A stretch of 64,000 nucleotides of DNA from Candidatus Abyssobacteria bacterium SURF_5. GTDB taxonomy: Bacteria > Abyssobacteria > SURF-5. Positions within the stretch are counted from its first letter, which is position 1. Every line of letters starts with the position of its first letter. The stretch spans positions 1 through 64,000 of the forward strand of contig QZKU01000143.1 of assembly GCA_003598085.1 (NCBI GenBank), read 5' to 3'. Of the stretch, positions 1-64,000 are shown one piece after another. Below the pieces are notes generated by a model. The model saw only the letters and a list, made by a program, of their open reading frames with translations, was not told the origin of the DNA and made no database searches. Made by a program: the position numbers and the translations under genes.

Positions 1-1
1 T

Positions 2-421
2 AATCCGCAGTACCTGCCGGACTTTCTCAGCGCTCTCGATACGTATGATCTTGTCGTGGGCTCGCGCTATCTCAGTGGAATCAGTGTCGTCAACTGGCCC
101 ATCCGGCGCCTGTTCATCAGCTTCTTTGCAAATAACTACGCGCGCCTGATCACCGGGCTGCCGATCCGCGACTGCACGAGCGGCTTCTGCTGTTATAAAA
201 GAGAGTTGCTTCAGCGGATCAACCTCGATCAGATTCATTCGCGGGGGTATTCCTTCCTTGTCGAGATGAAATACCGTGCGTTTCGACAAGGCTTCAGGAT
301 TGGCGAGGTGCCGATAATCTTTTTCGAAAGACGTTCCGGAAGAACAAAGATGTCAAAGCTCGATATCCTGGAAGCGGTGTTCACCGTATGGCGGCTTCGA
401 CTGGGACTGTATAAAAAGTAA
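2..421 (+). CDS. Family 2 glycosyltransferase, C-terminal part (polyprenyl-phosphate mannosyltransferase-like), cut by the window edge
   Basis: The open frame runs into the window from base 2, so only the last 139 residues are present. The visible start reads NPQYLPDFLSAL followed by DLVVGSRYLSG, which is the acceptor-side segment of dolichyl/polyprenyl-phosphate mannosyltransferase-like GT2 enzymes (usually DxD-QHPP then VGSRY). Further on, DCTSGFCCYKRELL and GYSFLVEMKYRAFRQGFRIGE match the family's conserved D-x-x-S-G and E-M motifs. No C-terminal membrane segment follows, so this is the short soluble DPM1-like form. It ends 8 bases before the lipid kinase and probably heads or shares the same operon. 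Such enzymes move a sugar from a nucleotide donor to polyprenyl phosphate at the inner face of the cytoplasmic membrane. The actual sugar cannot be read from the sequence. Confidence 0.85.
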   Translation, partial: NPQYLPDFLSALDTYDLVVGSRYLSGISVVNWPIRRLFISFFANNYARLITGLPIRDCTSGFCCYKRELLQRINLDQIHSRGYSFLVEMKYRAFRQGFRIGEVPIIFFERRSGRTKMSKLDILEAVFTVWRLRLGLYKK

Positions 422-429
422 ATCGGTTC

Positions 430-1392
430 ATGCGGTCCGATAACTTCCGAACAAAATTCATCATCAATCCGTATTCGGCGAACGGTTCGACCCGGGAAGC
501 ATGGAGCCGCATTCAGGAAATCCTGCGCCGGGATTTGGAAAAGATAGATTTTTCTTTTACCGTAGCTGCAGATCATGCAACCACCCTTTCGAGGCAGGCT
601 CTGCATAAGGGATATGAGATGATCGTCGCCGTCGGCGGCGACGGCACGGTCAACGAAGTCATCAATGGTTTTTTCGAATCCGGCTCACTCATTAATCCGA
701 ATGCCGTCCTGGGAATGGTCCCGCGTGGAACCGGATGCGACTTTGTGAAGACTCTGGGAATTTCGCGAGATACCGCCGCCGTCTCAAAGATCCTTTGCGG
801 GAGAACAGTAAAGAAATGCGACGTCGGCCATTTCACCTGCAGTGATGGACGGGGAGGCAACCTCGAGCGGTACTTCATTAACATAGCCGATTTCGGAATC
901 GGCGGAGAAACTGTCGAGCGAGTCAACCGCACGACAAAGGTCTTCGGCGGATTCGTCTCATTCCTCTACGGCGCCGTCAGTACGCTTCTCACATACAAGA
1001 GCAAGAGAGTGAAAGTGCAAGTCGATGAGACGTTTGCAGAAGAAATGTTAATCAATAATGTCGTTATCGCCAACGGACAGTATTTCGGCGGCGGCATGTG
1101 GGTGGCGCCGAAGGCGCGGGTTGACGACGGCCTGTTTGATATCCTCATTATCAAACATACCAGCCGCATCCAGTCACTCACCAGCATCCCGAAACTGTAT
1201 AAGGGGACTCACGTGAATCATCCGAGCGTCACGTATATGCGCGGGAAGACGGTAACAGCCGAATCATCCGATGTTGTTCTGCTTGATGTCGAGGGAGAGC
1301 AAGTGGGCAGATTGCCTGCCCGGTTCGATATCGTTCCCGCCGCCATCAATGTCAAAATTGGGGAAGACCATGAACGTCTCCGAATATCTTGA
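430..1392 (+). CDS. Diacylglycerol/sphingosine kinase-family lipid kinase (YegS/DgkB-like)
   Basis: A 320-residue member of the DAGK catalytic family, which phosphorylates diacylglycerol or a related lipid with ATP. The nucleotide-binding motif AVGGDGTVNEVINGF is at residues 67-81 and the second conserved motif PRGTGCDFVKTLG at 98-110. In most relatives the latter reads GTGNDF, so Cys103 replaces Asn; this is a modest deviation seen in some homologues. A NADFGIGGE-like segment (IADFGIGGE) and the C-terminal DGLFDILII motif complete the family pattern. Length is usual (about 300). The gene begins 8 bases after the glycosyltransferase, and its last 23 bases overlap the start of the M28 peptidase gene, pointing to translational coupling. 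Lipid substrate is unknown; membrane lipid turnover or glycolipid precursor supply is likely. Confidence 0.87.
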   Translation: MRSDNFRTKFIINPYSANGSTREAWSRIQEILRRDLEKIDFSFTVAADHATTLSRQALHKGYEMIVAVGGDGTVNEVINGFFESGSLINPNAVLGMVPRGTGCDFVKTLGISRDTAAVSKILCGRTVKKCDVGHFTCSDGRGGNLERYFINIADFGIGGETVERVNRTTKVFGGFVSFLYGAVSTLLTYKSKRVKVQVDETFAEEMLINNVVIANGQYFGGGMWVAPKARVDDGLFDILIIKHTSRIQSLTSIPKLYKGTHVNHPSVTYMRGKTVTAESSDVVLLDVEGEQVGRLPARFDIVPAAINVKIGEDHERLRIS

Positions 1393-2560
1393 GCAGCTTA
1401 CAAGATGGCCGCATCGCGGCTCGACGACCGAATACGAGCGGCAGGCCGCCGAGTACCTTCACAAATGCATGGAGGAGATGGGCCTGGAAACGCGGCTCGA
1501 ACACTTTGTTTCGCATACCTCGTTTTCCTGGATTTATTTGATCATCTATGGCGGGTTCCTTTTGGGGGGCGCCTTCGGGTGGAATCATCCTTTTTTTGGA
1601 CTTCTCGTATGCTGCCTGATGTTTGCGCTGTTTTACGGAGAATGCACTTCCTTGTGGAAAGGACTTGCCGGTATCTTACCGAAGCGGCCTTCGCAGAATG
1701 TGCTTGGCGTACTTCCCAATGAGAAGGCCCGAAAAAAGGTTGTGCTGGTGGCGCATTATGACACCTCAAAAAGCGGTCTTAACTTTCATCCTTCGGCCGT
1801 CGGCTCTTTCCGGCGCTCGTTTCTCCTGTCCATCTTTATCATGGCGCTCCTCATCGAGGTTCTGGTCATCCGCTTCTTCGAAGGCGAGGGAACTCTGCTG
1901 TACGTATTGTGGCTGATCTCCCTCGTTTATCTGCTCTCGCCGGTCATCCTTCTGCTTCACCGGGAAATGTTCGGGCAGTACGTGCAGGGCGCCGCCGATA
2001 ACGCCTCGGGCGTTGCGTCGATGCTTGCCGTGGCGAAAAAGCTGTCCGAAAAGTCGCCCGCGCATCTCGAAGTCTGGTGCTTGGCGACCGGGTGCGAAGA
2101 GGTCAATCTGGTGGGGATGGCTGCCTTTCTGCGCGCCCATCAGTACGAGCTGAATCCGGAGACGACATATTTCCTGAATTTCGATAATTTGGGGTCGGGC
2201 TCGCTCCGCTACATCACCGCCGAAGGCGTGCTCCGCGTTTTTCCCTCGGCGTGTGAGCTTGTCGCCATTGCGGACAGGCTGTCGCAGCGAGAACAATTTT
2301 CCGGCGTGCGTCCCTACGTGTATAAGCGCGCGACGCTCGATGCGCTGGTCGCATCGAGCCGCGGGTACAAGACGATGAGCCTCATGGCTCTGAATGAAAA
2401 TGACGAGATCGTACATTGGCATTGGCCGAGCGACATCCTGGAGAACGTAGATGTCTCGGTCGCCGAAAAAGCCGCCGCCTTTGCTCACGCCGTTCTTGCG
2501 GAACTTGATATTCATGTCGAAGCCAACCAGAGAGGTGAGGGAGATGGGAGATCAACTTAA
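1370..2560 (+). CDS. Membrane-anchored M28-family zinc aminopeptidase
   Basis: A 396-residue protein with an M28 (aminopeptidase Y/S-like) zinc-peptidase core interrupted by membrane segments. Metal ligands are visible: His129/Asp131 in VLVAHYDTSKSG, Asp210 in GAADNASGVASML, Glu243-Glu244 in GCEEVNLVG, an Asp in FLNFDNLGSG and a His in HWHWPSD near the end. Hydrophobic stretches at about 53-70, 75-90, 151-170 and 176-196 look like four transmembrane helices, so the catalytic domain faces one side of a membrane. I chose the ATG at 1370 because it follows GGGGAAG and gives the usual M28 N-terminus; an upstream in-frame codon at 1271 lies deep inside the kinase gene. It overlaps both neighbours. 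A degenerate relative occurs at 28937-30124. Confidence 0.85.
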   Translation: MNVSEYLEQLTRWPHRGSTTEYERQAAEYLHKCMEEMGLETRLEHFVSHTSFSWIYLIIYGGFLLGGAFGWNHPFFGLLVCCLMFALFYGECTSLWKGLAGILPKRPSQNVLGVLPNEKARKKVVLVAHYDTSKSGLNFHPSAVGSFRRSFLLSIFIMALLIEVLVIRFFEGEGTLLYVLWLISLVYLLSPVILLLHREMFGQYVQGAADNASGVASMLAVAKKLSEKSPAHLEVWCLATGCEEVNLVGMAAFLRAHQYELNPETTYFLNFDNLGSGSLRYITAEGVLRVFPSACELVAIADRLSQREQFSGVRPYVYKRATLDALVASSRGYKTMSLMALNENDEIVHWHWPSDILENVDVSVAEKAAAFAHAVLAELDIHVEANQRGEGDGRST

Positions 2561-3485
2561 GATTTTTTCCGGCAGCGCACACCCCGAACTGGCCCGTGAG
2601 ATTTGCAATATAATCGAGATGCCGCTTGGCCAGATGACAATCCATAAATTCTCGAATGACAACATAAAGGTCAAAATCGAAGAAAATGTGCGGAACGCCG
2701 ATGTCTTCGTCGTTCAGCCCTCGACCATTCCGGTCAATGAGGGACTCGTGGAATTGTTGATCATCATCGACGCCATCAAGCACGCCTCCGCAAGCAGAAT
2801 CACCGCTGTCCTCCCATATTATCCGTATGCGCGCTCGGACAAAAAGGATGAACCGCGCATCTCCATTACCGCGCGCCTGGTTGCCGATCTTCTGGAAACC
2901 GCGGGCGCAAACCGAATCCTGACGATGGACCTGCACTCTCCCCAGATCCAGGGATTCTGCCGGATTCCCGCCGATCAACTCATCGCGCTGCCTATTCTCT
3001 GCGACTACTTCGCCGGCAAAATGCAGAATAACTATGTCGTGGTCGCCGCTGACGCCGGCGGCGTGAAGAATAGCGCCGGGTATGCCGCGCGTCTGCAACA
3101 ACCACTTGCCATTATCGACAAGCGGCGGTTCGCTGACGACGAGAAGGCGTCCGTTCTCAATATTGTGGGCGATGTCAGGGGAAAGAAGGCGATCATCTTT
3201 GATGACGAGATCAGCACGGGCGGCACCCTCGTTGAGGCGGTCGAGGAGCTACTGGCTTTTGGAGCGACCGAAGTGTCCGCCGGTATCGTCCATCCCGTCC
3301 TCGTAGGCAACGCCATCAAGAAGCTCGCAGGCTCGAAGCTGAAGGAACTCGTCGTCACCAATACGCTTCCTGTGCCGCCTGAAAAGAAATTGGACAATAT
3401 CACCGTGCTTTCCGTCGCCCCGCTGTTCGCGGAGGCAATCAGGCGGATTCATGACGGCGAGTCCGTAAGCGCGCTGTTCCGCTAA
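2544..3485 (+). CDS. prs: Ribose-phosphate diphosphokinase (PRPP synthetase)
   Basis: Makes 5-phosphoribosyl 1-diphosphate from ribose 5-phosphate and ATP, feeding purine, pyrimidine, His, Trp and NAD synthesis in the cytosol. The 313-residue protein shows the full class I pattern: FSGSAHPELAREI at the start, VLPYYPYARSDKKDEPRISI (flexible loop and regulatory region), TMDLHSPQIQGFC (metal site), VAADAGGVKNSAGYA and the PRPP loop AIIFDDEISTGGTLVEA. Start ATG 2544 is preceded by GAGGTGAGGGAG; an in-frame ATG at 2514 has no such site. It overlaps the M28 peptidase gene by 17 bases. Being inside an operon with lipid kinase and peptidases is unusual for prs, which often sits with glmU, but co-transcription is the simplest reading. 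Confidence 0.96.
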   Translation: MGDQLKIFSGSAHPELAREICNIIEMPLGQMTIHKFSNDNIKVKIEENVRNADVFVVQPSTIPVNEGLVELLIIIDAIKHASASRITAVLPYYPYARSDKKDEPRISITARLVADLLETAGANRILTMDLHSPQIQGFCRIPADQLIALPILCDYFAGKMQNNYVVVAADAGGVKNSAGYAARLQQPLAIIDKRRFADDEKASVLNIVGDVRGKKAIIFDDEISTGGTLVEAVEELLAFGATEVSAGIVHPVLVGNAIKKLAGSKLKELVVTNTLPVPPEKKLDNITVLSVAPLFAEAIRRIHDGESVSALFR

Positions 3486-3495
3486 TCCTGCGGCA

Positions 3496-4446
3496 ATGAG
3501 AGCCCTTGTCTTTGACGAAGACCTCCAGTTCGTGAAGGATTATCCTGCGCCTGTCCGCAAGCGCGGGGAATCGTTGATCCGCGTGAGCTATGCCGGCATC
3601 TGCAATACCGACCTCGAAATCTCGAAAGGATACATGGCTTATCGCGGCGTGCTCGGACATGAATTTGTCGGCATCGTCGAGGAAACGGATACTCCGGGTT
3701 TGGCCGGAAAAAGAGTGGTTGGCGAAATCAACATCGCGTGCGGCGAATGCGACTTCTGCCGGGCCCATATCAAAACCCACTGCCCCAACCGAACCGTCCT
3801 TGGTATCTCCGGCCGAGACGGCGCGATGGCTGATTACGTTGTGCTCCCTGATGAGAACCTGCATGAGGCGCCCCCGGGTGTGAGTGACGAGGCCGCGGTC
3901 TTTGTCGAGCCGCTTGCGGCCGCGTTCGAAATCTTATCGCAGATAAATATTCGACCCGGCCGGCGGGTCCTTGTGCTCGGCGACGGCAAATTAGGGCTGC
4001 TCGTGGCGCAGGTGATAAATACAACCGGAGCGGATTGCCGATTGATCGGACGCTCGCCGGGCAAACTGGCGCTTGCGCGGCGCCTTGCAATCGCCACGGC
4101 CGATCTCCAGAGCCTTCATCCCCAGGCGGCGGATATTGTCATCGATTGCACCGGATCACCGGAGGGCCTGCCGCTGGCGCTTCGCCTCGTCAAGCCGAGG
4201 GGAACCGTGGTCGTCAAAACCACGGTGGCCGCTCAATATCAAATAGACCTTGCGCCCGTTGTTATTCATGAGATAATGGTAATGGGCTCGCGGTGCGGCC
4301 CATTTCGGCCGGCTCTTTCGGCGCTCGCGTCGGGAACCGTCCGCGTGAAAGAATTGATCACCGGCGTCTTTCCTCTCGAGGATGCTCTCGCGGCATTCAA
4401 GCGGGCTCTCGAGCCGGGCGCACTGAAAATCCTCCTGAGAACCTGA
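3496..4446 (+). CDS. Zinc-binding medium-chain alcohol dehydrogenase
   Basis: A 316-residue MDR-superfamily dehydrogenase, expected to oxidise an alcohol or polyol with NAD(P). Catalytic zinc ligands are plausible at Cys36 (AGICNTDLEI) and His55-Glu56 (GHEFVG). The structural zinc lobe is complete with Cys82, Cys85, Cys88 and Cys96 in CGECDFCRAHIKTHC. The Rossmann motif VLVLGDGKLGLLVAQ lies near residue 160, and DIVIDCTGSPEGL follows. It is about 25-30 residues shorter than typical members, mainly through a compact N-terminal region. It starts 10 bases after prs and its TGA overlaps the tldD ATG (TGATG), so it is translationally linked to tldD. Substrate cannot be predicted; the D after the Rossmann strand is absent (LIGRSPGK), which would permit NADP. 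Confidence 0.9.
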   Translation: MRALVFDEDLQFVKDYPAPVRKRGESLIRVSYAGICNTDLEISKGYMAYRGVLGHEFVGIVEETDTPGLAGKRVVGEINIACGECDFCRAHIKTHCPNRTVLGISGRDGAMADYVVLPDENLHEAPPGVSDEAAVFVEPLAAAFEILSQINIRPGRRVLVLGDGKLGLLVAQVINTTGADCRLIGRSPGKLALARRLAIATADLQSLHPQAADIVIDCTGSPEGLPLALRLVKPRGTVVVKTTVAAQYQIDLAPVVIHEIMVMGSRCGPFRPALSALASGTVRVKELITGVFPLEDALAAFKRALEPGALKILLRT

Positions 4447-5906
4447 TGACCGAATCGATCCAGCACATTGCTATGAACAAGGCCCGTCTGGCGGGGGCCG
4501 ATTATGCTGATGTCCGGATTGTCGACCTGCTGAAAGAGTCGATCCTCGTAAAGAACGGGCGTGTTGAGTCGGCGCATAGGTCACAGTCATCCGGATTCGG
4601 CGTACGCGTTCTGCTCCGAGGCGCATGGGGGTTCTCCAGCAGCAACAGGATGTCCGCCGCCGATGCCGTGCGCGTGACGGAAGAGGCGGTAGCGATCGCC
4701 CATGCAAGTCAAAAGGCCCAGCGCAAGCGCATCGAATTGTCTCCGGCGGAAAGCGCCAAAGATTTCTGGGCCACCCCGGTAAAGATTGATCCATTCACAG
4801 TCTCCCTCGAACAGAAACTGGCGTTGCTGGATCAGGCCGTTTCGCTGCTGAAATCGGTTCAGGGCGTCAATCTTGCCGAGGGGTCAATGAATTTCTGGAA
4901 GCGCAAACAACTGTTCGCGAACACCGAGGGCAGCCTGATCGAGCAGGAGATCATCCATAGCGGCGCGGGCGTCAGCGCCACCTCGATTCGGGACGGCGAG
5001 ATACAGGTTCGCTCGTATCCCAATTCATTCCGCGGACAGTATCGATCGGGCGGATACGAACTCGTCGAGGAAATGGGCATGGTGGAGAACGCCGAGCGGA
5101 TCGGTTCCGAAGCGGTTGCGCTCCATTCGGCCAGACAATGCCCGTCCGGGGTAATGACCGTCATCCTCGACGGCTCGCAGCTCGGACTGCAAATCCATGA
5201 ATCATGCGGCCATCCGACCGAACTCGACCGGGTGCTGGGGTCGGAGATAAATTTTGCCGGCACGAGTTTTCTTACCACTGATAAGCTTGGCCATTTCAGA
5301 TACGGCTCGGAACTGGTCAATCTTGTGGCCGATGCGACGCCGGCGACGTCTCCCGGCGGATTGGGGACGTTTGCCTACGACGACGAAGGGATCCCCGCGC
5401 GGCGCGTATATCTGGTGCGCGACGGCATCTTCAGCGATTACCTGTCATCGCGCGAAACCGCCCGCGAAATCGGTTCGCGCTCAACGGGCGCGATGCGGGC
5501 GATGAGCTGGAGCACGATTCCGCTTGTGCGTATGACTAACGTCAACCTGTTGCCGGGTGATTCTTCGCTCGATGAAATGATTGCGGCCACCGACGAAGGC
5601 CTCTTTATGAGCACGAACAGGAGTTGGAGTATCGATGATAAGCGGCTTCACTTCCAGTTCGGAACCGAGATCGGGTGGTTGATCAAAAACGGAAAAGTGG
5701 TCGAGATGGTGAAGAACCCGACATACTCCGGAACAACCCCTTCCTTCTGGGGGAGTTGTACTGCAATCGCCGGCCCGAAAGAATGGACTATCTGGGGAAC
5801 GCCCAACTGCGGAAAAGGACAGCCGCAGCAGATCATATCGACGGGCCACGGAGCTTCTCCCGCCCGCTTTGATAATGTCTCCGTCGGAGTCGCCTATGGC
5901 CGGTAA
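4446..5906 (+). CDS. tldD: TldD-family metalloprotease subunit
   Basis: The 486-residue catalytic half of the TldD/TldE heterodimeric protease, which degrades unfolded peptides and trims modified peptides such as microcin B17 and PQQ-type precursors in characterised systems. The zinc motif HExxxH is present as HESCGHPTELDRVLG at about residues 256-270, with the third ligand expected in the later conserved Cys region. Other family features are GSRSTGAMRAMSW and the C-terminal glycine-rich tail. Start ATG 4446 shares its A with the dehydrogenase stop codon, so I reject longer in-frame extensions that lie inside that gene. Its partner tldE overlaps its 3' end. No peptide precursor gene is visible next door, so a housekeeping role is as likely as natural-product maturation. 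Confidence 0.92.
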   Translation: MTESIQHIAMNKARLAGADYADVRIVDLLKESILVKNGRVESAHRSQSSGFGVRVLLRGAWGFSSSNRMSAADAVRVTEEAVAIAHASQKAQRKRIELSPAESAKDFWATPVKIDPFTVSLEQKLALLDQAVSLLKSVQGVNLAEGSMNFWKRKQLFANTEGSLIEQEIIHSGAGVSATSIRDGEIQVRSYPNSFRGQYRSGGYELVEEMGMVENAERIGSEAVALHSARQCPSGVMTVILDGSQLGLQIHESCGHPTELDRVLGSEINFAGTSFLTTDKLGHFRYGSELVNLVADATPATSPGGLGTFAYDDEGIPARRVYLVRDGIFSDYLSSRETAREIGSRSTGAMRAMSWSTIPLVRMTNVNLLPGDSSLDEMIAATDEGLFMSTNRSWSIDDKRLHFQFGTEIGWLIKNGKVVEMVKNPTYSGTTPSFWGSCTAIAGPKEWTIWGTPNCGKGQPQQIISTGHGASPARFDNVSVGVAYGR

Positions 5907-7245
5907 AAGAGAGCTCGACGCCCATCGGAAGGAATCCGCCATCGAGTTCCTCGAAGACGTCTTGAGTCTTTCTGAAGCGGCTCAAACAGAAGTTTTGCTC
6001 GAGGCCGATCAGGGGGCGCTCACTCGCTTTGCCGGAAACCAGATTCACCAGAACATGTGCAGCAATGACTGCCGCTTGACAATCCGCGCCATCGAGGGCG
6101 AGGGAGCCGGCCACACTTCGACAAACCGGTTCGACTCGGATTCGGTTAAACAGGCGCTCGAATGGGCGCGACAAGCAGCCCGCTCCGGCAGGGTTCCCGC
6201 TCGCCCGGCCGATCTGCCCGGTTCTCAACAATACGCGCAGATCAAGAACCATTTCGAAAAGACAGCCCGATTGTCGCCGGACGAGCGAGCGGAGATGGCT
6301 CTGCGCGTGATTAAAAAAGCGTCCGCAGCCGGCGCAGAGGCGGCGGGGGCGGTCTCGAATTCACAGGAAACCATCGCCATCGCAAATTCCAGCGGTCTCC
6401 GCGCATTTCATAGCTTTACCAACTCCAATTTTACCGCCACGATCTCGGCGGACGGCTTCACCGGCTGGTGCGATTGCACGTCGGCCGATGTGACAACTCT
6501 CGATGTCGACGAGCGCGGCAAACGCGCGCTCGAGAGGGCGCTGGCCGCGCGGAATACTCGAAAACTCGAGCCGGGACGCTACACCGTCATCCTTGAGGAA
6601 GCTGCCGTAAAGGAATTCCTCGATTTTCTCGCATGGCTCGGCTTCGGCGCCCAGGCCTTCGAGGAAGGCCGCAGCTTCATGTGCGGAAAAATCGGGACAA
6701 GGATCACCGGTGAAAATATAACGATCGTCGACGACGCCTTCCATGAAGAGGGCTCAGGCATCCCGTTCGATTTTGAAGGCGTGCCAAGACAGCGGGTGGT
6801 TCTCATTGAGAACGGGATCGCGCGCGCGGTGGTGCACGATCGAGCCTCTGCCTCCAGAACGGGAACCTCCTCAACCGGCCACGCCCTGCCCCTCGAGTTC
6901 ACGTATGGGCCGCTCCCCCTGAACCTCGTAATGAAGGCGGGAGACAGCGATCTCGAGCAGATGATCCGCTCGGTTGACCGCGGCCTGCTGATCACCCGAT
7001 TCTGGTATTGCCGCGTCGTTGACCCCGCACGAACTCTTCTTACCGGCCAGACGCGCGACGGCACATTCCTTGTCGAGAACGGCGAGATCGCCTGCGGCGT
7101 CAACGATATGCGCTTCAACGAGAGCGTCCTCGAAGCCTTCGCGCGCGCCGACATGATCTCCCGAAGCCTTCGCCGCGTCAACTCGACCCTCGCTCCCATC
7201 ATGAAAATCTCCGATTTCCGATTTACCGAAACAGTCGGAGAATAA
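5896..7245 (+). CDS. pmbA: TldE/PmbA-family protease subunit
   Basis: A 449-residue TldE/PmbA protein, the partner of TldD. It lacks the HExxxH zinc motif, as expected for the non-catalytic member. Recognisable segments are an N-terminal TldD_N-like region (EVLLEADQGALTRFAGNQIHQN), a central domain with SADGFTGWC, and a C-terminal region with VPRQRVVLIENGIARAVVHD and GDSDLEQMIRSVDRGLLITRFW. ATG 5896 is favoured because GGAG precedes it at normal distance; a TTG at 5869 and ATG at 5875 are in frame but lack a ribosome site. The gene overlaps tldD by 11 bases, the classic arrangement for the two subunits. It is the last gene of the operon and is followed directly by a perfect hairpin. Confidence 0.92.
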   Translation: MAGKRELDAHRKESAIEFLEDVLSLSEAAQTEVLLEADQGALTRFAGNQIHQNMCSNDCRLTIRAIEGEGAGHTSTNRFDSDSVKQALEWARQAARSGRVPARPADLPGSQQYAQIKNHFEKTARLSPDERAEMALRVIKKASAAGAEAAGAVSNSQETIAIANSSGLRAFHSFTNSNFTATISADGFTGWCDCTSADVTTLDVDERGKRALERALAARNTRKLEPGRYTVILEEAAVKEFLDFLAWLGFGAQAFEEGRSFMCGKIGTRITGENITIVDDAFHEEGSGIPFDFEGVPRQRVVLIENGIARAVVHDRASASRTGTSSTGHALPLEFTYGPLPLNLVMKAGDSDLEQMIRSVDRGLLITRFWYCRVVDPARTLLTGQTRDGTFLVENGEIACGVNDMRFNESVLEAFARADMISRSLRRVNSTLAPIMKISDFRFTETVGE

Positions 7246-7273
7246 AAAATATGGGGACAGAGACCATATTTTT
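7245..7273. repeat. Perfect 10-bp inverted repeat with GGGGACAG core after tldE
   Basis: Left arm AAAAATATGG (7245-7254) and right arm CCATATTTTT (7264-7273) are exact reverse complements around a 9-base loop GGACAGAGA. It begins on the last base of the tldE stop codon. A-rich left arm plus T-rich right arm could act as a rho-independent-like terminator for the seven-gene operon, although the stem has few G-C pairs. The TGGGGACAGA core also resembles short interspersed repeats of the TGGGGACAGACACC type that I recall from many environmental bacterial genomes. No second copy was seen in this window. Confidence 0.7.
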
Positions 7274-7353
7274 ATCGTTTATTTTCTTTATTTACAATAA
7301 GTCACTGTTGCTGAATGGCCTGATTGGATCGGGGCAGGATCTCCTCTGACCAA

Positions 7354-8085
7354 ATGCTGCGCGTGAAACAACTCCACAAGTGGAAGGTCACTTACCGGGA
7401 AGCTGCAGCAATCCAGAATTCACTGCGCGAGAGAATCGATTTTTCTCCCCTTCGCCGGTCGCCGAAAACAGTAGCGGGGGCGGACGTTGCGTATGACAAG
7501 AAGACGGATGTGCTGTTTGCCGCAATCGTGGTCATTCGCCTGCCTTCACTTGAAGTGATCGAGGAGACGGTGGTCGAAGGGAAAACGTCATTTCCTTATA
7601 TCCCGGGACTGCTCAGTTTCAGGGAAGCCCCGATTGTGGCGAAGGCATTCAAGCAACTGACTGTTTCACCGGATGCCCTTATCTGCGATGGCCAGGGGAT
7701 CGCTCACCCTCGCGGTTTTGGCCTCGCGTCGCACCTCGGCGTGCTGCTTGATATCCCTAGTGTCGGTTGCGCAAAGAGCCGCCTCATCGGAACGTACCGG
7801 GAGCCGGGCCCAAACAGGGGCAATTTCACCTTGCTTAAGCGTGAGAAATCCGTCTCAACCGATGAGATTACGAATTCAGTTTACCAGCCCCCGGAAACCA
7901 TCGGCGCCGTTGTCCGCACGAGAGCCGGCGTCAAACCGGTCTTCGTCTCCGTCGGTCACCGTATCGATCTGCGCGGCGCAATACGCCTCGTCCTGCGCTG
8001 CTGTAACGGCTGCCGCATACCCGAACCCACCCGCCGCGCGCATATCCTCGTCAACACCGCCAAAAGAACCGCCCGTCCATTCTAG
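7354..8085 (+). CDS. nfi: Endonuclease V (deoxyinosine 3'-endonuclease)
   Basis: Cuts DNA (or RNA) one phosphodiester 3' of inosine, initiating repair of deaminated adenine. The 243-residue protein carries the family signatures: VAGADVAYDKKTD with the first catalytic Asp, FPYIPGLLSFREAP (the PYIPGLLSFRE wedge motif), LICDGQGIAHPRGFGLASHLG with the second Asp and His, and PVFVSVGHRIDL. The C-terminus LPEPTRRAHI matches the E. coli enzyme. ATG 7354 and GTG 7363 are both possible; a TTG at 7324 is also in frame. None has a strong ribosome site, so the N-terminus is uncertain by about 10 residues. It stands alone after the operon hairpin, and the next gene has its own promoter. Confidence 0.93.
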   Translation: MLRVKQLHKWKVTYREAAAIQNSLRERIDFSPLRRSPKTVAGADVAYDKKTDVLFAAIVVIRLPSLEVIEETVVEGKTSFPYIPGLLSFREAPIVAKAFKQLTVSPDALICDGQGIAHPRGFGLASHLGVLLDIPSVGCAKSRLIGTYREPGPNRGNFTLLKREKSVSTDEITNSVYQPPETIGAVVRTRAGVKPVFVSVGHRIDLRGAIRLVLRCCNGCRIPEPTRRAHILVNTAKRTARPF

Positions 8086-8143
8086 AAGAGTGCAGATTCC
8101 GCCGGGGAAGAATTAATTTGAAACTAGGCGCTAAAAGTAATGC

Positions 8144-8173
8144 TTGTCAAGTCGCGGTGATAGTCTCTAAAAT
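8144..8173 (+). promoter_or_regulatory. Sigma-70-like promoter placing the start site on the hyuA ATG
   Basis: TTGTCA (8144-8149, 5 of 6 matches to TTGACA), an 18-base spacer and TAAAAT (8168-8173, 5 of 6 to TATAAT). A start 7 bases after the -10 box falls at 8180, the A of the hyuA ATG, and no Shine-Dalgarno sequence lies before that ATG. The mRNA may therefore be leaderless. Confidence 0.5.
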
Positions 8174-8179
8174 AGATTC

Positions 8180-10171
8180 ATGCGAGTGGTTGGGATTGAT
8201 ACCGGTGGGACGTTTACCGATCTGGTGCTGGCGGAGGGCGGGACTCTTAAGACGAAGAAAGTCCCGTCGACTCCGCGCGATCCTGCCGAGGCCCTTCTGA
8301 CCGGACTGCGGTTACTATGCGAAGAGGACGGGGGAGCGGCTCTCTTCACGCTCACCCACGGCTCCACCGTTGCCACTAACTCCCTGTTGGAACGGAAGGG
8401 GGCGACTGTCGCTCTTATCACGACTGCCGGCTTCGAGGACGTTCTCCTCATCGGCAGGCAGCAGCGCCCGTCGCTTTATGATTTGAACGTCGAAAAACCC
8501 GCGCCTCTCATTCGGCGTGAGAACATTTTCGGAGTGCGCGAGCGCATTCTGCATGATGGAACAGTTGAAAGCCGGCCCGATGAAAGGGAGATTCAGGAAA
8601 TCGCACAGAGGATTATGGCGAATAGGTGCGATTCAATTGCCGTCTGTTTTCTTCACGCGTACCGGAATTTTGAAAACGAGGAGTTTGTAGAGCGGCGCCT
8701 GGAAAACCTGAAAATTCCCATTTGCTCATCGCACCGGGTGCTCCCCGAGTATCGGGAATACGAACGTATCAGCACAACGTCGGTCAATGCGTTTGTCGCT
8801 CCCAAAATGGATGTATACATCCGGCATATCGAAGAGAACATTTCAACCTCTTCGCGCCTGCGGATCATGCAGTCCAACGGCGGCGCGATTTCGGCCTCCC
8901 GCGCGCGTGCAGAGGCGGTTCAAACCATACTTTCCGGGCCCGCCGCCGGTGTGGTCGGCGCTTTCGAAGCAGCCCGAGCAGCGGGATTCGATAAGGTGAT
9001 CACTTTCGACATGGGCGGCACATCAACCGATGTAAGCTTATGTGATAAAAGGATTTCCACCCGGACAAGCTCCAATATCTCAGGAGTCCCGATAGCCACC
9101 CCCGTTGTCGATATCCATACCGTAGGCGCCGGAGGCGGCTCGATAGCGTGGTTGGATTCGGCCGGTTCGCTCAGGGTTGGTCCGAAAAGCGCGGGCGCCG
9201 AGCCCGGCCCCGTTTGCTATGGAGTCGGCTCCGAACTGACCGTTACCGATGCGAATCTCTTTTTGGGGAGAATGGCGGCGGAGCGTTTTCTCGGCGGCGA
9301 GATGAGTCTCGATCTTGACAGGGTTCAATATCATATGTTAAAATTTTCCAACGACTTAGGAATGTCCGCCGAACAGGCCGCCGAGGGTGTTCTCGCAGTG
9401 GCGAACGCGACAATGGAGCGGGCCATCCGCGTCATCTCGGTCGAGCGCGGACACGATCCTCGACATTTCACGCTGATTGCCTTTGGAGGAGCGGGGCCAA
9501 TGCACGCATGCTCCCTAGCCTGCGCCCTGGGTATTCCTCAAATTATTATTCCTCATAATGCGGGCGTTCTCTCGGCTCTCGGATTACTTATGGCCGATGT
9601 GAAGAAGGACCTCTCACAGACTGTCCTCATTCGTGCGGAACAAGTCGACATCCCGCGCCTCAATCAACTTTTTGCCCCTCTGGAAAAAGAAGCGCAAGAA
9701 ATTATGGCCGGGGAGGGCTTCGCGCCCAACCAGTTCAGGCTGGATGGATTTCTTGATATGCGCTACGCCGGCCAGGCCTACGAGGTGACCGTGCCGGTGG
9801 CCGAGGATTTTGTGGCGATCTTCCACCAGGAACATTTCCGCCTTTACGGGCACTCCGATGCCTCTCGCGCCGTTGAATTGGTGAACATTCGATTAACGGC
9901 CAGTGGAATCGTCGAGCCGCCGCCGTTCATTCGGGGGGAAGAGACCGACATCATCGCAGAGGCGGCTTTCTTGGGTGATCGTCAGGCTGTTTTCGCCTCT
10001 GGAGTTAGCGCCACGCCGGTGTATGACCGGGCAGAACTTCGGCCGGGGAATCAGTTGGCGGGGCCGGCCATTGTCGCCGAAGCCCACGCAACCACGGTCA
10101 TCACACCTGGTTTCACTGCAAGAATGGATGTTCTTGGGAATATCTTGATTAAACCCGCGGTGTCCGCTTGA
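8180..10171 (+). CDS. hyuA: Hydantoinase/oxoprolinase/ketone carboxylase family subunit A (HyuA), first copy
   Basis: A 663-residue HyuA-type ATP-dependent subunit of the ASKHA-like hydantoinase A/oxoprolinase family, which with HyuB hydrolyses lactam-like rings (N-methylhydantoin, oxoproline, caprolactam) or carboxylates ketones. Motifs: phosphate-binding VVGIDTGGTFTDLV (residues 3-16), LTHGSTVATNSLLERKGA (about 54-71), the central ATPase signature SGPAAGVVGA and ITFDMGGTSTDVSL, and a late GGAGPMHACSLA adenosine motif. It starts at a promoter-proximal ATG with no ribosome site. HyuB follows but is separated by an HD-domain gene, which is not the usual AB adjacency. Substrate is not predictable; a second, only distantly similar pair is at 53740-58019. 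Confidence 0.93.
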   Translation: MRVVGIDTGGTFTDLVLAEGGTLKTKKVPSTPRDPAEALLTGLRLLCEEDGGAALFTLTHGSTVATNSLLERKGATVALITTAGFEDVLLIGRQQRPSLYDLNVEKPAPLIRRENIFGVRERILHDGTVESRPDEREIQEIAQRIMANRCDSIAVCFLHAYRNFENEEFVERRLENLKIPICSSHRVLPEYREYERISTTSVNAFVAPKMDVYIRHIEENISTSSRLRIMQSNGGAISASRARAEAVQTILSGPAAGVVGAFEAARAAGFDKVITFDMGGTSTDVSLCDKRISTRTSSNISGVPIATPVVDIHTVGAGGGSIAWLDSAGSLRVGPKSAGAEPGPVCYGVGSELTVTDANLFLGRMAAERFLGGEMSLDLDRVQYHMLKFSNDLGMSAEQAAEGVLAVANATMERAIRVISVERGHDPRHFTLIAFGGAGPMHACSLACALGIPQIIIPHNAGVLSALGLLMADVKKDLSQTVLIRAEQVDIPRLNQLFAPLEKEAQEIMAGEGFAPNQFRLDGFLDMRYAGQAYEVTVPVAEDFVAIFHQEHFRLYGHSDASRAVELVNIRLTASGIVEPPPFIRGEETDIIAEAAFLGDRQAVFASGVSATPVYDRAELRPGNQLAGPAIVAEAHATTVITPGFTARMDVLGNILIKPAVSA

Positions 10172-10237
10172 GGTGCGGAGGCGGGCCGCTCAGCTACAAC
10201 TTTAAGAATTGAAAAGAATCGAAAGGATAATGCGCTC

Positions 10238-10783
10238 ATGACCAGGGAAGAGGCGCTCGCGCTCGTCAACGGAAAGGTTAGAACGAAAAACTTGCGCAAG
10301 CATATGTTTGCGACGGAGGCGTGCATGCGCGCCCTTGCGGGCCGGCTTGGCGGCGACCGGGAGCGATGGGCGATGGCGGGGCTTCTTCACGACCTGGACT
10401 ACGATGAGACGGTAAACGATTTCTCGCGCCACGGATATGCCACCTGCGAATATCTGCGGGGCACAGACGTGCCCGCCGATATTCTCGATGCCATCATGGC
10501 TCATACCGGCCACACTCCGGCTCGAACCCAGATGGATATGGTTCTCTATGCGGTCGATCCGCTGACCGGATTTCTCGTGGCGGCGGCGCTGATGCATCCT
10601 TCAAAAAAGATCGCGGATGTCGATGTCGCTTTTGCCATGAACCGATTCAAAGAGAAACGCTTTGCTGCCGGGGCAAATCGGGATCAGATGAAGAAGTGCG
10701 AAGAATTTGGCCTTCGGCTCGAAGAATTCATCCGGATTTGTCTTGAAGCTATGCAGAAGGTTTCGCAGGAGCTGGGCCTGTAG
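10238..10783 (+). CDS. HD-domain phosphohydrolase-like protein between hyuA and hyuB
   Basis: A 181-residue HDIG-like protein. The metal-binding set of the HD superfamily is visible: His22 (LRKHMFATEACM), His51-Asp52 (GLLHDLDYDE), His89 (AHTGH region) and Asp107 (YAVDPLTG). It is close to small stand-alone HD proteins annotated as hydrolases; none of the conserved accessory domains (GAF, PAS, EAL) are attached. AAAGGAT precedes the ATG at 10238. It sits 66 bases after hyuA and only 4 bases before hyuB, so all three are very probably one transcript. A role in removing a phosphate or pyrophosphate from a substrate, nucleotide or signal connected with the HyuAB reaction is inference from position only. 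Confidence 0.85.
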   Translation: MTREEALALVNGKVRTKNLRKHMFATEACMRALAGRLGGDRERWAMAGLLHDLDYDETVNDFSRHGYATCEYLRGTDVPADILDAIMAHTGHTPARTQMDMVLYAVDPLTGFLVAAALMHPSKKIADVDVAFAMNRFKEKRFAAGANRDQMKKCEEFGLRLEEFIRICLEAMQKVSQELGL

Positions 10784-10787
10784 AGGG

Positions 10788-12347
10788 ATGAACTTGTTCG
10801 ATCCGATAAAGCTCGAGATTTTCAAGAACCTCTTCAGCTCGGTTGCCGACGAAATGGGCGTTGTGCTGCAGAGAACAGGTTTCTCGCCGAACATAAAAGA
10901 GCGCCTGGATTTTTCGTGTGCGGTTTTTGATGGAGCCGGCGAGATGGTCGCTCAGGCCGCCCATATCCCTGTCCATCTCGGCTCGATGCCGCTCTCAGTG
11001 AAAAGCGCAATCGAGTCGCTGGAGATGGAACCGGGCGACGTGGTCATCTTGAACGACCCGTTCCGAGGCGGGACGCATTTACCCGATGTGACCATGGTCG
11101 CGCCGGTTTTCCTGGACCAAAACCGCCCTCAATTCTACGTGGCCAACCGTGCTCACCATGCCGATATCGGCGGGCTGATGCCGAGTTCGATGCCGCTCTC
11201 CACCTCAATCTATCAGGAGGGCTTGATCATTCCGCCCGTCAAGCTGGTGTCACGCGGGAAAATTCAGAAGGACCTGCTTTCGGTCATACTGGCCAACGTG
11301 AGGACGCCGGTTGAGCGGGAGGGCGATATATCGGCTCAGCTTGCGGCCTGCGAGACGGGCTCGCGCAGGCTGTTCGAACTGCACGCGCGTTACGGGCTGA
11401 CCGAGTTGCGGACAGCGGCCTCCGCATTGATGGATTATGCGGAAACCCTGATGCGACACACAATCGGGGGTATTCCGGACGGAGTCTATTCTTTCGAGGA
11501 TTTCCTGGATGACGACGGCCTTGGCGCCGAAAGAATTCCCATTCGAGTCGCCGTTACCATACAGCGAGATACGGCTTCGGTCGATTTCACCGGAAGCGCT
11601 CCTCAGGTCGCCGGCTGCGTGAACGCGGTATTCGCCATTACTGTCTCGTGCGTCTTTTACGTGTTCCGCTGTCTGACGGACGAAATGGTTCCGTCCAATG
11701 CCGGCTGCCTCAGACCGATTCGCGTCAGCGTTCCGGAACATTCCGTCGTAAACGCGGCGCCTCCCGCAGCCGTCGTTGGAGGCAATGTGGAAACGTCACA
11801 ACGTATCGTGGATGTCCTTCTCGGAGCGCTGTCGGCGGCGATGCCCGAAAAAATTCCCGCGGCAAGTTGCGGCAGCATGAATAACGTCTCCATCGGCGGC
11901 TACGACTGCATCCGCAATCGGATGTTCACATATTACGAGACGCTGGCAGGAGGCATGGGCGCGCGTCCGCAGAAAGACGGTCTGGATGCAGTCCATACAC
12001 ATATGACCAATACGATGAACACCCCGGTTGAAGTTATCGAAACCACCTACCCACTCAAGGTGGTGCAATATGCGATCAGGCCCGGATCGGGCGGACGCGG
12101 TAGGCGCAACGGCGGCAACGGCCTGGTCAGGGAATACGAACTTCTGTGCGCATCGGAGGTTTCGGTTCTGTCTGAGAGACGTCTGTTCGCTCCGTATGGA
12201 ATCGCAGGCGGCGAGGCCGGTCGAAAGGGCGAAAATCTGATTTTTAAAGACGGTCATTGGCAATCTCTTCCGCCCAAGATCAACATGCAATGCAGCGCGG
12301 GGTCCCGCCTGCGGATTATGACGCCTGGAGGAGGCGGGTATGGCTAG
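10788..12347 (+). CDS. hyuB: Hydantoinase B/oxoprolinase family subunit (HyuB), first copy
   Basis: A 519-residue HyuB-type subunit, partner of the HyuA at 8180. It shows DPIKLEIFKNLFSSVADEMG at the start, GDVVILNDPFRGGTHLPDVT (metal- and substrate-site region), ANRAHHADIGG with the conserved His pair, NAGCLRPIRVSVPEHSVVNA, and a glycine-rich C-terminal tail RPGSGGRGRRNGGNGLVREYE. ATG 10788 follows AGAGGG and overlaps nothing; a longer in-frame extension from 10707 lies inside the HD gene and is rejected. This copy stops at the normal family end, unlike the second copy, which has an extra domain. Its last 8 bases overlap the vWA-FHA gene start. Confidence 0.92.
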   Translation: MNLFDPIKLEIFKNLFSSVADEMGVVLQRTGFSPNIKERLDFSCAVFDGAGEMVAQAAHIPVHLGSMPLSVKSAIESLEMEPGDVVILNDPFRGGTHLPDVTMVAPVFLDQNRPQFYVANRAHHADIGGLMPSSMPLSTSIYQEGLIIPPVKLVSRGKIQKDLLSVILANVRTPVEREGDISAQLAACETGSRRLFELHARYGLTELRTAASALMDYAETLMRHTIGGIPDGVYSFEDFLDDDGLGAERIPIRVAVTIQRDTASVDFTGSAPQVAGCVNAVFAITVSCVFYVFRCLTDEMVPSNAGCLRPIRVSVPEHSVVNAAPPAAVVGGNVETSQRIVDVLLGALSAAMPEKIPAASCGSMNNVSIGGYDCIRNRMFTYYETLAGGMGARPQKDGLDAVHTHMTNTMNTPVEVIETTYPLKVVQYAIRPGSGGRGRRNGGNGLVREYELLCASEVSVLSERRLFAPYGIAGGEAGRKGENLIFKDGHWQSLPPKINMQCSAGSRLRIMTPGGGGYG

Positions 12348-14796
12348 GAAATTCAACATCCGAAAATACTTCCGGACGGCTGCGCTTGGATTCTTCTGGT
12401 TGATCTTGTGCTCGGTAAACGAGGCGGGCGCGACGGCCAATCATTCCTTGATCTTTGTCGTCGATTCCTCCAAAAATATGGCCGCGCATATAGGTGACGT
12501 TAAAGACATCATTTTAAGCTATACCGATCAATCCCAGCACGGAGATTATTTGGGGGTAGTTTCCTTCTCGCAGACGGCAAAACTGCTGACCATGAAGAAA
12601 ATCGCCGCTCCGACCGACCGCAAATCGCTCGCTGTCATGCTGGACGTGTTGGCAGCGGAAGGCGATACCGCGGATATTGATCAGGGGGTTGTTCGCGCCC
12701 TTGAAGAAGTGGCCGTGCTGAAGAGAAGAGGAGACAAGAACATCAAGGGGATTTTCATTGTTGCCGCATCCAGGCTCCCGGACGATCGATCCACGGAGCA
12801 CTTGGACAGGATTATGCAAGACGTTTCGAAATGGGTATCGCAGGACGAATGGTACATACAATATTGCTTTCTTGGGGGTATTAAGGATGAAACGATGGCG
12901 GCTTTTGTCGCAAATAATAATGGCATTTCTTACGATATCGATGCATTAAAAGACGCAAACGAAACGGAAACTCTTGCGGAAATATATAAGATCGCCATTC
13001 TGCCCCAGGAAGTCTGCCATTCAACTGCGACAGATGTACAAGGCGCTGTTCTTAAAAAACCGTCATCTTCAGATGAATGGCTGAACCTGAAAGCGGGGGA
13101 GGCGGTCGGGGAAGACACCCAGATAACTGTCGCGGAAGGATCGCGTTTGGTCCTTGCAATAGATAAGTTTGGCAAAGTTGGTTTTGCGCCCGGCTCGAAC
13201 GTTATCATAAGCCATTCAAGAAGAGATCCGACCTCTAACAGGGCCGACGTACATATCGGCATCGAATCCGGCTCCATGTGGATGAAAACGGATGCAAACT
13301 CGTTTCTCCATGTACATCTGAAAGAGAAAGCAGCCGAATTATCCGGTGGAGGCGGATTTTCGGTGAGCGCGAACGACTTGGGTGAACTGGAGGTCGTCTC
13401 CTTTTTCGACCGCCTGTCAATGAAAGCCGATGGTGCGTCCCAGGAGCCGGTCGTCCTCGGACGCAATCAAATGGCGTGGGTGAAAGCGGCACATCTGGCG
13501 ACTCCCGCCGTTGCCGCCGAAGCCGACCTGATCGAGGAATGGAAGAACTGGAGCAAGGTAATTGTGGGCGGAGAGGGATTGGCGTCTGTCGCCTTTACTA
13601 TTCCTGAGGTGGTTTTTCCTGCGGAAGAGGTGACTGTCGGCCCTCTTGAATCCGGCAATATTCACACAGAGAAGTTCCTGCTGAGGCTGGTCAATATTCC
13701 AGATATGTCCAAGCTGAAGCTTGCGATTGAGGTAGCGGTGGCTTTGCCCGAGGGCATCTCGATAACCACGGCCTTGCTCGATGGTGAAGAACCGGACAGT
13801 AAGGAATTGGTTCTCAAGCTGGATGGCAGTGAAGGGTTTTCCTCGGACCGAAAGGAAGAACACAAAGGCTTTCTCAAGATCGCACCGGAAGTGAATTCAG
13901 CGGTAACTTTCCAAAAAATTTCCGTCCCCATTACCATTATCACCAGCGGCGGCGACCTTATCAAGAACGCCCTGCTCTTCGGTATCGTGGCCGTGGGTAT
14001 AGGGCTTATTGGATTTACCGCCATGCGCATGTACCGCAAAAAGGAGATCATACATGCGAGACCCCATCGAGTTATCGGGAGACTGATTATCATTGACGAC
14101 CCCACAAGAGGTCGAACCGGTTCGATCAATCTTGAGGAGATCGGCACAAAATCAAGCCGCCTTTCGCTTATTATTGGGCGAGATCGAAACTCCGAAATCC
14201 GGTTAAAACATGCTTCAGTACAGCCCAGCCACTGCCTGATCGAGGCGAACCTGGTGGAAGGCCATCTCGTTACTCTGATGGAACCGATAGCCTCCGCCGT
14301 AGTGCGCGTAAACAATGAACAGATCACTTCCAAAATACAGCTCAATGATGGTGACAAGATAAGTATTGGCGACTTCTCTTTCCAATTCGAGGATACGCAA
14401 TATTACAAGAAAGTGGAAGTCGTCTATTCCAACGGAAGGCGGATTGCCGGCATTCTGGACGTTGCGGGGATGGATGCCGAAGGATTCAAGATCAGCCCGA
14501 CGGACGCGGTCTCTCCGAGCGAGCGGGCGCGGGTAAAATTCTCCGATATCCGCACCATTACTTTTTACCGGCGGACGGTGGATATCCTTGCGCAGAAGCC
14601 TCGTCCTCAGGCCAAACATGGGTTGAAGCGGGTGGAGTTAATGTTCAAGCGCGGCGATACGATCGGCGGCTACTTGCAGCGGGAGTACAGCGAAGGACGG
14701 CGCCGCTTTATCGAGTTGCTCCCACTGGATCACAACAGCGACATTGATTATATCGTTGTCGATTACTCATCGGTAGTGGAGAAAAAGACCCTGTAG
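12340..14796 (+). CDS. Exported/membrane protein with vWA, FecR-like, FHA and duplicated small beta domains
   Basis: An 818-residue multidomain protein. Residues 1-33 form a signal peptide or N-anchor. A von Willebrand A domain follows (about 35-225): the MIDAS motif is DSSKN at 42-46, so the usual DxSxS has Asn for the last Ser, and the later TDG loop is AASRLPDD, suggesting altered metal binding. A FecR-like beta domain (about 245-390) contains GSRLVLAIDKFGKVGFAPGS. After a beta-rich linker comes a transmembrane helix (about 543-563). A cytoplasmic FHA domain (about 607-690) has LIIGRDRNSEIRL and PSHCLIEA. The C-terminus has two related small barrels (VEVVYSNGRRIAGIL and VELMFKRGDTIGGYL). 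GGAGGAGGCGGG precedes the ATG, which overlaps hyuB. It could couple periplasmic state to phosphothreonine signalling; this is inference. Confidence 0.85.
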   Translation: MARKFNIRKYFRTAALGFFWLILCSVNEAGATANHSLIFVVDSSKNMAAHIGDVKDIILSYTDQSQHGDYLGVVSFSQTAKLLTMKKIAAPTDRKSLAVMLDVLAAEGDTADIDQGVVRALEEVAVLKRRGDKNIKGIFIVAASRLPDDRSTEHLDRIMQDVSKWVSQDEWYIQYCFLGGIKDETMAAFVANNNGISYDIDALKDANETETLAEIYKIAILPQEVCHSTATDVQGAVLKKPSSSDEWLNLKAGEAVGEDTQITVAEGSRLVLAIDKFGKVGFAPGSNVIISHSRRDPTSNRADVHIGIESGSMWMKTDANSFLHVHLKEKAAELSGGGGFSVSANDLGELEVVSFFDRLSMKADGASQEPVVLGRNQMAWVKAAHLATPAVAAEADLIEEWKNWSKVIVGGEGLASVAFTIPEVVFPAEEVTVGPLESGNIHTEKFLLRLVNIPDMSKLKLAIEVAVALPEGISITTALLDGEEPDSKELVLKLDGSEGFSSDRKEEHKGFLKIAPEVNSAVTFQKISVPITIITSGGDLIKNALLFGIVAVGIGLIGFTAMRMYRKKEIIHARPHRVIGRLIIIDDPTRGRTGSINLEEIGTKSSRLSLIIGRDRNSEIRLKHASVQPSHCLIEANLVEGHLVTLMEPIASAVVRVNNEQITSKIQLNDGDKISIGDFSFQFEDTQYYKKVEVVYSNGRRIAGILDVAGMDAEGFKISPTDAVSPSERARVKFSDIRTITFYRRTVDILAQKPRPQAKHGLKRVELMFKRGDTIGGYLQREYSEGRRRFIELLPLDHNSDIDYIVVDYSSVVEKKTL

Positions 14797-14893
14797 ACGA
14801 TGAATTGGCCTGTCTATTCCTTCTGAGACCGGCGGTCATCATTCCGCGTGAAAATTGAATTCCGCCATCACCCATTTTTTAGAGCGTCATCAA

Positions 14894-16060
14894 ATGGAGA
14901 AAATCGAGAGATTCCTTTTTACGCAATTCGCGGAGCGGTTCGGGCATCGACCACAAGCCCAAGTCTGGGCGCCGGGAAGAATCAATCTGATCGGCGAGCA
15001 TACCGATTACAACGATGGATTTGTTCTGCCGATAGCAATCGGCAAGCGGATTTACGCGGCCGCCTCTATCGAAAAAGGTAAAACGATGACATTATGTTCG
15101 GCAAATATACGAGGCGAGGTGACGTTCAATCTGTCCGAAATAGAGCCCGGCGGTGACTGGGGGGATTACCCGAAGGGCGTCGTGGCCGAGCTTCTGAAGA
15201 GAGAGTATCCGCTGCAAGGCCTGAACGCATTTTTTCTTAGCGATCTGCCGATCGGAGCGGGGGTAAGCAGTTCGGCCGCAATGGAAGTGGTAACATGCTA
15301 TCTGATGCAGCGTCTGTTCGGGTTCAGCCTTCCACCGGAAGAAGCAGCATACCTTTGCCAGCGGGCCGAGCATTCATTTTCCGGCACCCGATGCGGCATC
15401 ATGGATCAATTTGCCTCCATCATGGGTGTGAAGGATAATGCGCTTTTCCTCGATTGCCGAACCCTTGACTATCGCCGGATTCCGTGCCAGTTGGATGACT
15501 ATGTTCTTGTTGCCTGCGACTCGCGTGTCGAGAGGGAACTCGCAGCGTCGGAGTATAACCGGAGAAGGGCCGAATGCGAAGAAGGTGTAAGGGTTCTTGC
15601 GGAGAATTATGAGGGGATACGGGCCCTCCGGGATGCAAACCTGTCACAGCTCGAGGCAGTTTCGGCGCTCTTAAATGAACAGGTATCCCGCCGGTGCCGC
15701 CACGTGATCACGGAAAATGAGCGAGTCCTGAAGGCGATTCAATCAATGGAAGCGCGTGATTGGTCCCGGCTCGGGATTCTCATGAATGAGTCGCATGAAA
15801 GCCTCCGCTTTGACTACGAAGTCAGTTGCAACCAGCTTGATTTCCTGGTTGAGACATCTCGTGAAATAGAGGGGGTGCTCGGCGCACGGCTGACGGGTGC
15901 CGGTTTCGGCGGTTCAACGATCAATCTCGTTCATATGTCGGCAGTGGAAGAATTTCAGGCGAGCGTCTCGGAAGAATACCTCAAAAGATTCGAGATCGTT
16001 CCTCGAATTTTTGCCTGTATCGCCTCCGACGGCGCTGAACAGGATCGGCTACGTTCTTGA
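14894..16060 (+). CDS. galK: Galactokinase
   Basis: Phosphorylates D-galactose (or a related hexose) with ATP in the Leloir pathway. The GHMP kinase signatures are complete: substrate motif APGRINLIGEHTDYNDGFVLP, ATP-binding PIGAGVSSSAAMEV, GTRCGIMDQFASIMG with the catalytic Asp, and the C-terminal RLTGAGFGGSTINL. From ATG 14894 the protein has 388 residues, the usual length; a TTG at 14855 would add 13 residues with no family match, and neither start has a strong ribosome site. It lies 97 bases after the vWA-FHA gene, and its stop overlaps the next lipoprotein gene. No galT or galE is nearby, so the flux of galactose 1-phosphate must be handled elsewhere. Confidence 0.94.
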   Translation: MEKIERFLFTQFAERFGHRPQAQVWAPGRINLIGEHTDYNDGFVLPIAIGKRIYAAASIEKGKTMTLCSANIRGEVTFNLSEIEPGGDWGDYPKGVVAELLKREYPLQGLNAFFLSDLPIGAGVSSSAAMEVVTCYLMQRLFGFSLPPEEAAYLCQRAEHSFSGTRCGIMDQFASIMGVKDNALFLDCRTLDYRRIPCQLDDYVLVACDSRVERELAASEYNRRRAECEEGVRVLAENYEGIRALRDANLSQLEAVSALLNEQVSRRCRHVITENERVLKAIQSMEARDWSRLGILMNESHESLRFDYEVSCNQLDFLVETSREIEGVLGARLTGAGFGGSTINLVHMSAVEEFQASVSEEYLKRFEIVPRIFACIASDGAEQDRLRS

Positions 16061-16893
16061 TCGTGGAGAGACGATTCCGTATATATCTTTTTTGGGCGGC
16101 CCTCTTTTTTTTGATTCTTGCCGCGTCCGCATGCGCGGCGCGAAGGCCGCCCTTCAGGCCCGATATCTCAGTCCCGCCACTGGAGACACCGGAAAACGTG
16201 CTTTCGCTCCTGACCCGCAATTACGGCGGACTCGAATCGATAAAAGCAAGCGGCACCCTCGAGTTCCGCCCAACAGGCGAAAGAAGATGGAAGGGAGCAT
16301 CGGTCATCCTGCTGGCTCAAAGGCCCGACAATGTCCGACTCCGGGCATATCGGCTTCTTGCGCCGACTCTTTTCGAATTCGTCTCCGGCGAAAACAGATG
16401 CTGGCTTTTTCTTCCAGCGGAACAGGCGGCGTATCTGGACGACGATTGCAGGATGATTGAGGCCGGGGAGGATAACCTTGTGCTTTCCGCGGAGACCATA
16501 GTGGCTGCCCTGCTCGTGGTTTCCGACTTCGACTCACTCCGCATTTCGCCGGAACTCGGTCTGGAGCCAAACAACATCCTGCGGGTGCTGCTCATTAACG
16601 AGACGCAGCTCCGGCGACAACTGTGGATTGATACGATTACCGGTCTCGCCACAAAGCAGGTGTTTCTGACGGATGATGGAGAGGTTGAGGTCGAGGTCGA
16701 TTATCTCGAGCATATCGCAAAGAGGGAGAACGTTGCCCCTGCCGAGGTCGAAGTTCATATTCCAAAGGCACACGCCGAGATGCGCCTGCGTCTTGATGAC
16801 GTCGAGCTGCAGCCTTCGCTTCAACCCGCAACGTTTCAATTCGTTCCACCGCCAAACGTCCGCATAATCAAACTAAACCAATCACAACAATAA
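16057..16893 (+). CDS. Putative lipoprotein, LolA/DUF4292-like
   Basis: A 278-residue predicted lipoprotein. The N-terminus has basic residues, a hydrophobic core (IYLFWAALFFLILA) and a lipobox ending AASAC at about residue 26, so signal peptidase II cleavage is expected. The rest reads as a single beta-sheet shell: IKASGTLEFRP, SVILLAQRPDNVRLRAYRLLAPTLFEFVSGENRCWLF and IPKAHAEMRLRLDDVEL resemble LolA/LppX/DUF4292 proteins that carry or sense lipids in the periplasm. The proposed start is TTG 16057 (AGGA 12 bases upstream); GTG 16063 is an alternative. Its start overlaps the galK stop. No lol partner genes are near. Family assignment is by fold impression, not by a diagnostic motif. Confidence 0.65.
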   Translation: MIVERRFRIYLFWAALFFLILAASACAARRPPFRPDISVPPLETPENVLSLLTRNYGGLESIKASGTLEFRPTGERRWKGASVILLAQRPDNVRLRAYRLLAPTLFEFVSGENRCWLFLPAEQAAYLDDDCRMIEAGEDNLVLSAETIVAALLVVSDFDSLRISPELGLEPNNILRVLLINETQLRRQLWIDTITGLATKQVFLTDDGEVEVEVDYLEHIAKRENVAPAEVEVHIPKAHAEMRLRLDDVELQPSLQPATFQFVPPPNVRIIKLNQSQQ

Positions 16894-16949
16894 TCGGTCT
16901 CAAGCGTCGCCTATCATAATCTGGGGTGAATTGAGCGGGAAAAATTATG

Positions 16950-16978
16950 TTGCGTTTGAAGACGACATCAAATATGAT
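16950..16978 (+). promoter_or_regulatory. Candidate sigma-70-like promoter for the oxidoreductase operon
   Basis: TTGCGT (16950-16955) is separated by 17 bases from TATGAT (16973-16978, 5 of 6 to consensus). Transcription would begin near 16985 and give a leader of about 65 bases before the GGAGG and ATG of the Gfo/Idh/MocA gene. Confidence 0.45.
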
Positions 16979-17051
16979 AAACTGAAATTGCATGTTCCCG
17001 GAGAACGAATGGCCGCGGGGCATGGGAGATTCATGATGCATGGAGGAAGCA

Positions 17052-18209
17052 ATGAAGAAGATGGGTGTGGGAGTAATTGGCACGGGGTTTGTCGGACCTG
17101 CTCACGTGGAGGCTGTCAATAGATGTGGTATCGCTGAAGTAGTCGCCATTGCCGGCTCTTCCGCCCAAAAGGCACAGGAAACGGCCGCTCGGTTGGGGGT
17201 GGATCGCGTCTACGGCAATTATGCGGAACTGATCAAGGATCCGGATATAAGCGTCATCCATAATTGCACGCCCAACCATCTGCATTTTGCCATTAACAAA
17301 GCCGTGATCGCTGCCGGAAAGCACGTGATCTCGGAGAAACCGCTTGCGATGGATTCGCGCGAAGCGAAATTGCTGTTGAGCGCAACGGAAAGAAGCAAAG
17401 TCGTCCATGCAGTTGTTTATAATTATCGCCATTATCCGATGGTGGCGCAACTGCGGGCAATGATTCAGGAGGGTGAACTGGGCGAGATCTATGCGGTTCA
17501 TGGAAGTTATCTGCAGGACTGGTTGCTGCACGAAACGGACTATAACTGGCGAGTGGACCCGAGGCTGGGAGGCGTCAGCCGCGCAATCGCCGACATCGGC
17601 TCCCATTGGCTTGATCTGGTGCAGTTTCTTCTCAATCAACCGGTGGTCGAACTGATCGCGGATTTGCGCACGTTCCTGCCGGTGCGAAAGAGAAGCACGT
17701 CCGCCGTCGGAACGTTTGGCCGCTCGACGACTCCCCATCACATTGCCGTCGATGTGAAAACCGAGGATTATGCATCCGTGCTCTTCTCATTGAAAAACGA
17801 AATTCCGGGAGCTTTAACCGTGTCCCAAATGAGCGCCGGCCGCAAAAACCGCCTTTTCCTGCAGGTCGACGGATCGCTTCAATCGGCGGCATGGGACCAG
17901 GAGCAGCCGGAGATCCTGTGGCTCGGCCGGCGTGATCAACCGAATGAGACTCTGCTCAAAGACCCGCATCTTTTGAAGGAGAAAGCGCGCGCATACGCGC
18001 ATTATCCCGCTGGTCACGGGGAAGCATGGGCGGATGCGCTCAAAAATTTCATGCTCGAAGTTTATCAGCACATCAGCAGCAGGAAAAAAGGCGGGAAAAA
18101 TTCGCCCGGCTTTGCCACATTCTACAATGGATGCGATGCTGCCGTTCTCGTGGACAAGATCTGTGTCAGCAGCCGCCAGAGGCGATGGGTGAAAACAGGG
18201 TTGAAGTAG
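17052..18209 (+). CDS. Gfo/Idh/MocA-family NAD(P)-dependent oxidoreductase
   Basis: A 385-residue sugar or cyclitol dehydrogenase-type protein. The N-terminal Rossmann motif MGVGVIGTGFVGPAHVEA, the VIHNCTPNHLHFAINKAV segment and the EKPLAMDSREAKLLL motif (Lys of EKP is catalytic in the family) are clear. In the C-terminal domain GGVSRAIADIGSHWLDLVQF supplies the conserved Asp and His. ATG 17052 follows GGAGGAAGC; an ATG at 17040 is in frame but lies before that site. The next gene encodes a TIM-barrel sugar isomerase-like protein 20 bases away, a common pairing in catabolism of inositols, ketosugars or glycosides. The substrate is unknown. Confidence 0.9.
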   Translation: MKKMGVGVIGTGFVGPAHVEAVNRCGIAEVVAIAGSSAQKAQETAARLGVDRVYGNYAELIKDPDISVIHNCTPNHLHFAINKAVIAAGKHVISEKPLAMDSREAKLLLSATERSKVVHAVVYNYRHYPMVAQLRAMIQEGELGEIYAVHGSYLQDWLLHETDYNWRVDPRLGGVSRAIADIGSHWLDLVQFLLNQPVVELIADLRTFLPVRKRSTSAVGTFGRSTTPHHIAVDVKTEDYASVLFSLKNEIPGALTVSQMSAGRKNRLFLQVDGSLQSAAWDQEQPEILWLGRRDQPNETLLKDPHLLKEKARAYAHYPAGHGEAWADALKNFMLEVYQHISSRKKGGKNSPGFATFYNGCDAAVLVDKICVSSRQRRWVKTGLK

Positions 18210-18229
18210 AGCAGGCGGAGGGACAGCGT

Positions 18230-19198
18230 ATGAAGCTCGGAGTTTTTACCCCACTCTTTTTTGATCTTTCAGTTGATGAGACGCTCGATAAAATCGCAGC
18301 GCTGGGCATTGAGATGGTCGAAATCGGAACCGGCAATTATCCCGGCCAGGCCCACTGCGACATCGACGAGCTGCTCGCCAACGAAAAGAAGCTCAAAGAA
18401 TACCATGATAAATTCGCCGAGCGCTCCCTTCAGATCAGCGGGCTGAGCTGCCAGGGCAATCCGTTGCATCCAGACACCGAATTCGCAAGGAACAACCACA
18501 TCACGTGGCGAAAAACGGTTCAACTCGCCCAGAAATTGGGGGTGGAGGTCGTCAACTGTTTCTCCGGTTGTCCCGGCGATTCCGATGCCGCTCGCTACCC
18601 GAACTGGATCACGTGCTCCTGGCCGCGCGAATGCCTGAAAATACTGGAGTGGCAGTGGAATGAAAAAGTCATCCCCTATTGGAAAGAAGAGGCGAAATTC
18701 GCCAAGTCACACGGGATCATGAAGATCGCTTTCGAGATGCATCCCGCCATGGTCGTATACAATCCGGAAACGCTGCTGAAACTCAGAGATGCAGCCGGCG
18801 AAAATATCGGCGCTAACTTTGACCCCAGCCATCTGTTCTGGCAGGGAATCGACCCGGTCGCCGCAATCCGCAAATTGACCGGCGCCATTTTCCATGTGCA
18901 TGCAAAGGATACCTATATAGACCGGATCAATTGTTCTGAGAACGGCGTGCTTGATACAAAACATTATGGGGAAATCGGAAAACGTTCCTGGATATTCCGC
19001 ACCGTTGGCTATGGTCACGACCAGAAAGTCTGGAAAGATATCGTCAGCGCGCTCAGAACGATCGGCTACGATTATGTCCTGAGCATCGAACATGAGGATG
19101 TCCTCGCCTCGCCCGAGGAGGGGCTCAAGAAGGCCGTTGCTTTCCTGAGCGGAATCCTCTTTAGGGACGAACTTCCGGGCGGCATGTGGTGGGCGTAG
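18230..19198 (+). CDS. Sugar phosphate isomerase/epimerase-like TIM-barrel protein
   Basis: A 322-residue xylose isomerase-like TIM barrel (AP endonuclease 2 superfamily). It opens MKLGVFTPLFFDLSVDETLDK, contains MVEIGTGNYPG, and has metal-ligand candidates in KIAFEMHPAMVVYN (Glu), GANFDPSHLFWQGIDP (Asp, His), FHVHAKDT (His, Asp) and VLSIEHEDV (Glu). Start ATG 18230 follows GGAGGGAC; longer in-frame starts lie inside the upstream oxidoreductase gene. The close pairing with a Gfo/Idh/MocA protein suggests the two act in sequence, one oxidising a sugar to a keto derivative and the other isomerising or epimerising it. Specificity is not readable. Confidence 0.88.
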   Translation: MKLGVFTPLFFDLSVDETLDKIAALGIEMVEIGTGNYPGQAHCDIDELLANEKKLKEYHDKFAERSLQISGLSCQGNPLHPDTEFARNNHITWRKTVQLAQKLGVEVVNCFSGCPGDSDAARYPNWITCSWPRECLKILEWQWNEKVIPYWKEEAKFAKSHGIMKIAFEMHPAMVVYNPETLLKLRDAAGENIGANFDPSHLFWQGIDPVAAIRKLTGAIFHVHAKDTYIDRINCSENGVLDTKHYGEIGKRSWIFRTVGYGHDQKVWKDIVSALRTIGYDYVLSIEHEDVLASPEEGLKKAVAFLSGILFRDELPGGMWWA

Positions 19199-19266
19199 TC
19201 GCGTTTGGTGATGCCCTGCCTTTCGCCGAAGCAGACCTGCGGCTAAAATCCTGAGGCAGAGAAAAA

Positions 19267-19902
19267 ATGAGTGCGGATACTTTTTTCGAGCAGGATGACA
19301 AGATAGACGACATCCATTGGGAGGAATTGAAATCCCTCGATCCGCTGGACGTCTGCAGGCGAAGTCTCGCCCTTTATAATATGACAAAGAAGGCCTATGA
19401 ACTGAGATTGCTCGATGAGGACCTGCGCATTTACCCTGCGGAAAAGAAGGTTAGACGCATCGGGGAGCCGATCAACGAGCATGATGCCTCTCCCGGATTC
19501 AATGCCACCCTCGTTTCGGTGCATTACCTGCTTCGGGCAAAGGATATACCGATGGCCTGCGAATATGTTACCGGTCATCAGCTTATCGACGGCGACTTTT
19601 TTTTCAAAGGGCCGCATGCCCTTCCCGATTGGAAAATCCAGAGGCGCTACGCGAACGATGCCGCTAGCTTCCTCGAACGGGGAAAACTTCTGGGAGGCAC
19701 TCCCATCCAATTCGGAGACGCGGGACTCGAATTCCTCGTTCTCCCGCGCATCAGGATAAGCTATGTTCTTTGGACGGCTGACGAAGAATTCCCGGCCCGC
19801 GCCCAGATCCTGTTTGACGCCGCTGCCGACCAGCACTTCGCCCTTGACGTCGTGTGGGCGATGTGTAATCTGGTTACGAATAAGCTGCTCGAAAGTTCAT
19901 AG
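19267..19902 (+). CDS. DUF3786 family protein
   Basis: A 211-residue protein with the DUF3786 pattern: an early DVCRRSLALYNMTKKAYELRL segment, a middle LVSVHYLLRAKDIP segment, and the characteristic C-terminal run GGTPIQFGDAGLEF, LPRIRISYVLWTADEEFP and ARAQILFDAAADQHF. The family is widespread in strict anaerobes such as acetogens and sulfate reducers, often near corrinoid or one-carbon genes, but its function is unknown. Here it is 68 bases after the isomerase and 17 bases before aroE, so it appears co-transcribed with shikimate genes. No signal peptide or membrane segment is seen. Its presence is one of the better hints that the host is anaerobic. Confidence 0.82.
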   Translation: MSADTFFEQDDKIDDIHWEELKSLDPLDVCRRSLALYNMTKKAYELRLLDEDLRIYPAEKKVRRIGEPINEHDASPGFNATLVSVHYLLRAKDIPMACEYVTGHQLIDGDFFFKGPHALPDWKIQRRYANDAASFLERGKLLGGTPIQFGDAGLEFLVLPRIRISYVLWTADEEFPARAQILFDAAADQHFALDVVWAMCNLVTNKLLESS

Positions 19903-19919
19903 GGGAGCCGCAAAGACAA

Positions 19920-20777
19920 ATGAAGCACATTGATGCCGGAACAAAAGTATGCGCGGTCATTGGGAACCCGGTAGAACATTCACTCTCTCCCGCAATTCAC
20001 AATGCCGCCTTCGATGCGCTCGGCTTGAACTATGCGTATGTGGCTTTTCGCGTCGAAAACATAGCGGGCGCAGTCGCCGGCCTGCGGGCGCTTGGCAACT
20101 TCAGGGGCCTCAGCGTTACCATTCCGCATAAGGTCTCAATCATGCAATACCTTGACGAGATAGACGAGATTACCAGGAGTATCGGATCGGTTAATACCGT
20201 TGTCAAGGAGGACGGCATCCTGCGGGGAACAAGCACGGACGGCCCCGGCGCGGCAAAAGCCCTGGCGGACGCGGGCATCGAGATCGAAGGGCGGCGAATT
20301 CTCATGCTGGGATCGGGCGGGGCCGCACGCTCGATAGCGTTTGCGCTGGCGACGCGAAAGTGTCCCCGGGATCTGACGATACTCGGTGTGATTCCCGCGG
20401 AACTTGAAAAACTGGTGAACGATCTGCGCGAAAAAACGGCCGCTCAGGTCGAGGGCGCCTTGCTTGACGATTCCTCTTTACGCCGCAATATCGGCCCCGC
20501 TGATATCGTCATCCATTGCACACCGGTAGGGATGAATCCGAGGACGGAGGCATCGCTGGTGCCGAAGGAAGTCTTGCGCGCCGGCCAGGTCGTCTTCGAC
20601 ATCGTCTATACTCCGCGAAAAACGCGCCTTCTTCGCGATGCCGAGACAGCCGGCTGCACCATCGTTCCGGGACTGGAAATGTTCGTGAATCAGGCAGTCC
20701 TCCAGTTTGAATTGTGGACTGGCAAGCAGGCGCCGGTCGAGATCATGCGTAAGGTAGTCGAACGGCATTTGGGCTAG
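19920..20777 (+). CDS. aroE: Shikimate dehydrogenase
   Basis: Reduces 3-dehydroshikimate to shikimate with NADPH. The 285-residue protein has the substrate site VIGNPVEHSLSPAIHNAAF (residues about 13-31), catalytic Lys in GLSVTIPHKV, SVNTVVKEDGILRGTSTDGPG with the catalytic Asp, the nucleotide-binding MLGSGGAARSIAFAL, and VIHCTPVGMNP. The C-terminal PGLEMFVNQAVLQFELWTG is canonical. It is followed by shikimate kinase 24 bases on, giving two consecutive steps of aromatic amino acid biosynthesis. No other aro gene is in the window. Confidence 0.96.
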   Translation: MKHIDAGTKVCAVIGNPVEHSLSPAIHNAAFDALGLNYAYVAFRVENIAGAVAGLRALGNFRGLSVTIPHKVSIMQYLDEIDEITRSIGSVNTVVKEDGILRGTSTDGPGAAKALADAGIEIEGRRILMLGSGGAARSIAFALATRKCPRDLTILGVIPAELEKLVNDLREKTAAQVEGALLDDSSLRRNIGPADIVIHCTPVGMNPRTEASLVPKEVLRAGQVVFDIVYTPRKTRLLRDAETAGCTIVPGLEMFVNQAVLQFELWTGKQAPVEIMRKVVERHLG

Positions 20778-20801
20778 GTTCAGGCCATACGGGAAGTTCT
20801 C

Positions 20802-21323
20802 ATGAATATCGTGCTGATCGGATATCGGGGTACCGGCAAAACCGCAATTGCAGAGCGGCTTGGCAGTCGTTTGTCGATGAAGGTCGTGGGGATGGACGAG
20901 GAAATCGTGAAACGGACGGGCAAGTCAATTCCCGAGATCGTACAAGAACACGGATGGGATCATTTTCGCGATATCGAGTCGCGGGTGGCCGCCGAACTCG
21001 AAAATGAGGATGGATTGATCATCGATGCGGGTGGGGGAATAGTGGTGCGTCCGCAGAATATCGCCGTCTTGAAAAAGAACGGGATGATTTTCTGGTTGGT
21101 CGCCGACGAGGAAACAATAGTCAGTCGGATTGTGACCGATCACCAGAGGCCTTCACTCAGTGGAACAAAATCTTTCACTGAAGAAGTTGCGGAAGTGCTG
21201 GCGCAGCGCCGCCCTTTATATGAGGCCGCCGCCGATCATATCATAGACACCGCGAAGCTGCCGCTCGCCGAGTCGGTCGAGCTGATTGCCAATATTTTTC
21301 TAAGCCACAAAAGTGGCAAGTGA
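20802..21323 (+). CDS. aroK: Shikimate kinase
   Basis: Phosphorylates shikimate at O3 with ATP. The 173-residue protein has the P-loop LIGYRGTGKTAIAERL, the shikimate-binding GMDEEIVKRTGKSIPEI and HFRDIESRV, the IDAGGGIVV Walker-B-like loop, and the lid region HQRPSLSGTKS. Length and order match AroK/AroL. It is the last plus-strand gene before a strand switch; the following genes at 21345 and 21792 are on the minus strand and convergent with it, with only 21 bases between. Confidence 0.95.
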   Translation: MNIVLIGYRGTGKTAIAERLGSRLSMKVVGMDEEIVKRTGKSIPEIVQEHGWDHFRDIESRVAAELENEDGLIIDAGGGIVVRPQNIAVLKKNGMIFWLVADEETIVSRIVTDHQRPSLSGTKSFTEEVAEVLAQRRPLYEAAADHIIDTAKLPLAESVELIANIFLSHKSGK

Positions 21324-21344
21324 ATGCGACCGGTTGCAAACTCT

Positions 21345-21620
21345 TCAATTTTCTGCCGCCTCGTCAAATGAATATTGTTCCCATACAATATTCTCCAGCG
21401 GCTTGGACATCATAAGCCTGACGATGTCGGGACGTCCATAGAATTGCGGGACCTCTCCCGTTTCAGCGGCCATGAATACAATGGCCATATCAGGAAAAAA
21501 GCTTTGGAATGAAATCATTCTGTCTCTGGCTCTGCCGGGGACTTCAAAGATATCCTTTCCGACTTTGACAATTGCGAATTTGATTCCTTGTTCCTCGATG
21601 ATGGCGCCTTCAAATTTCAT
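21345..21620 (-). CDS. Small conserved-looking protein of unknown function
   Basis: A 91-residue cytosolic-looking protein I do not recognise. It reads MKFEGAIIEEQGIKFAIVKV and continues with a mixed alpha/beta pattern (FEVPGRARDRMISF, FPDMAIVFMAAETGEVPQFYGRPDI). The start is well supported by AGGAGAAAGAG just before the ATG on the minus strand. Codon use resembles its neighbours. It lies between the aroK stop and recA; reading the minus strand it comes 171 bases after recA, so it could be in the recA transcript. No Cys or His clusters, membrane segment or signal peptide. Confidence 0.6.
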   Translation of the reverse strand: MKFEGAIIEEQGIKFAIVKVGKDIFEVPGRARDRMISFQSFFPDMAIVFMAAETGEVPQFYGRPDIVRLMMSKPLENIVWEQYSFDEAAEN

Positions 21621-21791
21621 CTCTTTCTCCTCATCGTATTGTGGGCGAAGTAGTCCTTATAGTAATAAGATGTTCACCAGATGCGGCATGCGCTAACAGA
21701 TACGAGGTCATTTCCCGATTTCTTCGACGAAGAGAAGATCGAAAAGAGGGACAGCTGAAAGAACAGGGACATCACAGTGTAAGGGGGGTGC

Positions 21792-22820
21792 CTATATCTC
21801 GGTTCCCGGTTCGTCCGGCGTCATTCCTAATTGCCGCACGGTTTCCTGAAAGATTTCGGTAAAGATCTCCGGATTTTCTTTCAAAAAGCGACGGGCATTT
21901 TCACGCCCCTGTCCGATGTGCTCATTCTTGAAGGAAAACCATGCGCCGCTCTTAGTGATAATTTTTTGTTCGACGGCCACATCAATAAGGCTGCTCTCCT
22001 TCGAGATCCCTTCAGTAAAAAGAATATCGAATTCGGCCTCCTTGAAGGGCGGGGCGACCTTGTTCTTTACCACTTTGACTCTGGTGCGGGCGCCGGTGGT
22101 ATCCTGCCCCTCTTTTATTGTTCCGAGACGCCGCACGTCAAGGCGCACCGATGCGTAAAACTTTAATGCCCGACCGCCGGGGGTCGTCTCCGGATTCCCG
22201 AACATCACGCCGATTTTCTCTCGAATTTGATTGATGAAAATGACCGTCGTCTTCGATTTGTTTATTGACGAGGTCAATTTGCGCATGGCCTGCGACATCA
22301 GGCGCGCCTGAAGCCCCATCTGCTGGTTCCCCATCTCGCCTTCGATTTCCGCTCGCGGCACAAGCGCGGCCACCGAATCGATCACCACGACGTCCACCGC
22401 CGCACTGCGCACCAGCATGTCCGTTATCTCGAGCGCTTGCTCGCCATTGTCCGGCTGCGAGATGAACAGGTCATCTATATTTACCCCGATTTTTTTTGAA
22501 TAATCCGGATCGAGCGCGTGTTCTGCGTCGATGAAAGCGGCAAGCCCCCCATGCTTCTGAGTCTGCGCGACAATGTGGAGAGAAAGAGTTGTCTTCCCCG
22601 AAGATTCGGGTCCGAAAATCTCGATTACCCTGCCCCGCGGAATTCCGCCTACTCCAAGCGCACGGTCCAGGGTAATAATCCCGGTCGGAATCGCCGGCAC
22701 ACGCTGAGCTTTCGCGGCGTCACCCAGCCTCATGATGGCGCCCTTGCCGAATTGTTTCTCGATCTGAGTGATAGTTAATCCGAGAACTTTCTCCTTGTTT
22801 TCCTGTTCTTTCGCCGTCAT
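21792..22820 (-). CDS. recA: Recombinase RecA
   Basis: The DNA strand-exchange and SOS co-protease protein. The 342-residue product has Walker [14 protein letters not shown], the conserved [17 protein letters not shown], Walker [18 protein letters not shown], the L2 loop region [24 protein letters not shown] and the C-terminal SGAWFSF. There is no intein. ATG at 22820 follows GGGAGAGG; a further in-frame ATG at 22871 would add 17 residues without family support. No recX or lexA lies next to it, and I found no convincing LexA box upstream. A candidate promoter is at 22926-22955. Confidence 0.98.
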
Positions 22821-22925
22821 AGCCTCTCCCTTTCCCTCGGTACCGGCCATTAAAAAGCGCTGAATATGCAAAAATATCTCGCCGCTCGCACATTAAGACG
22901 AAACGAATTCGCCCGGCCAACCTCC

Positions 22926-22955
22926 ATATTAGCCTATGCCGCAGCCGTTTTTCAA
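22926..22955 (-). promoter_or_regulatory. Candidate recA promoter
   Basis: On the minus strand TTGAAA (plus coordinates 22950-22955) is followed after 18 bases by TAATAT (22926-22931). The -35 element is good (5 of 6), the -10 element only moderate (4 of 6). It would leave a leader of about 100 bases before recA. Confidence 0.3.
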
Positions 22956-23049
22956 GTTGGCCGCGCTGGACGTCGGCCGGCAATGGCTGAGAAGATCAAC
23001 ACGCCCGGCCGAAGGATAAGGCGGTGGAGGAAGACACGTGAGACCGCTC

Positions 23050-23616
23050 CTAAAGAAGCGGGATAGCTCTCAGCTCAGTATAAACAGGGCCTGCCGGAAG
23101 CGTCTTGCTTTTCATCACGGAGATTTTTTCGGCGCGCATCGATCCAAGGAAAATGTTCCTCTCCTCCTCGAGAAGACGGCAGAGCCGGGAGATTCCCTGT
23201 TTTCCTTTAACGCGTCCGATGGTAAGGTGAGCGCGAAATGGCTTTTCTTCCTTGGAAAACCCGATTGCCTGCAGTTCTCTCTCCACTTTTTCCTGAAGGC
23301 GAGTGACTGCCTCCACTCCTCGCTGGATTCCCAGCCAGACGATGCGCGGGCTTTTATTGTTTGGAAAACAACCGAGCGCTCTCATCTCGAGATCGATTGG
23401 GCCGAATCCTTCCGCCGCACGCCCGCAGGCCGCAAATATTTCAGGGAGGCGCTCCTCCTCAACGTTCCCGAGGAACTTCAGCGTGAGATGGACATTCTCA
23501 GGCTCGACCCATTTCACCTTTGCTCCTGATGATGAAAGTTTCCCGATGATCTCGCCGAGTGTGGTATGCAGCGAACCGTGAAGAGTTATCGCAACAAACA
23601 TGCGGACAGCTGCCAT
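23050..23616 (-). CDS. thpR: RNA 2',3'-cyclic phosphodiesterase (2H family, ThpR/LigT)
   Basis: A 188-residue 2H phosphoesterase. The two catalytic HxTx motifs are intact as HLTLKFLG (about residue 43) and HLTIGRVK (about 129), and FVAITLHGSL opens the fold in the usual way. Members hydrolyse RNA 2',3'-cyclic phosphate ends to 2'-phosphate and can ligate such ends in vitro. It starts 14 bases after nnrE and is likely in the same transcript. The window also holds RtcB and archease at 42.9-44.9 kb, which act on the same kind of RNA ends. Confidence 0.9.
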   Translation of the reverse strand: MAAVRMFVAITLHGSLHTTLGEIIGKLSSSGAKVKWVEPENVHLTLKFLGNVEEERLPEIFAACGRAAEGFGPIDLEMRALGCFPNNKSPRIVWLGIQRGVEAVTRLQEKVERELQAIGFSKEEKPFRAHLTIGRVKGKQGISRLCRLLEEERNIFLGSMRAEKISVMKSKTLPAGPVYTELRAIPLL

Positions 23617-23630
23617 AAGGCGGTTCTCTC

Positions 23631-24314
23631 CTATAAGGGCTCCGGATAAAGATGGACCGGAATCCCGATATCGATTACTCTCAACTGCCCTGTATAATTT
23701 CGCGCCTTCGGATTCTCAAAAGCTTTCTTGGGGAACTGAAAGGTTACCGTCGTGTTTGCAATCACAGAAATTCCCAGCGGATTTCCGGTGAGGCCGTCCA
23801 GTCCCGACGGAATATCCACCGAAAGAACCGGGCAGCCGGCCTCGTTGATCAAGCCGATCACATCTCGATACAGGCCGGTTACTTCGCCTGAGAGGCCCGT
23901 CCCCAGCAGGGCGTCAATAATGATACCGCACCGCTTCATTCGCACCCGCAGTTCCGGCAACAGACCGGCTGAAACCTTCTGAACCTGTGCACCCATTTTC
24001 CGAAGAATTCGCAGGTTGATTGCAGCGTCTCCCCTTATTTTTGATAACGCTCCCACGACAAAGATCGAGGTTTCGATCCCGTTATTTATCAAATGGCGAG
24101 CGGCGACAAAACCATCGCCGCCATTGTTGCCCCGCCCGCAGAAGACGACCGCCGGTTGGCCGTTATTGCCAAGTGCGGCATATGCCGACTCGAATACGGA
24201 GCGGCCGGCATTTTCCATCAGGACGACGCCTGGAATGCCGATCGTGTCGATTGCGAAACGATCCAAACGCCGCATCAACTCCGGGGTGACATACTTTAGT
24301 TCCGATCGCTCCAT
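23631..24314 (-). CDS. nnrE: NAD(P)H-hydrate epimerase (YjeF N-terminal domain)
   Basis: Epimerises damaged R-NAD(P)H hydrate so that the S form can be repaired. The 227-residue protein has the YjeF_N motifs VLMENAGRSVFESAY, FCGRGNNGGDGFVAARHL (phosphate-binding), IDALLGTGLSGEV and VLSVDIPSGLDG. Only the epimerase domain is present; in most bacteria it is fused to the ADP-dependent dehydratase NnrD, so the dehydratase must be encoded elsewhere if present. ATG 24314 is preceded by AAAGGGA; a longer frame from 24368 begins at the predicted transcription start and is not favoured. A strong promoter lies at 24375-24403. Confidence 0.92.
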   Translation of the reverse strand: MERSELKYVTPELMRRLDRFAIDTIGIPGVVLMENAGRSVFESAYAALGNNGQPAVVFCGRGNNGGDGFVAARHLINNGIETSIFVVGALSKIRGDAAINLRILRKMGAQVQKVSAGLLPELRVRMKRCGIIIDALLGTGLSGEVTGLYRDVIGLINEAGCPVLSVDIPSGLDGLTGNPLGISVIANTTVTFQFPKKAFENPKARNYTGQLRVIDIGIPVHLYPEPL

Positions 24315-24374
24315 CGGCTTTTCCCTTTCGGGGGTGGCACTGTCGGCGGAAACGCATGAGATGCGCAAGGCTTC

Positions 24375-24403
24375 ATGATAGCACAGGGTAAGCGCTTTTT
24401 CAA
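24375..24403 (-). promoter_or_regulatory. Sigma-70-like promoter for nnrE-thpR
   Basis: Reading the minus strand, TTGAAA (24398-24403), 17 bases, then TATCAT (24375-24380): each box matches consensus at 5 of 6. Transcription would start near 24368, leaving a leader of about 54 bases before nnrE. Confidence 0.6.
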
Positions 24404-24883
24404 TTGATTGAAGACGAATCGAAGAGAAGGCGGATTGATAGGCAAAGACGGAGGCTTACATCCTGGCTCTCTGCCTTCTACCAAGCTGCCGCTGAAAAAC
24501 GTGTTCCCGATGGGGGCTTTCAGAACGAAGAAGGAGCACCGGTGCGGGCGGAACAATAAAACGCGCCGCGCTCCCAGCCTATCATCTTGTCCTGTCTTTA
24601 TCCCCTCAAATAATTAAATTTTTGGGAGGCGGCGCGTTCTATAATCTGATGTAGTTATACTATGCCTAAGTGCATCTTCCATGCCAGAAGACTTTTTGGG
24701 GGCGACATCATCAAAATCTTGTTGATATGCGCTGGAAATCGACGCATTTTATCCTTTTTGAGCGTACAGAATCGTGGGAGTGATCACCTGAATTAAGCGG
24801 GGCAAGCTTGTCTTTCTGACAATTCGATTATATTTTTCACAAGAAAAACGCGGCTCAATCTCCTCGCCGGCGGGGGATACACT
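24404..24883. other. Intergenic stretch between nnrE promoter and cstA stop
   Basis: About 480 bases with no credible gene on either strand. It contains the long inverted repeat at 24560-24638, and AT-rich segments at about 24607-24623 and 24825-24850. I see no stem followed by a T run that would serve as a clean cstA terminator. Confidence 0.6.
24560..24638. repeat. GC-rich near-perfect inverted repeat with AT-rich interior
   Basis: Left arm AACGCGCCGCGCTCCCA (24560-24576) and right arm TGGGAGGCGGCGCGTT (24623-24638) pair over 16 positions with a single extra base in the left arm. The 46-base interior is much more AT-rich. No T run follows on either strand, so a simple terminator is unlikely. 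It may be a structured RNA element, a protein-binding site or the ends of a tiny non-autonomous element; no target duplication is obvious. Confidence 0.6.
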
Positions 24884-26665
24884 TTACTTTTGCGCGAACT
24901 CGATCTCCTGAGCCGCACCCATTTTCTTCATCTCCAGCCATTTTGAACGAAATGTTTTGGCCGCCACGATGACCACTCCGAGCGACAATGCGAGCAGTAA
25001 GAGATCCATAACGAGCAGGGTGTATGCGTGTTTCTCGAGGTAGAGGCGGGGGAGGAGCAGGAGAGACGCTATTGTTGTCACCATCATGAAGATGCCTGGA
25101 ATGATGATCATCCAGGCGATTTTGCCGCGGCTCATGAACCAGACGGCGATGGAGAACAGGGTCAGCGCGGCGAGCAATTGGTTGGCGGAACCAAAAGCCA
25201 GCCAGTTGGTGACAAAGGCATTGTAATAGGCCATCACCAGCATCAGCACGGCCGACAGGCCGGAGTTGAACCAATAGGAGCGCATGGCCTTCGGCGGCGA
25301 CGCGAGGATGATCGACCACAGCTCCTCGAACAGGTACCGGTTAATACGAACAGCCGAATCGAGTGTTGTCACTACGAAACCTTCCACCATCAGGATTCCG
25401 AAAATAGTCCCGATCGCGGTCGGAATCCCAAGCGATGAATTCAGCAAATGCCCGACGGCGAGCGAGAATGCCAGGACGGGATTGGCTTTTCCGCCCGCCA
25501 AGGTGGGCCAGACAAGACTCTTATAATCGGAAAAATTCAGGCTGCTTGCCAGCGCTAGCACTACTCCGACTGCAAGAGCCGATTCCAGCAGCATCGCATT
25601 GAATCCGATGCTCTTGGTCGCCCGCTCGTCGCGCACCTGTTTTGAGGTTGTCCCTCCTGCAGCAAGTGCGTGGAAACCGGAAACGGCGCCGCAGGCTATC
25701 GTAATGCACAACATCGGCCAAATGAATCCGATATGACCCGTGCCCTCTGCTATGTTTGAGGCGGGCGCGCTAAAATGCAGGCTCCCCGAGAATCCACCCG
25801 CCACAAGCCCCGCCGTCAAGAGGCAGATACCCGCGTACAGGAGTTGAACGTTCGTGAAATCGCGCGGCTGCAGGATGATCCAAACGGGGATGCCGGCCGC
25901 CAGCGTCACATAAACGGCGAGAATAATCATCCACGTCGTAGGTTGGAGCGTAATCGGAACCTGAAATCCTATGACGACGGAGATAATGCAAAGCAGGGCG
26001 GCCAGAAGAAACACATACGCCACCCGTACATTCTTCTTGTAGAGCAGATACCCCAGGAGCGGAGCCATACCGGTGATAATAATCACAGAAGTCGACGCAA
26101 TCCCGCCAATCCGCCCGAGCAACACTCCATCGTTGTTCACCCTTGTCTTCAGAAGGGTCTGGTCGGCCGTCAGCCCGAGTTTCTCAATGGGCCATTCGGA
26201 GGTAAGTGATACCGCCGTCGCTTTTAAAAATGATGATGTTACCAGGAGGATCATGATGATGGTGAAAATAATGAAAAGAGTAAATCCGGTCTTTCCCATC
26301 GCCCGTCGGGCGATCTCGGATATCGAGCGCCCTTCCTCGCGCACGCTCGCAAAAAGCGCCGAAAAATCGTGGACTGCTCCGATAAAAATACCCCCAAAGA
26401 CAATCCATATCCATGCGGGCAAATATCCGTATAGAAGGGCGAGTGTCGGCCCGAGGATCGGACCGGCCCCGGCAATCGTGGCGAAATGATGCCCGAAGAC
26501 CACGGAGGTCTTGGTGGGAACGAAATCGCGGCCATCATTAACTACAACGGCGGGCGTCGGGCGTTCCGCGTTCAACCCGAAAAATCTTCCGATGTAATTG
26601 CCGTAAATCCTGCCGGCCAGTACGTAGAGAATAACCGCAACGAACAGATAGACAAGCACCTGCAC
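24884..26665 (-). CDS. cstA: Carbon starvation protein A family transporter (CstA)
   Basis: A 593-residue polytopic membrane protein with about 15-18 hydrophobic segments, importing pyruvate and/or peptides in characterised relatives. It shows the CstA family landmarks: early AGRIYGNYIGRFFGLN, the conserved TSVVFGHHFATIAGAGPILGP segment, GAVHDFSALFASVREEGRSI, and later FVVTTLDSAVRINRYLFEE and NWLAFGSANQLLAAL. Length matches the short CstA/BtsT-like class. The start is GTG 26665, preceded by GGGGAGG at 8 bases. It stands alone: upstream DUF3568 transcription is ended by a terminator at 26867-26895, so cstA should have its own promoter in the 26.7-26.8 kb region, which I could not pin down. Confidence 0.94.
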   Translation of the reverse strand: MQVLVYLFVAVILYVLAGRIYGNYIGRFFGLNAERPTPAVVVNDGRDFVPTKTSVVFGHHFATIAGAGPILGPTLALLYGYLPAWIWIVFGGIFIGAVHDFSALFASVREEGRSISEIARRAMGKTGFTLFIIFTIIMILLVTSSFLKATAVSLTSEWPIEKLGLTADQTLLKTRVNNDGVLLGRIGGIASTSVIIITGMAPLLGYLLYKKNVRVAYVFLLAALLCIISVVIGFQVPITLQPTTWMIILAVYVTLAAGIPVWIILQPRDFTNVQLLYAGICLLTAGLVAGGFSGSLHFSAPASNIAEGTGHIGFIWPMLCITIACGAVSGFHALAAGGTTSKQVRDERATKSIGFNAMLLESALAVGVVLALASSLNFSDYKSLVWPTLAGGKANPVLAFSLAVGHLLNSSLGIPTAIGTIFGILMVEGFVVTTLDSAVRINRYLFEELWSIILASPPKAMRSYWFNSGLSAVLMLVMAYYNAFVTNWLAFGSANQLLAALTLFSIAVWFMSRGKIAWMIIIPGIFMMVTTIASLLLLPRLYLEKHAYTLLVMDLLLLALSLGVVIVAAKTFRSKWLEMKKMGAAQEIEFAQK

Positions 26666-26801
26666 CGCATTATCCTCCCCGATGTTAATAAGAAACGGCG
26701 GACGGACCGAGACAAAAAAATCATATCAGAAGTGATTTACGAGGTCAAGCAGACTGGCTGAGCCGCGGCACTCAACGGTACGTGCCGCACAGGGAAGCGA
26801 C

Positions 26802-26835
26802 AGGGGCGCGAGATTCAGCGTTTATTCGCGCCCCT
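26802..26835. repeat. Perfect 10-bp GC-rich inverted repeat upstream of cstA
   Basis: AGGGGCGCGA (26802-26811) and TCGCGCCCCT (26826-26835) are exact reverse complements around a 14-base loop. It lies about 140 bases upstream of the cstA start, in the expected promoter/leader zone. It could be a leader hairpin or operator; no T run follows it. Confidence 0.6.
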
Positions 26836-26866
26836 CCTATGGCCGTCAACGAGAATCGCAAGCAAG

Positions 26867-26895
26867 CAAAAAGGCAAGACTTGCTGCGCTTGCCT
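26867..26895 (-). terminator. Rho-independent terminator after the DUF3568 gene
   Basis: On the minus strand AGGCAAG (26889-26895), a 10-base loop, CTTGCCT (26872-26878) and then a T run (26867-26871 region). It is about 36 bases after the DUF3568 stop codon at 26932, the expected place for an intrinsic terminator. Confidence 0.75.
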
Positions 26896-26931
26896 CTCGG
26901 TTTGTGAGAAGCTGTTATTGTCTCCTCAAGA

Positions 26932-27327
26932 TCAAAGGTTGCGTCTGATCGCATCTGCAATTTTTTGGGATTTGGCCTGGTCGCCGAAGAAGCCGACGCG
27001 GACATCCACCTTGGTTACATTGTCCGCTTGAGGCTCCAGATCAATCGTCACATCTTCGCCGGTATCAGGGACTGAGCCCTTTATGGTACCGCCAAGTTGA
27101 CTTGTCTCATCCTGTACTACCGTGATGTTCAATTCGTCAAAGGCTTCGAGAACCGCATCGTGAGTCGGCGCTACGGCGTTCGGAGTGGTGAAGCTGAGTT
27201 TCCCCGCCTGCCATGCGTACGTGCCCGCGCCGGCCGCCGCGCCGGCCGCAGCCGCGCAACCATATACCGCAACTGAAAGGCCTACCAGTACCACGAGTGC
27301 GACTGAAACACGTGAGTTCGGCGTCAT
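26932..27327 (-). CDS. DUF3568 family lipoprotein, copy 1
   Basis: A 131-residue predicted lipoprotein. A signal peptide (VSVALVVLVGLSVAVYGC) ends in a lipobox Cys at about residue 24, followed by an Ala/Gly-rich linker AAAAGAAAGAG and then the DUF3568 core: YAWQAGKLSFTT, VLEAFDELNITVV, LGGTIKG, VTIDLEPQADNVTKVDVRVGFFGDQAKSQKIADAIRRNL. Function is unknown; such proteins are small periplasmic lipoproteins common in deltaproteobacterial and related genomes. ATG 27327 follows AGGAGG. It is paralogous to the gene at 27652 with the same layout, indicating a tandem duplication. An intrinsic terminator follows. Confidence 0.85.
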   Translation of the reverse strand: MTPNSRVSVALVVLVGLSVAVYGCAAAAGAAAGAGTYAWQAGKLSFTTPNAVAPTHDAVLEAFDELNITVVQDETSQLGGTIKGSVPDTGEDVTIDLEPQADNVTKVDVRVGFFGDQAKSQKIADAIRRNL

Positions 27328-27651
27328 CGGAATATCCTCCTTTTTGGAAAATGCTCTCTTTTCACAAATATGCGCCATCTCGAAGCGGCACGCTATAGAA
27401 CCGGAAGTTCAATAAGATCATATCCTTACACATGGTTGATTCGCAGGATCGAATTTCAGCCTTCGTCTGACTGATTTCGCTATTCCCGCAATACGTTCTA
27501 CTATATACTCTGATGCAGCATTATTTGCTTCATAATGGAACGGAAAATTTGTAAAACTATATAAAGATGCCGTTCCATAGAGATCCGTGTTTCAGCATGA
27601 TGCGGATTCGATGGAAGGGTTTCTACGGGAAGAATTGGAGAATTTTAGAAG
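27328..27651. other. Intergenic stretch between the two DUF3568 genes
   Basis: 324 bases with no gene. It is AT-rich in the middle (about 27500-27570) and holds the perfect inverted repeat at 27535-27578. It must contain either the terminator of copy 2 or the promoter of copy 1; I could not identify a convincing -35/-10 pair. Confidence 0.55.
27535..27578. repeat. Perfect 9-bp inverted repeat flanking an AT-rich core
   Basis: ATGGAACGG (27535-27543) and CCGTTCCAT (27570-27578) are exact reverse complements separated by 26 bases that are almost all A/T. The spacing (about 35 bases centre to centre, more than three helical turns) and AT-rich core suggest a protein-binding site overlapping a promoter for DUF3568 copy 1 rather than a terminator, as no T run follows. 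Confidence 0.55.
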
Positions 27652-28044
27652 CTATCGAAGGTGCCGTTGAATAGCGTCGGCGATCTTGGCTTCCTGGTAC
27701 TGGTTTCCCCAAAAGCCCACCCGAATATCGATTTTGGTGATATCTGTGGCCACCGGCTCGAGATCGACCGTCACCTGTTCGTCGGTAGTGGTCAGCCCAG
27801 TGAGTTTGCCGCCAAGCGTGCTGGTTCGATCCCCTGTGACATCGATCTCAAGGTCTTTGAAGGCGGAAAGAGCCGCGGCATGGACTTCGGCTACTCGATG
27901 AGCCGTCGTGAAGGTGAGTTTCCCACTTGCCCATGCGTATCCGCCCGCCCCGGCCGCAGCACCCGCCGCCGCGGCAGCGACACAACCCGATACCATTACG
28001 GTTATTAAAATTGCCAACGTAAAAAATGCATTCCCACGACGCAT
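27652..28044 (-). CDS. DUF3568 family lipoprotein, copy 2
   Basis: A 130-residue lipoprotein paralogue of the protein at 26932. The signal peptide AFFTLAILITVMVSGC ends in a lipobox Cys at about residue 20, then an Ala/Gly-rich linker AAAAAGAAAGAG and the DUF3568 core YAWASGKLTFTT, FKDLEIDVTGD, LGGKLTG, VTVDLEPVATDITKIDIRVGFWGNQ. Roughly half the core residues are shared with copy 1 by eye. Two ATGs are 6 bases apart; 28044 is at a better distance from AAGGGAG than 28050. It follows the M48 protease gene by about 90 bases on the same strand, so all may form one envelope-related transcript. Confidence 0.84.
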   Translation of the reverse strand: MRRGNAFFTLAILITVMVSGCVAAAAAGAAAGAGGYAWASGKLTFTTAHRVAEVHAAALSAFKDLEIDVTGDRTSTLGGKLTGLTTTDEQVTVDLEPVATDITKIDIRVGFWGNQYQEAKIADAIQRHLR

Positions 28045-28136
28045 GCTCATGCTCCCTTCGTTACCGCCGATATTCGGATGCTAAATATATACATACAAAT
28101 CGCTCTTACCACCAAAAGTACTGAAGTTGGAGGAAA

Positions 28137-28925
28137 TTACCGCAATTCTCGCTCCAGAATGGCCGTGTAACGCTCCGGATAATATTGCACAGGTCTTCCC
28201 GGTGGAAGCTTGGCGATCTCTCTGGCCACGGTATCTACCCTGTCCTCAGACATGGGATGCGTGCTGAACCAGCTCATCACTCGTGAAGGGTTCGACTCCC
28301 TCATTGCCGCAAGCTTTCGATGGAAATCAACCATTGCTGTCGGATTGTATCCCGCCTCGAACATGTATCGCACACCCAGCCGATCAGCCTCCAACTCGTC
28401 ATTGCGCGAGAATTTGAGCATACCCAGAGATGTGGCAATGTTTGTTGCCAGCGCTGTTGCGGCTGCAGGATTCTCGCCCAGAAGTATCTGGGTCAGTATT
28501 TGTGCGCCAACCGACGTTGTCAACTGCTCGGTCGCGTGGCGGGCAGTGATATGACCGATCTCATGCGCAAGCACGCTGGCCAGTTCAGCCTCATTATCCG
28601 CATATTTCAGCAAACCGGTATTCACATACACCGGACCACCCGGCAGCGCGAACGCATTGACTTCGTCGCTCTCAATGATTTTGAACGTATAAGGCAGATC
28701 GGGTTTTTCCGTTTTACTGGCAATCCTATTTCCAATGTCGCTGATGTAATCCTGAAGCACCGGATTGTCCAGCACCGGCTGTTCTCTCTCAATTTCCTGA
28801 GAAAGCTGTTGTCCGAGACGGATTTCCTCCTGGGGAGGAACAAGGTTGAAGCCGCCAGTCGTCGCGCAGGAAGAAGCAAACAGCAACGACACGAGGACAG
28901 ATATGTATTTCAATGAACGTTTCAT
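28137..28925 (-). CDS. M48-family metalloprotease lipoprotein (BepA/LoiP-like)
   Basis: A 262-residue periplasmic or outer-membrane zinc protease. The signal peptide ends in LLFASSCATTGG with a lipobox Cys at about residue 21. The zinc motif HEIGH is at residues 121-125 (LASVLAHEIGHITARHATEQL) and the third ligand Glu is in NDELEADRLGVRYM. FALPGGPVYVNTGLL before the active site is typical of BepA/YfgC/LoiP enzymes, which degrade misassembled outer-membrane proteins. It lacks the TPR domain of BepA, so it is the short LoiP-type. ATG 28925 follows AAGGAGGAG. It begins 11 bases after the degenerate M28-like membrane protein, so the two should be co-expressed. Confidence 0.92.
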   Translation of the reverse strand: MKRSLKYISVLVSLLFASSCATTGGFNLVPPQEEIRLGQQLSQEIEREQPVLDNPVLQDYISDIGNRIASKTEKPDLPYTFKIIESDEVNAFALPGGPVYVNTGLLKYADNEAELASVLAHEIGHITARHATEQLTTSVGAQILTQILLGENPAAATALATNIATSLGMLKFSRNDELEADRLGVRYMFEAGYNPTAMVDFHRKLAAMRESNPSRVMSWFSTHPMSEDRVDTVAREIAKLPPGRPVQYYPERYTAILERELR

Positions 28926-28936
28926 GAACTCCTCCT

Positions 28937-30124
28937 TCAATTAGTTCGACTGACAGGTTCGTTTTCCGTTGGGGGAGGCGAATGCTCGTTCAAATGTTCC
29001 GCATCCAACTGCACAAGCATCTTCTCGAGCACGTGCAGTGCCGGCTCCAACTGGTTCGGTTGTATGTCGGATTCGTCGGCAGCACCGCCTTCAGGCGGAA
29101 GAGACGTGAAAATAACATACGGAAACTCCTTTCCGGCAAATCCTCTAAACTGATCTGGCTCAACAGGCAGGATCTCCGGCGTTCGTTCGCCGGCGGCGGC
29201 AGCATCTGATGACAATATCCTGAGCAGGCGCCGCTCCGAGAGCGGGTTTTTACTCCGCTCTTCAAGGGGGAACAGGAACGCGAGTCTCTCCCCCCTCCCG
29301 ATCCTCCGGCAACCGATAAATATGGTCTCGATCGAATGTTCCGGGCTCCGAGAAAGCTTTTTCGCAAATGTTTTGGCGCCTTGCCCGTCGTCCCCGCCAA
29401 AGAAAACAACGGATACCCATGTGTTCTCGAGCCCCAAATCTTCGTTCCTCAGATTCAACGCAAGCTGCGAGAGCATAGCCATTGAACCAACATCCTGCGA
29501 GGAACTCGATGCTTCCCTCTTTGCATCTCCTTCATCCCATACGACAAAAGAATACCATGCAAAATACGCCAGACATGCTCCTCCCATTACCAGCAGGATC
29601 GTCCGCGCGTCTTCTGAATCAAATTTACCAAAGTGGATTGCCAGTTGCCATAAGCCCATCGAGAGAAACGCAAGCGCCGCGGGCAAAAGAAAGGCCGAAG
29701 CCGCCGTCTCGGCAGGCGATAGGGCTTGCTCCTCTTCTTGATATTGTTCATATGGAGCGCCAAGCGCCACCTTGCCGGATGGATTCTGCACCGGGAATTG
29801 GACGATGATATTCTCGCCTTTCTTCAATAAAGGCCAACTGACCAGTGGAATACCGAGTGAAAACTCAAAAAAAAGGATACACGGAACAGCAAACGCCGCA
29901 CCGATTATCACCAACTGCTTCCGCCTGAATACGCCAAAAAGAAAGATTGCGGCTAGAATAAAAGCGGCCCCGCCTGCAAGAGCGGCGCTGTTCCTGGAAT
30001 AGAAAAACGTCTCGCGCTGAACGTGGAAACCGGCCGTTTGAAAGATCGAATAAAGGTAATCTGCCACATGCCGGTCCGAAAACTGTTCGCGCAGTTTCAG
30101 AATGTCCTCAACGTACTTTCCCAT
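28937..30124 (-). CDS. Membrane protein resembling an M28 peptidase that has lost its zinc ligands
   Basis: From ATG 30124 the protein has 395 residues. Its order of features follows the active M28 protein at 1370: helical N-terminus (VADYLYSIFQTAGFHVQRE), two membrane helices (about 47-66 and 70-90), the strand before the active site, two more helices (about 145-165 and 178-200), then the second half. At the metal positions VLVAHYDT becomes VALGAPYEQ (His to Pro, Asp to Glu), AADNASGVASML becomes SSQDVGSMAML, and GCEEVNL becomes GGDDGQG. All visible ligands are therefore changed, although the strand pattern is kept. Start is uncertain: alignment to the 1370 protein would reach about 10 residues upstream, and TTG 30211 is in frame. 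It probably binds rather than cuts a peptide. Confidence 0.7.
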   Translation of the reverse strand: MGKYVEDILKLREQFSDRHVADYLYSIFQTAGFHVQRETFFYSRNSAALAGGAAFILAAIFLFGVFRRKQLVIIGAAFAVPCILFFEFSLGIPLVSWPLLKKGENIIVQFPVQNPSGKVALGAPYEQYQEEEQALSPAETAASAFLLPAALAFLSMGLWQLAIHFGKFDSEDARTILLVMGGACLAYFAWYSFVVWDEGDAKREASSSSQDVGSMAMLSQLALNLRNEDLGLENTWVSVVFFGGDDGQGAKTFAKKLSRSPEHSIETIFIGCRRIGRGERLAFLFPLEERSKNPLSERRLLRILSSDAAAAGERTPEILPVEPDQFRGFAGKEFPYVIFTSLPPEGGAADESDIQPNQLEPALHVLEKMLVQLDAEHLNEHSPPPTENEPVSRTN

Positions 30125-30351
30125 ATCCGTAAGAGTTCTCAAGAGATTATTCAAGCCGGGAAAACGAAGCGTGTACAAGGCATAATAGCACCTGCATTTT
30201 TTCACTGTCAAGGAAAGGCGGCCTCGCGCTCCGCCCGGTTTGCGCCGAAACGCCCTGTCGCATAACTTGCGCCTCTATAATCTGTGTGCTATCATAAGGA
30301 TGCGTCATCCAGAAAAAGAACTTGGCGGCTGAGGACACCATAGCCTTTATC

Positions 30352-33300
30352 ATGCAAATAGACGCAATAAGAGAGCAATTCTCTCAACCTCCTGCCGAAT
30401 ACTCCCCCACTCCTTTCTGGTTTCTCAATGATAATCTCCAGGAAGATCGCATCGCGCAAAACCTTGAAGAACTCAAAGCAAAGGGTATCTCAAGCGTCAT
30501 CATCCACCCTCGAACCGGCCTTGAAATCGAATATCTTTCCCCGCTCTATTGGGAGCGAATAACCTTTATCTGTGAGTCACTGAAGCGGCTGCGCATGACC
30601 GGATGGCTCTACGACGAATACAATTGGCCCAGCGGTCCGGTCGGCGGCAAATTATTGCGCGAACATCCTGAGTACAAGCAGATAACCCTCGACTACCTGA
30701 TATTTCCGCCTTCACGACTGATAAAAGGATTGCAGCATCTGAACGCGCACGTATATGCGGCGTTCGAGCTTTCATCCGATACCGTAGTCGAGAAAACCGA
30801 AAGTATTCTTAAGCGCCGGTTTAACGACTTGTCCGGGGATGTGCTCCTCTTCTTAAGAAGGACCGTGCAGGTTCTTACCCATGCCTCAACCTGCGCCCCC
30901 TGGACCCGAGGCGAAGCCGGCTATCTCGACGTGCTGAACCCCGCCGCCACTGACGAATTCATGAGAATGACGCATGTCGAATACGATCGGCACATCCGCC
31001 GCTACTACGGCGACCCTATCATAGGAATTTTCACCGATGAACCCGGGAATTACGGAGCGCTGCCTTTCAGTTCCATTCTTCCTGCCGAATACGAAAGACG
31101 TTATCATGACAAGTTTCTCGATTGTCTCCCGAGTCTGGCCGGTCGAATCCCCGGCATTCCTATCGAGCAACAGGTTTTGAATCGCACCAGGTATTTCGAA
31201 CTCGCGCGAGACATGTTCGCCGGCAATTTTTTTGGGAAAATTGCGGCTTGGGCCTCGGAACGGGGCCTCTTTTTGACCGGCCATCTCAATGAAGATGATA
31301 AGATCAACCGCCTGCCAGGCATCAGCGCCAGCTTTTTTCAGCCATTGAGCCGGATGTCGATGCCCGGAATCGACGTGCTCGAAGATAGGCACGGGTTCGA
31401 TCGTGGTTGCCGCCTGATGGCGCACCCGAATTTCTTGCCGAAAGCAGCCAGCAGCGTTTCGCATCATTGCGGGCTGATGCGAACCTTATGCGAGATATGG
31501 GGCGGCAACGGGTGGGAGACCTCGCCGGAGCGGCTCAAAGGCGTCCTGAATTGGACCCAGGCGTGCGGAGTGAACTTCATTAATCCTCACGCCGCCTTCA
31601 TGTCGTTGCGGGGACTGCGAAAACGAGATTTTCCCGCATCTCATTTTCCGCCGCAGCCATGGTGGCGGTTCTACAAGAAATTCTCCGACTATATCGCACG
31701 GCTCAGCTATCTCAACTCCCAAGGGGCGCACGTGGCGGCCACTCTGCTCGCTTTTCCGATGAAGAGCTTGTGGGCCGAGTTCGACCTGAAGGCCGAAGAC
31801 AGCAAGTTTGCTGATTTGATTGAGCGGGTATCGGAAACCCTGCTCAGGAATCAATTGGATTTCGATTTCCTGTTTGATGAGTTTCTGGACGACCACGAGC
31901 CAACGCTCCAGGACGGGCGGATCAAGATAGGAGAAGAGGTTTATTCGATACTGCTACTTCCAATAAATTCAGTGATTCCGGAAAAATTGCTGCAACTGGC
32001 AGAACGTTTTGCGGCGGCCGGCGGAAAGGTCTTTGCCTTCGGATATCAACTGCCGGCGCATAACGAATTCGGGCACGAGATATCGAAACGGATCGAGGCG
32101 CTTTTCGGAGGATCAAAGCCGGAAAACGTGGAATATCATCACGTGGGAACAGAGAATGATTCCACCTTTTCATGGCTCCTGAAAAAACTTGATCAGTGGC
32201 TGCGCCGCGACTTCCAGATCGAGGGGCTGACCGCCAGGAACTTTGCCTACCTGCACCGGAAAACCGACGGGGCGGATATTTATTTCGTCGCCAATCTCTC
32301 TGAACAGGAAGGCGCGGTCGATCTGAAATTCCGCTGCGCCGGCCGGCCACAGCTCTGGAACCCTGAAGACGGCTTGATTCAAGACGTGCTCGCATATAGA
32401 ACCGACAACGTGCATACGACGATTAATCGGCATTTCCATCCGAATGAAGCGGCATTCTTCGTTTTTCTTGATGAGCCTCCCGTCGATCATGTTGATTCCA
32501 CTAATTTCGTGCTCACCGCCGTCACGCCGGATTTTGTCGAAGGATATGCGAGCGCGCTCGAGGTGAGAGTCGTCCAAAACAATAAACGATATATCCGAAC
32601 CGTCGAGCAGGCATATCAGCCTCTCCTCCTGCCGAGGCGATGGCAGATTGAGTACCCCTTGCGCAATATCCTGCTGCTTGACCAATGGAAAGTCGAAATG
32701 CTTTCGGAGGTCGAGCGACCCAAATGGGATCCCCATGAAGACCCTCGGCTCGGCATTCGCACCCGCCTGATCCTGCAAGCACTCCGCAAGACGATGTCCT
32801 TCGCAAAGACATTAACCGGGCGCGATGGCGGTGGAGGGAAACGAGAGACCGCAAAATATCGGCGGCTTTCGCATGCAGTGACATCTGCGGCTAAATGGAG
32901 TAAAATACTTGGCATCGACCCTCAGAACTTTGAAGAGGCCGAAGGGATCCTTTTAAAAATGGCCGAATATGCCGGAGTCCCCGTCGGGCATGACTATCCC
33001 CCTCCCGCAAGTGCATATGCCATGATAACTTCCTTCGTGATTGAACATGTGCCAGAGGATCTCGCTCTGGTGTACGAGGAGAGCGATGGAAACCCCGTAT
33101 CGATCCAATTGAACGGCCACGAGATCGACAGAAAACCCGAACCCATTTTCATATGGGACGACTCCAATCGCTTGATCCCTCTCTCCACCCTCGTAAGAAA
33201 GGGAGCAAACCGCCTGCGGCTGGAGTGGCGGCAACCAGAATTCCCGACTCTTTTTCCCAGCGTTCATGGTATCGAACCCGTCTGCCTCATCGGCCGCTTC

Positions 33301-33687
33301 TGGGTGAAAAAGAAAAGGATCGTCGAACAGCTCTACGGCGCGCCGGCCATCCCCTGGGCGGATATCGGTCTTCCCAACTTCATTGGCACGATGACATACA
33401 AAGCATCATTCAAGTTGCCGCTCAAATACATCGGCCAGCAACTGCTCCTCAAGTTTTACCGGATACATGAAGCAGCCGAGGTCAAAATAAACGATAAATA
33501 TGCCGGACAATTGTTGTGGAGGCCGTACGTACTCGACGTAACGCATTTGCTGAAACAGGGAGAGAACAGCATCGAAGTCACCGTCGCCAATACAGCAGCA
33601 AACCTGTTGGGCGAGCCGGTCCCTGCGGGAATGATCGGAAGACCATACATCGTGCCCTACTGGCGCCATCGAATCCGCTTCCGCTGA
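30352..33687 (+). CDS. Large GH106-like glycoside hydrolase-related protein with C-terminal sugar-binding domain
   Basis: A 1111-residue protein with no clear signal peptide. The N-terminal barrel has the pattern of the alpha-L-rhamnosidase-like GH106 group: PPAEYSPTPFWFLNDNLQED, SVIIHPRTGLEIEYLS, GWLYDEYNWPSGPVGGKLL and IIGIFTDEPGNYG, where the Asp-Glu of FTDEP and the Glu of YDEYNWPSG are candidate catalytic or substrate residues. A GHLNEDDK loop follows. The last 110 residues (MTYKASFKLPLKYIGQQLLLKF to the end) look like a GH2-type galactose-binding jelly roll. ATG 30352 is chosen; TTG 30322 is in frame. Both have weak ribosome sites. It is divergent from the M28-like gene and the first gene of a plus-strand group. 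Likely acts on a plant- or algal-type polysaccharide or glycoside; a dead or altered activity is possible. Confidence 0.7.
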   Translation: MQIDAIREQFSQPPAEYSPTPFWFLNDNLQEDRIAQNLEELKAKGISSVIIHPRTGLEIEYLSPLYWERITFICESLKRLRMTGWLYDEYNWPSGPVGGKLLREHPEYKQITLDYLIFPPSRLIKGLQHLNAHVYAAFELSSDTVVEKTESILKRRFNDLSGDVLLFLRRTVQVLTHASTCAPWTRGEAGYLDVLNPAATDEFMRMTHVEYDRHIRRYYGDPIIGIFTDEPGNYGALPFSSILPAEYERRYHDKFLDCLPSLAGRIPGIPIEQQVLNRTRYFELARDMFAGNFFGKIAAWASERGLFLTGHLNEDDKINRLPGISASFFQPLSRMSMPGIDVLEDRHGFDRGCRLMAHPNFLPKAASSVSHHCGLMRTLCEIWGGNGWETSPERLKGVLNWTQACGVNFINPHAAFMSLRGLRKRDFPASHFPPQPWWRFYKKFSDYIARLSYLNSQGAHVAATLLAFPMKSLWAEFDLKAEDSKFADLIERVSETLLRNQLDFDFLFDEFLDDHEPTLQDGRIKIGEEVYSILLLPINSVIPEKLLQLAERFAAAGGKVFAFGYQLPAHNEFGHEISKRIEALFGGSKPENVEYHHVGTENDSTFSWLLKKLDQWLRRDFQIEGLTARNFAYLHRKTDGADIYFVANLSEQEGAVDLKFRCAGRPQLWNPEDGLIQDVLAYRTDNVHTTINRHFHPNEAAFFVFLDEPPVDHVDSTNFVLTAVTPDFVEGYASALEVRVVQNNKRYIRTVEQAYQPLLLPRRWQIEYPLRNILLLDQWKVEMLSEVERPKWDPHEDPRLGIRTRLILQALRKTMSFAKTLTGRDGGGGKRETAKYRRLSHAVTSAAKWSKILGIDPQNFEEAEGILLKMAEYAGVPVGHDYPPPASAYAMITSFVIEHVPEDLALVYEESDGNPVSIQLNGHEIDRKPEPIFIWDDSNRLIPLSTLVRKGANRLRLEWRQPEFPTLFPSVHGIEPVCLIGRFWVKKKRIVEQLYGAPAIPWADIGLPNFIGTMTYKASFKLPLKYIGQQLLLKFYRIHEAAEVKINDKYAGQLLWRPYVLDVTHLLKQGENSIEVTVANTAANLLGEPVPAGMIGRPYIVPYWRHRIRFR

Positions 33688-33740
33688 TACTGCTGAGACC
33701 GTTTGGGAGAGCATTCATTGGGCAAAGGAGGCATTGCAGA

Positions 33741-34262
33741 ATGCATCAAATTGAATTCGATGTCAAGGAGCGTGAAGACGGCTCAATCGAAGTTCGGTTT
33801 ACTTGGACCCATGATGTCGGCCTTCCCACTGAAAGTGTAGTCAAGAATCAGTACCGCCACTACATGAACAAGGAGGACCTGGCGAATGAGGTGATTTATT
33901 TTCTTAATGTCGAGGAAAATTACGGGGAAGAGGCAAGCAAGGATCTCCGCAGTGCGCTCGTTCAGATTCCAACCCGCGCTTTGAAGCTGCTCTCCTTCAT
34001 GGTCATCGATCTCTGGAGCGAGACCCAGATCGAATACAAACGCCGAAAAATATCCAATCGGCGCAGGTTTCTCGAACTCTCCCGCTCCCTTCACGGGATT
34101 CTCTTCGACTTCGCAAAGAAAAAGCCAAACCTGACCTATGGAGAGGTGTTGGCGGCCCTCGAAAAAGAATACAGCGTGATCCGCTCGGGCGCCCAAACCG
34201 GGGCGACATTGGGCGAAACCCTGAATCGCCGCTCCAAGCGCTCGCGAAAATCAAAAAAATGA
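33741..34262 (+). CDS. Hypothetical protein
   Basis: A 173-residue cytosolic-looking protein I do not recognise. It starts MHQIEFDVKEREDGSIEVRF after AAAGGAGG, is acidic in the first half, helical in the middle (EDLANEVIYFLNVEENYGEEASKDL), and ends in a strongly basic tail RRSKRSRKSKK, which may contact nucleic acid. Long in-frame extension upstream to 33516 overlaps the preceding gene and is not used. It starts 53 bases after the GH106-like gene and is followed by another small orphan and an amidase at short distances. Confidence 0.65.
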   Translation: MHQIEFDVKEREDGSIEVRFTWTHDVGLPTESVVKNQYRHYMNKEDLANEVIYFLNVEENYGEEASKDLRSALVQIPTRALKLLSFMVIDLWSETQIEYKRRKISNRRRFLELSRSLHGILFDFAKKKPNLTYGEVLAALEKEYSVIRSGAQTGATLGETLNRRSKRSRKSKK

Positions 34263-34295
34263 TTCACAACACCACCGTCAGATAGAGGAGAGGGT

Positions 34296-34493
34296 ATGTG
34301 CGCTGAATGTGATGAACTGACCCCGGACTTCATGAGAAGACAGTTGAATCTCATGGCGGATGTGGAGATGGGCCCCGAGATTGATGCAAATTTTTACCTT
34401 TTCGCCGGCCTCATCTCCATGATGAAGATGCTCCAGCCTGAGGGATACCAGCAGTCGATCCCCGCATTTATTTTCCATACCATAAAGGAGTGA
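34296..34493 (+). CDS. Small hypothetical protein
   Basis: A 65-residue protein beginning MCAECDELTPDFMRRQLNLM, preceded by AGAGGAGAGGG. It contains one CxxC pair near the start and a predicted helix-rich remainder (FYLFAGLISMMKML). No family recognised. Its stop is 5 bases before the amidase start and its last codons contain the amidase ribosome site AAAGGAG, so it is part of that transcript. Confidence 0.6.
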   Translation: MCAECDELTPDFMRRQLNLMADVEMGPEIDANFYLFAGLISMMKMLQPEGYQQSIPAFIFHTIKE

Positions 34494-34498
34494 CTTCC

Positions 34499-35908
34499 AT
34501 GCCCAACGAGCTCTGCGATCTGACCATTTCCGAATTGGGTCCAATGATCAAATCACGTAAAATCTCTCCCGTCGAGCTTCTCCGCTCCGTGTTGCATCGA
34601 ATAGAGAAATTGGAGCCCCGGCTCAAGGCCTATATAACCGTCGATCACGATGCCGCTCTCCAGGCTGCGCGCAAAGCGGAACGTCAGATAAAACAGAATA
34701 GATATCTCGGCCCGTTGCACGGTATCCCGATTTCGCTGAAGGATCTGTATCAGACGAAGGGCCTGCGGACGTCAGGCGGATCAAAAATTCTGCAGGAGTG
34801 GGTGCCGGACGAGGATGCCACATCCGTCGCCAAACTTCGCGAAGCAGGCGCGGTTATCGCGGGGAAGACCAACCTGCATGAATTCGCGTTTGGCGGGACA
34901 ACTCAGAACCCTCACTTTGGGGGCGCTAGGAATCCCTACAACCTGGCGCGCATTCCCGGCGGTTCGAGCGGCGGTTCAGCCGCGGCGGTCGCGGCCGGAA
35001 TGTGCATCGCGGCAACCGGCAGCGATACCGGCGGCTCCATACGCACTCCATCAGCTCTTTGCGGGATCGTCGGTCTGAAGCCCACCTATGGCCGGGTCAG
35101 CCTGCACGGGATCATCCCGCTGGCCTGGTCGCTCGACCACATTGGCCCGATGACGAAATGCGTGCGTGATGCCGCCGTGATGCTCTCGGCCATGGCAGGA
35201 TACGACCCCAAAGATCCTTCGAGCGCCTGCGAGAAAGTTCCTCGATTCGAACGCGCGCTCAAAGACGACGTGAAGAAATTGAAAATTGGAATCGAACCGG
35301 CCTTCTGTTTTAATGGAGCCGACGACGAGGTCGAGCAGGCGGTGAGGCGCGCGCTTTCCCTGTTCGAAAGGCTGGGCGCAAAAATCGTGGAGGTCAACCT
35401 GCCCAATATCGAGCTGACCAGCCCTATTGAATCCGTCATTATCACCGCCGAAGCAGCCTCCTATCACGAGGAGAATCTGAGGAATCGTCCCCTCGATTTC
35501 GGCGAAGACGTGCGCGTGCTTCTCGAGGCCGGAGCGGCTTTCACCGCTGTGCATTACCTCAAGGCGCAGCGCATACGCAGTCTGATCCGAAAAGAGTTTG
35601 CGGATGCCTTCAGAAAAATTGACGTCTTTGCGCTTCCCGCCGCGGCGGTTCCTGCTCCCAAAATCGGGGCGCAGACGGTTTCGATCAAGGGAATGGAGAC
35701 CGACGCGCAGATGGCGCTCCTGCGATATACGTGCCCGTCCAACCTGACCGGCCTCCCGGCAATCTCGATTCCGTGCGGCATGAGCGGCGACGGCCTGCCA
35801 ATCGGCCTGCAGTTGGTGGGGAAAGCTTTCGACGAAGCGACTCTCCTGCGGGCCGCATTCGCCTTCGAAGCGCACGTCGAACCACTGCCGAAACCGGCGC
35901 TCACCTGA
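34499..35908 (+). CDS. Amidase-signature-family amidohydrolase
   Basis: A 469-residue amidase (GatA/AmiE-type signature family), hydrolysing an amide to a carboxylate and ammonia. The Ser-cisSer-Lys triad is complete: Lys81 (HGIPISLKDLY), Ser156 (PGGSSGGSAAAV) and Ser180 (GSDTGGSIRTPSALCGIVG). The remainder follows the family with GLKPTYGRVS and DHIGPMTKCVRDAA. The ATG at 34499 is 8 bases after AAAGGAG; the in-frame GTG at 34490 overlaps that site. No gatB or gatC is near, so tRNA amidotransferase function is not supported and a catabolic or detoxifying amidase is more likely. Substrate unknown. Confidence 0.92.
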   Translation: MPNELCDLTISELGPMIKSRKISPVELLRSVLHRIEKLEPRLKAYITVDHDAALQAARKAERQIKQNRYLGPLHGIPISLKDLYQTKGLRTSGGSKILQEWVPDEDATSVAKLREAGAVIAGKTNLHEFAFGGTTQNPHFGGARNPYNLARIPGGSSGGSAAAVAAGMCIAATGSDTGGSIRTPSALCGIVGLKPTYGRVSLHGIIPLAWSLDHIGPMTKCVRDAAVMLSAMAGYDPKDPSSACEKVPRFERALKDDVKKLKIGIEPAFCFNGADDEVEQAVRRALSLFERLGAKIVEVNLPNIELTSPIESVIITAEAASYHEENLRNRPLDFGEDVRVLLEAGAAFTAVHYLKAQRIRSLIRKEFADAFRKIDVFALPAAAVPAPKIGAQTVSIKGMETDAQMALLRYTCPSNLTGLPAISIPCGMSGDGLPIGLQLVGKAFDEATLLRAAFAFEAHVEPLPKPALT

Positions 35909-35999
35909 ACGCTCACGCCCTCATCTCGTTGAGTTGCTCGTGAGATGGGGGCGATTTGTCTGAATATCATGATGAAACCGGTAGGCGGTGAGCATCTTT

Positions 36000-36029
36000 T
36001 TGGAAACTCTTCGAAAGGTGCGATATAAT
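36000..36029 (+). promoter_or_regulatory. Sigma-70-like promoter for the MaoC-like gene
   Basis: TTGGAA (36000-36005), an 18-base spacer and a perfect TATAAT (36024-36029). The start near 36036 gives a leader of about 48 bases carrying GGAGGAAG before the ATG at 36084. Confidence 0.6.
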
Positions 36030-36083
36030 TGCTTCGCTTGAAGAGCCGGTCTTTTGCCTTTCCATCTTTAATGGAGGAAGAGA

Positions 36084-36524
36084 ATGTTCAATAAGTATTT
36101 CGACGACATCGCCATCGGGGACAAAGTTGTCAGCCGGGGGAGAACCGTGACGGAGGCCGACCTGGTTAACTTCTCGATGTTTTCCGCCGATTGGTTCCCG
36201 CTTCACAGCGACGTTGAATATGCCCGCGCCACGATGTTCGGAGGCCGGATCGCTCATGGGCTGCTGGTCCTCTCCATCGCTTCAGGACTTGTCCCGCTTC
36301 AACCCTACTTCACCATCGCATTCTATGGAATGGATCGGGTGCGTTTCATCAATGCCACCCGCATCGGCGATACCATTCACGTTGAGGGCGAGGTGATCGA
36401 GAAAGAAGAGCGAAACGACCAGAGCGGCATAATCACCTATCGGCAGACAGTGAAGAATCAGCGGGGCGAGGATGTCGTGGTCGGCATCATGAAAGTTTTG
36501 ATGGCGCGGGCGAAGCGGAAATGA
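36084..36524 (+). CDS. MaoC-like (R)-hydratase/dehydratase
   Basis: A 146-residue single hot-dog-fold protein of the MaoC/PhaJ type, which hydrates trans-2-enoyl-CoA or dehydrates a related CoA thioester. The hydratase motif is present: FSADWFPLHSDVEYARATMFGGRIAHGLLVLSIASGL contains the conserved Asp-x-x-P-x-H core (DWFPLHSD, catalytic Asp and His) and GGRIAHG. The C-terminal half gives the second hot-dog strand set. GGAGGAAGAGA precedes the ATG. It is transcribed alone from its own promoter and converges on the phosphatase-superfamily gene. Mesaconyl/itaconyl-type CoA dehydratases and PhaJ share this fold, so the CoA substrate cannot be fixed. Confidence 0.88.
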   Translation: MFNKYFDDIAIGDKVVSRGRTVTEADLVNFSMFSADWFPLHSDVEYARATMFGGRIAHGLLVLSIASGLVPLQPYFTIAFYGMDRVRFINATRIGDTIHVEGEVIEKEERNDQSGIITYRQTVKNQRGEDVVVGIMKVLMARAKRK

Positions 36525-36549
36525 TCGCAAAGGAAACGTCGGCCGGGCG

Positions 36550-38235
36550 CTATTGAAAATAGAATTCCAACCATTCGCTCCAACAGCGGGGCTGTGTGTC
36601 CGGCGAGATACGCACCCTCCACGGATTCCGGACACCGAGCGCAAGCCATATCTCCTTCGAATACGGCCCGAAATCGCGCTGATTTCCGTAATTGAGGAAT
36701 GAACCGGTGAGGTGATGAATTCCGTCGCCTATGTCATATTCGATGATGTACGTCATCACAGGACTTCCGGTCCATGAGGCGCGCACCATCCCGTGCCTCT
36801 CGTTGAAGCGAAGAACCACTCCGTCATACGGAAAAATGAGTTGCGGGCAAAGCCCTTCGCTTCCGCTGTCCACCAAAGCAGATTGGTGCGCGGCAAGCGC
36901 GTTCCGGCGGAGAACGTTTTCCCGCTTCCACTCGTCTAAGAGCGTCAGAAGAATATTGGCAGGCTCGGGGTTTTTGTCGTAGACGTTTCGGTGCTCCTTG
37001 ATGTCTATCAGCAAATCAAAGAGTTGATAGTTTTTTCCTGCCGGGCCTTCTGTCTCGATCAGCTTCCAGGAGTCGGTCCGCACGCATCTCAACCGCGTCT
37101 CCTCCATTTCGCCGCTCGCCTGGTATCCGCCGTAAATAGTCTCGGCGAAGGCAGGAATACTCGACTCGCTTCGCTTGCCGGCATCGAAAATGAGGGGCGC
37201 CAGAGAGCGTCCTTGTATCCCCGACGGCATCGGGATTCCCGTCAGCTCGAGAAGCGTCGGCATGATATCTATCTGCTGCACTTGCTCCCGTATTTGCACT
37301 CCCTCCGGAAGATAACCGGACAAAGACATGATCAGCGGGATTCGCAGCACCTCGTCATACACGGTCGCTGAACGCGATGTCGATGCGTGCCCCACAAAAC
37401 CATGATCAAACAGCTCCTCTCCATGGTCCGCCGTAATGACAAGCAGCGTCTTCTCAAGCAGGCCGTATTTGTGCAGGCGCGCGCACAGACGGCCCACAAA
37501 GAAATCCAACTCGATCACTTCTCCGTCGTAGAGATCGTGTATGATGGCCCGATCCGATTGCTGGAACTTGACCGTGTCGACAAATACGCTGGCGGAATCT
37601 GAAAGAACGGCCTTCACGCCCGGTGACACCTGATTTTCATTCGGATGCCCCGAAAGAAAAACTGAGTGAGTGCTTTCCCGCGGCCTGTACGGAAGGTGTA
37701 CGTTTCGGTAGTGATACCAGAGGAAGAACTTGGAGTCATGATTCTCGTCGATCCAGCGAAAGATCTCCTCGCCATCCTCTTCAGAGAAATACCGTTCTTC
37801 GACCGGCCCAATGCGTATGCCCAAAAATTCCGGCAACGTGAGAACAAAACAGATGTTCGGAACTTCATATTCGGCCTCCGCAAAACAGTCGAAAATGGTC
37901 GTAATCTCGGAGTCCAGCAGCTGCCCCCGCTTGTCAACCTGATGTACCGGCGGCTGAAGAGAGGTCAAAACGGAAATCAGACCGGGTACGGTCCATGCCG
38001 ATTGACTGAACACCCGGCGAAAAAGCACTCCCCGCTCGGCAAGCGCATCGATATTCGGACTCGTTGCTCTGTTGTGTCCATAACAGCTCAAATGATCGGC
38101 ACGAAGCGAGTCCACAGTCAGAAGAATGACGTTGATATCCTCAGGCGCCCGTCTGGGGGATGGTCGCTCCGTCACGAGAAAGAGAACGCCGGCTAAAACA
38201 GCAAAAATAAATATCTTTCCTGTACTTCTTCCCAT
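36550..38235 (-). CDS. Alkaline-phosphatase-superfamily membrane-anchored hydrolase or phosphotransferase (sulfatase-like, Thr nucleophile)
   Basis: A 561-residue protein with an N-terminal membrane anchor (KIFIFAVLAGVLFLV). Metal ligands match the sulfatase/phosphatase fold: LLTVDSLRADHLSCYG, ITADHGEELFDHG and a His in VGHAS. The position where sulfatases carry Cys/Ser for formylglycine reads SAWTVPGLISVLTS, so the aligned nucleophile is Thr, as in LtaS, EptA and phosphoglycerol transferases. I therefore reject arylsulfatase. The last 100 residues form a beta domain (IIEYDIGDGIHHLTGSF) resembling a fibronectin or lectin-like module. It begins 1 base after the VanZ-like gene and is co-transcribed. 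A phosphotransferase acting on cell-surface glycan or lipid is plausible. Confidence 0.85.
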   Translation of the reverse strand: MGRSTGKIFIFAVLAGVLFLVTERPSPRRAPEDINVILLTVDSLRADHLSCYGHNRATSPNIDALAERGVLFRRVFSQSAWTVPGLISVLTSLQPPVHQVDKRGQLLDSEITTIFDCFAEAEYEVPNICFVLTLPEFLGIRIGPVEERYFSEEDGEEIFRWIDENHDSKFFLWYHYRNVHLPYRPRESTHSVFLSGHPNENQVSPGVKAVLSDSASVFVDTVKFQQSDRAIIHDLYDGEVIELDFFVGRLCARLHKYGLLEKTLLVITADHGEELFDHGFVGHASTSRSATVYDEVLRIPLIMSLSGYLPEGVQIREQVQQIDIMPTLLELTGIPMPSGIQGRSLAPLIFDAGKRSESSIPAFAETIYGGYQASGEMEETRLRCVRTDSWKLIETEGPAGKNYQLFDLLIDIKEHRNVYDKNPEPANILLTLLDEWKRENVLRRNALAAHQSALVDSGSEGLCPQLIFPYDGVVLRFNERHGMVRASWTGSPVMTYIIEYDIGDGIHHLTGSFLNYGNQRDFGPYSKEIWLALGVRNPWRVRISPDTQPRCWSEWLEFYFQ

Positions 38236-38236
38236 A

Positions 38237-38824
38237 TTATTTCAGCCGCTCCAAAGGCATCTTCCCACGGCTCCGTTTCGTTAACAACGCAATCAGCGCC
38301 AGCCCGAAAGCGGATGCAAGACCATTGGTGACGATGTCTCGTGTTTCAAATGTGCGGTTCGGAAGAAAATATTGTATGCTTTCATCGATAGACCCGAAAA
38401 CCAGTCCGAAAAGGAATGCGAGTGCGTAGGAAAACCTGGTCGAAAAATCAAAAGAGAAAGCTCTCAACGCAAGGAAAACCAGAGCTCCGTACTCCACAAG
38501 GTGCAATTTTTCCGCCGGAAATTTGCAGTAGTATTTCAATACGTAACCGTAGCCCATTGACAGCGCCGCCAATGCAATGATCCTGAAAGGGCCGTAGTCT
38601 CTCCATGAACCAACCATGATATAGAAAAAAAAGAGCAGCAGCGCAACAGAAAACATATAAGGGAAATTGCTGAAGCCCGCCCCAAAAGTAAGAACCGCTC
38701 TCTCCCACACATACGGCGTCAGCGGCAGCGAAATCAATATCACCAACTGCATCAAAATTACGAAACCCCAGGCTCGCAGCCTCAGAGCCTGTTGTGTTTC
38801 CGCCGTGACATGCACTTCCGACAC
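38237..38824 (-). CDS. VanZ-like membrane protein
   Basis: A 195-residue polytopic protein with five or six hydrophobic segments. The VanZ family core is seen in EKLHLVEYGALVFLALRAF and FGSIDESIQYFLPNRTFETRDIVTNGLASAFGL, with the conserved Glu/Asp and DxxxN residues. The best known member confers low-level teicoplanin resistance, but most relatives are uncharacterised envelope proteins. Start is GTG 38824, preceded by AAGGA, only 1 base after the stop of the solute-binding-protein/GH123-like gene. It sits between that gene and the phosphatase-superfamily gene, so all three probably act on the cell surface. Confidence 0.86.
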   Translation of the reverse strand: MSEVHVTAETQQALRLRAWGFVILMQLVILISLPLTPYVWERAVLTFGAGFSNFPYMFSVALLLFFFYIMVGSWRDYGPFRIIALAALSMGYGYVLKYYCKFPAEKLHLVEYGALVFLALRAFSFDFSTRFSYALAFLFGLVFGSIDESIQYFLPNRTFETRDIVTNGLASAFGLALIALLTKRSRGKMPLERLK

Positions 38825-38825
38825 A

Positions 38826-41822
38826 TCAGTCCTTTTCGATTACCCTGATTATATTCTTAGTCATCGCTCCATTCTTGAACACGATGGAAAAGCTGTTGAC
38901 TCCCTCCTCAAGCGGAAGGTTCATCGAGAAGGCGCCGCTCGAGGCTGCCGATAAAGAATGGGAATTGATCTCGATCGCGCAGTCTGGTTCCGTAACCCCA
39001 TAAATGCGAACTGTCGCGGCATCAGTGTACCGCCTCTCCTCCGGATCCGTCAATACCAGCGCGTACGGACGGTCTATCATGGACGCGATCTCCGTGATTA
39101 CTTCGCTGCGCGCCTGTTCGATTTTGCCGGGCTCGCGCGCAAACGACATGAGCGGCAATATACCTGCAGGATCGGTATGCAGCGAATCCCGGGAAACGAG
39201 GCGCCGGCACAGTTCTCCGATTCTTATTGTTGCCACATCTCCCAGATATTCGGCGGAAAGTATCTTCTGCACCGTCTCAATGTTTCGGCGCAGCAAGAAT
39301 AGGTATTCCATATCCTCGAGCCCCTCGCGAAGCAGTTCCAATCGTATCGAGGGCGCCGGTCTCCCCCCCTGCGAATAAATCAGCACCCCCTCTCCGTTTC
39401 CAAAAAGCGGAATAAACGCTTCATCGAACGGCTGCGTCCAATTGGCTGCTTCCCAATGCAGAAAACCATCGATTCCATACAACTGCTGCATCCACGGGAT
39501 TACCCTGAAGGCCGAGGGATCATCTTCTATATGAAGTGTCGGGAACGGCTTTACCGGCCCCGCTGTGTACCACCATACCGCTTCTTGCGGCAATCGCCCG
39601 TTCACCCGGGCAAGATATTCCGATCGATCGGAAAAAAGATGTGGTATCCCAACCGGCAAAAATGAGATGTGAATGCCCCAGATATCGACCGAGCCCACCA
39701 GCATCTCATCAGGCATACATGTGACCAGGAACTTTGGGCGCTTCCCGCGAGAATGGATTTCTCGACCCGTTTCCACGACCGCAGAATATTGATGGTACGT
39801 CGGCTCATCGATAAAGTAGACAAATATCTTGTCCAGCCACCCTTCTTTCTCCCCCAACTCCACCAGAGGAGCATACCATTCGTTGACCGGCGGCAGAGGA
39901 AACCGGCACGCGGAGACGCGCTCGTCCCTTAAGTACTCGCCAATCCTGTCCGAGTTCAGCGACACTGGGGGCTGGTATGGCGTCAGCCTTCGCTCAACAA
40001 GAAACCAGTAAAATGAATCGAGCACCTCCCGACCATCCGCCGAATTTTTATCCACTCCCAGATGACGGGCGACCAGATCGTAATTCAGGCCGACTACGGC
40101 TGGCTGTGACGGCGAAGCCGGAATCTCCCACGGGAGCACTTGAATTTTTATGGGAATCCGACACCATGCCTTCTCCGGATTCTCCAGAATTATCGCCAGC
40201 GTCCGCTCTCCAGCGGGAACACCTCTTCCCACAAAAATCTCCACCCAAAGCCTGACAGGTGCACCGGGTGAAAGATCAAATGAATCAACCGGCTCCAAGA
40301 TATTGGGATATGCCCCCGCCTCGTTCGCAACCAGCGGCAGCGGCACGGTAGTGTCCCTTTCTCCATATACCTCAATGCGAAAATGTGAAGCATCTTCATT
40401 TCGGGGTGGCGATTCAACTTTCCACGTGACCCGTTCCGCCTCCTTCTCACTGCTGATCAGGAGTTGGAAAGACTCGTTTTCATTTCGGGCACACGTGACG
40501 GTGACGGGCAGATTCTTCAACCCCCTTCGTTCGCCAGCGAAAATGCGCCGAGTGCTTTCCGCCCACGACACTGATATTGCGTCTGAAGCAGCACCTTTGC
40601 CATGATTTTCCGCGTCAAATGAGCGCGTTATCTCCCGCAGCGCCTCTTCCGGCGACAGCAGCCCTGCATCCAGTTGGGCTACAGCCCGCGAAATCTTTGA
40701 AAATGCGCCACCGCCCAAAGACAGATCCAGCGGTTTCCCCGCCCGGGCCGATACCAGAACCTGTCGATATAATGGGTCATCTTCTTCGATTTCCATTCCC
40801 CCCGCAGTGCTTGTGAAGGGATTGACGTAGAAACATTTTTCCTGGAACATCCGATAGTACGACGGATTGAAGAATAATTCCAGGAAGGCCGATGCAGCTT
40901 GCAGATTGTCGGTCCGACACAGCACAAAAACCAGGCTGTCGGACAAAGCGGTCACACGGTTTTCCGAGACCGAAGGCATCGGCGCAATGACGAGTGGAAT
41001 TTCAGTCGAATCCTGCATTGCCGAAACCAGGTTGGCATCTTCGATTTGGAAGAGGACTTTTCTATCCGTCACTTCAAGAAAATTTGGATCCCAGAACTTA
41101 TAGTACGGAGGAAAAACATTTTGCTTTCGGAATTTGTGCAGCAGTTCCAGGATGTCAGCGAGGACTTCATCTTGCTTTTCTGCCCCCGAAAGCCCTTTCT
41201 GGACAGCGAGAATCGAGAATATCGAATCAAGAGAACGAGTGTTTAGCGTCCATATTTCTTCGGCGCCCGCAGGCCTGTGCTTGGCAACGTGCTTCTGCAA
41301 TTGCAGGATGTCATCCCAATCCGACGGCAGCTCGGCCCCAATTTCCGCCAGCAAGGCGGGATTGCAGATAAAAACATACGGGTTCAGAGACGCAGGGATA
41401 CCGTATAGAAGGTCTCTATACCGCACGTATTCCCTGGCGGGGGGAACAAGAACTTTATTTTTCAATATTCCGTGATTCTCGAGGAAGCGGTCAACCGGAA
41501 AAATGATGCCCTTATCCGCCAGCGCCGGGAGCGCCTCGCGCTCGACCAGCGCAAGGTGCGGCCGTTCCTCCGGCTTGATCGAACGAAGCTTCTCCGCTAC
41601 CGCTCCTCGCGCAGGACCAAAAACCACATCCTCGACTCTTGCAGTCTGATCTCGGCAATTGATCTCTTTTATTATTGATTGCAGAATCTTCCGCCTCTGG
41701 CCGGTCTCCTGGTGCCAGAGAAGAAGACGTTCCTCAGAAGGTGCGCCGTCAGCATGGACAAATGCGCATGCGAAGACGGCGGCTGCAAGGGCGCCGAAGG
41801 CGAGACGAGTAAATTTGAGCAC
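38826..41822 (-). CDS. Fusion of an ABC-type solute-binding protein with a DUF4091/GH123-like domain and C-terminal Ig-like domain
   Basis: A 998-residue exported protein. Signal peptide MLKFTRLAFGALAAAVFACA begins at GTG 41822; a TTG at 41849 is also in frame. Residues about 35-415 read as an extracellular solute-binding protein family 1 (LLLWHQETGQRRKILQSI, then DLLYGIPASLNPYVFICNPALL, SLVFVLCRTDNLQAASAFLE). About 435-900 look like DUF4091/GH123-type: a beta region with VTCARNENESFQLLIS, then a barrel with IFVYFIDEPTYHQYSAV near residue 670, whose adjacent Asp-Glu matches the GH123 catalytic pair, LHWEAANWTQPFDEAFIPLFGNGEGVLIYS and LREGLEDMEYLFLLRR. The final 80 residues are a bacterial Ig-like beta domain. 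No permease or ATPase genes are near, so the binding domain probably serves the enzyme, not transport. Confidence 0.82.
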   Translation of the reverse strand: MLKFTRLAFGALAAAVFACAFVHADGAPSEERLLLWHQETGQRRKILQSIIKEINCRDQTARVEDVVFGPARGAVAEKLRSIKPEERPHLALVEREALPALADKGIIFPVDRFLENHGILKNKVLVPPAREYVRYRDLLYGIPASLNPYVFICNPALLAEIGAELPSDWDDILQLQKHVAKHRPAGAEEIWTLNTRSLDSIFSILAVQKGLSGAEKQDEVLADILELLHKFRKQNVFPPYYKFWDPNFLEVTDRKVLFQIEDANLVSAMQDSTEIPLVIAPMPSVSENRVTALSDSLVFVLCRTDNLQAASAFLELFFNPSYYRMFQEKCFYVNPFTSTAGGMEIEEDDPLYRQVLVSARAGKPLDLSLGGGAFSKISRAVAQLDAGLLSPEEALREITRSFDAENHGKGAASDAISVSWAESTRRIFAGERRGLKNLPVTVTCARNENESFQLLISSEKEAERVTWKVESPPRNEDASHFRIEVYGERDTTVPLPLVANEAGAYPNILEPVDSFDLSPGAPVRLWVEIFVGRGVPAGERTLAIILENPEKAWCRIPIKIQVLPWEIPASPSQPAVVGLNYDLVARHLGVDKNSADGREVLDSFYWFLVERRLTPYQPPVSLNSDRIGEYLRDERVSACRFPLPPVNEWYAPLVELGEKEGWLDKIFVYFIDEPTYHQYSAVVETGREIHSRGKRPKFLVTCMPDEMLVGSVDIWGIHISFLPVGIPHLFSDRSEYLARVNGRLPQEAVWWYTAGPVKPFPTLHIEDDPSAFRVIPWMQQLYGIDGFLHWEAANWTQPFDEAFIPLFGNGEGVLIYSQGGRPAPSIRLELLREGLEDMEYLFLLRRNIETVQKILSAEYLGDVATIRIGELCRRLVSRDSLHTDPAGILPLMSFAREPGKIEQARSEVITEIASMIDRPYALVLTDPEERRYTDAATVRIYGVTEPDCAIEINSHSLSAASSGAFSMNLPLEEGVNSFSIVFKNGAMTKNIIRVIEKD

Positions 41823-41878
41823 GGCCGTTCCACTGGCAAAAGCCGCCAAAGAGGCGGCGCCCGAGAATTATTAATGCA

Positions 41879-42397
41879 TTACTGTTCTCGTGCGAGAACC
41901 CGATCAAAGACTTGCTTGTCAGCCTCTTTGAAAAGAGCAAAGATAATCTTTTGTATTGTCGAATCGTTTTGCTGGAGATGTTGTCGCGCCAAACCAATCA
42001 TTATTTCCGCGCAGCGCTCAATCGGGAAACCGCCAATCCCCGTCCCGATCGCAGGAAATGCAATGGATCGAACGCCGGCTTCCTCTCCCCTGAGCAGGCT
42101 GTTCCTGACGGAGTCGCGCAATGATCGTTCGGAAACCGGTTCATCCCCCATGCTGGCGGCATGTATCACGTATTTTGCGGGAAGCCTGCCGGCGCCGGTA
42201 ATCGCCGCTTCCCCTATCTCGATGCGGCCGATTTTATCGCATTCCTCCTGAATGGTGGGACCCCCTTTTGAACGTATCGCGCCGGCTACACCGGCTCCGA
42301 GGATCAAATGATTATTGGCGGCGTTAACGATGGCATCCACCTCGAGTTCGGTGATATCGCCGCGCACAATGGAAATCTCACCACTTCCTGCTTTCAT
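41879..42397 (-). CDS. Macro-domain (ADP-ribose phosphatase/hydrolase) protein
   Basis: A 172-residue stand-alone macro domain that binds ADP-ribose or its derivatives. The motifs are clear: IVRGDITELEVDAIVNAANN, LILGAGVAGAIRSKGG (ligand loop), IGEAAITGAGRLPAKYVIHAASMG and IAFPAIGTGIGGFPIERCAEI. GGAGGTG precedes ATG 42397. It lies 167 bases downstream (on the minus strand) of the MTH938-like gene and just before the fusion protein gene. Close relatives hydrolyse ADP-ribose 1''-phosphate, a by-product of some RNA-repair pathways, O-acetyl-ADP-ribose or mono-ADP-ribosylation. The RtcB/archease genes nearby make an RNA-end role worth testing, though RtcB itself does not make ADP-ribose phosphate. 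Confidence 0.93.
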   Translation of the reverse strand: MKAGSGEISIVRGDITELEVDAIVNAANNHLILGAGVAGAIRSKGGPTIQEECDKIGRIEIGEAAITGAGRLPAKYVIHAASMGDEPVSERSLRDSVRNSLLRGEEAGVRSIAFPAIGTGIGGFPIERCAEIMIGLARQHLQQNDSTIQKIIFALFKEADKQVFDRVLAREQ

Positions 42398-42564
42398 TTG
42401 GCTTCACCTCCATGGGATCGATGCCGCCTTCAACCCGATTTTCCGGAGCGGGTCTTAAAAGCATTTTGCGTCCGCGCTTCGACCGCAATCTCGATCCTTT
42501 GAAGAGCGTCCCTCAATCTTGTGGAAAATGCCTTCTCCAGCATCAATCCTTTTGAGATACCGTT

Positions 42565-42912
42565 CTAGCAGGTCAGGTGAAGCGCGGCGATAACCTTTTT
42601 CCCCTGTTCGACCAGCCTGTTAAATTCCTCGCATGCTTTTTTGGTGGGAGCGGCAAGAACCCTCACGTTCAATTGCTTCAGCGCCTCGGTGACGCGAGGG
42701 TCTATTTGCATTCGTCCGGGATCCCCCTGTCCAATCACCAAAATCTCCGGAGGGTCTGCAAGGACATCCGGAATATCCTCTGTTTGAAGCCTGTGGCCTT
42801 CCTTACGCCACCACTCTTCTTGGATTTTGTCCGGATAGATGATCAGGTCAGACGCATATGAGCGCCCGCCGATGGTGACGGAACCAAAGGAATACCGATC
42901 AATAAGAGCCAT
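42565..42912 (-). CDS. MTH938-like (NDUFAF3/DUF498) protein
   Basis: A 115-residue member of the MTH938 family: IDRYSFGSVTIGGRSYASDLIIYPDKI, PEILVIGQGDPGRM and the C-terminal VRVLAAPTKKACEEFNRLVEQGKKVIAALHLTC. The fold is known from archaeal and eukaryotic (NDUFAF3) members; function in bacteria is unknown. GGAAAGGGAGAG precedes ATG 42912. It starts 33 bases after RtcB on the same strand and is probably in the same transcript. Confidence 0.9.
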   Translation of the reverse strand: MALIDRYSFGSVTIGGRSYASDLIIYPDKIQEEWWRKEGHRLQTEDIPDVLADPPEILVIGQGDPGRMQIDPRVTEALKQLNVRVLAAPTKKACEEFNRLVEQGKKVIAALHLTC

Positions 42913-42945
42913 AGTCTCTCCCTTTCCGGTGTAAACCCGGCGTAA

Positions 42946-44394
42946 TCATCCTTTGATTACGCCGAGGGGGCGCAACTTTGCCACGCGCAGGCTTATTCCC
43001 GCCTGATGCATCACGTTCACAACGGCGTTCACATCTTTGTAGGCCTCGGAAACTTCCTCGGCGAGTGTGCTTCTGCCATGGGCCATCACAATAATGTTCT
43101 TCTCTTCCAATTCTTTCTTGATCGAGCGTCCCTTCGTCGCCTTGATTGCGGCGGAGCGGCTCATCACCCGGCCGGCGCCGTGACAGGTCGACCCGAACGT
43201 CTCCTCCATCGCCGCATTGGTGCCCACGCACAGGTACGATGCCCTCCCCATGTCGCCCGGAATCAGCACCGGCTGACCAACGTGCCGGTAATCGGCTGGG
43301 ATATGGGGATGCGCTGGTGGAAAAGCGCGCGTCGCCCCCTTTCGATGAACCCACAACATGCGCTCCCGCCCGTCTACCGTATGCTTCTCATACTTGGCAA
43401 TGTTGTGACACACATCATAGATCAGGCGCATGCCTAAATCGCGTGGATTCATGTTCAATGTGCGTTCAAATGCGGCCCGCGCCAGATGCATGATTACCTG
43501 CCGGTTTGCCCACGCATAATTTGCCGCAGCCGCCATGGCCGAAATGTAGTCCGCCCCCTCCTGCGATTCCGCCGGGGCGCAGGCAAGCTGCCTGTCCGGC
43601 AGCTCGATGTGATACTTCTGGATCGCCCGCGCCATCACTTTCAAATAATCGTCGCAGATTTGGTGGCCGAATCCGCGTGACCCGCAATGAACCATGACCG
43701 TGATCGAATCCTTCTCGATACCGAACACGCGGGCGGCCTCGGGATCATATACTTCCTCGACTTTTTCAATCTCGAGAAAATGATTGCCCGAACCAAGCGT
43801 TCCCACTTGAGCGGCTCCGCGTTCCACGGCATGGTCACTCACCTTGTCCGGATCAGCCCCTTGCAGGCACCCCTTCTCCTCGGTATGTTCGAGATCGGCG
43901 GCGTCGCCGTATCCATTTTCAACCGCCCACTTCGCTCCTTTCACAAACAGCTTTCTCTGCTCGTTTCGGGTCAGCTTCTCGATGCCGCCCTTGGCGCCGA
44001 CGCCCGTCGGGATCGCCTGGAACAGCGCCATCACCAAATCGCGAAGGCGCGGCTGGATATCCTGCACCATTAAGTTAGTCCGGATCAGACGGACTCCGCA
44101 ATTTATATCATAACCCACTCCGCCGGGTGAGATGACGCCGCCCTCTGCCGGGTCCATGGCCGCAACTCCCCCAATCGGGAATCCATAGCCCCAATGAATA
44201 TCCGGCATCGCCAGCGAATATCTCACGATTCCCGGAAGCGTGGCCACATTGGCGGCTTGCTCGGGACTCTTGTCCTTCTGAATATCGCGCATCAGGCCCT
44301 CGTCAGCGTAAATCCTGGCGGGAACCCTCATCTGGCCGGTCTTGGCGATCTCGTAAATGAAATCGCCGATTTTTTTCATCGCCACTTGCGGCAT
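42946..44394 (-). CDS. rtcB: RNA-splicing/repair ligase RtcB
   Basis: Joins RNA 2',3'-cyclic phosphate (or 3'-phosphate) to 5'-OH ends with GTP and Mn. The 482-residue protein has the Mn-site segments GGVGYDINCGVRLIRTNL, LGSGNHFLEIEKV and VMVHCGSRGFGHQ, and the guanylylated His in STCHGAGRVMSRSAA. The N-terminal GIVRYSLAMPDIHWGYGFPIGGVAAMD is typical of the archaeal/bacterial form that works with archease. ATG 44394 or the internal ATG 44379 (MKKIGD, common start of the family) could be used. Archease is 13 bases upstream and the pair are expected to be co-produced. Confidence 0.97.
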   Translation of the reverse strand: MPQVAMKKIGDFIYEIAKTGQMRVPARIYADEGLMRDIQKDKSPEQAANVATLPGIVRYSLAMPDIHWGYGFPIGGVAAMDPAEGGVISPGGVGYDINCGVRLIRTNLMVQDIQPRLRDLVMALFQAIPTGVGAKGGIEKLTRNEQRKLFVKGAKWAVENGYGDAADLEHTEEKGCLQGADPDKVSDHAVERGAAQVGTLGSGNHFLEIEKVEEVYDPEAARVFGIEKDSITVMVHCGSRGFGHQICDDYLKVMARAIQKYHIELPDRQLACAPAESQEGADYISAMAAAANYAWANRQVIMHLARAAFERTLNMNPRDLGMRLIYDVCHNIAKYEKHTVDGRERMLWVHRKGATRAFPPAHPHIPADYRHVGQPVLIPGDMGRASYLCVGTNAAMEETFGSTCHGAGRVMSRSAAIKATKGRSIKKELEEKNIIVMAHGRSTLAEEVSEAYKDVNAVVNVMHQAGISLRVAKLRPLGVIKG

Positions 44395-44407
44395 TTCTCT
44401 TACTCAC

Positions 44408-44854
44408 CTAAATGTCAAAAATCACCCGCGCGAGCCACTGCCCTTCTCTTCTGGCAACCTCGAGTTCGTGATATGTGGCCGCTTTGATGCTTTGTCCTAT
44501 CGGATGCCTTTTCTGATCGTATGGCTCGCCCTTGATCGAAGCTTTCATCTTGTTATCCCTGACGGAGACCACTTCAAACCTGCTGAAGAACATCCCGCTC
44601 ACCTCCGCCCGGAAAAGCAGTTCGTTCAGCCACGTCACCAGCAGCTCCTCGAGTGACTCCGCTTCCAGGCTGAGCTTCGCTTCTTCTTCTGGTTTCACCT
44701 TTCTCACATCGACCATCAGATCAAACATCGCACATCCGGCAAGCGCAAATAACTCTTCAAGCGTCTTCCCTCTTACCGAAATGCCGGTATCGGCGGTGTG
44801 CTCAATCACTTCGTACTTTTTCTTGATGTTTTCAGGCCCGGCGACTGCTTTCAC
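44408..44854 (-). CDS. Archease (RtcB cofactor protein)
   Basis: A 148-residue archease, which helps RtcB bind GTP and turn over and broadens its nucleotide use. The family pattern is complete: YEVIEHTADTGISVRGKTLEELFALAGCAMFDLMVD near the N-terminus (with the metal-binding Asp/His) and the C-terminal IKAATYHELEVARREGQW and ARVIFDI (metal-binding Asp). Start is GTG 44854, following GGTGGGATT. It lies 21 bases after the zinc-ribbon membrane protein and 13 before rtcB. Confidence 0.95.
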   Translation of the reverse strand: MKAVAGPENIKKKYEVIEHTADTGISVRGKTLEELFALAGCAMFDLMVDVRKVKPEEEAKLSLEAESLEELLVTWLNELLFRAEVSGMFFSRFEVVSVRDNKMKASIKGEPYDQKRHPIGQSIKAATYHELEVARREGQWLARVIFDI

Positions 44855-44875
44855 AATCCCACCACCACGGTCGGC

Positions 44876-45478
44876 CTATTGTTGAATGAATGTAACTATC
44901 TCTCCCAAAACCAGTATAATGTAGCCTGCCACAAGAAGCAATGACCACAGAATCGAGAACCAGGAAGAGGAAAACCGGCGGGATATCACCAGCAGAATCA
45001 GCGCGACAAGGTCCAGCGCGACGAGGGGGCGGAAAAATGTCTCGCCGCGCAAAAGCCGGCCCGCAAGCAGGAAATCCAAAAAGAACAACAGATGAGAAAC
45101 CATGATCGAAACAACCAACAGATATTCCAGCGGGGTTGCGGCGCGGCCAGTATCCGACTTCTCATCCGGATTCTGCTCACCGGCAACTGATTCAGATGCG
45201 GGCTTGGACGGTGAGTCCGAGCAGGATAAACAGTAAATCACCCCAAACTGGTTCAAACGATAACCGTTAATAAGCGATTTGCCGCATTTTGAGCATCGGC
45301 CCTTCACATAAATGAGCGCCGCACGCTCCCGAACTTTTTCCTGCACGGTCCCGTCAAAGCAGTCTTTGCAGAATCGAAGTCCCAGCGGGCTTTCTCGGTA
45401 GTCATCGGTCAGGGGCGCCGCACACCGCGCGCATACCGCGTGTTCCGGCCATTGCTCCTGATTATTCTTGGAAGGCAT
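44876..45478 (-). CDS. Zinc-ribbon membrane protein of unknown function
   Basis: A 200-residue protein from ATG 45478. The N-terminal half has two zinc ribbons: CARCAAPL plus CKDC, and CSKCGKSL plus CLSC, each a pair of CxxC motifs. The C-terminal half has two or three transmembrane helices (LLVVSIMVSHLLFFLDFLLA, LVALDLVALILLVI, ILWSLLLVAGYIILVLGEIV). No catalytic motif. The start lacks a strong ribosome site; a TTG at 45499 is in frame. It lies 82 bases after the receiver gene and 21 before archease on the minus strand. Tandem zinc ribbons facing the cytosol could bind nucleic acid or protein; this is inference from layout. Confidence 0.72.
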   Translation of the reverse strand: MPSKNNQEQWPEHAVCARCAAPLTDDYRESPLGLRFCKDCFDGTVQEKVRERAALIYVKGRCSKCGKSLINGYRLNQFGVIYCLSCSDSPSKPASESVAGEQNPDEKSDTGRAATPLEYLLVVSIMVSHLLFFLDFLLAGRLLRGETFFRPLVALDLVALILLVISRRFSSSWFSILWSLLLVAGYIILVLGEIVTFIQQ

Positions 45479-45560
45479 AACCGCGTCGTCTCTGAGCAAA
45501 ATGCCATTATCTTTCTGACAGGCAAAATCTCACAACAGGGGCGGATCGTGTTTCTTGAGA

Positions 45561-45989
45561 TCAGACGCGAGGTTCTTTATCCGGTTTGGACGCCGGTTGC
45601 CGGGAATCTTTTTCGGAATTGACGAGAAGTTTAACTTTTTTGATGAGATCGCGCGTGTTAAACGGTTTGATCAGGAGGTCGTTCGCCAGCTTGAGCGTCC
45701 CTTCCTCCTCCATTCGCTTCGTCTCAAGGACGTTACCCGTTATCAGCATCGCCGGAGTCTTTCTGAACTTGCTGCTCCGGCGCATCAGTTGGAGCAGCTT
45801 GGTCCCCGGAACCCTCGGCATCGATACATCCAGAATGACGGCGTTGAAGGCATGTTTTCGCAGCAGCTTGAAAGCTTGCTCGCCGTCGCGCGCCGTGTTC
45901 ACCTGGAGACCTTCATGCTCCAGAATTGCCTTGATTACCTCCAGCACATCAACATCGTCATCGGCAACCAAGACGCGCTTCTTTCCCAT
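45561..45989 (-). CDS. Stand-alone response regulator receiver protein
   Basis: A 142-residue CheY-like receiver. The acidic pocket is VLVADDDVDVLE (Asp10-Asp12), the phosphoacceptor Asp54 is in FNAVILDVSMPRVPG, the conserved Thr/Ser is in AMLITGN, and the signalling Lys is in DLLIKPFNTRDL. There is no output domain, only a short charged tail (SEKDSRQPASKPDKEPRV). ATG 45989 follows GGGGGAG. A promoter is at 46179-46207, giving a leader of about 180 bases. It heads the minus-strand run leading to archease and rtcB and is divergent from the HEAT gene; the sensorless kinase at 47846 is the nearest possible partner. Confidence 0.93.
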   Translation of the reverse strand: MGKKRVLVADDDVDVLEVIKAILEHEGLQVNTARDGEQAFKLLRKHAFNAVILDVSMPRVPGTKLLQLMRRSSKFRKTPAMLITGNVLETKRMEEEGTLKLANDLLIKPFNTRDLIKKVKLLVNSEKDSRQPASKPDKEPRV

Positions 45990-46178
45990 ATCGATTCTCC
46001 CCCAATTCACCTGCATCTACTGATAACCCTATGATACCAAAGCCTCGGGGGACTTGTTTGTCTTGAACGGATATGGGAGCAGACATATATAGGTAATCGC
46101 TTGCGGATGGAACGTGAATATGAAGCAGAAAATTGAAATGAAACGAATCTTCAATGCCCCTTCCCGACAAGCAGTGCG

Positions 46179-46207
46179 ATTCTATCATGCGCCCTTTCTT
46201 TTTGCAA
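46179..46207 (-). promoter_or_regulatory. Sigma-70-like promoter for the receiver-archease-rtcB run
   Basis: On the minus strand TTGCAA (46202-46207), 17 bases, TAGAAT (46179-46184, 5 of 6). Predicted start near 46172, about 183 bases before the receiver ATG. Confidence 0.5.
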
Positions 46208-46466
46208 GTCTTAATTTTCAATATGCATGGAAATCAACCATTCGCGGCCAAAATTGACTTTTTCGAAGCGGCCTCTGCGTCTTCGCCTCCGTACCTCAAG
46301 AGCGTCTTCCACTCTTTCTCACTTTGGCAACAGTCAATAGCGGCGCGCCATGCACGGTTCCGCTCCGCGAACAGATGAGTTAACGGAATTGGACAAAACC
46401 GGACTTTCGGCATTTTTTTTGCTTATAATACAATTTAAGGTGGTCTTGCGCGTTTTTCTGCTCTAT

Positions 46467-46495
46467 TTGGCTTTTTCCCCAACGTGATGTATAAT
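46467..46495 (+). promoter_or_regulatory. Sigma-70-like promoter for the HEAT-repeat gene
   Basis: TTGGCT (46467-46472), a 17-base spacer and a perfect TATAAT (46490-46495). Predicted start near 46502, about 56 bases before the ATG at 46558, which has GGGGGGAA in front. Confidence 0.65.
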
Positions 46496-46557
46496 TGAGG
46501 GGACCAAGAGGGGTTAAGTGGGCGTTCCGGCTGCCTGCTTTGTGCCGCAGGGGGGAA

Positions 46558-47820
46558 ATGAAGAACAGTTTGAAAACGTTCATCGCAGGCCTTACCATAT
46601 TGGTGGCGCCGGTTACGATTCTGGCGGAGGCCGCTTTTTTCGAGTCCCCCGCTTCACAACGAGAAATCCTTTTAGCCCAGAAGGAAGCTAACTCCTTAAT
46701 CCTTGTCGATACGTCCTCATCGACTTCAGACCTTGTCCAGGCACTGCAGCAATCGACACTGAAGTATCAACGCCGATATGCCGCTCAGCTTCTCGGAGAA
46801 CGAAAGGAACCGGGAACTGCCCCATATCTTGTGCAGGCACTTGATGATCCCGAGGATATAGTTCAAAAGGCCGCTGCGGAAGCCTTGGTTAACCAGCGCG
46901 ATAAGAGCATCTTTCCCCAACTCATCGACACTCTGAGCGCACCCCGTCCTTCGGCGCGAGAATATTCCGCCTACGTTCTGGGGAAATTGGCGAATAAGGG
47001 CGACACTGCTGCTATCCAGGCACTGGAGACTGCCGCAGGCGATGAGAAAAGCAATGTCCGCGTCGAGGTGATTTATGCCCTTTATGAAATAGGATCGCCC
47101 AGCAGCAAAGGAATTTTTGTCAACGGATTAAATGACGAAGAAGCAAGAATCCGCAGTTATTGTGCAAATGCGCTCGGAAGCTTGAAAACGGCCGGCGCCG
47201 GAGCCGAACTTTCCGCCGCGCTTGATCGGGAGACCGATGAGAGTGTCAGGCGGACGATCATTTCCGCAATGGGGAAAATCGGTGGAAGCTCTTCCGCGAA
47301 AACGCTGGCCCAGGCCGTAACCAATGAGAATGCTTCCCTGCGGGGCGACATCGCCGACGCGCTCGGCGAAATAAAGACGCCCGAGGCGATTCGAGCACTC
47401 GTCGAACTGCTTGCCGATTCAAATCCCACGGTTCGGGCGCGAGCGGCTTCGGCGTTGGCGAATGCAAGAGACCCTTCATCGGCCGGAGCGCTTGCGAACG
47501 CGCTGAAAGATCGCTCGCCACTCGTTCGACGAGCGGCCTCCCGCGCGCTTATTTATATAGCTGATTCGACGACCATCAAGGAACTGGTGGACGCTTTGGG
47601 CGATTCGGATTCTGAAGTCGCCGAAAATGCAAAAGAAGCCCTAATTCACGTTAATGATCTCAACGCCGTGCATTCGCTTATTGACGCGCTCGACTCGGGC
47701 AACCCCAACAAACAGACACGTGCTTTGATGGTACTCGAAGAAATCACCCATCGGCCGTACGGGTCGGACGTCGTCAAATGGGTTCAGTGGTACGAGGAAA
47801 ACTTCAAGACCAGCGAATAG
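46558..47820 (+). CDS. Exported HEAT-repeat (PBS-lyase-like) protein
   Basis: A 420-residue protein with a signal peptide (FIAGLTILVAPVTILAEAAF) and about nine to ten HEAT repeats from residue 75 to 395. Typical repeat lines are YAAQLLGERKEPGTAPYLVQAL, EYSAYVLGKLANKGDTAAIQAL, SALANARDPSSAGALANAL and SRALIYIADSTTIKELVDAL, each ending near a DP or D/E loop. Start ATG 46558 follows CAGGGGGGAA; a longer frame from 46495 begins on the -10 box and is excluded. HEAT arrays serve as protein-protein scaffolds. It is 25 bases upstream of a histidine kinase gene, so it may scaffold or sense for that kinase across the membrane, which is inference. Confidence 0.9.
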   Translation: MKNSLKTFIAGLTILVAPVTILAEAAFFESPASQREILLAQKEANSLILVDTSSSTSDLVQALQQSTLKYQRRYAAQLLGERKEPGTAPYLVQALDDPEDIVQKAAAEALVNQRDKSIFPQLIDTLSAPRPSAREYSAYVLGKLANKGDTAAIQALETAAGDEKSNVRVEVIYALYEIGSPSSKGIFVNGLNDEEARIRSYCANALGSLKTAGAGAELSAALDRETDESVRRTIISAMGKIGGSSSAKTLAQAVTNENASLRGDIADALGEIKTPEAIRALVELLADSNPTVRARAASALANARDPSSAGALANALKDRSPLVRRAASRALIYIADSTTIKELVDALGDSDSEVAENAKEALIHVNDLNAVHSLIDALDSGNPNKQTRALMVLEEITHRPYGSDVVKWVQWYEENFKTSE

Positions 47821-47845
47821 TTGACGGCCACACGGAGCGCGCGCC

Positions 47846-48571
47846 GTGGAGCAACTTCTTCCCCAGGACGAGATAACGAAACGATTCCTCGAAAAATTGG
47901 TGGTGTGCCAGCGGCTCACCTTGCTGGGAAAGCTCTCTTCAGACCTCACTCACGAAATCAATAATCAACTCACCGGCGTCAGCGGATACGCACAACTGCT
48001 GCTCGGACAGGAACGGGCGCTGCTCATCGCCAGAGAACTGGAAAAAATCAGTTCCTCCGCCGACGAATGCAAGAAGCTGATCTTCAACTACAAGCGCCTC
48101 GCCAGGTTCACGAATCAGGAGAAAGAATACTGCAGCTTGAATATCATCATCCGCCAGGCGTTGGATCTATTTCGGCGCCAGTTCGCAAAAAAGAACCTCG
48201 AGATAACCGAAGACTATTCGGACGATCTTCCGGTGATCGAAACCAACGCCGGCGCGTTGGAGCATGCATTTGCGAATATCATCCAGAACGCGCTTGAAGC
48301 GCTGCAGGAAAGCGGCAGCCGGCTCTCCATTCGGACAGCGATCGAAGATCAGCAGTTGCTGGCTGTCTTTGAAGACGATGGCCCCGGAATTTCACAAGAG
48401 GCACATCAGCGCCTCTTCGCTCCCTTCTTCTCCACCAAGAGTCACCTGCATTGCATGGGCCTCGGATTGGCCGCGACCAAAGCGGTAGTGGAAGAATGCG
48501 GAGGGAAAATCCGGGTTGACTCACTGTCTGAATCGGGAACAAGTGTAAGAATTCTCTTGCCATTGGAATGA
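47846..48571 (+). CDS. Sensorless histidine kinase
   Basis: A 241-residue cytosolic kinase with only the dimerisation/phosphoacceptor and ATPase domains. His36 lies in GKLSSDLTHEINNQLTGVSGYAQLLL; the ATPase boxes are NIIQNALEALQ (N), EDDGPGIS (G1), LFAPFFSTK (F) and GLGLAATKAVVEECGG (G2). There is no PAS, GAF, membrane or receiver part. Start is GTG 47846, 8 bases after GGAG. The HEAT-repeat gene upstream and an orphan small protein 27 bases downstream appear co-transcribed. The single-domain receiver at 45561, across the divergent region, is a candidate substrate. Confidence 0.9.
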   Translation: MEQLLPQDEITKRFLEKLVVCQRLTLLGKLSSDLTHEINNQLTGVSGYAQLLLGQERALLIARELEKISSSADECKKLIFNYKRLARFTNQEKEYCSLNIIIRQALDLFRRQFAKKNLEITEDYSDDLPVIETNAGALEHAFANIIQNALEALQESGSRLSIRTAIEDQQLLAVFEDDGPGISQEAHQRLFAPFFSTKSHLHCMGLGLAATKAVVEECGGKIRVDSLSESGTSVRILLPLE

Positions 48572-48598
48572 GATCGCGAACAGGAAGAATTCAGGACG

Positions 48599-48823
48599 AT
48601 GAAAATTACGAATGAAATGGTCGAGAGTTTCCTCAGAAGTCTGGAATGCCGTTACGAGCGCGAGAAAATGTCGCTTGCCGGAGTGGAGAACGTCGAAATC
48701 CGGCTCTTTAACCATACCACCGGCGAACAAGCCGCCAGGCTCGAATTCATCAACAGCATCCTGACGAAGATAGATTATTGGGACCAGGAAAAAAAGACGA
48801 TCGAAACGATCAAGTGGGACTAG
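48599..48823 (+). CDS. Small hypothetical protein after the kinase
   Basis: A 74-residue, charged, mostly helical protein starting MKITNEMVESFLRSLECRYE. AGGA precedes the ATG at short spacing. The end reads YWDQEKKTIETIKWD. No family recognised. It is 27 bases after the kinase and overlaps the convergent YdjC gene by 14 bases at its 3' end. Being in this operon, it could modulate the kinase, but nothing in the sequence proves it. Confidence 0.6.
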   Translation: MKITNEMVESFLRSLECRYEREKMSLAGVENVEIRLFNHTTGEQAARLEFINSILTKIDYWDQEKKTIETIKWD

Positions 48824-49691
48824 CTGCTTCCTCGTCCCATCCCGCATAATTTACCAGCCGAATCCCCAGTCTCTTCACCGTCGCCGCTGTCTCCTGAGAA
48901 CATAAAGCGGCCAGCTCTTCCCGCCAGCAGTAACCCCATGGGTGATCCCGATTCAATGCCGCGTTGTCCGCGCCCGGATGACAGGAAAGTTCCACGACTG
49001 CATCGGGAAGCTCCTGAAGCACTCTCAGCAACGCATCCTCCCGCAGACAGCCGGCATGTTCTATTCCCACGTGATAATCCGCCCAACGGAGCTTCGTCCC
49101 CCTCAACGTGCGCAGGTTCCATGCCGCCAATCGCCTCAGCAGCGCCTTTTTCATTTTCCCCCCAATATCGCCATTGCACCCGACGGTCCTGACGGGCGCA
49201 AAGGGCATCCTCACCCAGCTTATCCCAAATTCAAGCGCGAGGCCGATCACAATGGCAAAGATCGGCGGCGCCAAATGGATGTGCTGATGACTGTCTATAT
49301 GCGTGATCGGAATGCCGGCCGAAGTTATTCTCTCTAATTGCGCCCGAAACTCTTTCTCCAGTTCTCCCGCATCAACCAGACGCAGAGCCGCCCGCATGGC
49401 AAAGATGATAGGACTCTTCGAAAAACGCCCTGTTCCGCCTGTCACGGAAGATGTTTCCGAACCGATGAGCGGTTTCCCCTTCAGGGACGGCCCGCGTGTC
49501 AACGCAAGATGCGCTCCGACCCCGAGGCGCGGATGCTTCTTGGCAAGCTCCACCGCATGTTCGAAGGCATCCCCGACCGCCAAAAGCGACGCGCTGGTGA
49601 CAATGCCCTCCTCGTGAGCTCGAATGACGGCCGTGTTTATTTCCTTCTCGAGCCCGAAATCGTCGGCATTCACTATGAGCAACGTGGCCAT
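48810..49691 (-). CDS. YdjC/ChbG-family carbohydrate deacetylase
   Basis: A 293-residue metal-dependent deacetylase-like protein. Ligand motifs are LIVNADDFGLEKEIN (Asp11-Asp12 region), LGVGAHLALTRGPS (His about 61) and ITHIDSHQHIHLAPPIF (His-x3-His region). Characterised ChbG removes an acetyl group from chito-oligosaccharides; HpnK-type members occur with hopanoid genes. It starts 1 base after the GT39 gene on the minus strand, with GT2 further upstream. That neighbourhood suggests it deacetylates or deformylates a lipid-linked sugar rather than chitin fragments; this is inference. Confidence 0.9.
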   Translation of the reverse strand: MATLLIVNADDFGLEKEINTAVIRAHEEGIVTSASLLAVGDAFEHAVELAKKHPRLGVGAHLALTRGPSLKGKPLIGSETSSVTGGTGRFSKSPIIFAMRAALRLVDAGELEKEFRAQLERITSAGIPITHIDSHQHIHLAPPIFAIVIGLALEFGISWVRMPFAPVRTVGCNGDIGGKMKKALLRRLAAWNLRTLRGTKLRWADYHVGIEHAGCLREDALLRVLQELPDAVVELSCHPGADNAALNRDHPWGYCWREELAALCSQETAATVKRLGIRLVNYAGWDEEAASPT

Positions 49692-49692
49692 T

Positions 49693-51210
49693 TCAACCGC
49701 TCCCTGAAAGCCGGTCGCTCGCGATCCGCAGCTCTGTCAGCCGGAAAAGACGCAACGCCCGAATATTTCGATTCAGCTTCCGGAACCGATATTCAAAAAC
49801 CGGCTCGCACTGCGCGTCCACCTGCACGAACCGGAAATGGGGAATGATCTCCTGTGTCAAAAACACCGGTCGGCCTTCCCTCAATCGTTGCTGCGCCAAA
49901 CGAAGCATATCCACTTTCATCACTACTTTGCCGGGACTATATTCGGTTACCAGATATACAGTCTCCGGCGGATTCTCCCGGTTGTAGTAGAGGATCATCG
50001 GTTCTGCGGCCGTCGTGAAAAGAAGGTTCCGCCCGACCGCCCGACCCACCTCGGTCGCGGCCTGCTTATCGTCGTCGTTGTGCCGGGCGTACAGTAGCTC
50101 GGACAAGTTCGGACCCAGCGCCGCCACGGCGACAATCAAAAGGGCCGCCGCCTTGGCGGGATGCACCGATTTCCATTTCGCCGGAAGCACTTCATCCAAT
50201 TCATCACCCGCGGAGAACACCAGCAGAAGCGCCGGCGGCAGGAGCACCAGAAAATACCGGTTCATCGAATACATGCCCGAATAGAACACGTACGCGCTCG
50301 CAATCCAGGAACCGGCGAGAAAAACCAAAAGATACTTGCGCCTGAACAAGAGAACAGCCAGGCCCAATACCCCAAGCGCAAGAAGCGCCGGGGTCAAAGC
50401 CGAAAGAGCGATAAAGAAGCTGCTCTTGTAGTACCTGCCCAGCTCATAATAGGTGAACAGAAAATCACTCGAATATGAGGCCAGATGCTGCACCAGGGCG
50501 GGGCGGTAGACCGCCGCCAGACACACGACCGCTCCGCCGGCGGCAAAGATCGACAGGCGCGCCAACGGCCTCCACGCGCCGGTCCCCCTGACGTGAAACA
50601 GGAACAGAATCAGCAACGGCATGCTGATGAAAAACACGCCGCTCGGCCGGGCGCACCACGTTGCAGCAAAAAAACACCCGAACAGAATAGCCGCCGCACG
50701 ACCTCCATGATCCAGCACACGCTGGAAGAAATACACCGCCCACAGCGCGAAGGCAAATCCAATAATCTCGTGCGAAAGATATGCCGAAAACTCGAGGAAC
50801 GTGGGCGAGATTATCAGGGCGATTGAAGCAAATAGAGCAGCTTTCCGGTTCACCAGCCACGCGACGAGTTGGAAAAAGGGCCAGATGCTGGCGGCCCCGA
50901 ATAAGACCGCTAGAGTATTGAGAACCGTCGCCTGCTCGGCGCTGATTGCACGGGCGACTCTCGTCCCGACCACGAAAAAATACATGGTCAACGGGTGATC
51001 CCAATAGGAAGAATAGGTGCTTTCGTCGAGGTACTTCAGCGCCGAGAGCGCCTCCCGGTACGAATCGGGTTCTCCCATATTCGGGCGCATGAAGAAGAAG
51101 CCGATCAGGAGGGACCCAACCACAAGAGCGGCGGGTAGGGCGGCGGGATTATGCTTAAACCTCATGTTCGCCCATGAGGGAACTTCGGGTTCGGTTGCTT
51201 TCATTACCAT
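49693..51210 (-). CDS. GT39/ArnT-like membrane glycosyltransferase
   Basis: A 505-residue polytopic protein with 10-12 transmembrane helices followed by a soluble C-terminal domain of about 130 residues. The first loop has the acidic FFFMRPNMGEPDSYREALSALKYL pattern that resembles the catalytic Asp/Glu loop of GT-C enzymes (ArnT, PMT), and SAYLSHEIIGFAFALW resembles the second conserved loop. Such enzymes transfer a sugar from a polyprenyl-phosphate donor to lipid A, protein or glycan on the outer face of the membrane. ATG 51210 or 51204 could be used. GT2 is 34 bases upstream and the YdjC deacetylase 1 base downstream. Confidence 0.82.
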   Translation of the reverse strand: MVMKATEPEVPSWANMRFKHNPAALPAALVVGSLLIGFFFMRPNMGEPDSYREALSALKYLDESTYSSYWDHPLTMYFFVVGTRVARAISAEQATVLNTLAVLFGAASIWPFFQLVAWLVNRKAALFASIALIISPTFLEFSAYLSHEIIGFAFALWAVYFFQRVLDHGGRAAAILFGCFFAATWCARPSGVFFISMPLLILFLFHVRGTGAWRPLARLSIFAAGGAVVCLAAVYRPALVQHLASYSSDFLFTYYELGRYYKSSFFIALSALTPALLALGVLGLAVLLFRRKYLLVFLAGSWIASAYVFYSGMYSMNRYFLVLLPPALLLVFSAGDELDEVLPAKWKSVHPAKAAALLIVAVAALGPNLSELLYARHNDDDKQAATEVGRAVGRNLLFTTAAEPMILYYNRENPPETVYLVTEYSPGKVVMKVDMLRLAQQRLREGRPVFLTQEIIPHFRFVQVDAQCEPVFEYRFRKLNRNIRALRLFRLTELRIASDRLSGSG

Positions 51211-51244
51211 CGGCCCCGAACGGAGATGAAGAAGAAGGAGAGGC

Positions 51245-51976
51245 TCATGATCTCCTGGAATCGTGGGAATTGAAGAGACGTCGAAGCATGTATCTGGACA
51301 TCTCGTACAGGATCCTTGCGATCACGGAAGGGCTCGCCAGAGTAGATTCGCCGAGCGTGCGCGGATAGTACATGATCGGAATCTCCCGAATCCGGCCGCC
51401 CAGTCTCTTCGCCTCAAGCAGCATTTCGGCATCGATGAACGAACCCTCCGATTTCAGGTCGAGCTTCTGCAGAAGCTCGCGCTTGACCATCTTATAAGAA
51501 AAATTTACGTCCTGGGTGTCCAGCCCAAACAACATCCGGATCATCTTATTGTACACAGCCGTGTACAGAATCCGTTTCAGCGATGGCTCGCGCGCCAGTC
51601 GCCGGCCATTCACAAAATCGTACTCCTCCATCAACGGAATTGCCTTCTTCATATCTTCCATATCGATGGGGTTATCTGAATCCGTAAGGAAAATCAGGTT
51701 CTTGCGCGCTGCCGCAATCCCGTCCCGCAACGTCCGCCCAAAACGGTAATTCTTGTCGTGATGGATCACCCGGAGTGCGGCGTGTTCCTGCGCCATCTTG
51801 TCAAGCAATTCGGCCGTGCCGTCGAGGCTGCCGTCATCAACAACGACCACTTCATAATCATCGCAGGCGCTCCGAAGAACCGCGAGAGATGATAGCACCG
51901 CTTTCTCGATGTTTTCCCTTTCATTGTAAGCGGGCATTACAATCGAAATGCTCGGCCGGTCGGGGTTTTCTCCCAA
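51245..51976 (-). CDS. Family 2 glycosyltransferase (polyprenyl-phosphate sugar synthase-like)
   Basis: A 243-residue soluble GT2 enzyme. The nucleotide-sugar site ISIVMPAYNERENIEKAV and YEVVVVDDGSLDGTAELL, then LIFLTDSDNPID (D-x-D) and TQDVNFSYKMVKRELL are clear. It resembles DPM1 and the soluble part of ArnC without their membrane tails. Start is TTG 51976, 8-9 bases after CGGGAGA, the only in-frame start with a ribosome site. It is first in the minus-strand trio GT2, GT39, deacetylase, so it probably makes the polyprenyl-linked sugar that the others modify and transfer. Confidence 0.9.
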   Translation of the reverse strand: MGENPDRPSISIVMPAYNERENIEKAVLSSLAVLRSACDDYEVVVVDDGSLDGTAELLDKMAQEHAALRVIHHDKNYRFGRTLRDGIAAARKNLIFLTDSDNPIDMEDMKKAIPLMEEYDFVNGRRLAREPSLKRILYTAVYNKMIRMLFGLDTQDVNFSYKMVKRELLQKLDLKSEGSFIDAEMLLEAKRLGGRIREIPIMYYPRTLGESTLASPSVIARILYEMSRYMLRRLFNSHDSRRS

Positions 51977-52155
51977 GCCACGTCTCCCGAATGAAGAAAA
52001 AGACCATAATTTTTTTAACGTATCACAGAATAAACCGCTTCATCGCACATTTCCTGAAGCGCTGCAACTCCTTAAAAATGATACATCCCCATCATCCGCT
52101 AAGTCAAGCGCCGCCAATCGCTCGCAACTCGTTCAACGGGGCCATTTCTTGGCGC

Positions 52156-52185
52156 TTGACAAACGAACCGCGTTTGATTTAGAAT
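52156..52185 (+). promoter_or_regulatory. Sigma-70-like promoter for the MerR-type regulator
   Basis: A consensus TTGACA (52156-52161), an 18-base spacer and TAGAAT (52180-52185, 5 of 6). Start near 52193 gives a leader of about 38 bases. MerR proteins often bind such long spacers, so this promoter may be autoregulated. Confidence 0.6.
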
Positions 52186-52230
52186 CTGAGCCATTAGGAA
52201 GTCGCACTGTCTAGTTTGAGCGCTCCGCCG

Positions 52231-53700
52231 ATGAGAAAACAGCCGATACAGCCGCCGGGATTGAGAATAAGTCAGCTCGCCGCTCTGGCGGGTGTGCCGG
52301 TCCCTACCGTCAAGCACTACCTGCATGAGGGGCTCCTCCCGCGACCCATCAAAACGGGTCGCACCATGTCCTACTACGACGCCGCCTGCGTGGACAAAAT
52401 CAGGTTGATCAAGCGCCTGCAAAGCAAGCGATTCTTTCCGCTGAACGTGATCAAGCGGATAATTGACAATGGCGCCATCGCTGCCGGTGAACTGGCGCTG
52501 GGGGAAGCGCTCCTCGATATCCCCGCTGAGCCGGAGGACGTACAAACTGTTTCAAGAAAACGAGTCGCCGGACACACCCGTTACTCGCTGAAGAAGATCG
52601 ACCGGATGGAGTCGCTCGGTCTTCTCCGACCAGTTATCACCTCTCGAGGAAAAGAGTACGATGCGTCCGACTGCCGCGTTATTGCGCTCATGCGCCAGCG
52701 TGAGGAGGCTGGCTTCCCGTTCGACTATTCCCTGGAAATGATGTCGGTGTACCGCCGCCATATCCAGGAAATTGTGAAGGAGGATGCAAGGCTGTTCCTT
52801 AAGAGACTCTTGCCTTCTTCTTCTCCTGCCAGCGCCGCGCAGTACATAAGAGAAGGCGACAAGGCGCTCGGCGCCTTTATGCCGTTGATGAAGGCGAAGC
52901 TTGTGCGGGCGCATGCAGAAAAGGTCATTGAGACGGTGAATTCGGCGCCCGAGCACCTGAAGGAAATACTTCGCTTCCGCCGGGCGCAATCATTTTCTTC
53001 CACAGACTTGTCATTCAGCGAAATTCCGCGGGAAAATGTGAAAAGGACGCTGATTGCGGCACTCGGCAAGCGGCGCGATTTTCCCGCCGCCCCTCATTTC
53101 AGAACGCTCGGCCAGGCGGTGTTGTCGGCCGCCGCCGGTAATTTTCGGCTGACCCTGGCTCATCTGGAGGAACTGAAAGCCCCGCCTGAATTGTTTCCAC
53201 TTGTTGCCGCACTGAAAGGGTTGGCCTTGTATGGCAGTGTGCCTGAGACGCGGGGCGTTTTTTCAACCATCCAACCGATCCTCGATGCAGTCGCGGCATT
53301 TCGAGATTCCCGCATTCGGGTGGATCCTTATGAGGTCTGCCTCATCTCATCCTATATCCGGGGGGCGGTCCTTTCCGTGATCCCCGACGTCTTCGATACG
53401 CATTCGGAGGCGGCAATGGACCTGAAGGCGGTCGCTGAAGCGCACGAGGTCGGCGAAGAATCTGCGTGGAGAACGATTGCCGAAGAGCTTAAACTCAAGG
53501 CTCTGTTCCACCTTTCGCAAATGCTGATCTCAGACGAAGCCCTCGAGTCGGCTCGACACGTGCTCACTCTGTTAAAGGAGAAAGCGGGAGGAACCTTCTA
53601 CGGAAAATGGGCTTCAAAACAATTGGCGGCCTTGGCTGAAGAAGGCGATGCGTCTGATCCAGTCACACATTCACGTGCCGGACCGGAGCATAAACGGTAA
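52231..53700 (+). CDS. Long MerR-type transcription regulator with duplicated helix-turn-helix region
   Basis: A 489-residue protein, far longer than usual MerR members (about 120-300). Residues about 8-80 are a MerR DNA-binding head (ISQLAALAGVPVPTVKHYLHEGLLP, YYDAACVDKIRLIKRLQ). A second MerR-like winged segment follows at about 105-170 (GHTRYSLKKIDRMESLGLLRP, YDASDCRVIALMRQREEAGF). The remaining 300 residues are helical, ending in repeat-like stretches (FRLTLAHLEELKAPPELFPLV), and likely sense a ligand. ATG 52231 is used; TTG 52216 is in frame. Neither has a ribosome site. It lies 39 bases before the second hyuA gene, so it probably controls that operon and itself. Confidence 0.85.
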   Translation: MRKQPIQPPGLRISQLAALAGVPVPTVKHYLHEGLLPRPIKTGRTMSYYDAACVDKIRLIKRLQSKRFFPLNVIKRIIDNGAIAAGELALGEALLDIPAEPEDVQTVSRKRVAGHTRYSLKKIDRMESLGLLRPVITSRGKEYDASDCRVIALMRQREEAGFPFDYSLEMMSVYRRHIQEIVKEDARLFLKRLLPSSSPASAAQYIREGDKALGAFMPLMKAKLVRAHAEKVIETVNSAPEHLKEILRFRRAQSFSSTDLSFSEIPRENVKRTLIAALGKRRDFPAAPHFRTLGQAVLSAAAGNFRLTLAHLEELKAPPELFPLVAALKGLALYGSVPETRGVFSTIQPILDAVAAFRDSRIRVDPYEVCLISSYIRGAVLSVIPDVFDTHSEAAMDLKAVAEAHEVGEESAWRTIAEELKLKALFHLSQMLISDEALESARHVLTLLKEKAGGTFYGKWASKQLAALAEEGDASDPVTHSRAGPEHKR

Positions 53701-53739
53701 AGAACAAAACGCTGAGGATGCCCAAAAGGAGCGAAGACC

Positions 53740-55827
53740 GTGGGATATAAAATAGGAATCGATGTTGGCGGCACCTTTACCGATCTGGTCTACACGGACC
53801 TGACGGCTTCAATCGGGGTGGTCAAAACACTGACTACTCCTGAAAATCAGGCGTTGGGGGTGATGGCCGGTATTAAAAAAATCGCCGTACGCGAAGGGAT
53901 GACGCCCGCGGAGCTTCTGGCGCAAACGGAACTGCTCATCCATGGGACGACCGTCGCGACCAACACCATGCTCGAATTCGATGGCGCGTTAACCGGTCTC
54001 ATTACAACCGACGGTTTCCGGGATGACATCGAAATCAGGCGCGGCTACAAGGAACGCATCTTCAACCCGCGGCATGAAGCGCCGGTGCCCATCGCGCGCC
54101 GCCGGCACCGCCTCACGGTGGCTGAACGAGTGGACCGTGAGGGGAAAGTTCTGATCGCGCTCAACGAGGATGAGGCCGTCGAGCGGGTTCGAAAGCTGAA
54201 GAACGCCGGCGTCGAGTCAATCGGAGTATGCCTCTTCTTCGGGTTCCTGAATCCGGCTCACGAGAAGAAAATCGCTGAGATCATTCGGCGCGAGCACCCG
54301 GCTGCTTTCGTCTCGCTCTCCCACGAGGTGCTCCCGCAGATACGCGAGTTCGAGCGTGTCAGCACCACGCTGGTCAACGCCTACACTGGCCCAAAACTCA
54401 AACATTATCTCGAACGTCTCGAAACCGAATTGAAAAGAAACGGCCTCGAGAGCGAATTCTTCGTGATGCTCTCAAACGGCGGAATCATGAACGCCGCCTA
54501 CGCCGGAAACTTCGCCGTCTACAGCCTGCTCTCCGGCCCGGCCGGCGGGGTGGTCGCCTGCGCCCAACTCATTGGAACCCTTTGCAACGAGCCGAATCTG
54601 ATCACCGTCGACATGGGCGGCACCAGCTATGATGTCTCGCTCATTCGCGGCGGAAAGCCGGCAGTCACTACTGAGTATTGGGTCAGCCGCTACCGGGTGG
54701 CGGCGCCCATGCTGGATATCCATACCATCGGCGCGGGCGGCGGCAGCATTGCCTGGGTCGACGCGGGCGGCGCTCTGCAGGTAGGTCCCAGAAGCGCGGG
54801 CGCGCTGCCGGGGCCGGCATGCTACGGGAGGGGCGGCGCGGAGCCGGCGGTAACCGACGCGAACCTTCTGCTGGGATACCTCGATCCGGATAATTTTCTC
54901 GGCGGCGAAATGAAACTGGATCGCAATGCGGCCGAACGCGCCATCGAGGAAAAGGTCGCGCGCCCGCTCGGACTCGACGTCCTCCATGCGGCCCACGGGA
55001 TATTTCGCATCGTCAACAACAATATGACCAACGGCATTCGCGTCGTATCCGTCCGCAAGGGATATGATCCGCGCGACTTCACCCTCGTCGCGTTCGGAGG
55101 AAACGGGGCTCTTCACGCCGGTGTGCAGGCAAAAGAACTGGGCATCGGGAAAGTCATTGTCCCTCGCATTGCGACCGCATTCTCCGCGCGCGGTCTCCTC
55201 GCCTCGAACATCGTTGTGAACAAGATGCGAACCTATATCGGCCGCTCGGATGCCCACGAACTCCCCCAGATCAATGCGCTTATCCATTCGATGAAAGAGG
55301 GGGCGGAACAGGATTTGCCCGCTGCCGTGAGAAAGCGCGCCGGTTTGGTGGAGACCGTAAAGTGGAACTATCAGATTGACATGCATTATAAGGGAGAGAC
55401 ACACGAGATCACCGTCCCGCTTGGGGCGGAGGATGGGGCCGTCACCGACCAAACTCTGGGCGCGGCGGTGGAATCATTTCATGCCGCCCATGAGATGCTC
55501 CATACTTTTTCCAATCCGGGCGACCCGGTCTTCTTCATGAATCTGCGGGTGGAAATGATTATCGAGACCGAAAAACCGCCTGTTCAACGGCTTGCCTTTC
55601 AGGGAGAGGACCCTTCTGCGGCCCTGCGATCAACGCGAAATGTCTTTTTTAATGAGCAGGGCGGCTTCATCCAGACCCCGATATACGACGGCGCGCGTGT
55701 CCGATGCGGAAATGTCTTTGTCGGCCCTTGCATCATCGAGGAGCCCGCGACAACCATAGTCGTTTACCCGAAGCAGAGGGCGCGCCTGACAGAGTACGAC
55801 AGTTATGAGATGGTGATAGCAGGATAA
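53740..55827 (+). CDS. Hydantoinase/oxoprolinase/ketone carboxylase family subunit A (HyuA), second copy
   Basis: A 695-residue HyuA-type subunit. Phosphate motifs IGIDVGGTFTDLV (residues about 4-16), LIHGTTVATNTMLEFDGA, LLSGPAGGVVACAQL and ITVDMGGTSYDVSL are all present, with the late GGNGALHAGVQA adenosine motif. Start GTG 53740 follows AAAAGGAG. It is close in layout to the acetone/acetophenone carboxylase and N-methylhydantoinase A lineages, but the substrate is not readable. It is separated from the MerR-type regulator by 39 bases and from its HyuB partner by 26 bases, so MerR-hyuA-hyuB form one unit. The window's other HyuA (8180) is clearly a different subtype. Confidence 0.93.
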   Translation: MGYKIGIDVGGTFTDLVYTDLTASIGVVKTLTTPENQALGVMAGIKKIAVREGMTPAELLAQTELLIHGTTVATNTMLEFDGALTGLITTDGFRDDIEIRRGYKERIFNPRHEAPVPIARRRHRLTVAERVDREGKVLIALNEDEAVERVRKLKNAGVESIGVCLFFGFLNPAHEKKIAEIIRREHPAAFVSLSHEVLPQIREFERVSTTLVNAYTGPKLKHYLERLETELKRNGLESEFFVMLSNGGIMNAAYAGNFAVYSLLSGPAGGVVACAQLIGTLCNEPNLITVDMGGTSYDVSLIRGGKPAVTTEYWVSRYRVAAPMLDIHTIGAGGGSIAWVDAGGALQVGPRSAGALPGPACYGRGGAEPAVTDANLLLGYLDPDNFLGGEMKLDRNAAERAIEEKVARPLGLDVLHAAHGIFRIVNNNMTNGIRVVSVRKGYDPRDFTLVAFGGNGALHAGVQAKELGIGKVIVPRIATAFSARGLLASNIVVNKMRTYIGRSDAHELPQINALIHSMKEGAEQDLPAAVRKRAGLVETVKWNYQIDMHYKGETHEITVPLGAEDGAVTDQTLGAAVESFHAAHEMLHTFSNPGDPVFFMNLRVEMIIETEKPPVQRLAFQGEDPSAALRSTRNVFFNEQGGFIQTPIYDGARVRCGNVFVGPCIIEEPATTIVVYPKQRARLTEYDSYEMVIAG

Positions 55828-55853
55828 CCGGGCTTTTATTCAGGAGAATACGC

Positions 55854-58019
55854 ATGAATACTTTGGACCCGATAACGACCGAGGTGATCCGCTGCGGCCT
55901 CGAAACCATAGCCAACGAAATGGGCGACACCATGATTCGAACGGCAACCACTCCGACTTTCAGCGAGTCCCATGATTTCTCCACCGCCATCTTCGACGGC
56001 GCCGCCAGAATCATCGCGCTCGCCGACGCTTTGCCCATTCATATGGGCGCATCCAAATTCTCCGTAATGGCGGCTCTTGAAGCTTTTCAGGACGATCTCC
56101 ATACCGGCGACCTCATTGTTGTCAACGATCCGTATCACGGCGGTTCTCATCTTCCTGATTGGACCATGATGACCCCGATATTCTTCGAAGGACGCCTCGT
56201 TTTCTTCCCGGTGACACGCGCCCATCAGGGCGATACCGGCGGCGCTGTTCCCGGCGGCTACAATCCCGGCGCGGTCGATATCTGGCAGGAGGGCCTGCGT
56301 CTGCCCCCGATAAAGATTTACGAACGCGGCCGCCCCAGAAACGATATCATCAAACTGCTCCAGATCAACAACCGCGAGCCGACGTTCCTCGGCGATTTGA
56401 AGGCGATGATCGGCTCGGTGAGAGTGGCCGAGCGGCGCCTCCTGGAAATGCTGAAAAAATACGGCGTGCAGGTGGTCACCGATTGCCTGGACGAGATCAT
56501 CCGCTATACCGAACGCAGGTTCAGGGCTGAGATCGAGGAGTGGCCCGACGGTATCTACACCGGTGAGGCTTACCTCGAGCACGACTGCCAGGGAACACGC
56601 GACGTAACCGTTCGCGCCACAGTTACGGTTGCCGGCGACTCCCTGAAAATCGATTTCGCCGGCAGCGATCCCCAGACCCGCGGTTTCATCAACAGCTCCG
56701 TCCCCAACTCCTATTCATATATCTTCCTGACGCTGTCCAGCATGATCGACGACTCCATCCCGCGTAACGAGGGGTTGCTTCTTCCCGTTAAGATACTCCT
56801 TCCGGAAGGGACCGTAGTCAATCCGCGCCCGCCCGCTCCATGCACGGCCTGCACCCTGCACGCCGGCGGCGAGATAGGGGAGGCGGTCGCTGTCGCGCTG
56901 GCAACCGCGATACCGGAAAAAGCGTATCCTCAAAATATCAAGCTGGGAATGCCCCTCGTTACCTACGGTGCGAACCCCTATTCCGGCGAGTTTTACGTCG
57001 ATCAGAATGTCACCATGGCGGCAGGCTGGTGCAACGCCGCCTGCGGAACCGACGGCTGGGGCGCAATGTCCCCCTTCTTCGGCGCAATGACGATGGCCAC
57101 CGGTGAATTGCACGACATGTACTATCCTGTATTGACGGTGGCGCGGCAGTATCTGACCGACTCCGGCGGGGCCGGCACATGGCGGGGCGGCCTCGGAACC
57201 CTGCTGAGGATGAAGGCGCTGGCGCCCATGTTCATGCATACGTACGTCATCGGCACCAGGTATCCTATGCGCGGATTCAACGGCGGTCTGGATGGCTCGC
57301 CGAACAGCATCATCTTGCGCGAAGGGAGCCCTGCGGAGATCGAAATCGAGGCAACGGCTTTCGAAGAACCTCTCTCGGCCGGACACATGGTTACCGCGAA
57401 ACTCGGCGGCGGCGGCGGGTGGGGCGACCCCCTCACACGCCCTCCACAGGCGGTCCTCGATGACGTCCTCGATGAATATGTATCGCTCGAAGCCGCCCGG
57501 CGCGATTATGGCGTCGCGATCGATGAGCGCCAGATGCGGATCGACCTCGAAGAAACCGGGCGACTTCGCCAACAATTGGCAAAAGAACGCGCCGAAAAAC
57601 AGCACGAAAAAATGGTTGCCGTACGGTACCTCTCCCCTGAGTGGCAGCACATGTGCCAGGCGGCCGTTAACGAGGACCCGGATTTCATCAACCTGGCTGC
57701 CGGCATGACAATCGAGCTCAACAACATCATTGAAAACTGCCCGGACGGCAGCACTCGCTTCCTCTATTGGAAATTCGAAAAAGGGAAACTCGTCGAGACG
57801 CGGGTGGGGCTGGCGGAAGAATTCAGGCAAACCTCTCTCTTCACAACGATCGCATCCTATGACACTTTCATGAGGATCAATACTGCCAAAATAAGTGTCG
57901 AAGCGGCAGTCGTCGAGGGATTGGTTCGATTTGAAGGCGACCTTGCCGAAATGATGCGCTTCGTGGAGCCGCTCAATAGATTCACAGAGGTGCGAAGGAG
58001 GATTCCAACACAATATTGA
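55854..58019 (+). CDS. HyuB-type subunit fused to a C-terminal SCP2-like lipid-binding domain
   Basis: A 721-residue protein. Residues 1 to about 560 are a standard HyuB: LDPITTEVIRCGLETIANEMG, IVVNDPYHGGSHLPDWTMMTP, RAHQGDTGG, and the Gly-rich MVTAKLGGGGGWGDPL. A charged helix (about 545-586) links to a terminal domain (587-721) that opens VRYLSPEWQHMCQAAVNEDPDFINLA and ends TFMRINTAKISVEAAVVEGLVRFEGDLAEMMRFVEPL, the layout of sterol-carrier-protein-2 domains (hydrophobic-ligand-binding). CAGGAGAA precedes ATG 55854. Frame is continuous, so this is one gene, not a frameshift. The fusion implies a hydrophobic substrate or intermediate. It converges with the hybrid kinase, 3 bases away. Confidence 0.85.
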   Translation: MNTLDPITTEVIRCGLETIANEMGDTMIRTATTPTFSESHDFSTAIFDGAARIIALADALPIHMGASKFSVMAALEAFQDDLHTGDLIVVNDPYHGGSHLPDWTMMTPIFFEGRLVFFPVTRAHQGDTGGAVPGGYNPGAVDIWQEGLRLPPIKIYERGRPRNDIIKLLQINNREPTFLGDLKAMIGSVRVAERRLLEMLKKYGVQVVTDCLDEIIRYTERRFRAEIEEWPDGIYTGEAYLEHDCQGTRDVTVRATVTVAGDSLKIDFAGSDPQTRGFINSSVPNSYSYIFLTLSSMIDDSIPRNEGLLLPVKILLPEGTVVNPRPPAPCTACTLHAGGEIGEAVAVALATAIPEKAYPQNIKLGMPLVTYGANPYSGEFYVDQNVTMAAGWCNAACGTDGWGAMSPFFGAMTMATGELHDMYYPVLTVARQYLTDSGGAGTWRGGLGTLLRMKALAPMFMHTYVIGTRYPMRGFNGGLDGSPNSIILREGSPAEIEIEATAFEEPLSAGHMVTAKLGGGGGWGDPLTRPPQAVLDDVLDEYVSLEAARRDYGVAIDERQMRIDLEETGRLRQQLAKERAEKQHEKMVAVRYLSPEWQHMCQAAVNEDPDFINLAAGMTIELNNIIENCPDGSTRFLYWKFEKGKLVETRVGLAEEFRQTSLFTTIASYDTFMRINTAKISVEAAVVEGLVRFEGDLAEMMRFVEPLNRFTEVRRRIPTQY

Positions 58020-58022
58020 AGC

Positions 58023-60308
58023 TCAAGAAGGATCCTTTGGCAGGAGCGGGCGCAGTGTCTTGCTGATTACCTGACGGAGGTCTTTCATCGAAAACGGTTT
58101 TAGCAGGAAGGGGCGGCCGCTTTCCTCCAGGAAACGGGATGTCTCGCTTTCCATAATATCGCCGCTGATAAAGACGAAATGATTCGCCATCTCCGGCTTC
58201 TCTTTCGTGAAGATATGAAACAGGCGGCGGCCGTCCAGTCGGCCCGGCATCTTGATGTCGCTGATAATCAGGTCGAACGATTTCTCCTTCAGCCGCTCGA
58301 ATGCCTCATCGCCGGTCGACGCGCATTCGACTGCGAATCCTTCTGCGCGGAGAGCCGTTTCTAAAAAATCGAGGACCACCTCCTCATCGTCGACTATGAG
58401 AACCCTTCCCTTTTGTGCGGCCGCCTCACTGCCGTCCAATTGCTGCTCGCCGCCGTCGGAGTAACTTTGCTCGTCGGTCACCGGAAGACAGACGACAAAT
58501 CTCGCGCCCCTCTGATAGCGTTCGTCCAGAAAGAGCATGCCGCCGTGTTCCTGAATGATGCCATAGCTGATGCTTAATCCCAGCCCGGTTCCCTTGCCGA
58601 TCTCCTTTGTGGTGAAGAATGGTTCAAAGATTTTCTGTACGTTGCCTTCCGGCACGCCCGGCCCCGTATCGGCGAATGCGATTTCAATCGCAGCGCCGTC
58701 ATTTACAAGCCGCGTCGTGATAGTAAGGTCCCCGCTTTCCCTTCCCGTCATCGAATCGTAGGCGTTGTTGATCAGGTTCAGGAAAACCTGCTCGATCTGA
58801 TTCATGTCCACCAGCGCGATGGGCTCGCCTCTCACGAATTCCCTTGTAATCGTAAAACTGCGGAGCCTGAAATCATGCTCGCGGTGTTCGATCGCTCTCT
58901 CTATCAGTTCGTGAACTTTCGCCGGCGCTTTCTGCAACTCCGTCTTCCGCGCAAATGAAAGCAATCCCTGCACGATCTTCCGCGTCCGATCCACGCAAAG
59001 AACTATCTTGTCCAGCATCTTCTTTTGCTTCGCTGTAACTGATTGGTCGGATCGCAGAAGGTCTGAATATCCCTGGATCGCCGCCAGCGGATTATTTACC
59101 TCATGAGCGACGCTCGAAAGCATCTCTCCTAACAGCGCCAGCTTATCCGATTGAATCAATTTGCGCCGGGTCTCCCGCAATTCCAGGATGTTCTCGCGAA
59201 GGTGCGATATCAGCCGGCAGTTGTGGATGGCCATCCCGATCTGGTTGCCAAACGAGATCAGTAGTTTCTCCTCCTCTTTCGCCATAGGACCGCTCCGGCA
59301 GTCCACCGTCATCAGGATGCCCATGCACTGCTCGCCTGAGAAAAGCGGTATCCCCGCAATATTAATCTCGTCCGGAAGCGGACATCCGTTTCCAATCAAT
59401 TCGCCGGAAGCGCCGCTCCGATGGAAAATGCCCGCGCTCGCCATGATCTCGCTCCCGAAACTCCTGTTGAGAATAGCGAAGACAGAAGACAAATCTTTCA
59501 GGCTGCGCGCCGTTGATGACTTCAATGCTACAGTGGCGTCCCCCTCGACAATAAAAATTGCAGCGCCGGATACGTCGATTGCTTCCAGTATCCTCTGCAG
59601 CGACTCGTCAAGCACCTCGTCCAATTCGAGGTTGGCGTGCAACAGCTCCGATAAAGCTACGACCGCCCCCAATTCCTTGTTCCGTCCGTGTAACTCCGAA
59701 TTTACCCGCTTCAATTGCTCGACCGCCAACGCATAACTCATCGCTACCGAGGCGGTGGACGCTATAATCGAAAGCGCATGCTCCTTGCGATGGGTAAACG
59801 CGCCGGGCTCGGAATTGCTGATGTTTAACACCCCGTGAACACGGTACTCGTGGATCAGGGGAATACTCAGGATCGACCGGATGCTTACTTTTTGCGTCCC
59901 ATCCCGCACAAACCGCGGATCGCGCAGAGTATCATTTATGAGGATGCTCTTCCTTTCCGCTACCGCCTTGCCCGCAATACCCTCGCCCACCTTGAACGTC
60001 TTGCCCGACCATCGGCTGTCGGCGTACAGCGTGCCGCTGTCATCTAATAAACCCTTCGCCACCAGCAGCTTCAGCTCTCCTTTGTCCTCATCTAACACCA
60101 TTACCGATGCATTCTCGACATTCATCATCTCGGTAATGAACTGCACGAGTTTCTGGCAGATTTCGGTAAATCCGAGACCGATCTGGATCGAGTCATTGAG
60201 GAGGCGGAGGATCGAGAACTCTCGAATGAGTTCCTCGTAATCATGTGAGGCCTTCCGGAGAGCCTCAGCATAAATTTGCTTTTCAGTATTCTCGGGATGA
60301 TTTTTCAT
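58023..60308 (-). CDS. Hybrid histidine kinase with two GAF domains and C-terminal receiver
   Basis: A 761-residue cytosolic hybrid kinase. Order: N-terminal helical region, GAF domain (about 40-190, with RSILSIPLIHEYRVHGVLNI), second GAF-like domain (about 215-370), HisKA with His about 402 in MLSSVAHEVNNPLAAIQGYSDLL, ATPase domain (NLINNAYDSM, DTGPGVP, FEPFFTTKEIGKGTGLGLSISYG), and a receiver domain (VLIVDDEEVVLDFLE, phospho-Asp about 684 in LIISDIKMPGR). No membrane helix. ATG 60308 has GGGAC upstream; a longer frame to 60440 has no homology or ribosome site. Senses a soluble signal via GAF; no output regulator is adjacent. Confidence 0.93.
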   Translation of the reverse strand: MKNHPENTEKQIYAEALRKASHDYEELIREFSILRLLNDSIQIGLGFTEICQKLVQFITEMMNVENASVMVLDEDKGELKLLVAKGLLDDSGTLYADSRWSGKTFKVGEGIAGKAVAERKSILINDTLRDPRFVRDGTQKVSIRSILSIPLIHEYRVHGVLNISNSEPGAFTHRKEHALSIIASTASVAMSYALAVEQLKRVNSELHGRNKELGAVVALSELLHANLELDEVLDESLQRILEAIDVSGAAIFIVEGDATVALKSSTARSLKDLSSVFAILNRSFGSEIMASAGIFHRSGASGELIGNGCPLPDEINIAGIPLFSGEQCMGILMTVDCRSGPMAKEEEKLLISFGNQIGMAIHNCRLISHLRENILELRETRRKLIQSDKLALLGEMLSSVAHEVNNPLAAIQGYSDLLRSDQSVTAKQKKMLDKIVLCVDRTRKIVQGLLSFARKTELQKAPAKVHELIERAIEHREHDFRLRSFTITREFVRGEPIALVDMNQIEQVFLNLINNAYDSMTGRESGDLTITTRLVNDGAAIEIAFADTGPGVPEGNVQKIFEPFFTTKEIGKGTGLGLSISYGIIQEHGGMLFLDERYQRGARFVVCLPVTDEQSYSDGGEQQLDGSEAAAQKGRVLIVDDEEVVLDFLETALRAEGFAVECASTGDEAFERLKEKSFDLIISDIKMPGRLDGRRLFHIFTKEKPEMANHFVFISGDIMESETSRFLEESGRPFLLKPFSMKDLRQVISKTLRPLLPKDPS

Positions 60309-60731
60309 GAGTCCCGCGCAATGAGAAAAAGAAAACAAAACAGACCTTGATAAGGGGCGTATATCATCGTCAGAACTATGGCAAACATCATGCCATCCAA
60401 GCTTCGCTCCTTTTCTTTTCATGAAAATAGTCGCACCCATGAGTAAAATTAGCCCTTATTTTGGCCTGCCTCGGTCCCCCAGATTGTAGCTCGACTGCTT
60501 CCAGGAAATGATTGCTGAACCAAACTGCACCGCTTTGCACAAATTTGTAAATGTTACAAGAGTAGGCAAAAGAAGGAGCAATCTGCCTGCTGACGCGAAT
60601 TGTGATCATTTCATAACGGCGGATTTAAATCGCCAAATTCAAGCAAGTGCCCCCAATGGAGGAAACCGTTTTTGCTACCAGGAATGGAAACGCGTAAGAG
60701 GATCTGGGAGAGTAAATTTACCGAATAGTTG
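60309..60731. other. Intergenic stretch between hybrid kinase and HDOD genes
   Basis: 423 bases with no credible gene. It must hold the kinase promoter (minus). Seen in it: the 15-base palindrome at 60545-60559 and an imperfect GGCGGATTT/AAATCGCC dyad at 60618-60634. A plus-strand open frame of 80 codons in this stretch has no ribosome site and no family-like pattern. Confidence 0.6.
60545..60559. promoter_or_regulatory. Short palindrome, possible operator
   Basis: TTGTAA-ATG-TTACAA is an exact 6-3-6 inverted repeat in AT-rich sequence about 240 bases upstream of the hybrid kinase start. The size fits a homodimeric transcription factor site. No particular regulator family can be assigned. 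Confidence 0.35.
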
Positions 60732-61625
60732 CTATATCAGCATGATGTAATTAACCGACTCATAATAGGCCTGAAATGTCTCGGATAAAATACGGCTGAT
60801 ATTTTCTGCGGAGTTCTCATCCTGATTCGAAAATACAAGCTCCCACGCCCTCGGTTCTTCGATCCTTGAACAACTGGCGTCTCCGTCCCACCCTATCCTG
60901 TGGTGGCCGCAGAAGCTCTCCGCCAGAAATGCCAGCGCAGCCAACTGCTGGTCCTTGACATCGGCGGCTTTTTCCATGGAGGGAAGAGAATGATGGTATA
61001 AAATCGCATCCTTGAGAGAATCGGGCAACCGCCATTTGTCCACGAGCCATTCTCCAACCCGTTCGTGAGATTCCCCTAAAATCTGCCGCTCCGCCTCGAT
61101 CATCGGCACATCAGATCGAGTAACCTCATCGTAAATCAAAGAGAATTCCTCCCCGAAATACTCATCTATCACTATCTTTCCCATGTCATGCAGCAGACCC
61201 GCAATGAAATCATTCCCCTTGGCCCGCATCCCCACTTTACAGCTCAAAATGTGCGCCACCATCGCACAACTTGCGCTGTGCAACCAGAATTGCCTCCGAT
61301 TATACAACGCGTGCGAGTTCATCTTCTTAAACGCTTCAAAGAGAGAAAGACCCAGTGCAATGTTGCGCACCTCGTTCAGGCCAAGAACCACAATTGCCAA
61401 ATGAAGCGAATCCACCTGGCGTGTCATCCCATAAAAAGGAGAGTTTGCTATCTTCAATATCCGGCCGGCAAATGAGGGGTCTTGATGAATGGCCTTGCTA
61501 AGATCTGCGATCGAAACATCGGGATCCGATGCAAGCTCAAGGATCTTTATCCCCAGATCGGCTATCGTCGGCAGCTCTTGCACCCGCTCGACAAGCAGCT
61601 TCAGGTCTGCCTTGCTATGGGTCAT
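60732..61625 (-). CDS. HDOD-domain signalling protein
   Basis: A 297-residue HDOD protein. It starts VQELPTIADLGIKILELASDPDVSIADLSKAI, contains DPSFAGRILKIANSPFYG, and has the HD-like remnant IAGLLHDMGKIVIDEYFG. The family lacks full metal catalytic capacity and acts in signalling, motility, biofilm or stress control. GGGAGAG precedes the ATG at 61625. It is divergent from treZ and 423 bases upstream (minus strand) of the hybrid kinase, so separate transcription is likely. Confidence 0.93.
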   Translation of the reverse strand: MTHSKADLKLLVERVQELPTIADLGIKILELASDPDVSIADLSKAIHQDPSFAGRILKIANSPFYGMTRQVDSLHLAIVVLGLNEVRNIALGLSLFEAFKKMNSHALYNRRQFWLHSASCAMVAHILSCKVGMRAKGNDFIAGLLHDMGKIVIDEYFGEEFSLIYDEVTRSDVPMIEAERQILGESHERVGEWLVDKWRLPDSLKDAILYHHSLPSMEKAADVKDQQLAALAFLAESFCGHHRIGWDGDASCSRIEEPRAWELVFSNQDENSAENISRILSETFQAYYESVNYIMLI

Positions 61626-61958
61626 CAGGCTACGCTCTCCCCAGTTATTAACAAGTAATCGCCTTGAGAAAGGTGCAAATCTTGTACCAGACGGAGGAAC
61701 AGAAAAACCGGCAAATCCCCGAAATAAACATCTGCTCGCTTCTTTCTGGAATAAAAAAACATAAAAAAGTAGAAAAGTTGCCCATACTTAAAATCAATGT
61801 TTCACGCTGCTCAATTTAGGGACAAGGATGATCGACAAAAATTGCCGGGAAACCGACGGGATTTGCCGGCCTCGGCTTCGAAAAGGCGCGAATCCTCCGG
61901 CCGCCGACACAACATTGCCATTCTACAGCAACGTGAAATAATAGGAAGTAAATGAGAT
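61626..61958. other. Intergenic divergent region between HDOD gene and treZ
   Basis: 333 bases without a gene. An A-rich patch lies at 61751-61776 and a TTGCCA (61915-61920) followed after 16 bases by AATAAT (61937-61942) is a possible treZ promoter, but it would place the start only about 10 bases before the treZ ATG, so I give it low weight. Nothing else distinct. Confidence 0.5.
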
Positions 61959-63938
61959 ATGCCTTTCCCTCTCGTTAACTCGAAATTCAACCAGATGAAA
62001 CGGCCCAGCTCTGCGAAACAAAGGAAGACCGAATCAATTTCGGAAAGAGATCGCCGAAAGCTGCCAATCGGCGCGGAAATCATTCCCGGAAGAGGCGTGC
62101 ATTTCCGGGTGTGGGCCCCCCGAAGAGAGAACGTATCCGTGGTGGTCGAAAACGCCGGGGGAAAGAAGGCAAAAAAAGCGTACCCCCTCGTCGCCGAAAA
62201 GAGGGGTTACTTTTCAGGACTCGTCCCCGACCTCAACGCCGGAGCGCTTTATCGTTTCCAGTTGAACGACGATCTGTTTCTTCCCGATCCCGCCTCTCGA
62301 TTCCAGCCATTCGGGCCCGACGGGCCGTCACAAGTCGTTGACCCAACCGAGTATCAGTGGAACGATCAGAACTGGAAGGGGAGAGATTTAATGGGCCAGG
62401 TGTTCTATGAAATGCATATCGGCGCCTTCACGAAAAGAGGCACGTGGAGGGCGGCCGTTGAACATCTGCAGTACCTTGCCGAAACTGGCGTCACGATTCT
62501 TGAAGTCATGCCCGTTCATGAATTTCCGGGAAAATTCGGCTGGGGATACGATGGGGTGAACCTGTATGCGCCTTACCATCATTATGGAACCCCGAACGAT
62601 TTTCGATCTTTTGTGGACAAGGCCCATGCCGCGGGACTCGGAGTTGTCCTGGACGTGGTATACAACCATTTTGGGCCTGTCTCGAATTACCTGAGCGAAT
62701 TTTCCTTCGACTACTTCACCGACCGGTATGAAACCGAATGGGGGTATGCGATAAACTTCGACGGCAACAACTCTTTGCCCGTCCGCGAGTTTTACATCGA
62801 GAACGCCGGTTACTGGATAGATGAATTCCATCTCGACGGCCTGCGATTAGACGCTACACAGGCCATTCACGATCAGTCGGCAAAGCATATCATCGTACCG
62901 ATTATTCAGCGCGCGCGCGCAAAAGCCGGTCGCCGCTCCATTGTCGTCGTGGCTGAAAACGAGCCGCAAAATTTCCGTCTTCTCAAGGAGATTGAGCGGG
63001 GAGGCTTTGGCGTTGATGCCGTCTGGAACGATGACTTCCACCATAGCGCGATTGTGGCGTTGACACGTCAGAACGAGGGCTATTATGCCGATTACCTGGG
63101 GTGGCCGCAGGAACTCATATCCGCCGCCAAGTGGGGATACCTTTACCAGGGCCAATTCTATTCCTGGCAAAACAAGTGCAGGGGCAGTCCGGTTCTTGAG
63201 GTCCAGCCTTCTCGCTTCATCAACTTTCTTCAGAACCACGATCAGGCGGCGAATACTCTTCGAGGAGAACCAATCCATCTCCGGGCCCACCCTGGAAAGG
63301 TGCGAGCCCTGACGGCGTTCTTCCTTTTGATTCCCGGCACCCCGCTGCTCTTTCAAGGGCAGGAGTTCCATTCGTCAAAGCCTTTCGTTTATTTCGCCGA
63401 CCATAAGGAATCGTTGGCGAAGATAGTCCGGGAAGGACGCATGCAGTTCCTGAAACAATTCAACAGTTTCAGGGATCCCGAAGCGCAGGCCGTTCTCCCT
63501 GAACCCTCCGATCCCGCGACCTTCAACATGTGCAAACTGGAGCATGACGAGCGACGAACCAACTCTGCCGCTACCGCTCTGTACCGCGACCTCCTCTGGT
63601 TCAGGCGAATGGACCCGGTCTTTGCCGCCCAACGGACCGACTGGATGCATGGCGCCGTGATTGGTAGGGACATCTTTATCCTCCGGTTCCTGGGAGAGGA
63701 TAAAGGGGACAGATTGATCATCGTCAATCTCGGGATCAGCCGGCTGATCGTGCCCTCGCCGGAACCGCTCCTGGCGCCATCCGCAAACACGCACTGGGAA
63801 CTGCTCTGGTCGAGTGAATCCGTCAAGTATGGAGGCAGCGGCACGAATTCGATGGAGAAGGAAGGAAGATGGTCCATCCCCGGCAATGCAACGGTCGTCT
63901 TTGCGCCAAAAAAGGTCGTCCGTCTCTACTATGCATGA
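61959..63938 (+). CDS. treZ: Malto-oligosyltrehalose trehalohydrolase (TreZ)
   Basis: Releases trehalose from maltooligosyl-trehalose, the second step of the TreY/TreZ route from glycogen or maltodextrin. The 659-residue GH13 protein has an N-terminal CBM48-like sheet (VHFRVWAPRRENVSVVVENA), then the barrel with MPVHEFPGKFGWGYDGVNLYAPYHHYG, LDVVYNHFGP, nucleophile Asp about 298 in LRLDATQAIHD, acid/base Glu about 333 in VVVAENEPQN and the transition-state Asp in NFLQNHDQAAN. ATG 61959 has GGAAG about 10 bases upstream; ATG 61995 is in frame. Its end overlaps a following partial gene by 8 bases, often treY or a glycogen gene in other genomes, but that cannot be told here. Confidence 0.93.
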   Translation: MPFPLVNSKFNQMKRPSSAKQRKTESISERDRRKLPIGAEIIPGRGVHFRVWAPRRENVSVVVENAGGKKAKKAYPLVAEKRGYFSGLVPDLNAGALYRFQLNDDLFLPDPASRFQPFGPDGPSQVVDPTEYQWNDQNWKGRDLMGQVFYEMHIGAFTKRGTWRAAVEHLQYLAETGVTILEVMPVHEFPGKFGWGYDGVNLYAPYHHYGTPNDFRSFVDKAHAAGLGVVLDVVYNHFGPVSNYLSEFSFDYFTDRYETEWGYAINFDGNNSLPVREFYIENAGYWIDEFHLDGLRLDATQAIHDQSAKHIIVPIIQRARAKAGRRSIVVVAENEPQNFRLLKEIERGGFGVDAVWNDDFHHSAIVALTRQNEGYYADYLGWPQELISAAKWGYLYQGQFYSWQNKCRGSPVLEVQPSRFINFLQNHDQAANTLRGEPIHLRAHPGKVRALTAFFLLIPGTPLLFQGQEFHSSKPFVYFADHKESLAKIVREGRMQFLKQFNSFRDPEAQAVLPEPSDPATFNMCKLEHDERRTNSAATALYRDLLWFRRMDPVFAAQRTDWMHGAVIGRDIFILRFLGEDKGDRLIIVNLGISRLIVPSPEPLLAPSANTHWELLWSSESVKYGGSGTNSMEKEGRWSIPGNATVVFAPKKVVRLYYA

Positions 63939-64000
63939 AACCCTCGAATCCAAAATCCTGAAGCCCATTATCCGGCGCATCCCCCTGAATTTCCCGGAGC
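63931..64000 (+). CDS. Partial gene after treZ
   Basis: An open frame starting at ATG 63931 (MHETLESKILKPIIRRIPLN) overlaps the treZ stop by 8 bases and runs to the window end. Only 23 residues are visible and no family is recognisable; by position it may be treY or another trehalose/glycogen gene, but this is a guess. Confidence 0.4.
   Translation, partial: MHETLESKILKPIIRRIPLNFPE

Follow-up and report, generated by a model that had tools for sequence, protein, structure and literature searches.

The window analyzed here, a 64,000-nucleotide stretch of DNA from 'Candidatus Abyssobacteria bacterium SURF_5', encodes a protein in which a complete solute-binding protein (SBP) domain is fused to a GH123-type catalytic unit. 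This is a real domain combination, conserved within its lineage and absent from the loci surveyed elsewhere, which need not mean absence elsewhere. With a probability of roughly 0.6, we read the product as a modular beta-N-acetylhexosaminidase that is secreted and probably cleaves beta-GalNAc linkages, with the SBP serving as its glycan-binding module.

Reading frame and domain architecture

The gene forms an intact open reading frame on the minus strand, uninterrupted across 998 codons from a GTG at 41822, and an alternative TTG start at 41849 would extend the product to 1007 residues. A preliminary description had proposed a fusion of an SBP with a GH123/DUF4091-like hydrolase, and this fusion is borne out by the intact frame, the Pfam domains, and orthologs of full length. 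An assembly chimera, or a frameshift joining two genes, is excluded by these full-length orthologs in two other genera. The domain order, as read from sequence, runs from a signal peptide through the SBP, a beta-sandwich, a catalytic barrel, and a DUF4091-type segment to a helical stretch and a Glucodextran_B-like domain; we infer that the protein is secreted. An AlphaFold2 prediction with three sequences (pLDDT 42.6, pTM 0.33) gave a model too poor for use. The features of the gene are as follows:

38826..41822, minus strand: whole fusion gene, 998 aa (open reading frame; full-length orthologs in two other genera)
41751..41822, minus strand: probable Sec signal peptide, residues 1-24 (MLKFTRLAFGALAAAVFACAFVHA), read off the sequence
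40602..41750, minus strand: solute-binding protein domain, residues 25-407 (Pfam SBP_bac_8 in all three orthologs; profile match to 4r9f, both lobes)
40128..40580, minus strand: beta-sandwich of the GH123 unit, residues about 415-565 (by alignment with the N-terminal domains of 8k2f, 8k2h, and relatives)
39423..40127, minus strand: catalytic barrel, residues about 566-800 (Pfam GH123_cat; alignment to 8k2h)
39804..39809, minus strand: codons of the catalytic pair Asp672-Glu673 (FIDEP), invariant in all 11 aligned relatives
39273..39422, minus strand: DUF4091-type segment, residues about 801-850, with Y816 and R827 (end of the GH123_cat match; conserved residues)
38862..39059, minus strand: Glucodextran_B-like domain, residues 922-987 (Pfam, 27.0 bits, exactly at the cut-off of 27; 28.6 and 24.4 bits in the two orthologs)

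Phyletic distribution of the fusion

All three genomes examined from the phylum 'Ca. Abyssobacteria' (uncultivated deep-subsurface bacteria, placed under Hydrogenedentota in the NCBI taxonomy), each representing one genus, encode the full-length fusion. The other two are 'Candidatus Abyssobacteria bacterium SURF_17' and a genome labeled 'Candidatus Poribacteria', and their orthologs are 44-46% identical to the SURF_5 protein and free of internal stops. For the latter genome (record L033), both gene order and protein identity point to Abyssobacteria, and its label looks wrong.

Split SBP and GH models were applied to the loci retrieved elsewhere, which numbered no more than 30 per search and included 1500 bases of flanking sequence. 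Apart from the three orthologs, no single reading frame combining an SBP with GH123 was recovered: not from 386 genomes spanning the domain, each scored for its two best candidates, and not from 68 and 195 genomes of two GH123-bearing phyla or 3 genomes of another. Within the limits of this survey, in which both domains occur together only in the three orthologs, a widespread fusion is rejected. Searches of genome contigs with the fusion protein as a single sequence, and of viral contigs with the alignment, returned no match. Reading frames of 900-1200 residues in the phylum of genome G278 were also considered as candidate fusions and set aside, the first 400 residues of those checked being without an SBP match by Pfam or the split models.

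The GH123-type catalytic unit

Pfam GH123_cat matches residues 658-843 (2.1e-12; 47.5 bits against a cut-off of 23.1) and scores above the cut-off in both orthologs as well. A profile built from the three orthologs matches the solved GH123-type enzymes 8k2h, 8k2f, and 8k2j across beta-sandwich and barrel alike; two of these are beta-N-acetylgalactosaminidases and one, 8k2h, is a beta-N-acetylhexosaminidase. As a single sequence, the SURF_5 protein is closest among solved enzymes to the same three (8k2h, 8k2j, 8k2f), with GH123 sensu stricto and 8k2l lying farther away. The initial assignment of residues ~435-900 to a DUF4091/GH123-type hydrolase thus stands as to enzyme class, but it had overlooked the beta-sandwich and the Glucodextran_B-like domain. 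The adjacent Asp-Glu pair that it had located in FIDEP corresponds to D672-E673 and recurs in 11 of 11 aligned proteins.

Nine residues are conserved throughout all DUF4091 enzyme groups (PMC11087588), and eight of them are retained here (W526, D672, E673, Y752, G786, W790, Y816, and R827). The remaining position, Asp95 of NgaLy, lies in the beta-sandwich and forms a bond with the DUF4091 segment; it is Asn507 in all three orthologs and Asp in the eight other aligned relatives. This is a mild change at a structural residue, and, from the aligned positions, the active site looks intact.

With the enzymes of DUF4091 Groups 1-3 (8k2f, 8k2h, 8k2j; PMC11087588), the fusion shares the beta-sandwich, the barrel with its Asp-Glu pair, the DUF4091 segment, and eight of the nine residues. 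It differs from them in its additional N-terminal SBP and C-terminal Glucodextran_B-like domain, in carrying Asn507 for the conserved Asp, in the shorter first half of its barrel, and in that its activity is predicted. The GH123 sensu stricto enzymes (BvGH123, 5l7r; CpNga123, 5fqe) have the fold family and the catalytic pair in common with the fusion but match it far more weakly in sequence (2.4e-4 and 0.2, respectively), and the known members are pocket-shaped and release monosaccharides (PMC11087588). Between the first barrel strand and the catalytic Asp there are 94 residues in the fusion, against 113-303 in the aligned relatives. Cleft-shaped sites have been associated with oligosaccharide release and pocket-shaped sites with monosaccharide release (PMC11087588). 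Judging from these lengths, a barrel whose first half is so short is unlikely to have loops that block the site and probably has an open cleft, which would allow oligosaccharide release or cutting inside the chain.

The catalytic unit as a whole (about 415-850, comprising sandwich, barrel, and DUF4091-type segment) is predicted to be a GH123-type retaining beta-N-acetylhexosaminidase, in which Asp672 would hold the N-acetyl group of the substrate, Glu673 would act as acid/base, and the reaction would pass through an oxazolinium intermediate. Beta-GalNAc linkages appear to be the likeliest target; GalNAc is not certain, because the nearby GH123 enzymes are mostly uncharacterized and the solved relative 8k2h is a broader beta-N-acetylhexosaminidase.

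The solute-binding domain and its transport context

At the N-terminal end, Pfam SBP_bac_8 matches residues 91-346 (5.7e-10; 39.9 bits against a gathering cut-off of 27) and exceeds the cut-off in all three orthologs. The three-ortholog profile aligns with the solved SBP 4r9f over profile positions 14-419 (2.4e-19), and the matches to solved SBPs over the first 419 positions span a complete domain with both lobes, in line with the earlier reading of the first ~415 residues as an ABC-type sugar-binding protein. A galacto-N-biose SBP (2z8d) is among the matches, but these include SBPs for many other sugars, and no ligand was drawn from it. The complete, end-to-end-matched domain is shared with the family-1-type carbohydrate SBPs (SBP_bac_1/SBP_bac_8; 4r9f, 7bvt, 2z8d). 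Those are normally free proteins or lipoproteins, or form part of permease fusions such as the one on SURF_5 contig C101, whereas here the domain is fused to a hydrolase and has no linked permease.

Identity among the orthologs amounts to 36-42% in the SBP, 35-46% in the neighboring beta-sandwich, and 57-62% in the barrel. Since the SBP is about as conserved as the sandwich that adjoins it, it is not decaying. Its lower conservation relative to the barrel could be taken to mean that the SBP is a passenger or mere spacer that has lost ligand binding. We consider this very unlikely for a domain that is complete and uninterrupted in three genera, retains conserved stretches such as KFWDPNF, and is conserved to the same degree as the structurally required beta-sandwich.

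No BPD_transp_1 (permease) match was found on C143, the contig that carries the fusion, in agreement with the earlier remark that no permease lies nearby. Elsewhere in the genome, two carbohydrate-type ABC permease sets were found on contigs C142 and C101, each with its own SBP, which in the C101 set is fused to a permease; a third permease set, on C99, is preceded by a protein resembling the phosphate-binding PstS. Given that the contig has no permease and that the carbohydrate permeases found have SBPs of their own, delivery to a permease by the fusion SBP is less likely. It is conceivable that the SBP still works in transport, picking up the released sugar for a permease whose gene lies elsewhere, which would link cutting to uptake. 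Although the intact two-lobed domain and the two carbohydrate-type sets would suit such a role, the SBP is tethered to a 590-residue enzyme, and together with the transport context above this renders the idea improbable.

At the C101 locus (L138:1547-3871, plus strand), a second permease comes after the fusion of the SBP with an ABC permease. Each of the three Abyssobacteria genomes has such a fusion, which gives the lineage two kinds of fused SBP.

Modules exchanged ahead of the GH123 unit

GH123 relatives carry a range of other modules at the position of the SBP, including LamG (L040, L041), CBM_4_9 (L045), a GDSL lipase (L043), beta-propeller repeats (L079), or some 400 residues without an assigned domain. 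The LamG, CBM_4_9, and GDSL proteins follow the same plan of accessory module, sandwich, and barrel as the fusion, and L045 likewise has a Glucodextran_B-like match; where these proteins have a lectin-like, CBM, or esterase domain as accessory module, the fusion has an SBP. The SBP is a further occupant of a module-exchange position, several occupants of which are carbohydrate-binding.

Four GH123 proteins of one phylum (L075, L076, L078, L097) have in common an N-terminal stretch of ~400 residues with the motif EGFGVGSFYVPNRR...GPNIKGL and no Pfam match, which constitutes an undescribed accessory domain of GH123 enzymes.

Under our preferred reading of a secreted modular hexosaminidase, the N-terminal SBP would be a former ABC-transport binding protein that now acts as a glycan-binding module in the position of LamG or a CBM, and it would probably bind substrate or product without handing it to a permease. 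That the protein captures and cuts a glycan, perhaps in the periplasm or on the surface as suggested in the preliminary description, is the most economical reading and fits the modules found at the same position in relatives, while being a prediction from sequence. We give little credence to a more elaborate version, in which the SBP clamp would open and close on the glycan in mechanical coupling with the barrel, so that a transporter binding protein would now act as a processivity or allosteric module of the glycosidase.

Gene neighborhood of the fusion

Two further genes follow the fusion on the same strand:

38237..38824, minus strand: VanZ-like membrane protein, one base past the fusion gene (Pfam VanZ 6.4e-08)
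36550..38235, minus strand: sulfatase-fold protein with Thr82 at the nucleophile position (Pfam Sulfatase 4.6e-36; orthologs 63-64% identical)

The three genes are separated by one-base gaps in SURF_5 and, in unchanged order, joined by short (4-base) overlaps in the other two genomes. Of the VanZ-like and phosphotransferase-like envelope genes initially described after the fusion, the first is supported by its Pfam match and the order is correct; the second is a sulfatase-fold protein with Thr in place of Cys/Ser. Where the formylglycine motif would read C/S-x-P-x-R, this protein has T82-V-P-G-L, and W-T-x-P-G is invariant in the three orthologs. Sulfatases need Cys or Ser at this position, and with the replacement by Thr the protein probably lacks sulfatase function; phosphotransferases of the sulfatase fold have Thr as nucleophile. 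The protein also has a single hydrophobic stretch in its N-terminal part and is extended at the C terminus by about 100 residues that have no Pfam match.

VanZ-like and sulfatase-fold neighbors are not typical of a glycan-degradation locus and count against our preferred reading. They bring in its main rival, which would alter the purpose of the enzyme and leave its chemistry unchanged: the cassette might trim or modify an amino-sugar surface polymer of the cell itself, with the SBP holding the polymer or a precursor. The tight coupling of the three genes in all three genomes, a cassette without a transporter gene, and the Thr of the sulfatase-fold enzyme, as in phosphotransferases of the fold, are consistent with such envelope remodeling. 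We nevertheless regard it as unlikely, since no polymer-synthesis genes were seen beside the cassette and the role of VanZ-like proteins is poorly known.

Upstream of the fusion, all three loci carry RtcB and macro-domain genes, so that the gene surroundings are conserved. At 41879-44854 (minus strand), Archease, RtcB RNA ligase, DUF498, and macro-domain genes stand in series, an order kept in the orthologous loci, and form an RNA-repair-type cluster. Farther along, at 46495-47820 (plus strand), lies a repeat protein of 441 residues that reads as HEAT-type, with similar proteins near the orthologous loci L032 and L033.

Implications

SBP domains are known from free-standing binding proteins, from fusions to permeases, and from sensor kinases. 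In the open-licence papers searched, we found no report of an SBP as an accessory module of a glycoside hydrolase, and, as far as those papers show, the SBP-GH123 combination is unremarked. If the SBP binds the substrate, the known carbohydrate-binding modules would gain a switchable two-lobed clamp, and a testable role could be assigned to a protein that this deep-subsurface lineage, itself known from metagenomes, has conserved.

Follow-up and report, generated by a model that had tools for sequence, protein, structure and literature searches.

The 64,000-nucleotide stretch of DNA analyzed here, referred to as the window, comes from the deep-subsurface bacterium Candidatus Abyssobacteria SURF_5 and encodes a HyuB protein with an attached SCP2 domain. 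As the analysis confirms, the window's second HyuB consists of an ordinary HyuB core (to about residue 560), a variable helical linker, and a C-terminal SCP2 fold (about residues 590-721). It belongs to a conserved three-gene unit with the order MerR-HyuA-HyuB(SCP2), which would encode an ATP- and metal-dependent enzyme of the caprolactamase/N-methylhydantoinase group whose HyuB subunit possesses its own lipid-carrier domain; this reading is held with middling confidence. By analogy with other SCP2 folds, the role of the domain is probably to concentrate a hydrophobic molecule, either the substrate or the product. The HyuB-SCP2 architecture appears to be new, although as a combination of known parts; no paper was found in which hydantoinase is mentioned together with SCP2 or "sterol carrier" in a search that covered subscription journals thinly.

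The fusion protein is encoded by a single open frame of 721 codons (55854-58019, plus strand, as are all features of the three-gene unit given below), as had been claimed in the original prediction, and the proteins of the two orthologous loci L010 (725 amino acids) and L011 (752 amino acids) are of like architecture. The first HyuB of the window (10707-12347) is part of a HyuA-HyuB pair of the ordinary, tail-less kind (8180-12347); it comprises 546 amino acids, ends with the core, has no C-terminal extension, and is 31% identical to the second HyuB. The latter is consequently longer by 175 amino acids and not by the predicted "about 200". Its core, residues 1-526 (55854-57431), is matched by the full length of the Pfam family Hydantoinase_B (PF02538; profile positions 1-519 of 519, residues 5-526, E 1.7e-151). 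A CapB-like segment follows at residues 527-560 (57432-57533), which aligns with 6yra_B through residue 559; the structure alignment extends to about residue 560 and the match to the curated CapB model to residue 573. The linker, residues 561-589 (57534-57620), is modeled as one helix and is poorly conserved, with 30-44% identity among the orthologues over residues 563-589 and about 30 additional residues in L011. The SCP2 domain itself occupies residues 590-721 (57621-58016). A start at residue 587 (57612) had been proposed for it; this boundary falls on Met587, which is unconserved, and the domain begins near residue 590. Since the orthologues lack Met587, there is no conserved internal start, and a separate tail gene starting at this position is ruled out.

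Judged from models and profile comparisons, the assignment of the tail to the SCP2 fold is firm despite the weak, sub-threshold match of the window tail alone to Pfam SCP2 (PF02036; 13.7 bits, E 0.083), because the Pfam scores of the orthologues, the predicted structure, the Foldseek search, and a sequence profile all lead to it. With the Pfam gathering cut-off at 21.3 bits, the HMM comparison gave a divided answer: the L011 tail (22.5 bits) lies above it, while the L010 tail (19.9 bits, just under) and the window tail fall below. An AlphaFold2 model of the tail, computed from three sequences, predicts the SCP2 fold with confidence (pLDDT 83, pTM 0.72), and all 44 of the 44 Foldseek matches of this model in the PDB at E < 0.001 are SCP2 folds, namely standalone carriers, the SCP2 domain of MFE-2, UbiJ, and C-terminal domains of alkylsulfatases, the best being 2cx7 (TM 0.86). 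At the sequence level, a profile combining the tails with their standalone relatives (A5) matches 1wfr in the PDB (E 2.5e-20) and also reaches animal SCP2 at about 1e-8 (1c44, E 2e-8); a single-sequence search of the tail against solved SCP2 proteins gave no match. The earlier identification of the tail as an SCP2 domain is thus upheld by the model, the fold matches, the orthologue scores, and the profile; a disordered or unrelated tail is ruled out by the confident model and the exclusively SCP2-type fold matches.

Within Candidatus Abyssubacteria, the fusion is present in all three genomes sampled, which represent three genera. Besides SURF_5, it is carried by Candidatus Abyssobacteria SURF_17 and by a MAG from groundwater that has been filed under Poribacteria. 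An assembly join between two genes is rejected because the identical fusion is found in three separate MAGs. In each of them, MerR, HyuA, and HyuB(SCP2) follow each other in this order on one strand, so that the fusion is conserved together with its regulator across the three genera. The orthologous fusion proteins share 78 and 77% identity with that of the window, compared with about 50% for MerR and about 75% for HyuA. The SCP2 part retains 66-76% protein identity between orthologues, the linker 30-44%. For the SCP2 part, dN amounts to 0.14-0.25 in pairwise comparison, whereas synonymous sites are saturated or nearly so; these values show purifying selection on it in each of the three orthologue pairs. 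Overall, the sequences behave like a pair of conserved domains that are joined by a free tether.

Outside this family, the architecture was not encountered. In a wider survey of 386 genomes, mostly of other families, which were searched with the tail profile and with the whole protein, no HyuB-SCP2 fusion was found beyond the family, among these genomes being 81 that contain HyuB. There, the matches of the tail profile were all standalone proteins, 136 to 155 amino acids long, and the whole-protein search yielded no match extending beyond residue 621. The fusion was also not found on plasmids, and a search through the phylum of genome G139, which was run without a positive control, gave no match. 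Recurrence together with a MerR-type regulator in other genomes had been named beforehand as supporting evidence; it does occur, but within one family of one phylum and in no other sampled lineage.

In the HyuB loci inspected from outside the family, the C-terminus carries a short extension, a dipeptidase, or an unrelated domain some 110 amino acids in length, and in no case SCP2. An extension of about 320 amino acids is present in L064 (3038-5620), L065 (3899-6505), and L066 (636-3185); in L064 it is recognized as a membrane dipeptidase domain of the M19 type (E 7.6e-80), and similar starts are seen in L065 and L066, whose extensions begin nearly identically. A different addition of about 110 amino acids is found in L051 (3830-6040), L055 (1873-3930), and L056 (1581-4016); in L051 it shows weak resemblance to molybdopterin-binding and CDC48_N domains, and the additions of L055 and L056 are similar. 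From these unrelated additions it follows that the HyuB C-terminus tolerates varied fusions, and this, together with the long and poorly conserved linker, which fits loose tethering, lends some weight to the view that the SCP2 domain takes no part in handling the substrate and serves instead in protein-protein contacts or oligomerization, or else senses lipids or acyl-CoA for regulation. Set against this are the strong conservation of the SCP2 part and the hydrophobic nature of the ligands known for SCP2 folds; such a role is considered unlikely, albeit with an appreciable residual chance.

Standalone relatives of the tail offer a second view of the domain. Proteins with the tail type of SCP2 occur in 143 of 397 genomes of one other phylum, and in 20 of the 60 loci read there (L095-L154) a zinc or iron alcohol dehydrogenase is encoded directly downstream on the same strand, the dehydrogenase groups being named by Pfam from one member per group. 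In these 60 loci, tail-type SCP2 and alcohol dehydrogenase constitute a recurring gene pair. Neither HyuA nor HyuB was found near the SCP2 gene in any of the 60. Elsewhere, standalone relatives adjoin genes for iron-dependent alcohol dehydrogenase, acyl-CoA dehydrogenase, or SDR proteins; the neighbors thus belong to the catabolism of alcohols and acyl compounds. SCP2 genes adjoining HyuAB in other genomes were also looked for, and this line was discarded. The sole case, matched by eye for position, is contig C143 of genome G119 (L080, 5376-11702), where SCP2, HyuA, and HyuB are consecutive on one strand and an AtuA-family gene is divergent; its SCP2 is of a different type, its HyuB shares just 29% identity with that of the window, and this single adjacency is, by rough estimate, no more than chance allows and is not taken as evidence.

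The three-gene unit is opened by a MerR-type regulator of 494 amino acids (52216-53700; Pfam MerR_1, E 3.2e-21), orthologues of which are located upstream of HyuA in L010 and L011. The protein is unusually long; Pfam recognizes N-terminal helix-turn-helix regions only and assigns no family to the remainder. HyuA, the ATP-binding subunit (695 amino acids; 53740-55827; Pfam Hydantoinase_A, PF01968, E 5.6e-96), has 6yra_A as its closest structure (E 3.1e-149), and 6yra is the best PDB match for HyuB as well. According to a motif scan based on the motifs described for CapA (PMC8453981), HyuA contains the phosphate-1 motif DVGGT at residues 8-12 (53761-53775), the phosphate-2 motif DMGGT at residues 291-295 (54610-54624), and the adenosine motif GALPGP (GxxPGP) at residues 354-359 (54799-54816), so that both DxGGT motifs and GxxPGP are intact. 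In HyuB, the Asp-His-Asp-His metal site is complete; Asp41 (55974-55976), His99 and Asp102 within HLPD (56148-56159), and His124 (56223-56225) agree in residue and number with the metal ligands of CapB. In caprolactamase, mutation of the metal ligands abolishes conversion of caprolactam (PMC8453981).

Among the curated models, those of caprolactamase score best for both subunits (674.7 bits for HyuA and 412.7 bits for HyuB), those of acetophenone carboxylase reaching 389 and 143 bits, respectively. Either subunit falls far below the caprolactamase equivalog cut-offs (NF050156/NF050157, 1000 bits), and the substrate need therefore not be caprolactam. The acetone carboxylase gamma subunit (PF08882) is absent from the SURF_5 genome and from genome G001. 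With caprolactamase motifs and metal ligands kept, caprolactamase models scoring best, and the gamma subunit missing, ATP-dependent amide hydrolysis by a caprolactamase-type amidohydrolase is predicted from sequence as the likeliest chemistry. Asp302 of CapA was tried as a hydrolase marker and fails to discriminate in the alignments; the Asp following DMGGT is common to HyuA and the aligned acetone/acetophenone carboxylase subunits, and no residue separating hydrolases from carboxylases was found in these alignments.

The genome of SURF_5 encodes four full-length molybdoenzymes resembling the alpha subunit of ethylbenzene dehydrogenase (C41:25516-28395, C41:29981-32860, C113:35256-38141, and C4:36236-39115), two of which are near each other on one contig. 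They score 885 to 915 bits against TIGR03479, and the one product tested (C41:25516-28395) has 2ivf_A as its best PDB match (E 7.2e-235). Anaerobic alkane hydroxylase matches, AhyA, have been reported for Abyssubacteria in a published survey, the CANT-HYD paper (PMC8767102). These enzymes, and the homology of HyuAB to ketone carboxylases, would be compatible with an ATP-dependent carboxylase acting on a long-chain or aromatic ketone after an ethylbenzene dehydrogenase-like or alkane C2-hydroxylase step, with the SCP2 domain holding the ketone. That scheme is nevertheless regarded as improbable; the gamma subunit is missing from operon and genome, the HyuAB scores favor hydrolases, the operon and the four dehydrogenase genes are on different contigs, and SURF_17 has a separate acetone carboxylase-like cluster (G002:C121; L086, 1-4676), which includes a partial HyuA-like protein, a HyuB-like protein of 781 amino acids, and a gamma subunit. 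A hydrocarbon-related substrate is possible from the genome setting, which does not by itself tie such a substrate to this operon. Finally, a lineage-specific leftover fusion of little functional effect would agree with the restriction to one family of one phylum, but it is very improbable, since each of the three orthologue pairs shows purifying selection over the SCP2 part and three genera have retained the fusion.

Returning to the caprolactamase-type enzyme with a tethered lipid carrier, catalysis would start with HyuA (ASKHA fold) activating a carbonyl, most likely that of a cyclic amide, at the expense of ATP. The activated intermediate would then be handed over to HyuB and hydrolyzed at its metal site (Asp-His-Asp-His). 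The SCP2 domain, tethered by the flexible helix, would either capture a poorly soluble substrate or keep an amphipathic product near the enzyme. We infer, in this scheme, a hydrolytic and non-carboxylating chemistry, a hydrophobic ligand, and a delivery role of SCP2. A hydrophobic ligand is proposed because of the usual role of SCP2 folds, whose ligands are usually hydrophobic, and because of the neighbors of the standalone relatives; among the fold matches of the tail are the liganded SCP2 structures 1ikt and 1pz4. The full-length model of the fusion, also computed from three sequences, is too poor over the core (pLDDT 39) for placing the SCP2 domain, or the opening of its pocket, relative to the metal site.

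To our knowledge, the substrates established for HyuAB enzymes are small polar lactams, hydantoins, and small ketones. By analogy, the fused SCP2 domain suggests an oily substrate or product, and a built-in domain of this kind predicts a different substrate class for HyuAB. There is a rather slim prospect that the system would be the first ATP-dependent HyuAB whose substrates are hydrophobic; it could then be, for instance, a carboxylase of long-chain or aromatic ketones or a lactamase for lipid-like compounds, with a part in the anaerobic degradation of hydrocarbons by Candidatus Abyssubacteria. The fusion indicates a step of catabolism that has yet to be charted, in a subsurface lineage without cultured members, and the SCP2 domain, being expressible alone, could serve as bait for fishing out ligands.

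Among known systems, the CapAB caprolactamase of Pseudomonas jessenii (6YRA) is likewise a two-subunit, ATP-dependent HyuAB enzyme with the same ATP motifs in its alpha subunit; in CapB, Asp41, His99, Asp102, and His124 are numbered alike and the core is alignable over residues 1-559, but CapB comprises 581 amino acids without SCP2, and the window proteins remain under the CapA/CapB equivalog cut-offs. N-Methylhydantoinase (7HK5 and related entries) is homologous to HyuA and HyuB along the core, but combines alpha and beta parts in a single chain and is devoid of SCP2. The acetophenone and acetone carboxylases (5L9W, 5M45, 5SVB) share homologous ATP and metal subunits, yet they own further subunits and lack SCP2, whereas the SURF_5 genome lacks the gamma subunit. 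For the tail, the TT1886-type standalone SCP2 proteins (1WFR, 2CX7) are closest, 2cx7 by fold and 1wfr by profile sequence; unlike the tail, they are single-domain proteins not fused to HyuB. An SCP2 fold that follows a catalytic domain at the C-terminus is likewise found in peroxisomal MFE-2, SCPx, the secondary alkylsulfatase Pisa1, and SdsA1, and the fold search with the tail returned SCP2 domains of this group; the catalytic domains of these enzymes are unrelated to HyuB. In MFE-2, SCPx, and the alkylsulfatases, the SCP2 domain is thought to capture ligands or hold them near the enzyme, and ATP-dependent amidohydrolases would herewith join the list of enzymes that have recruited an SCP2 module.
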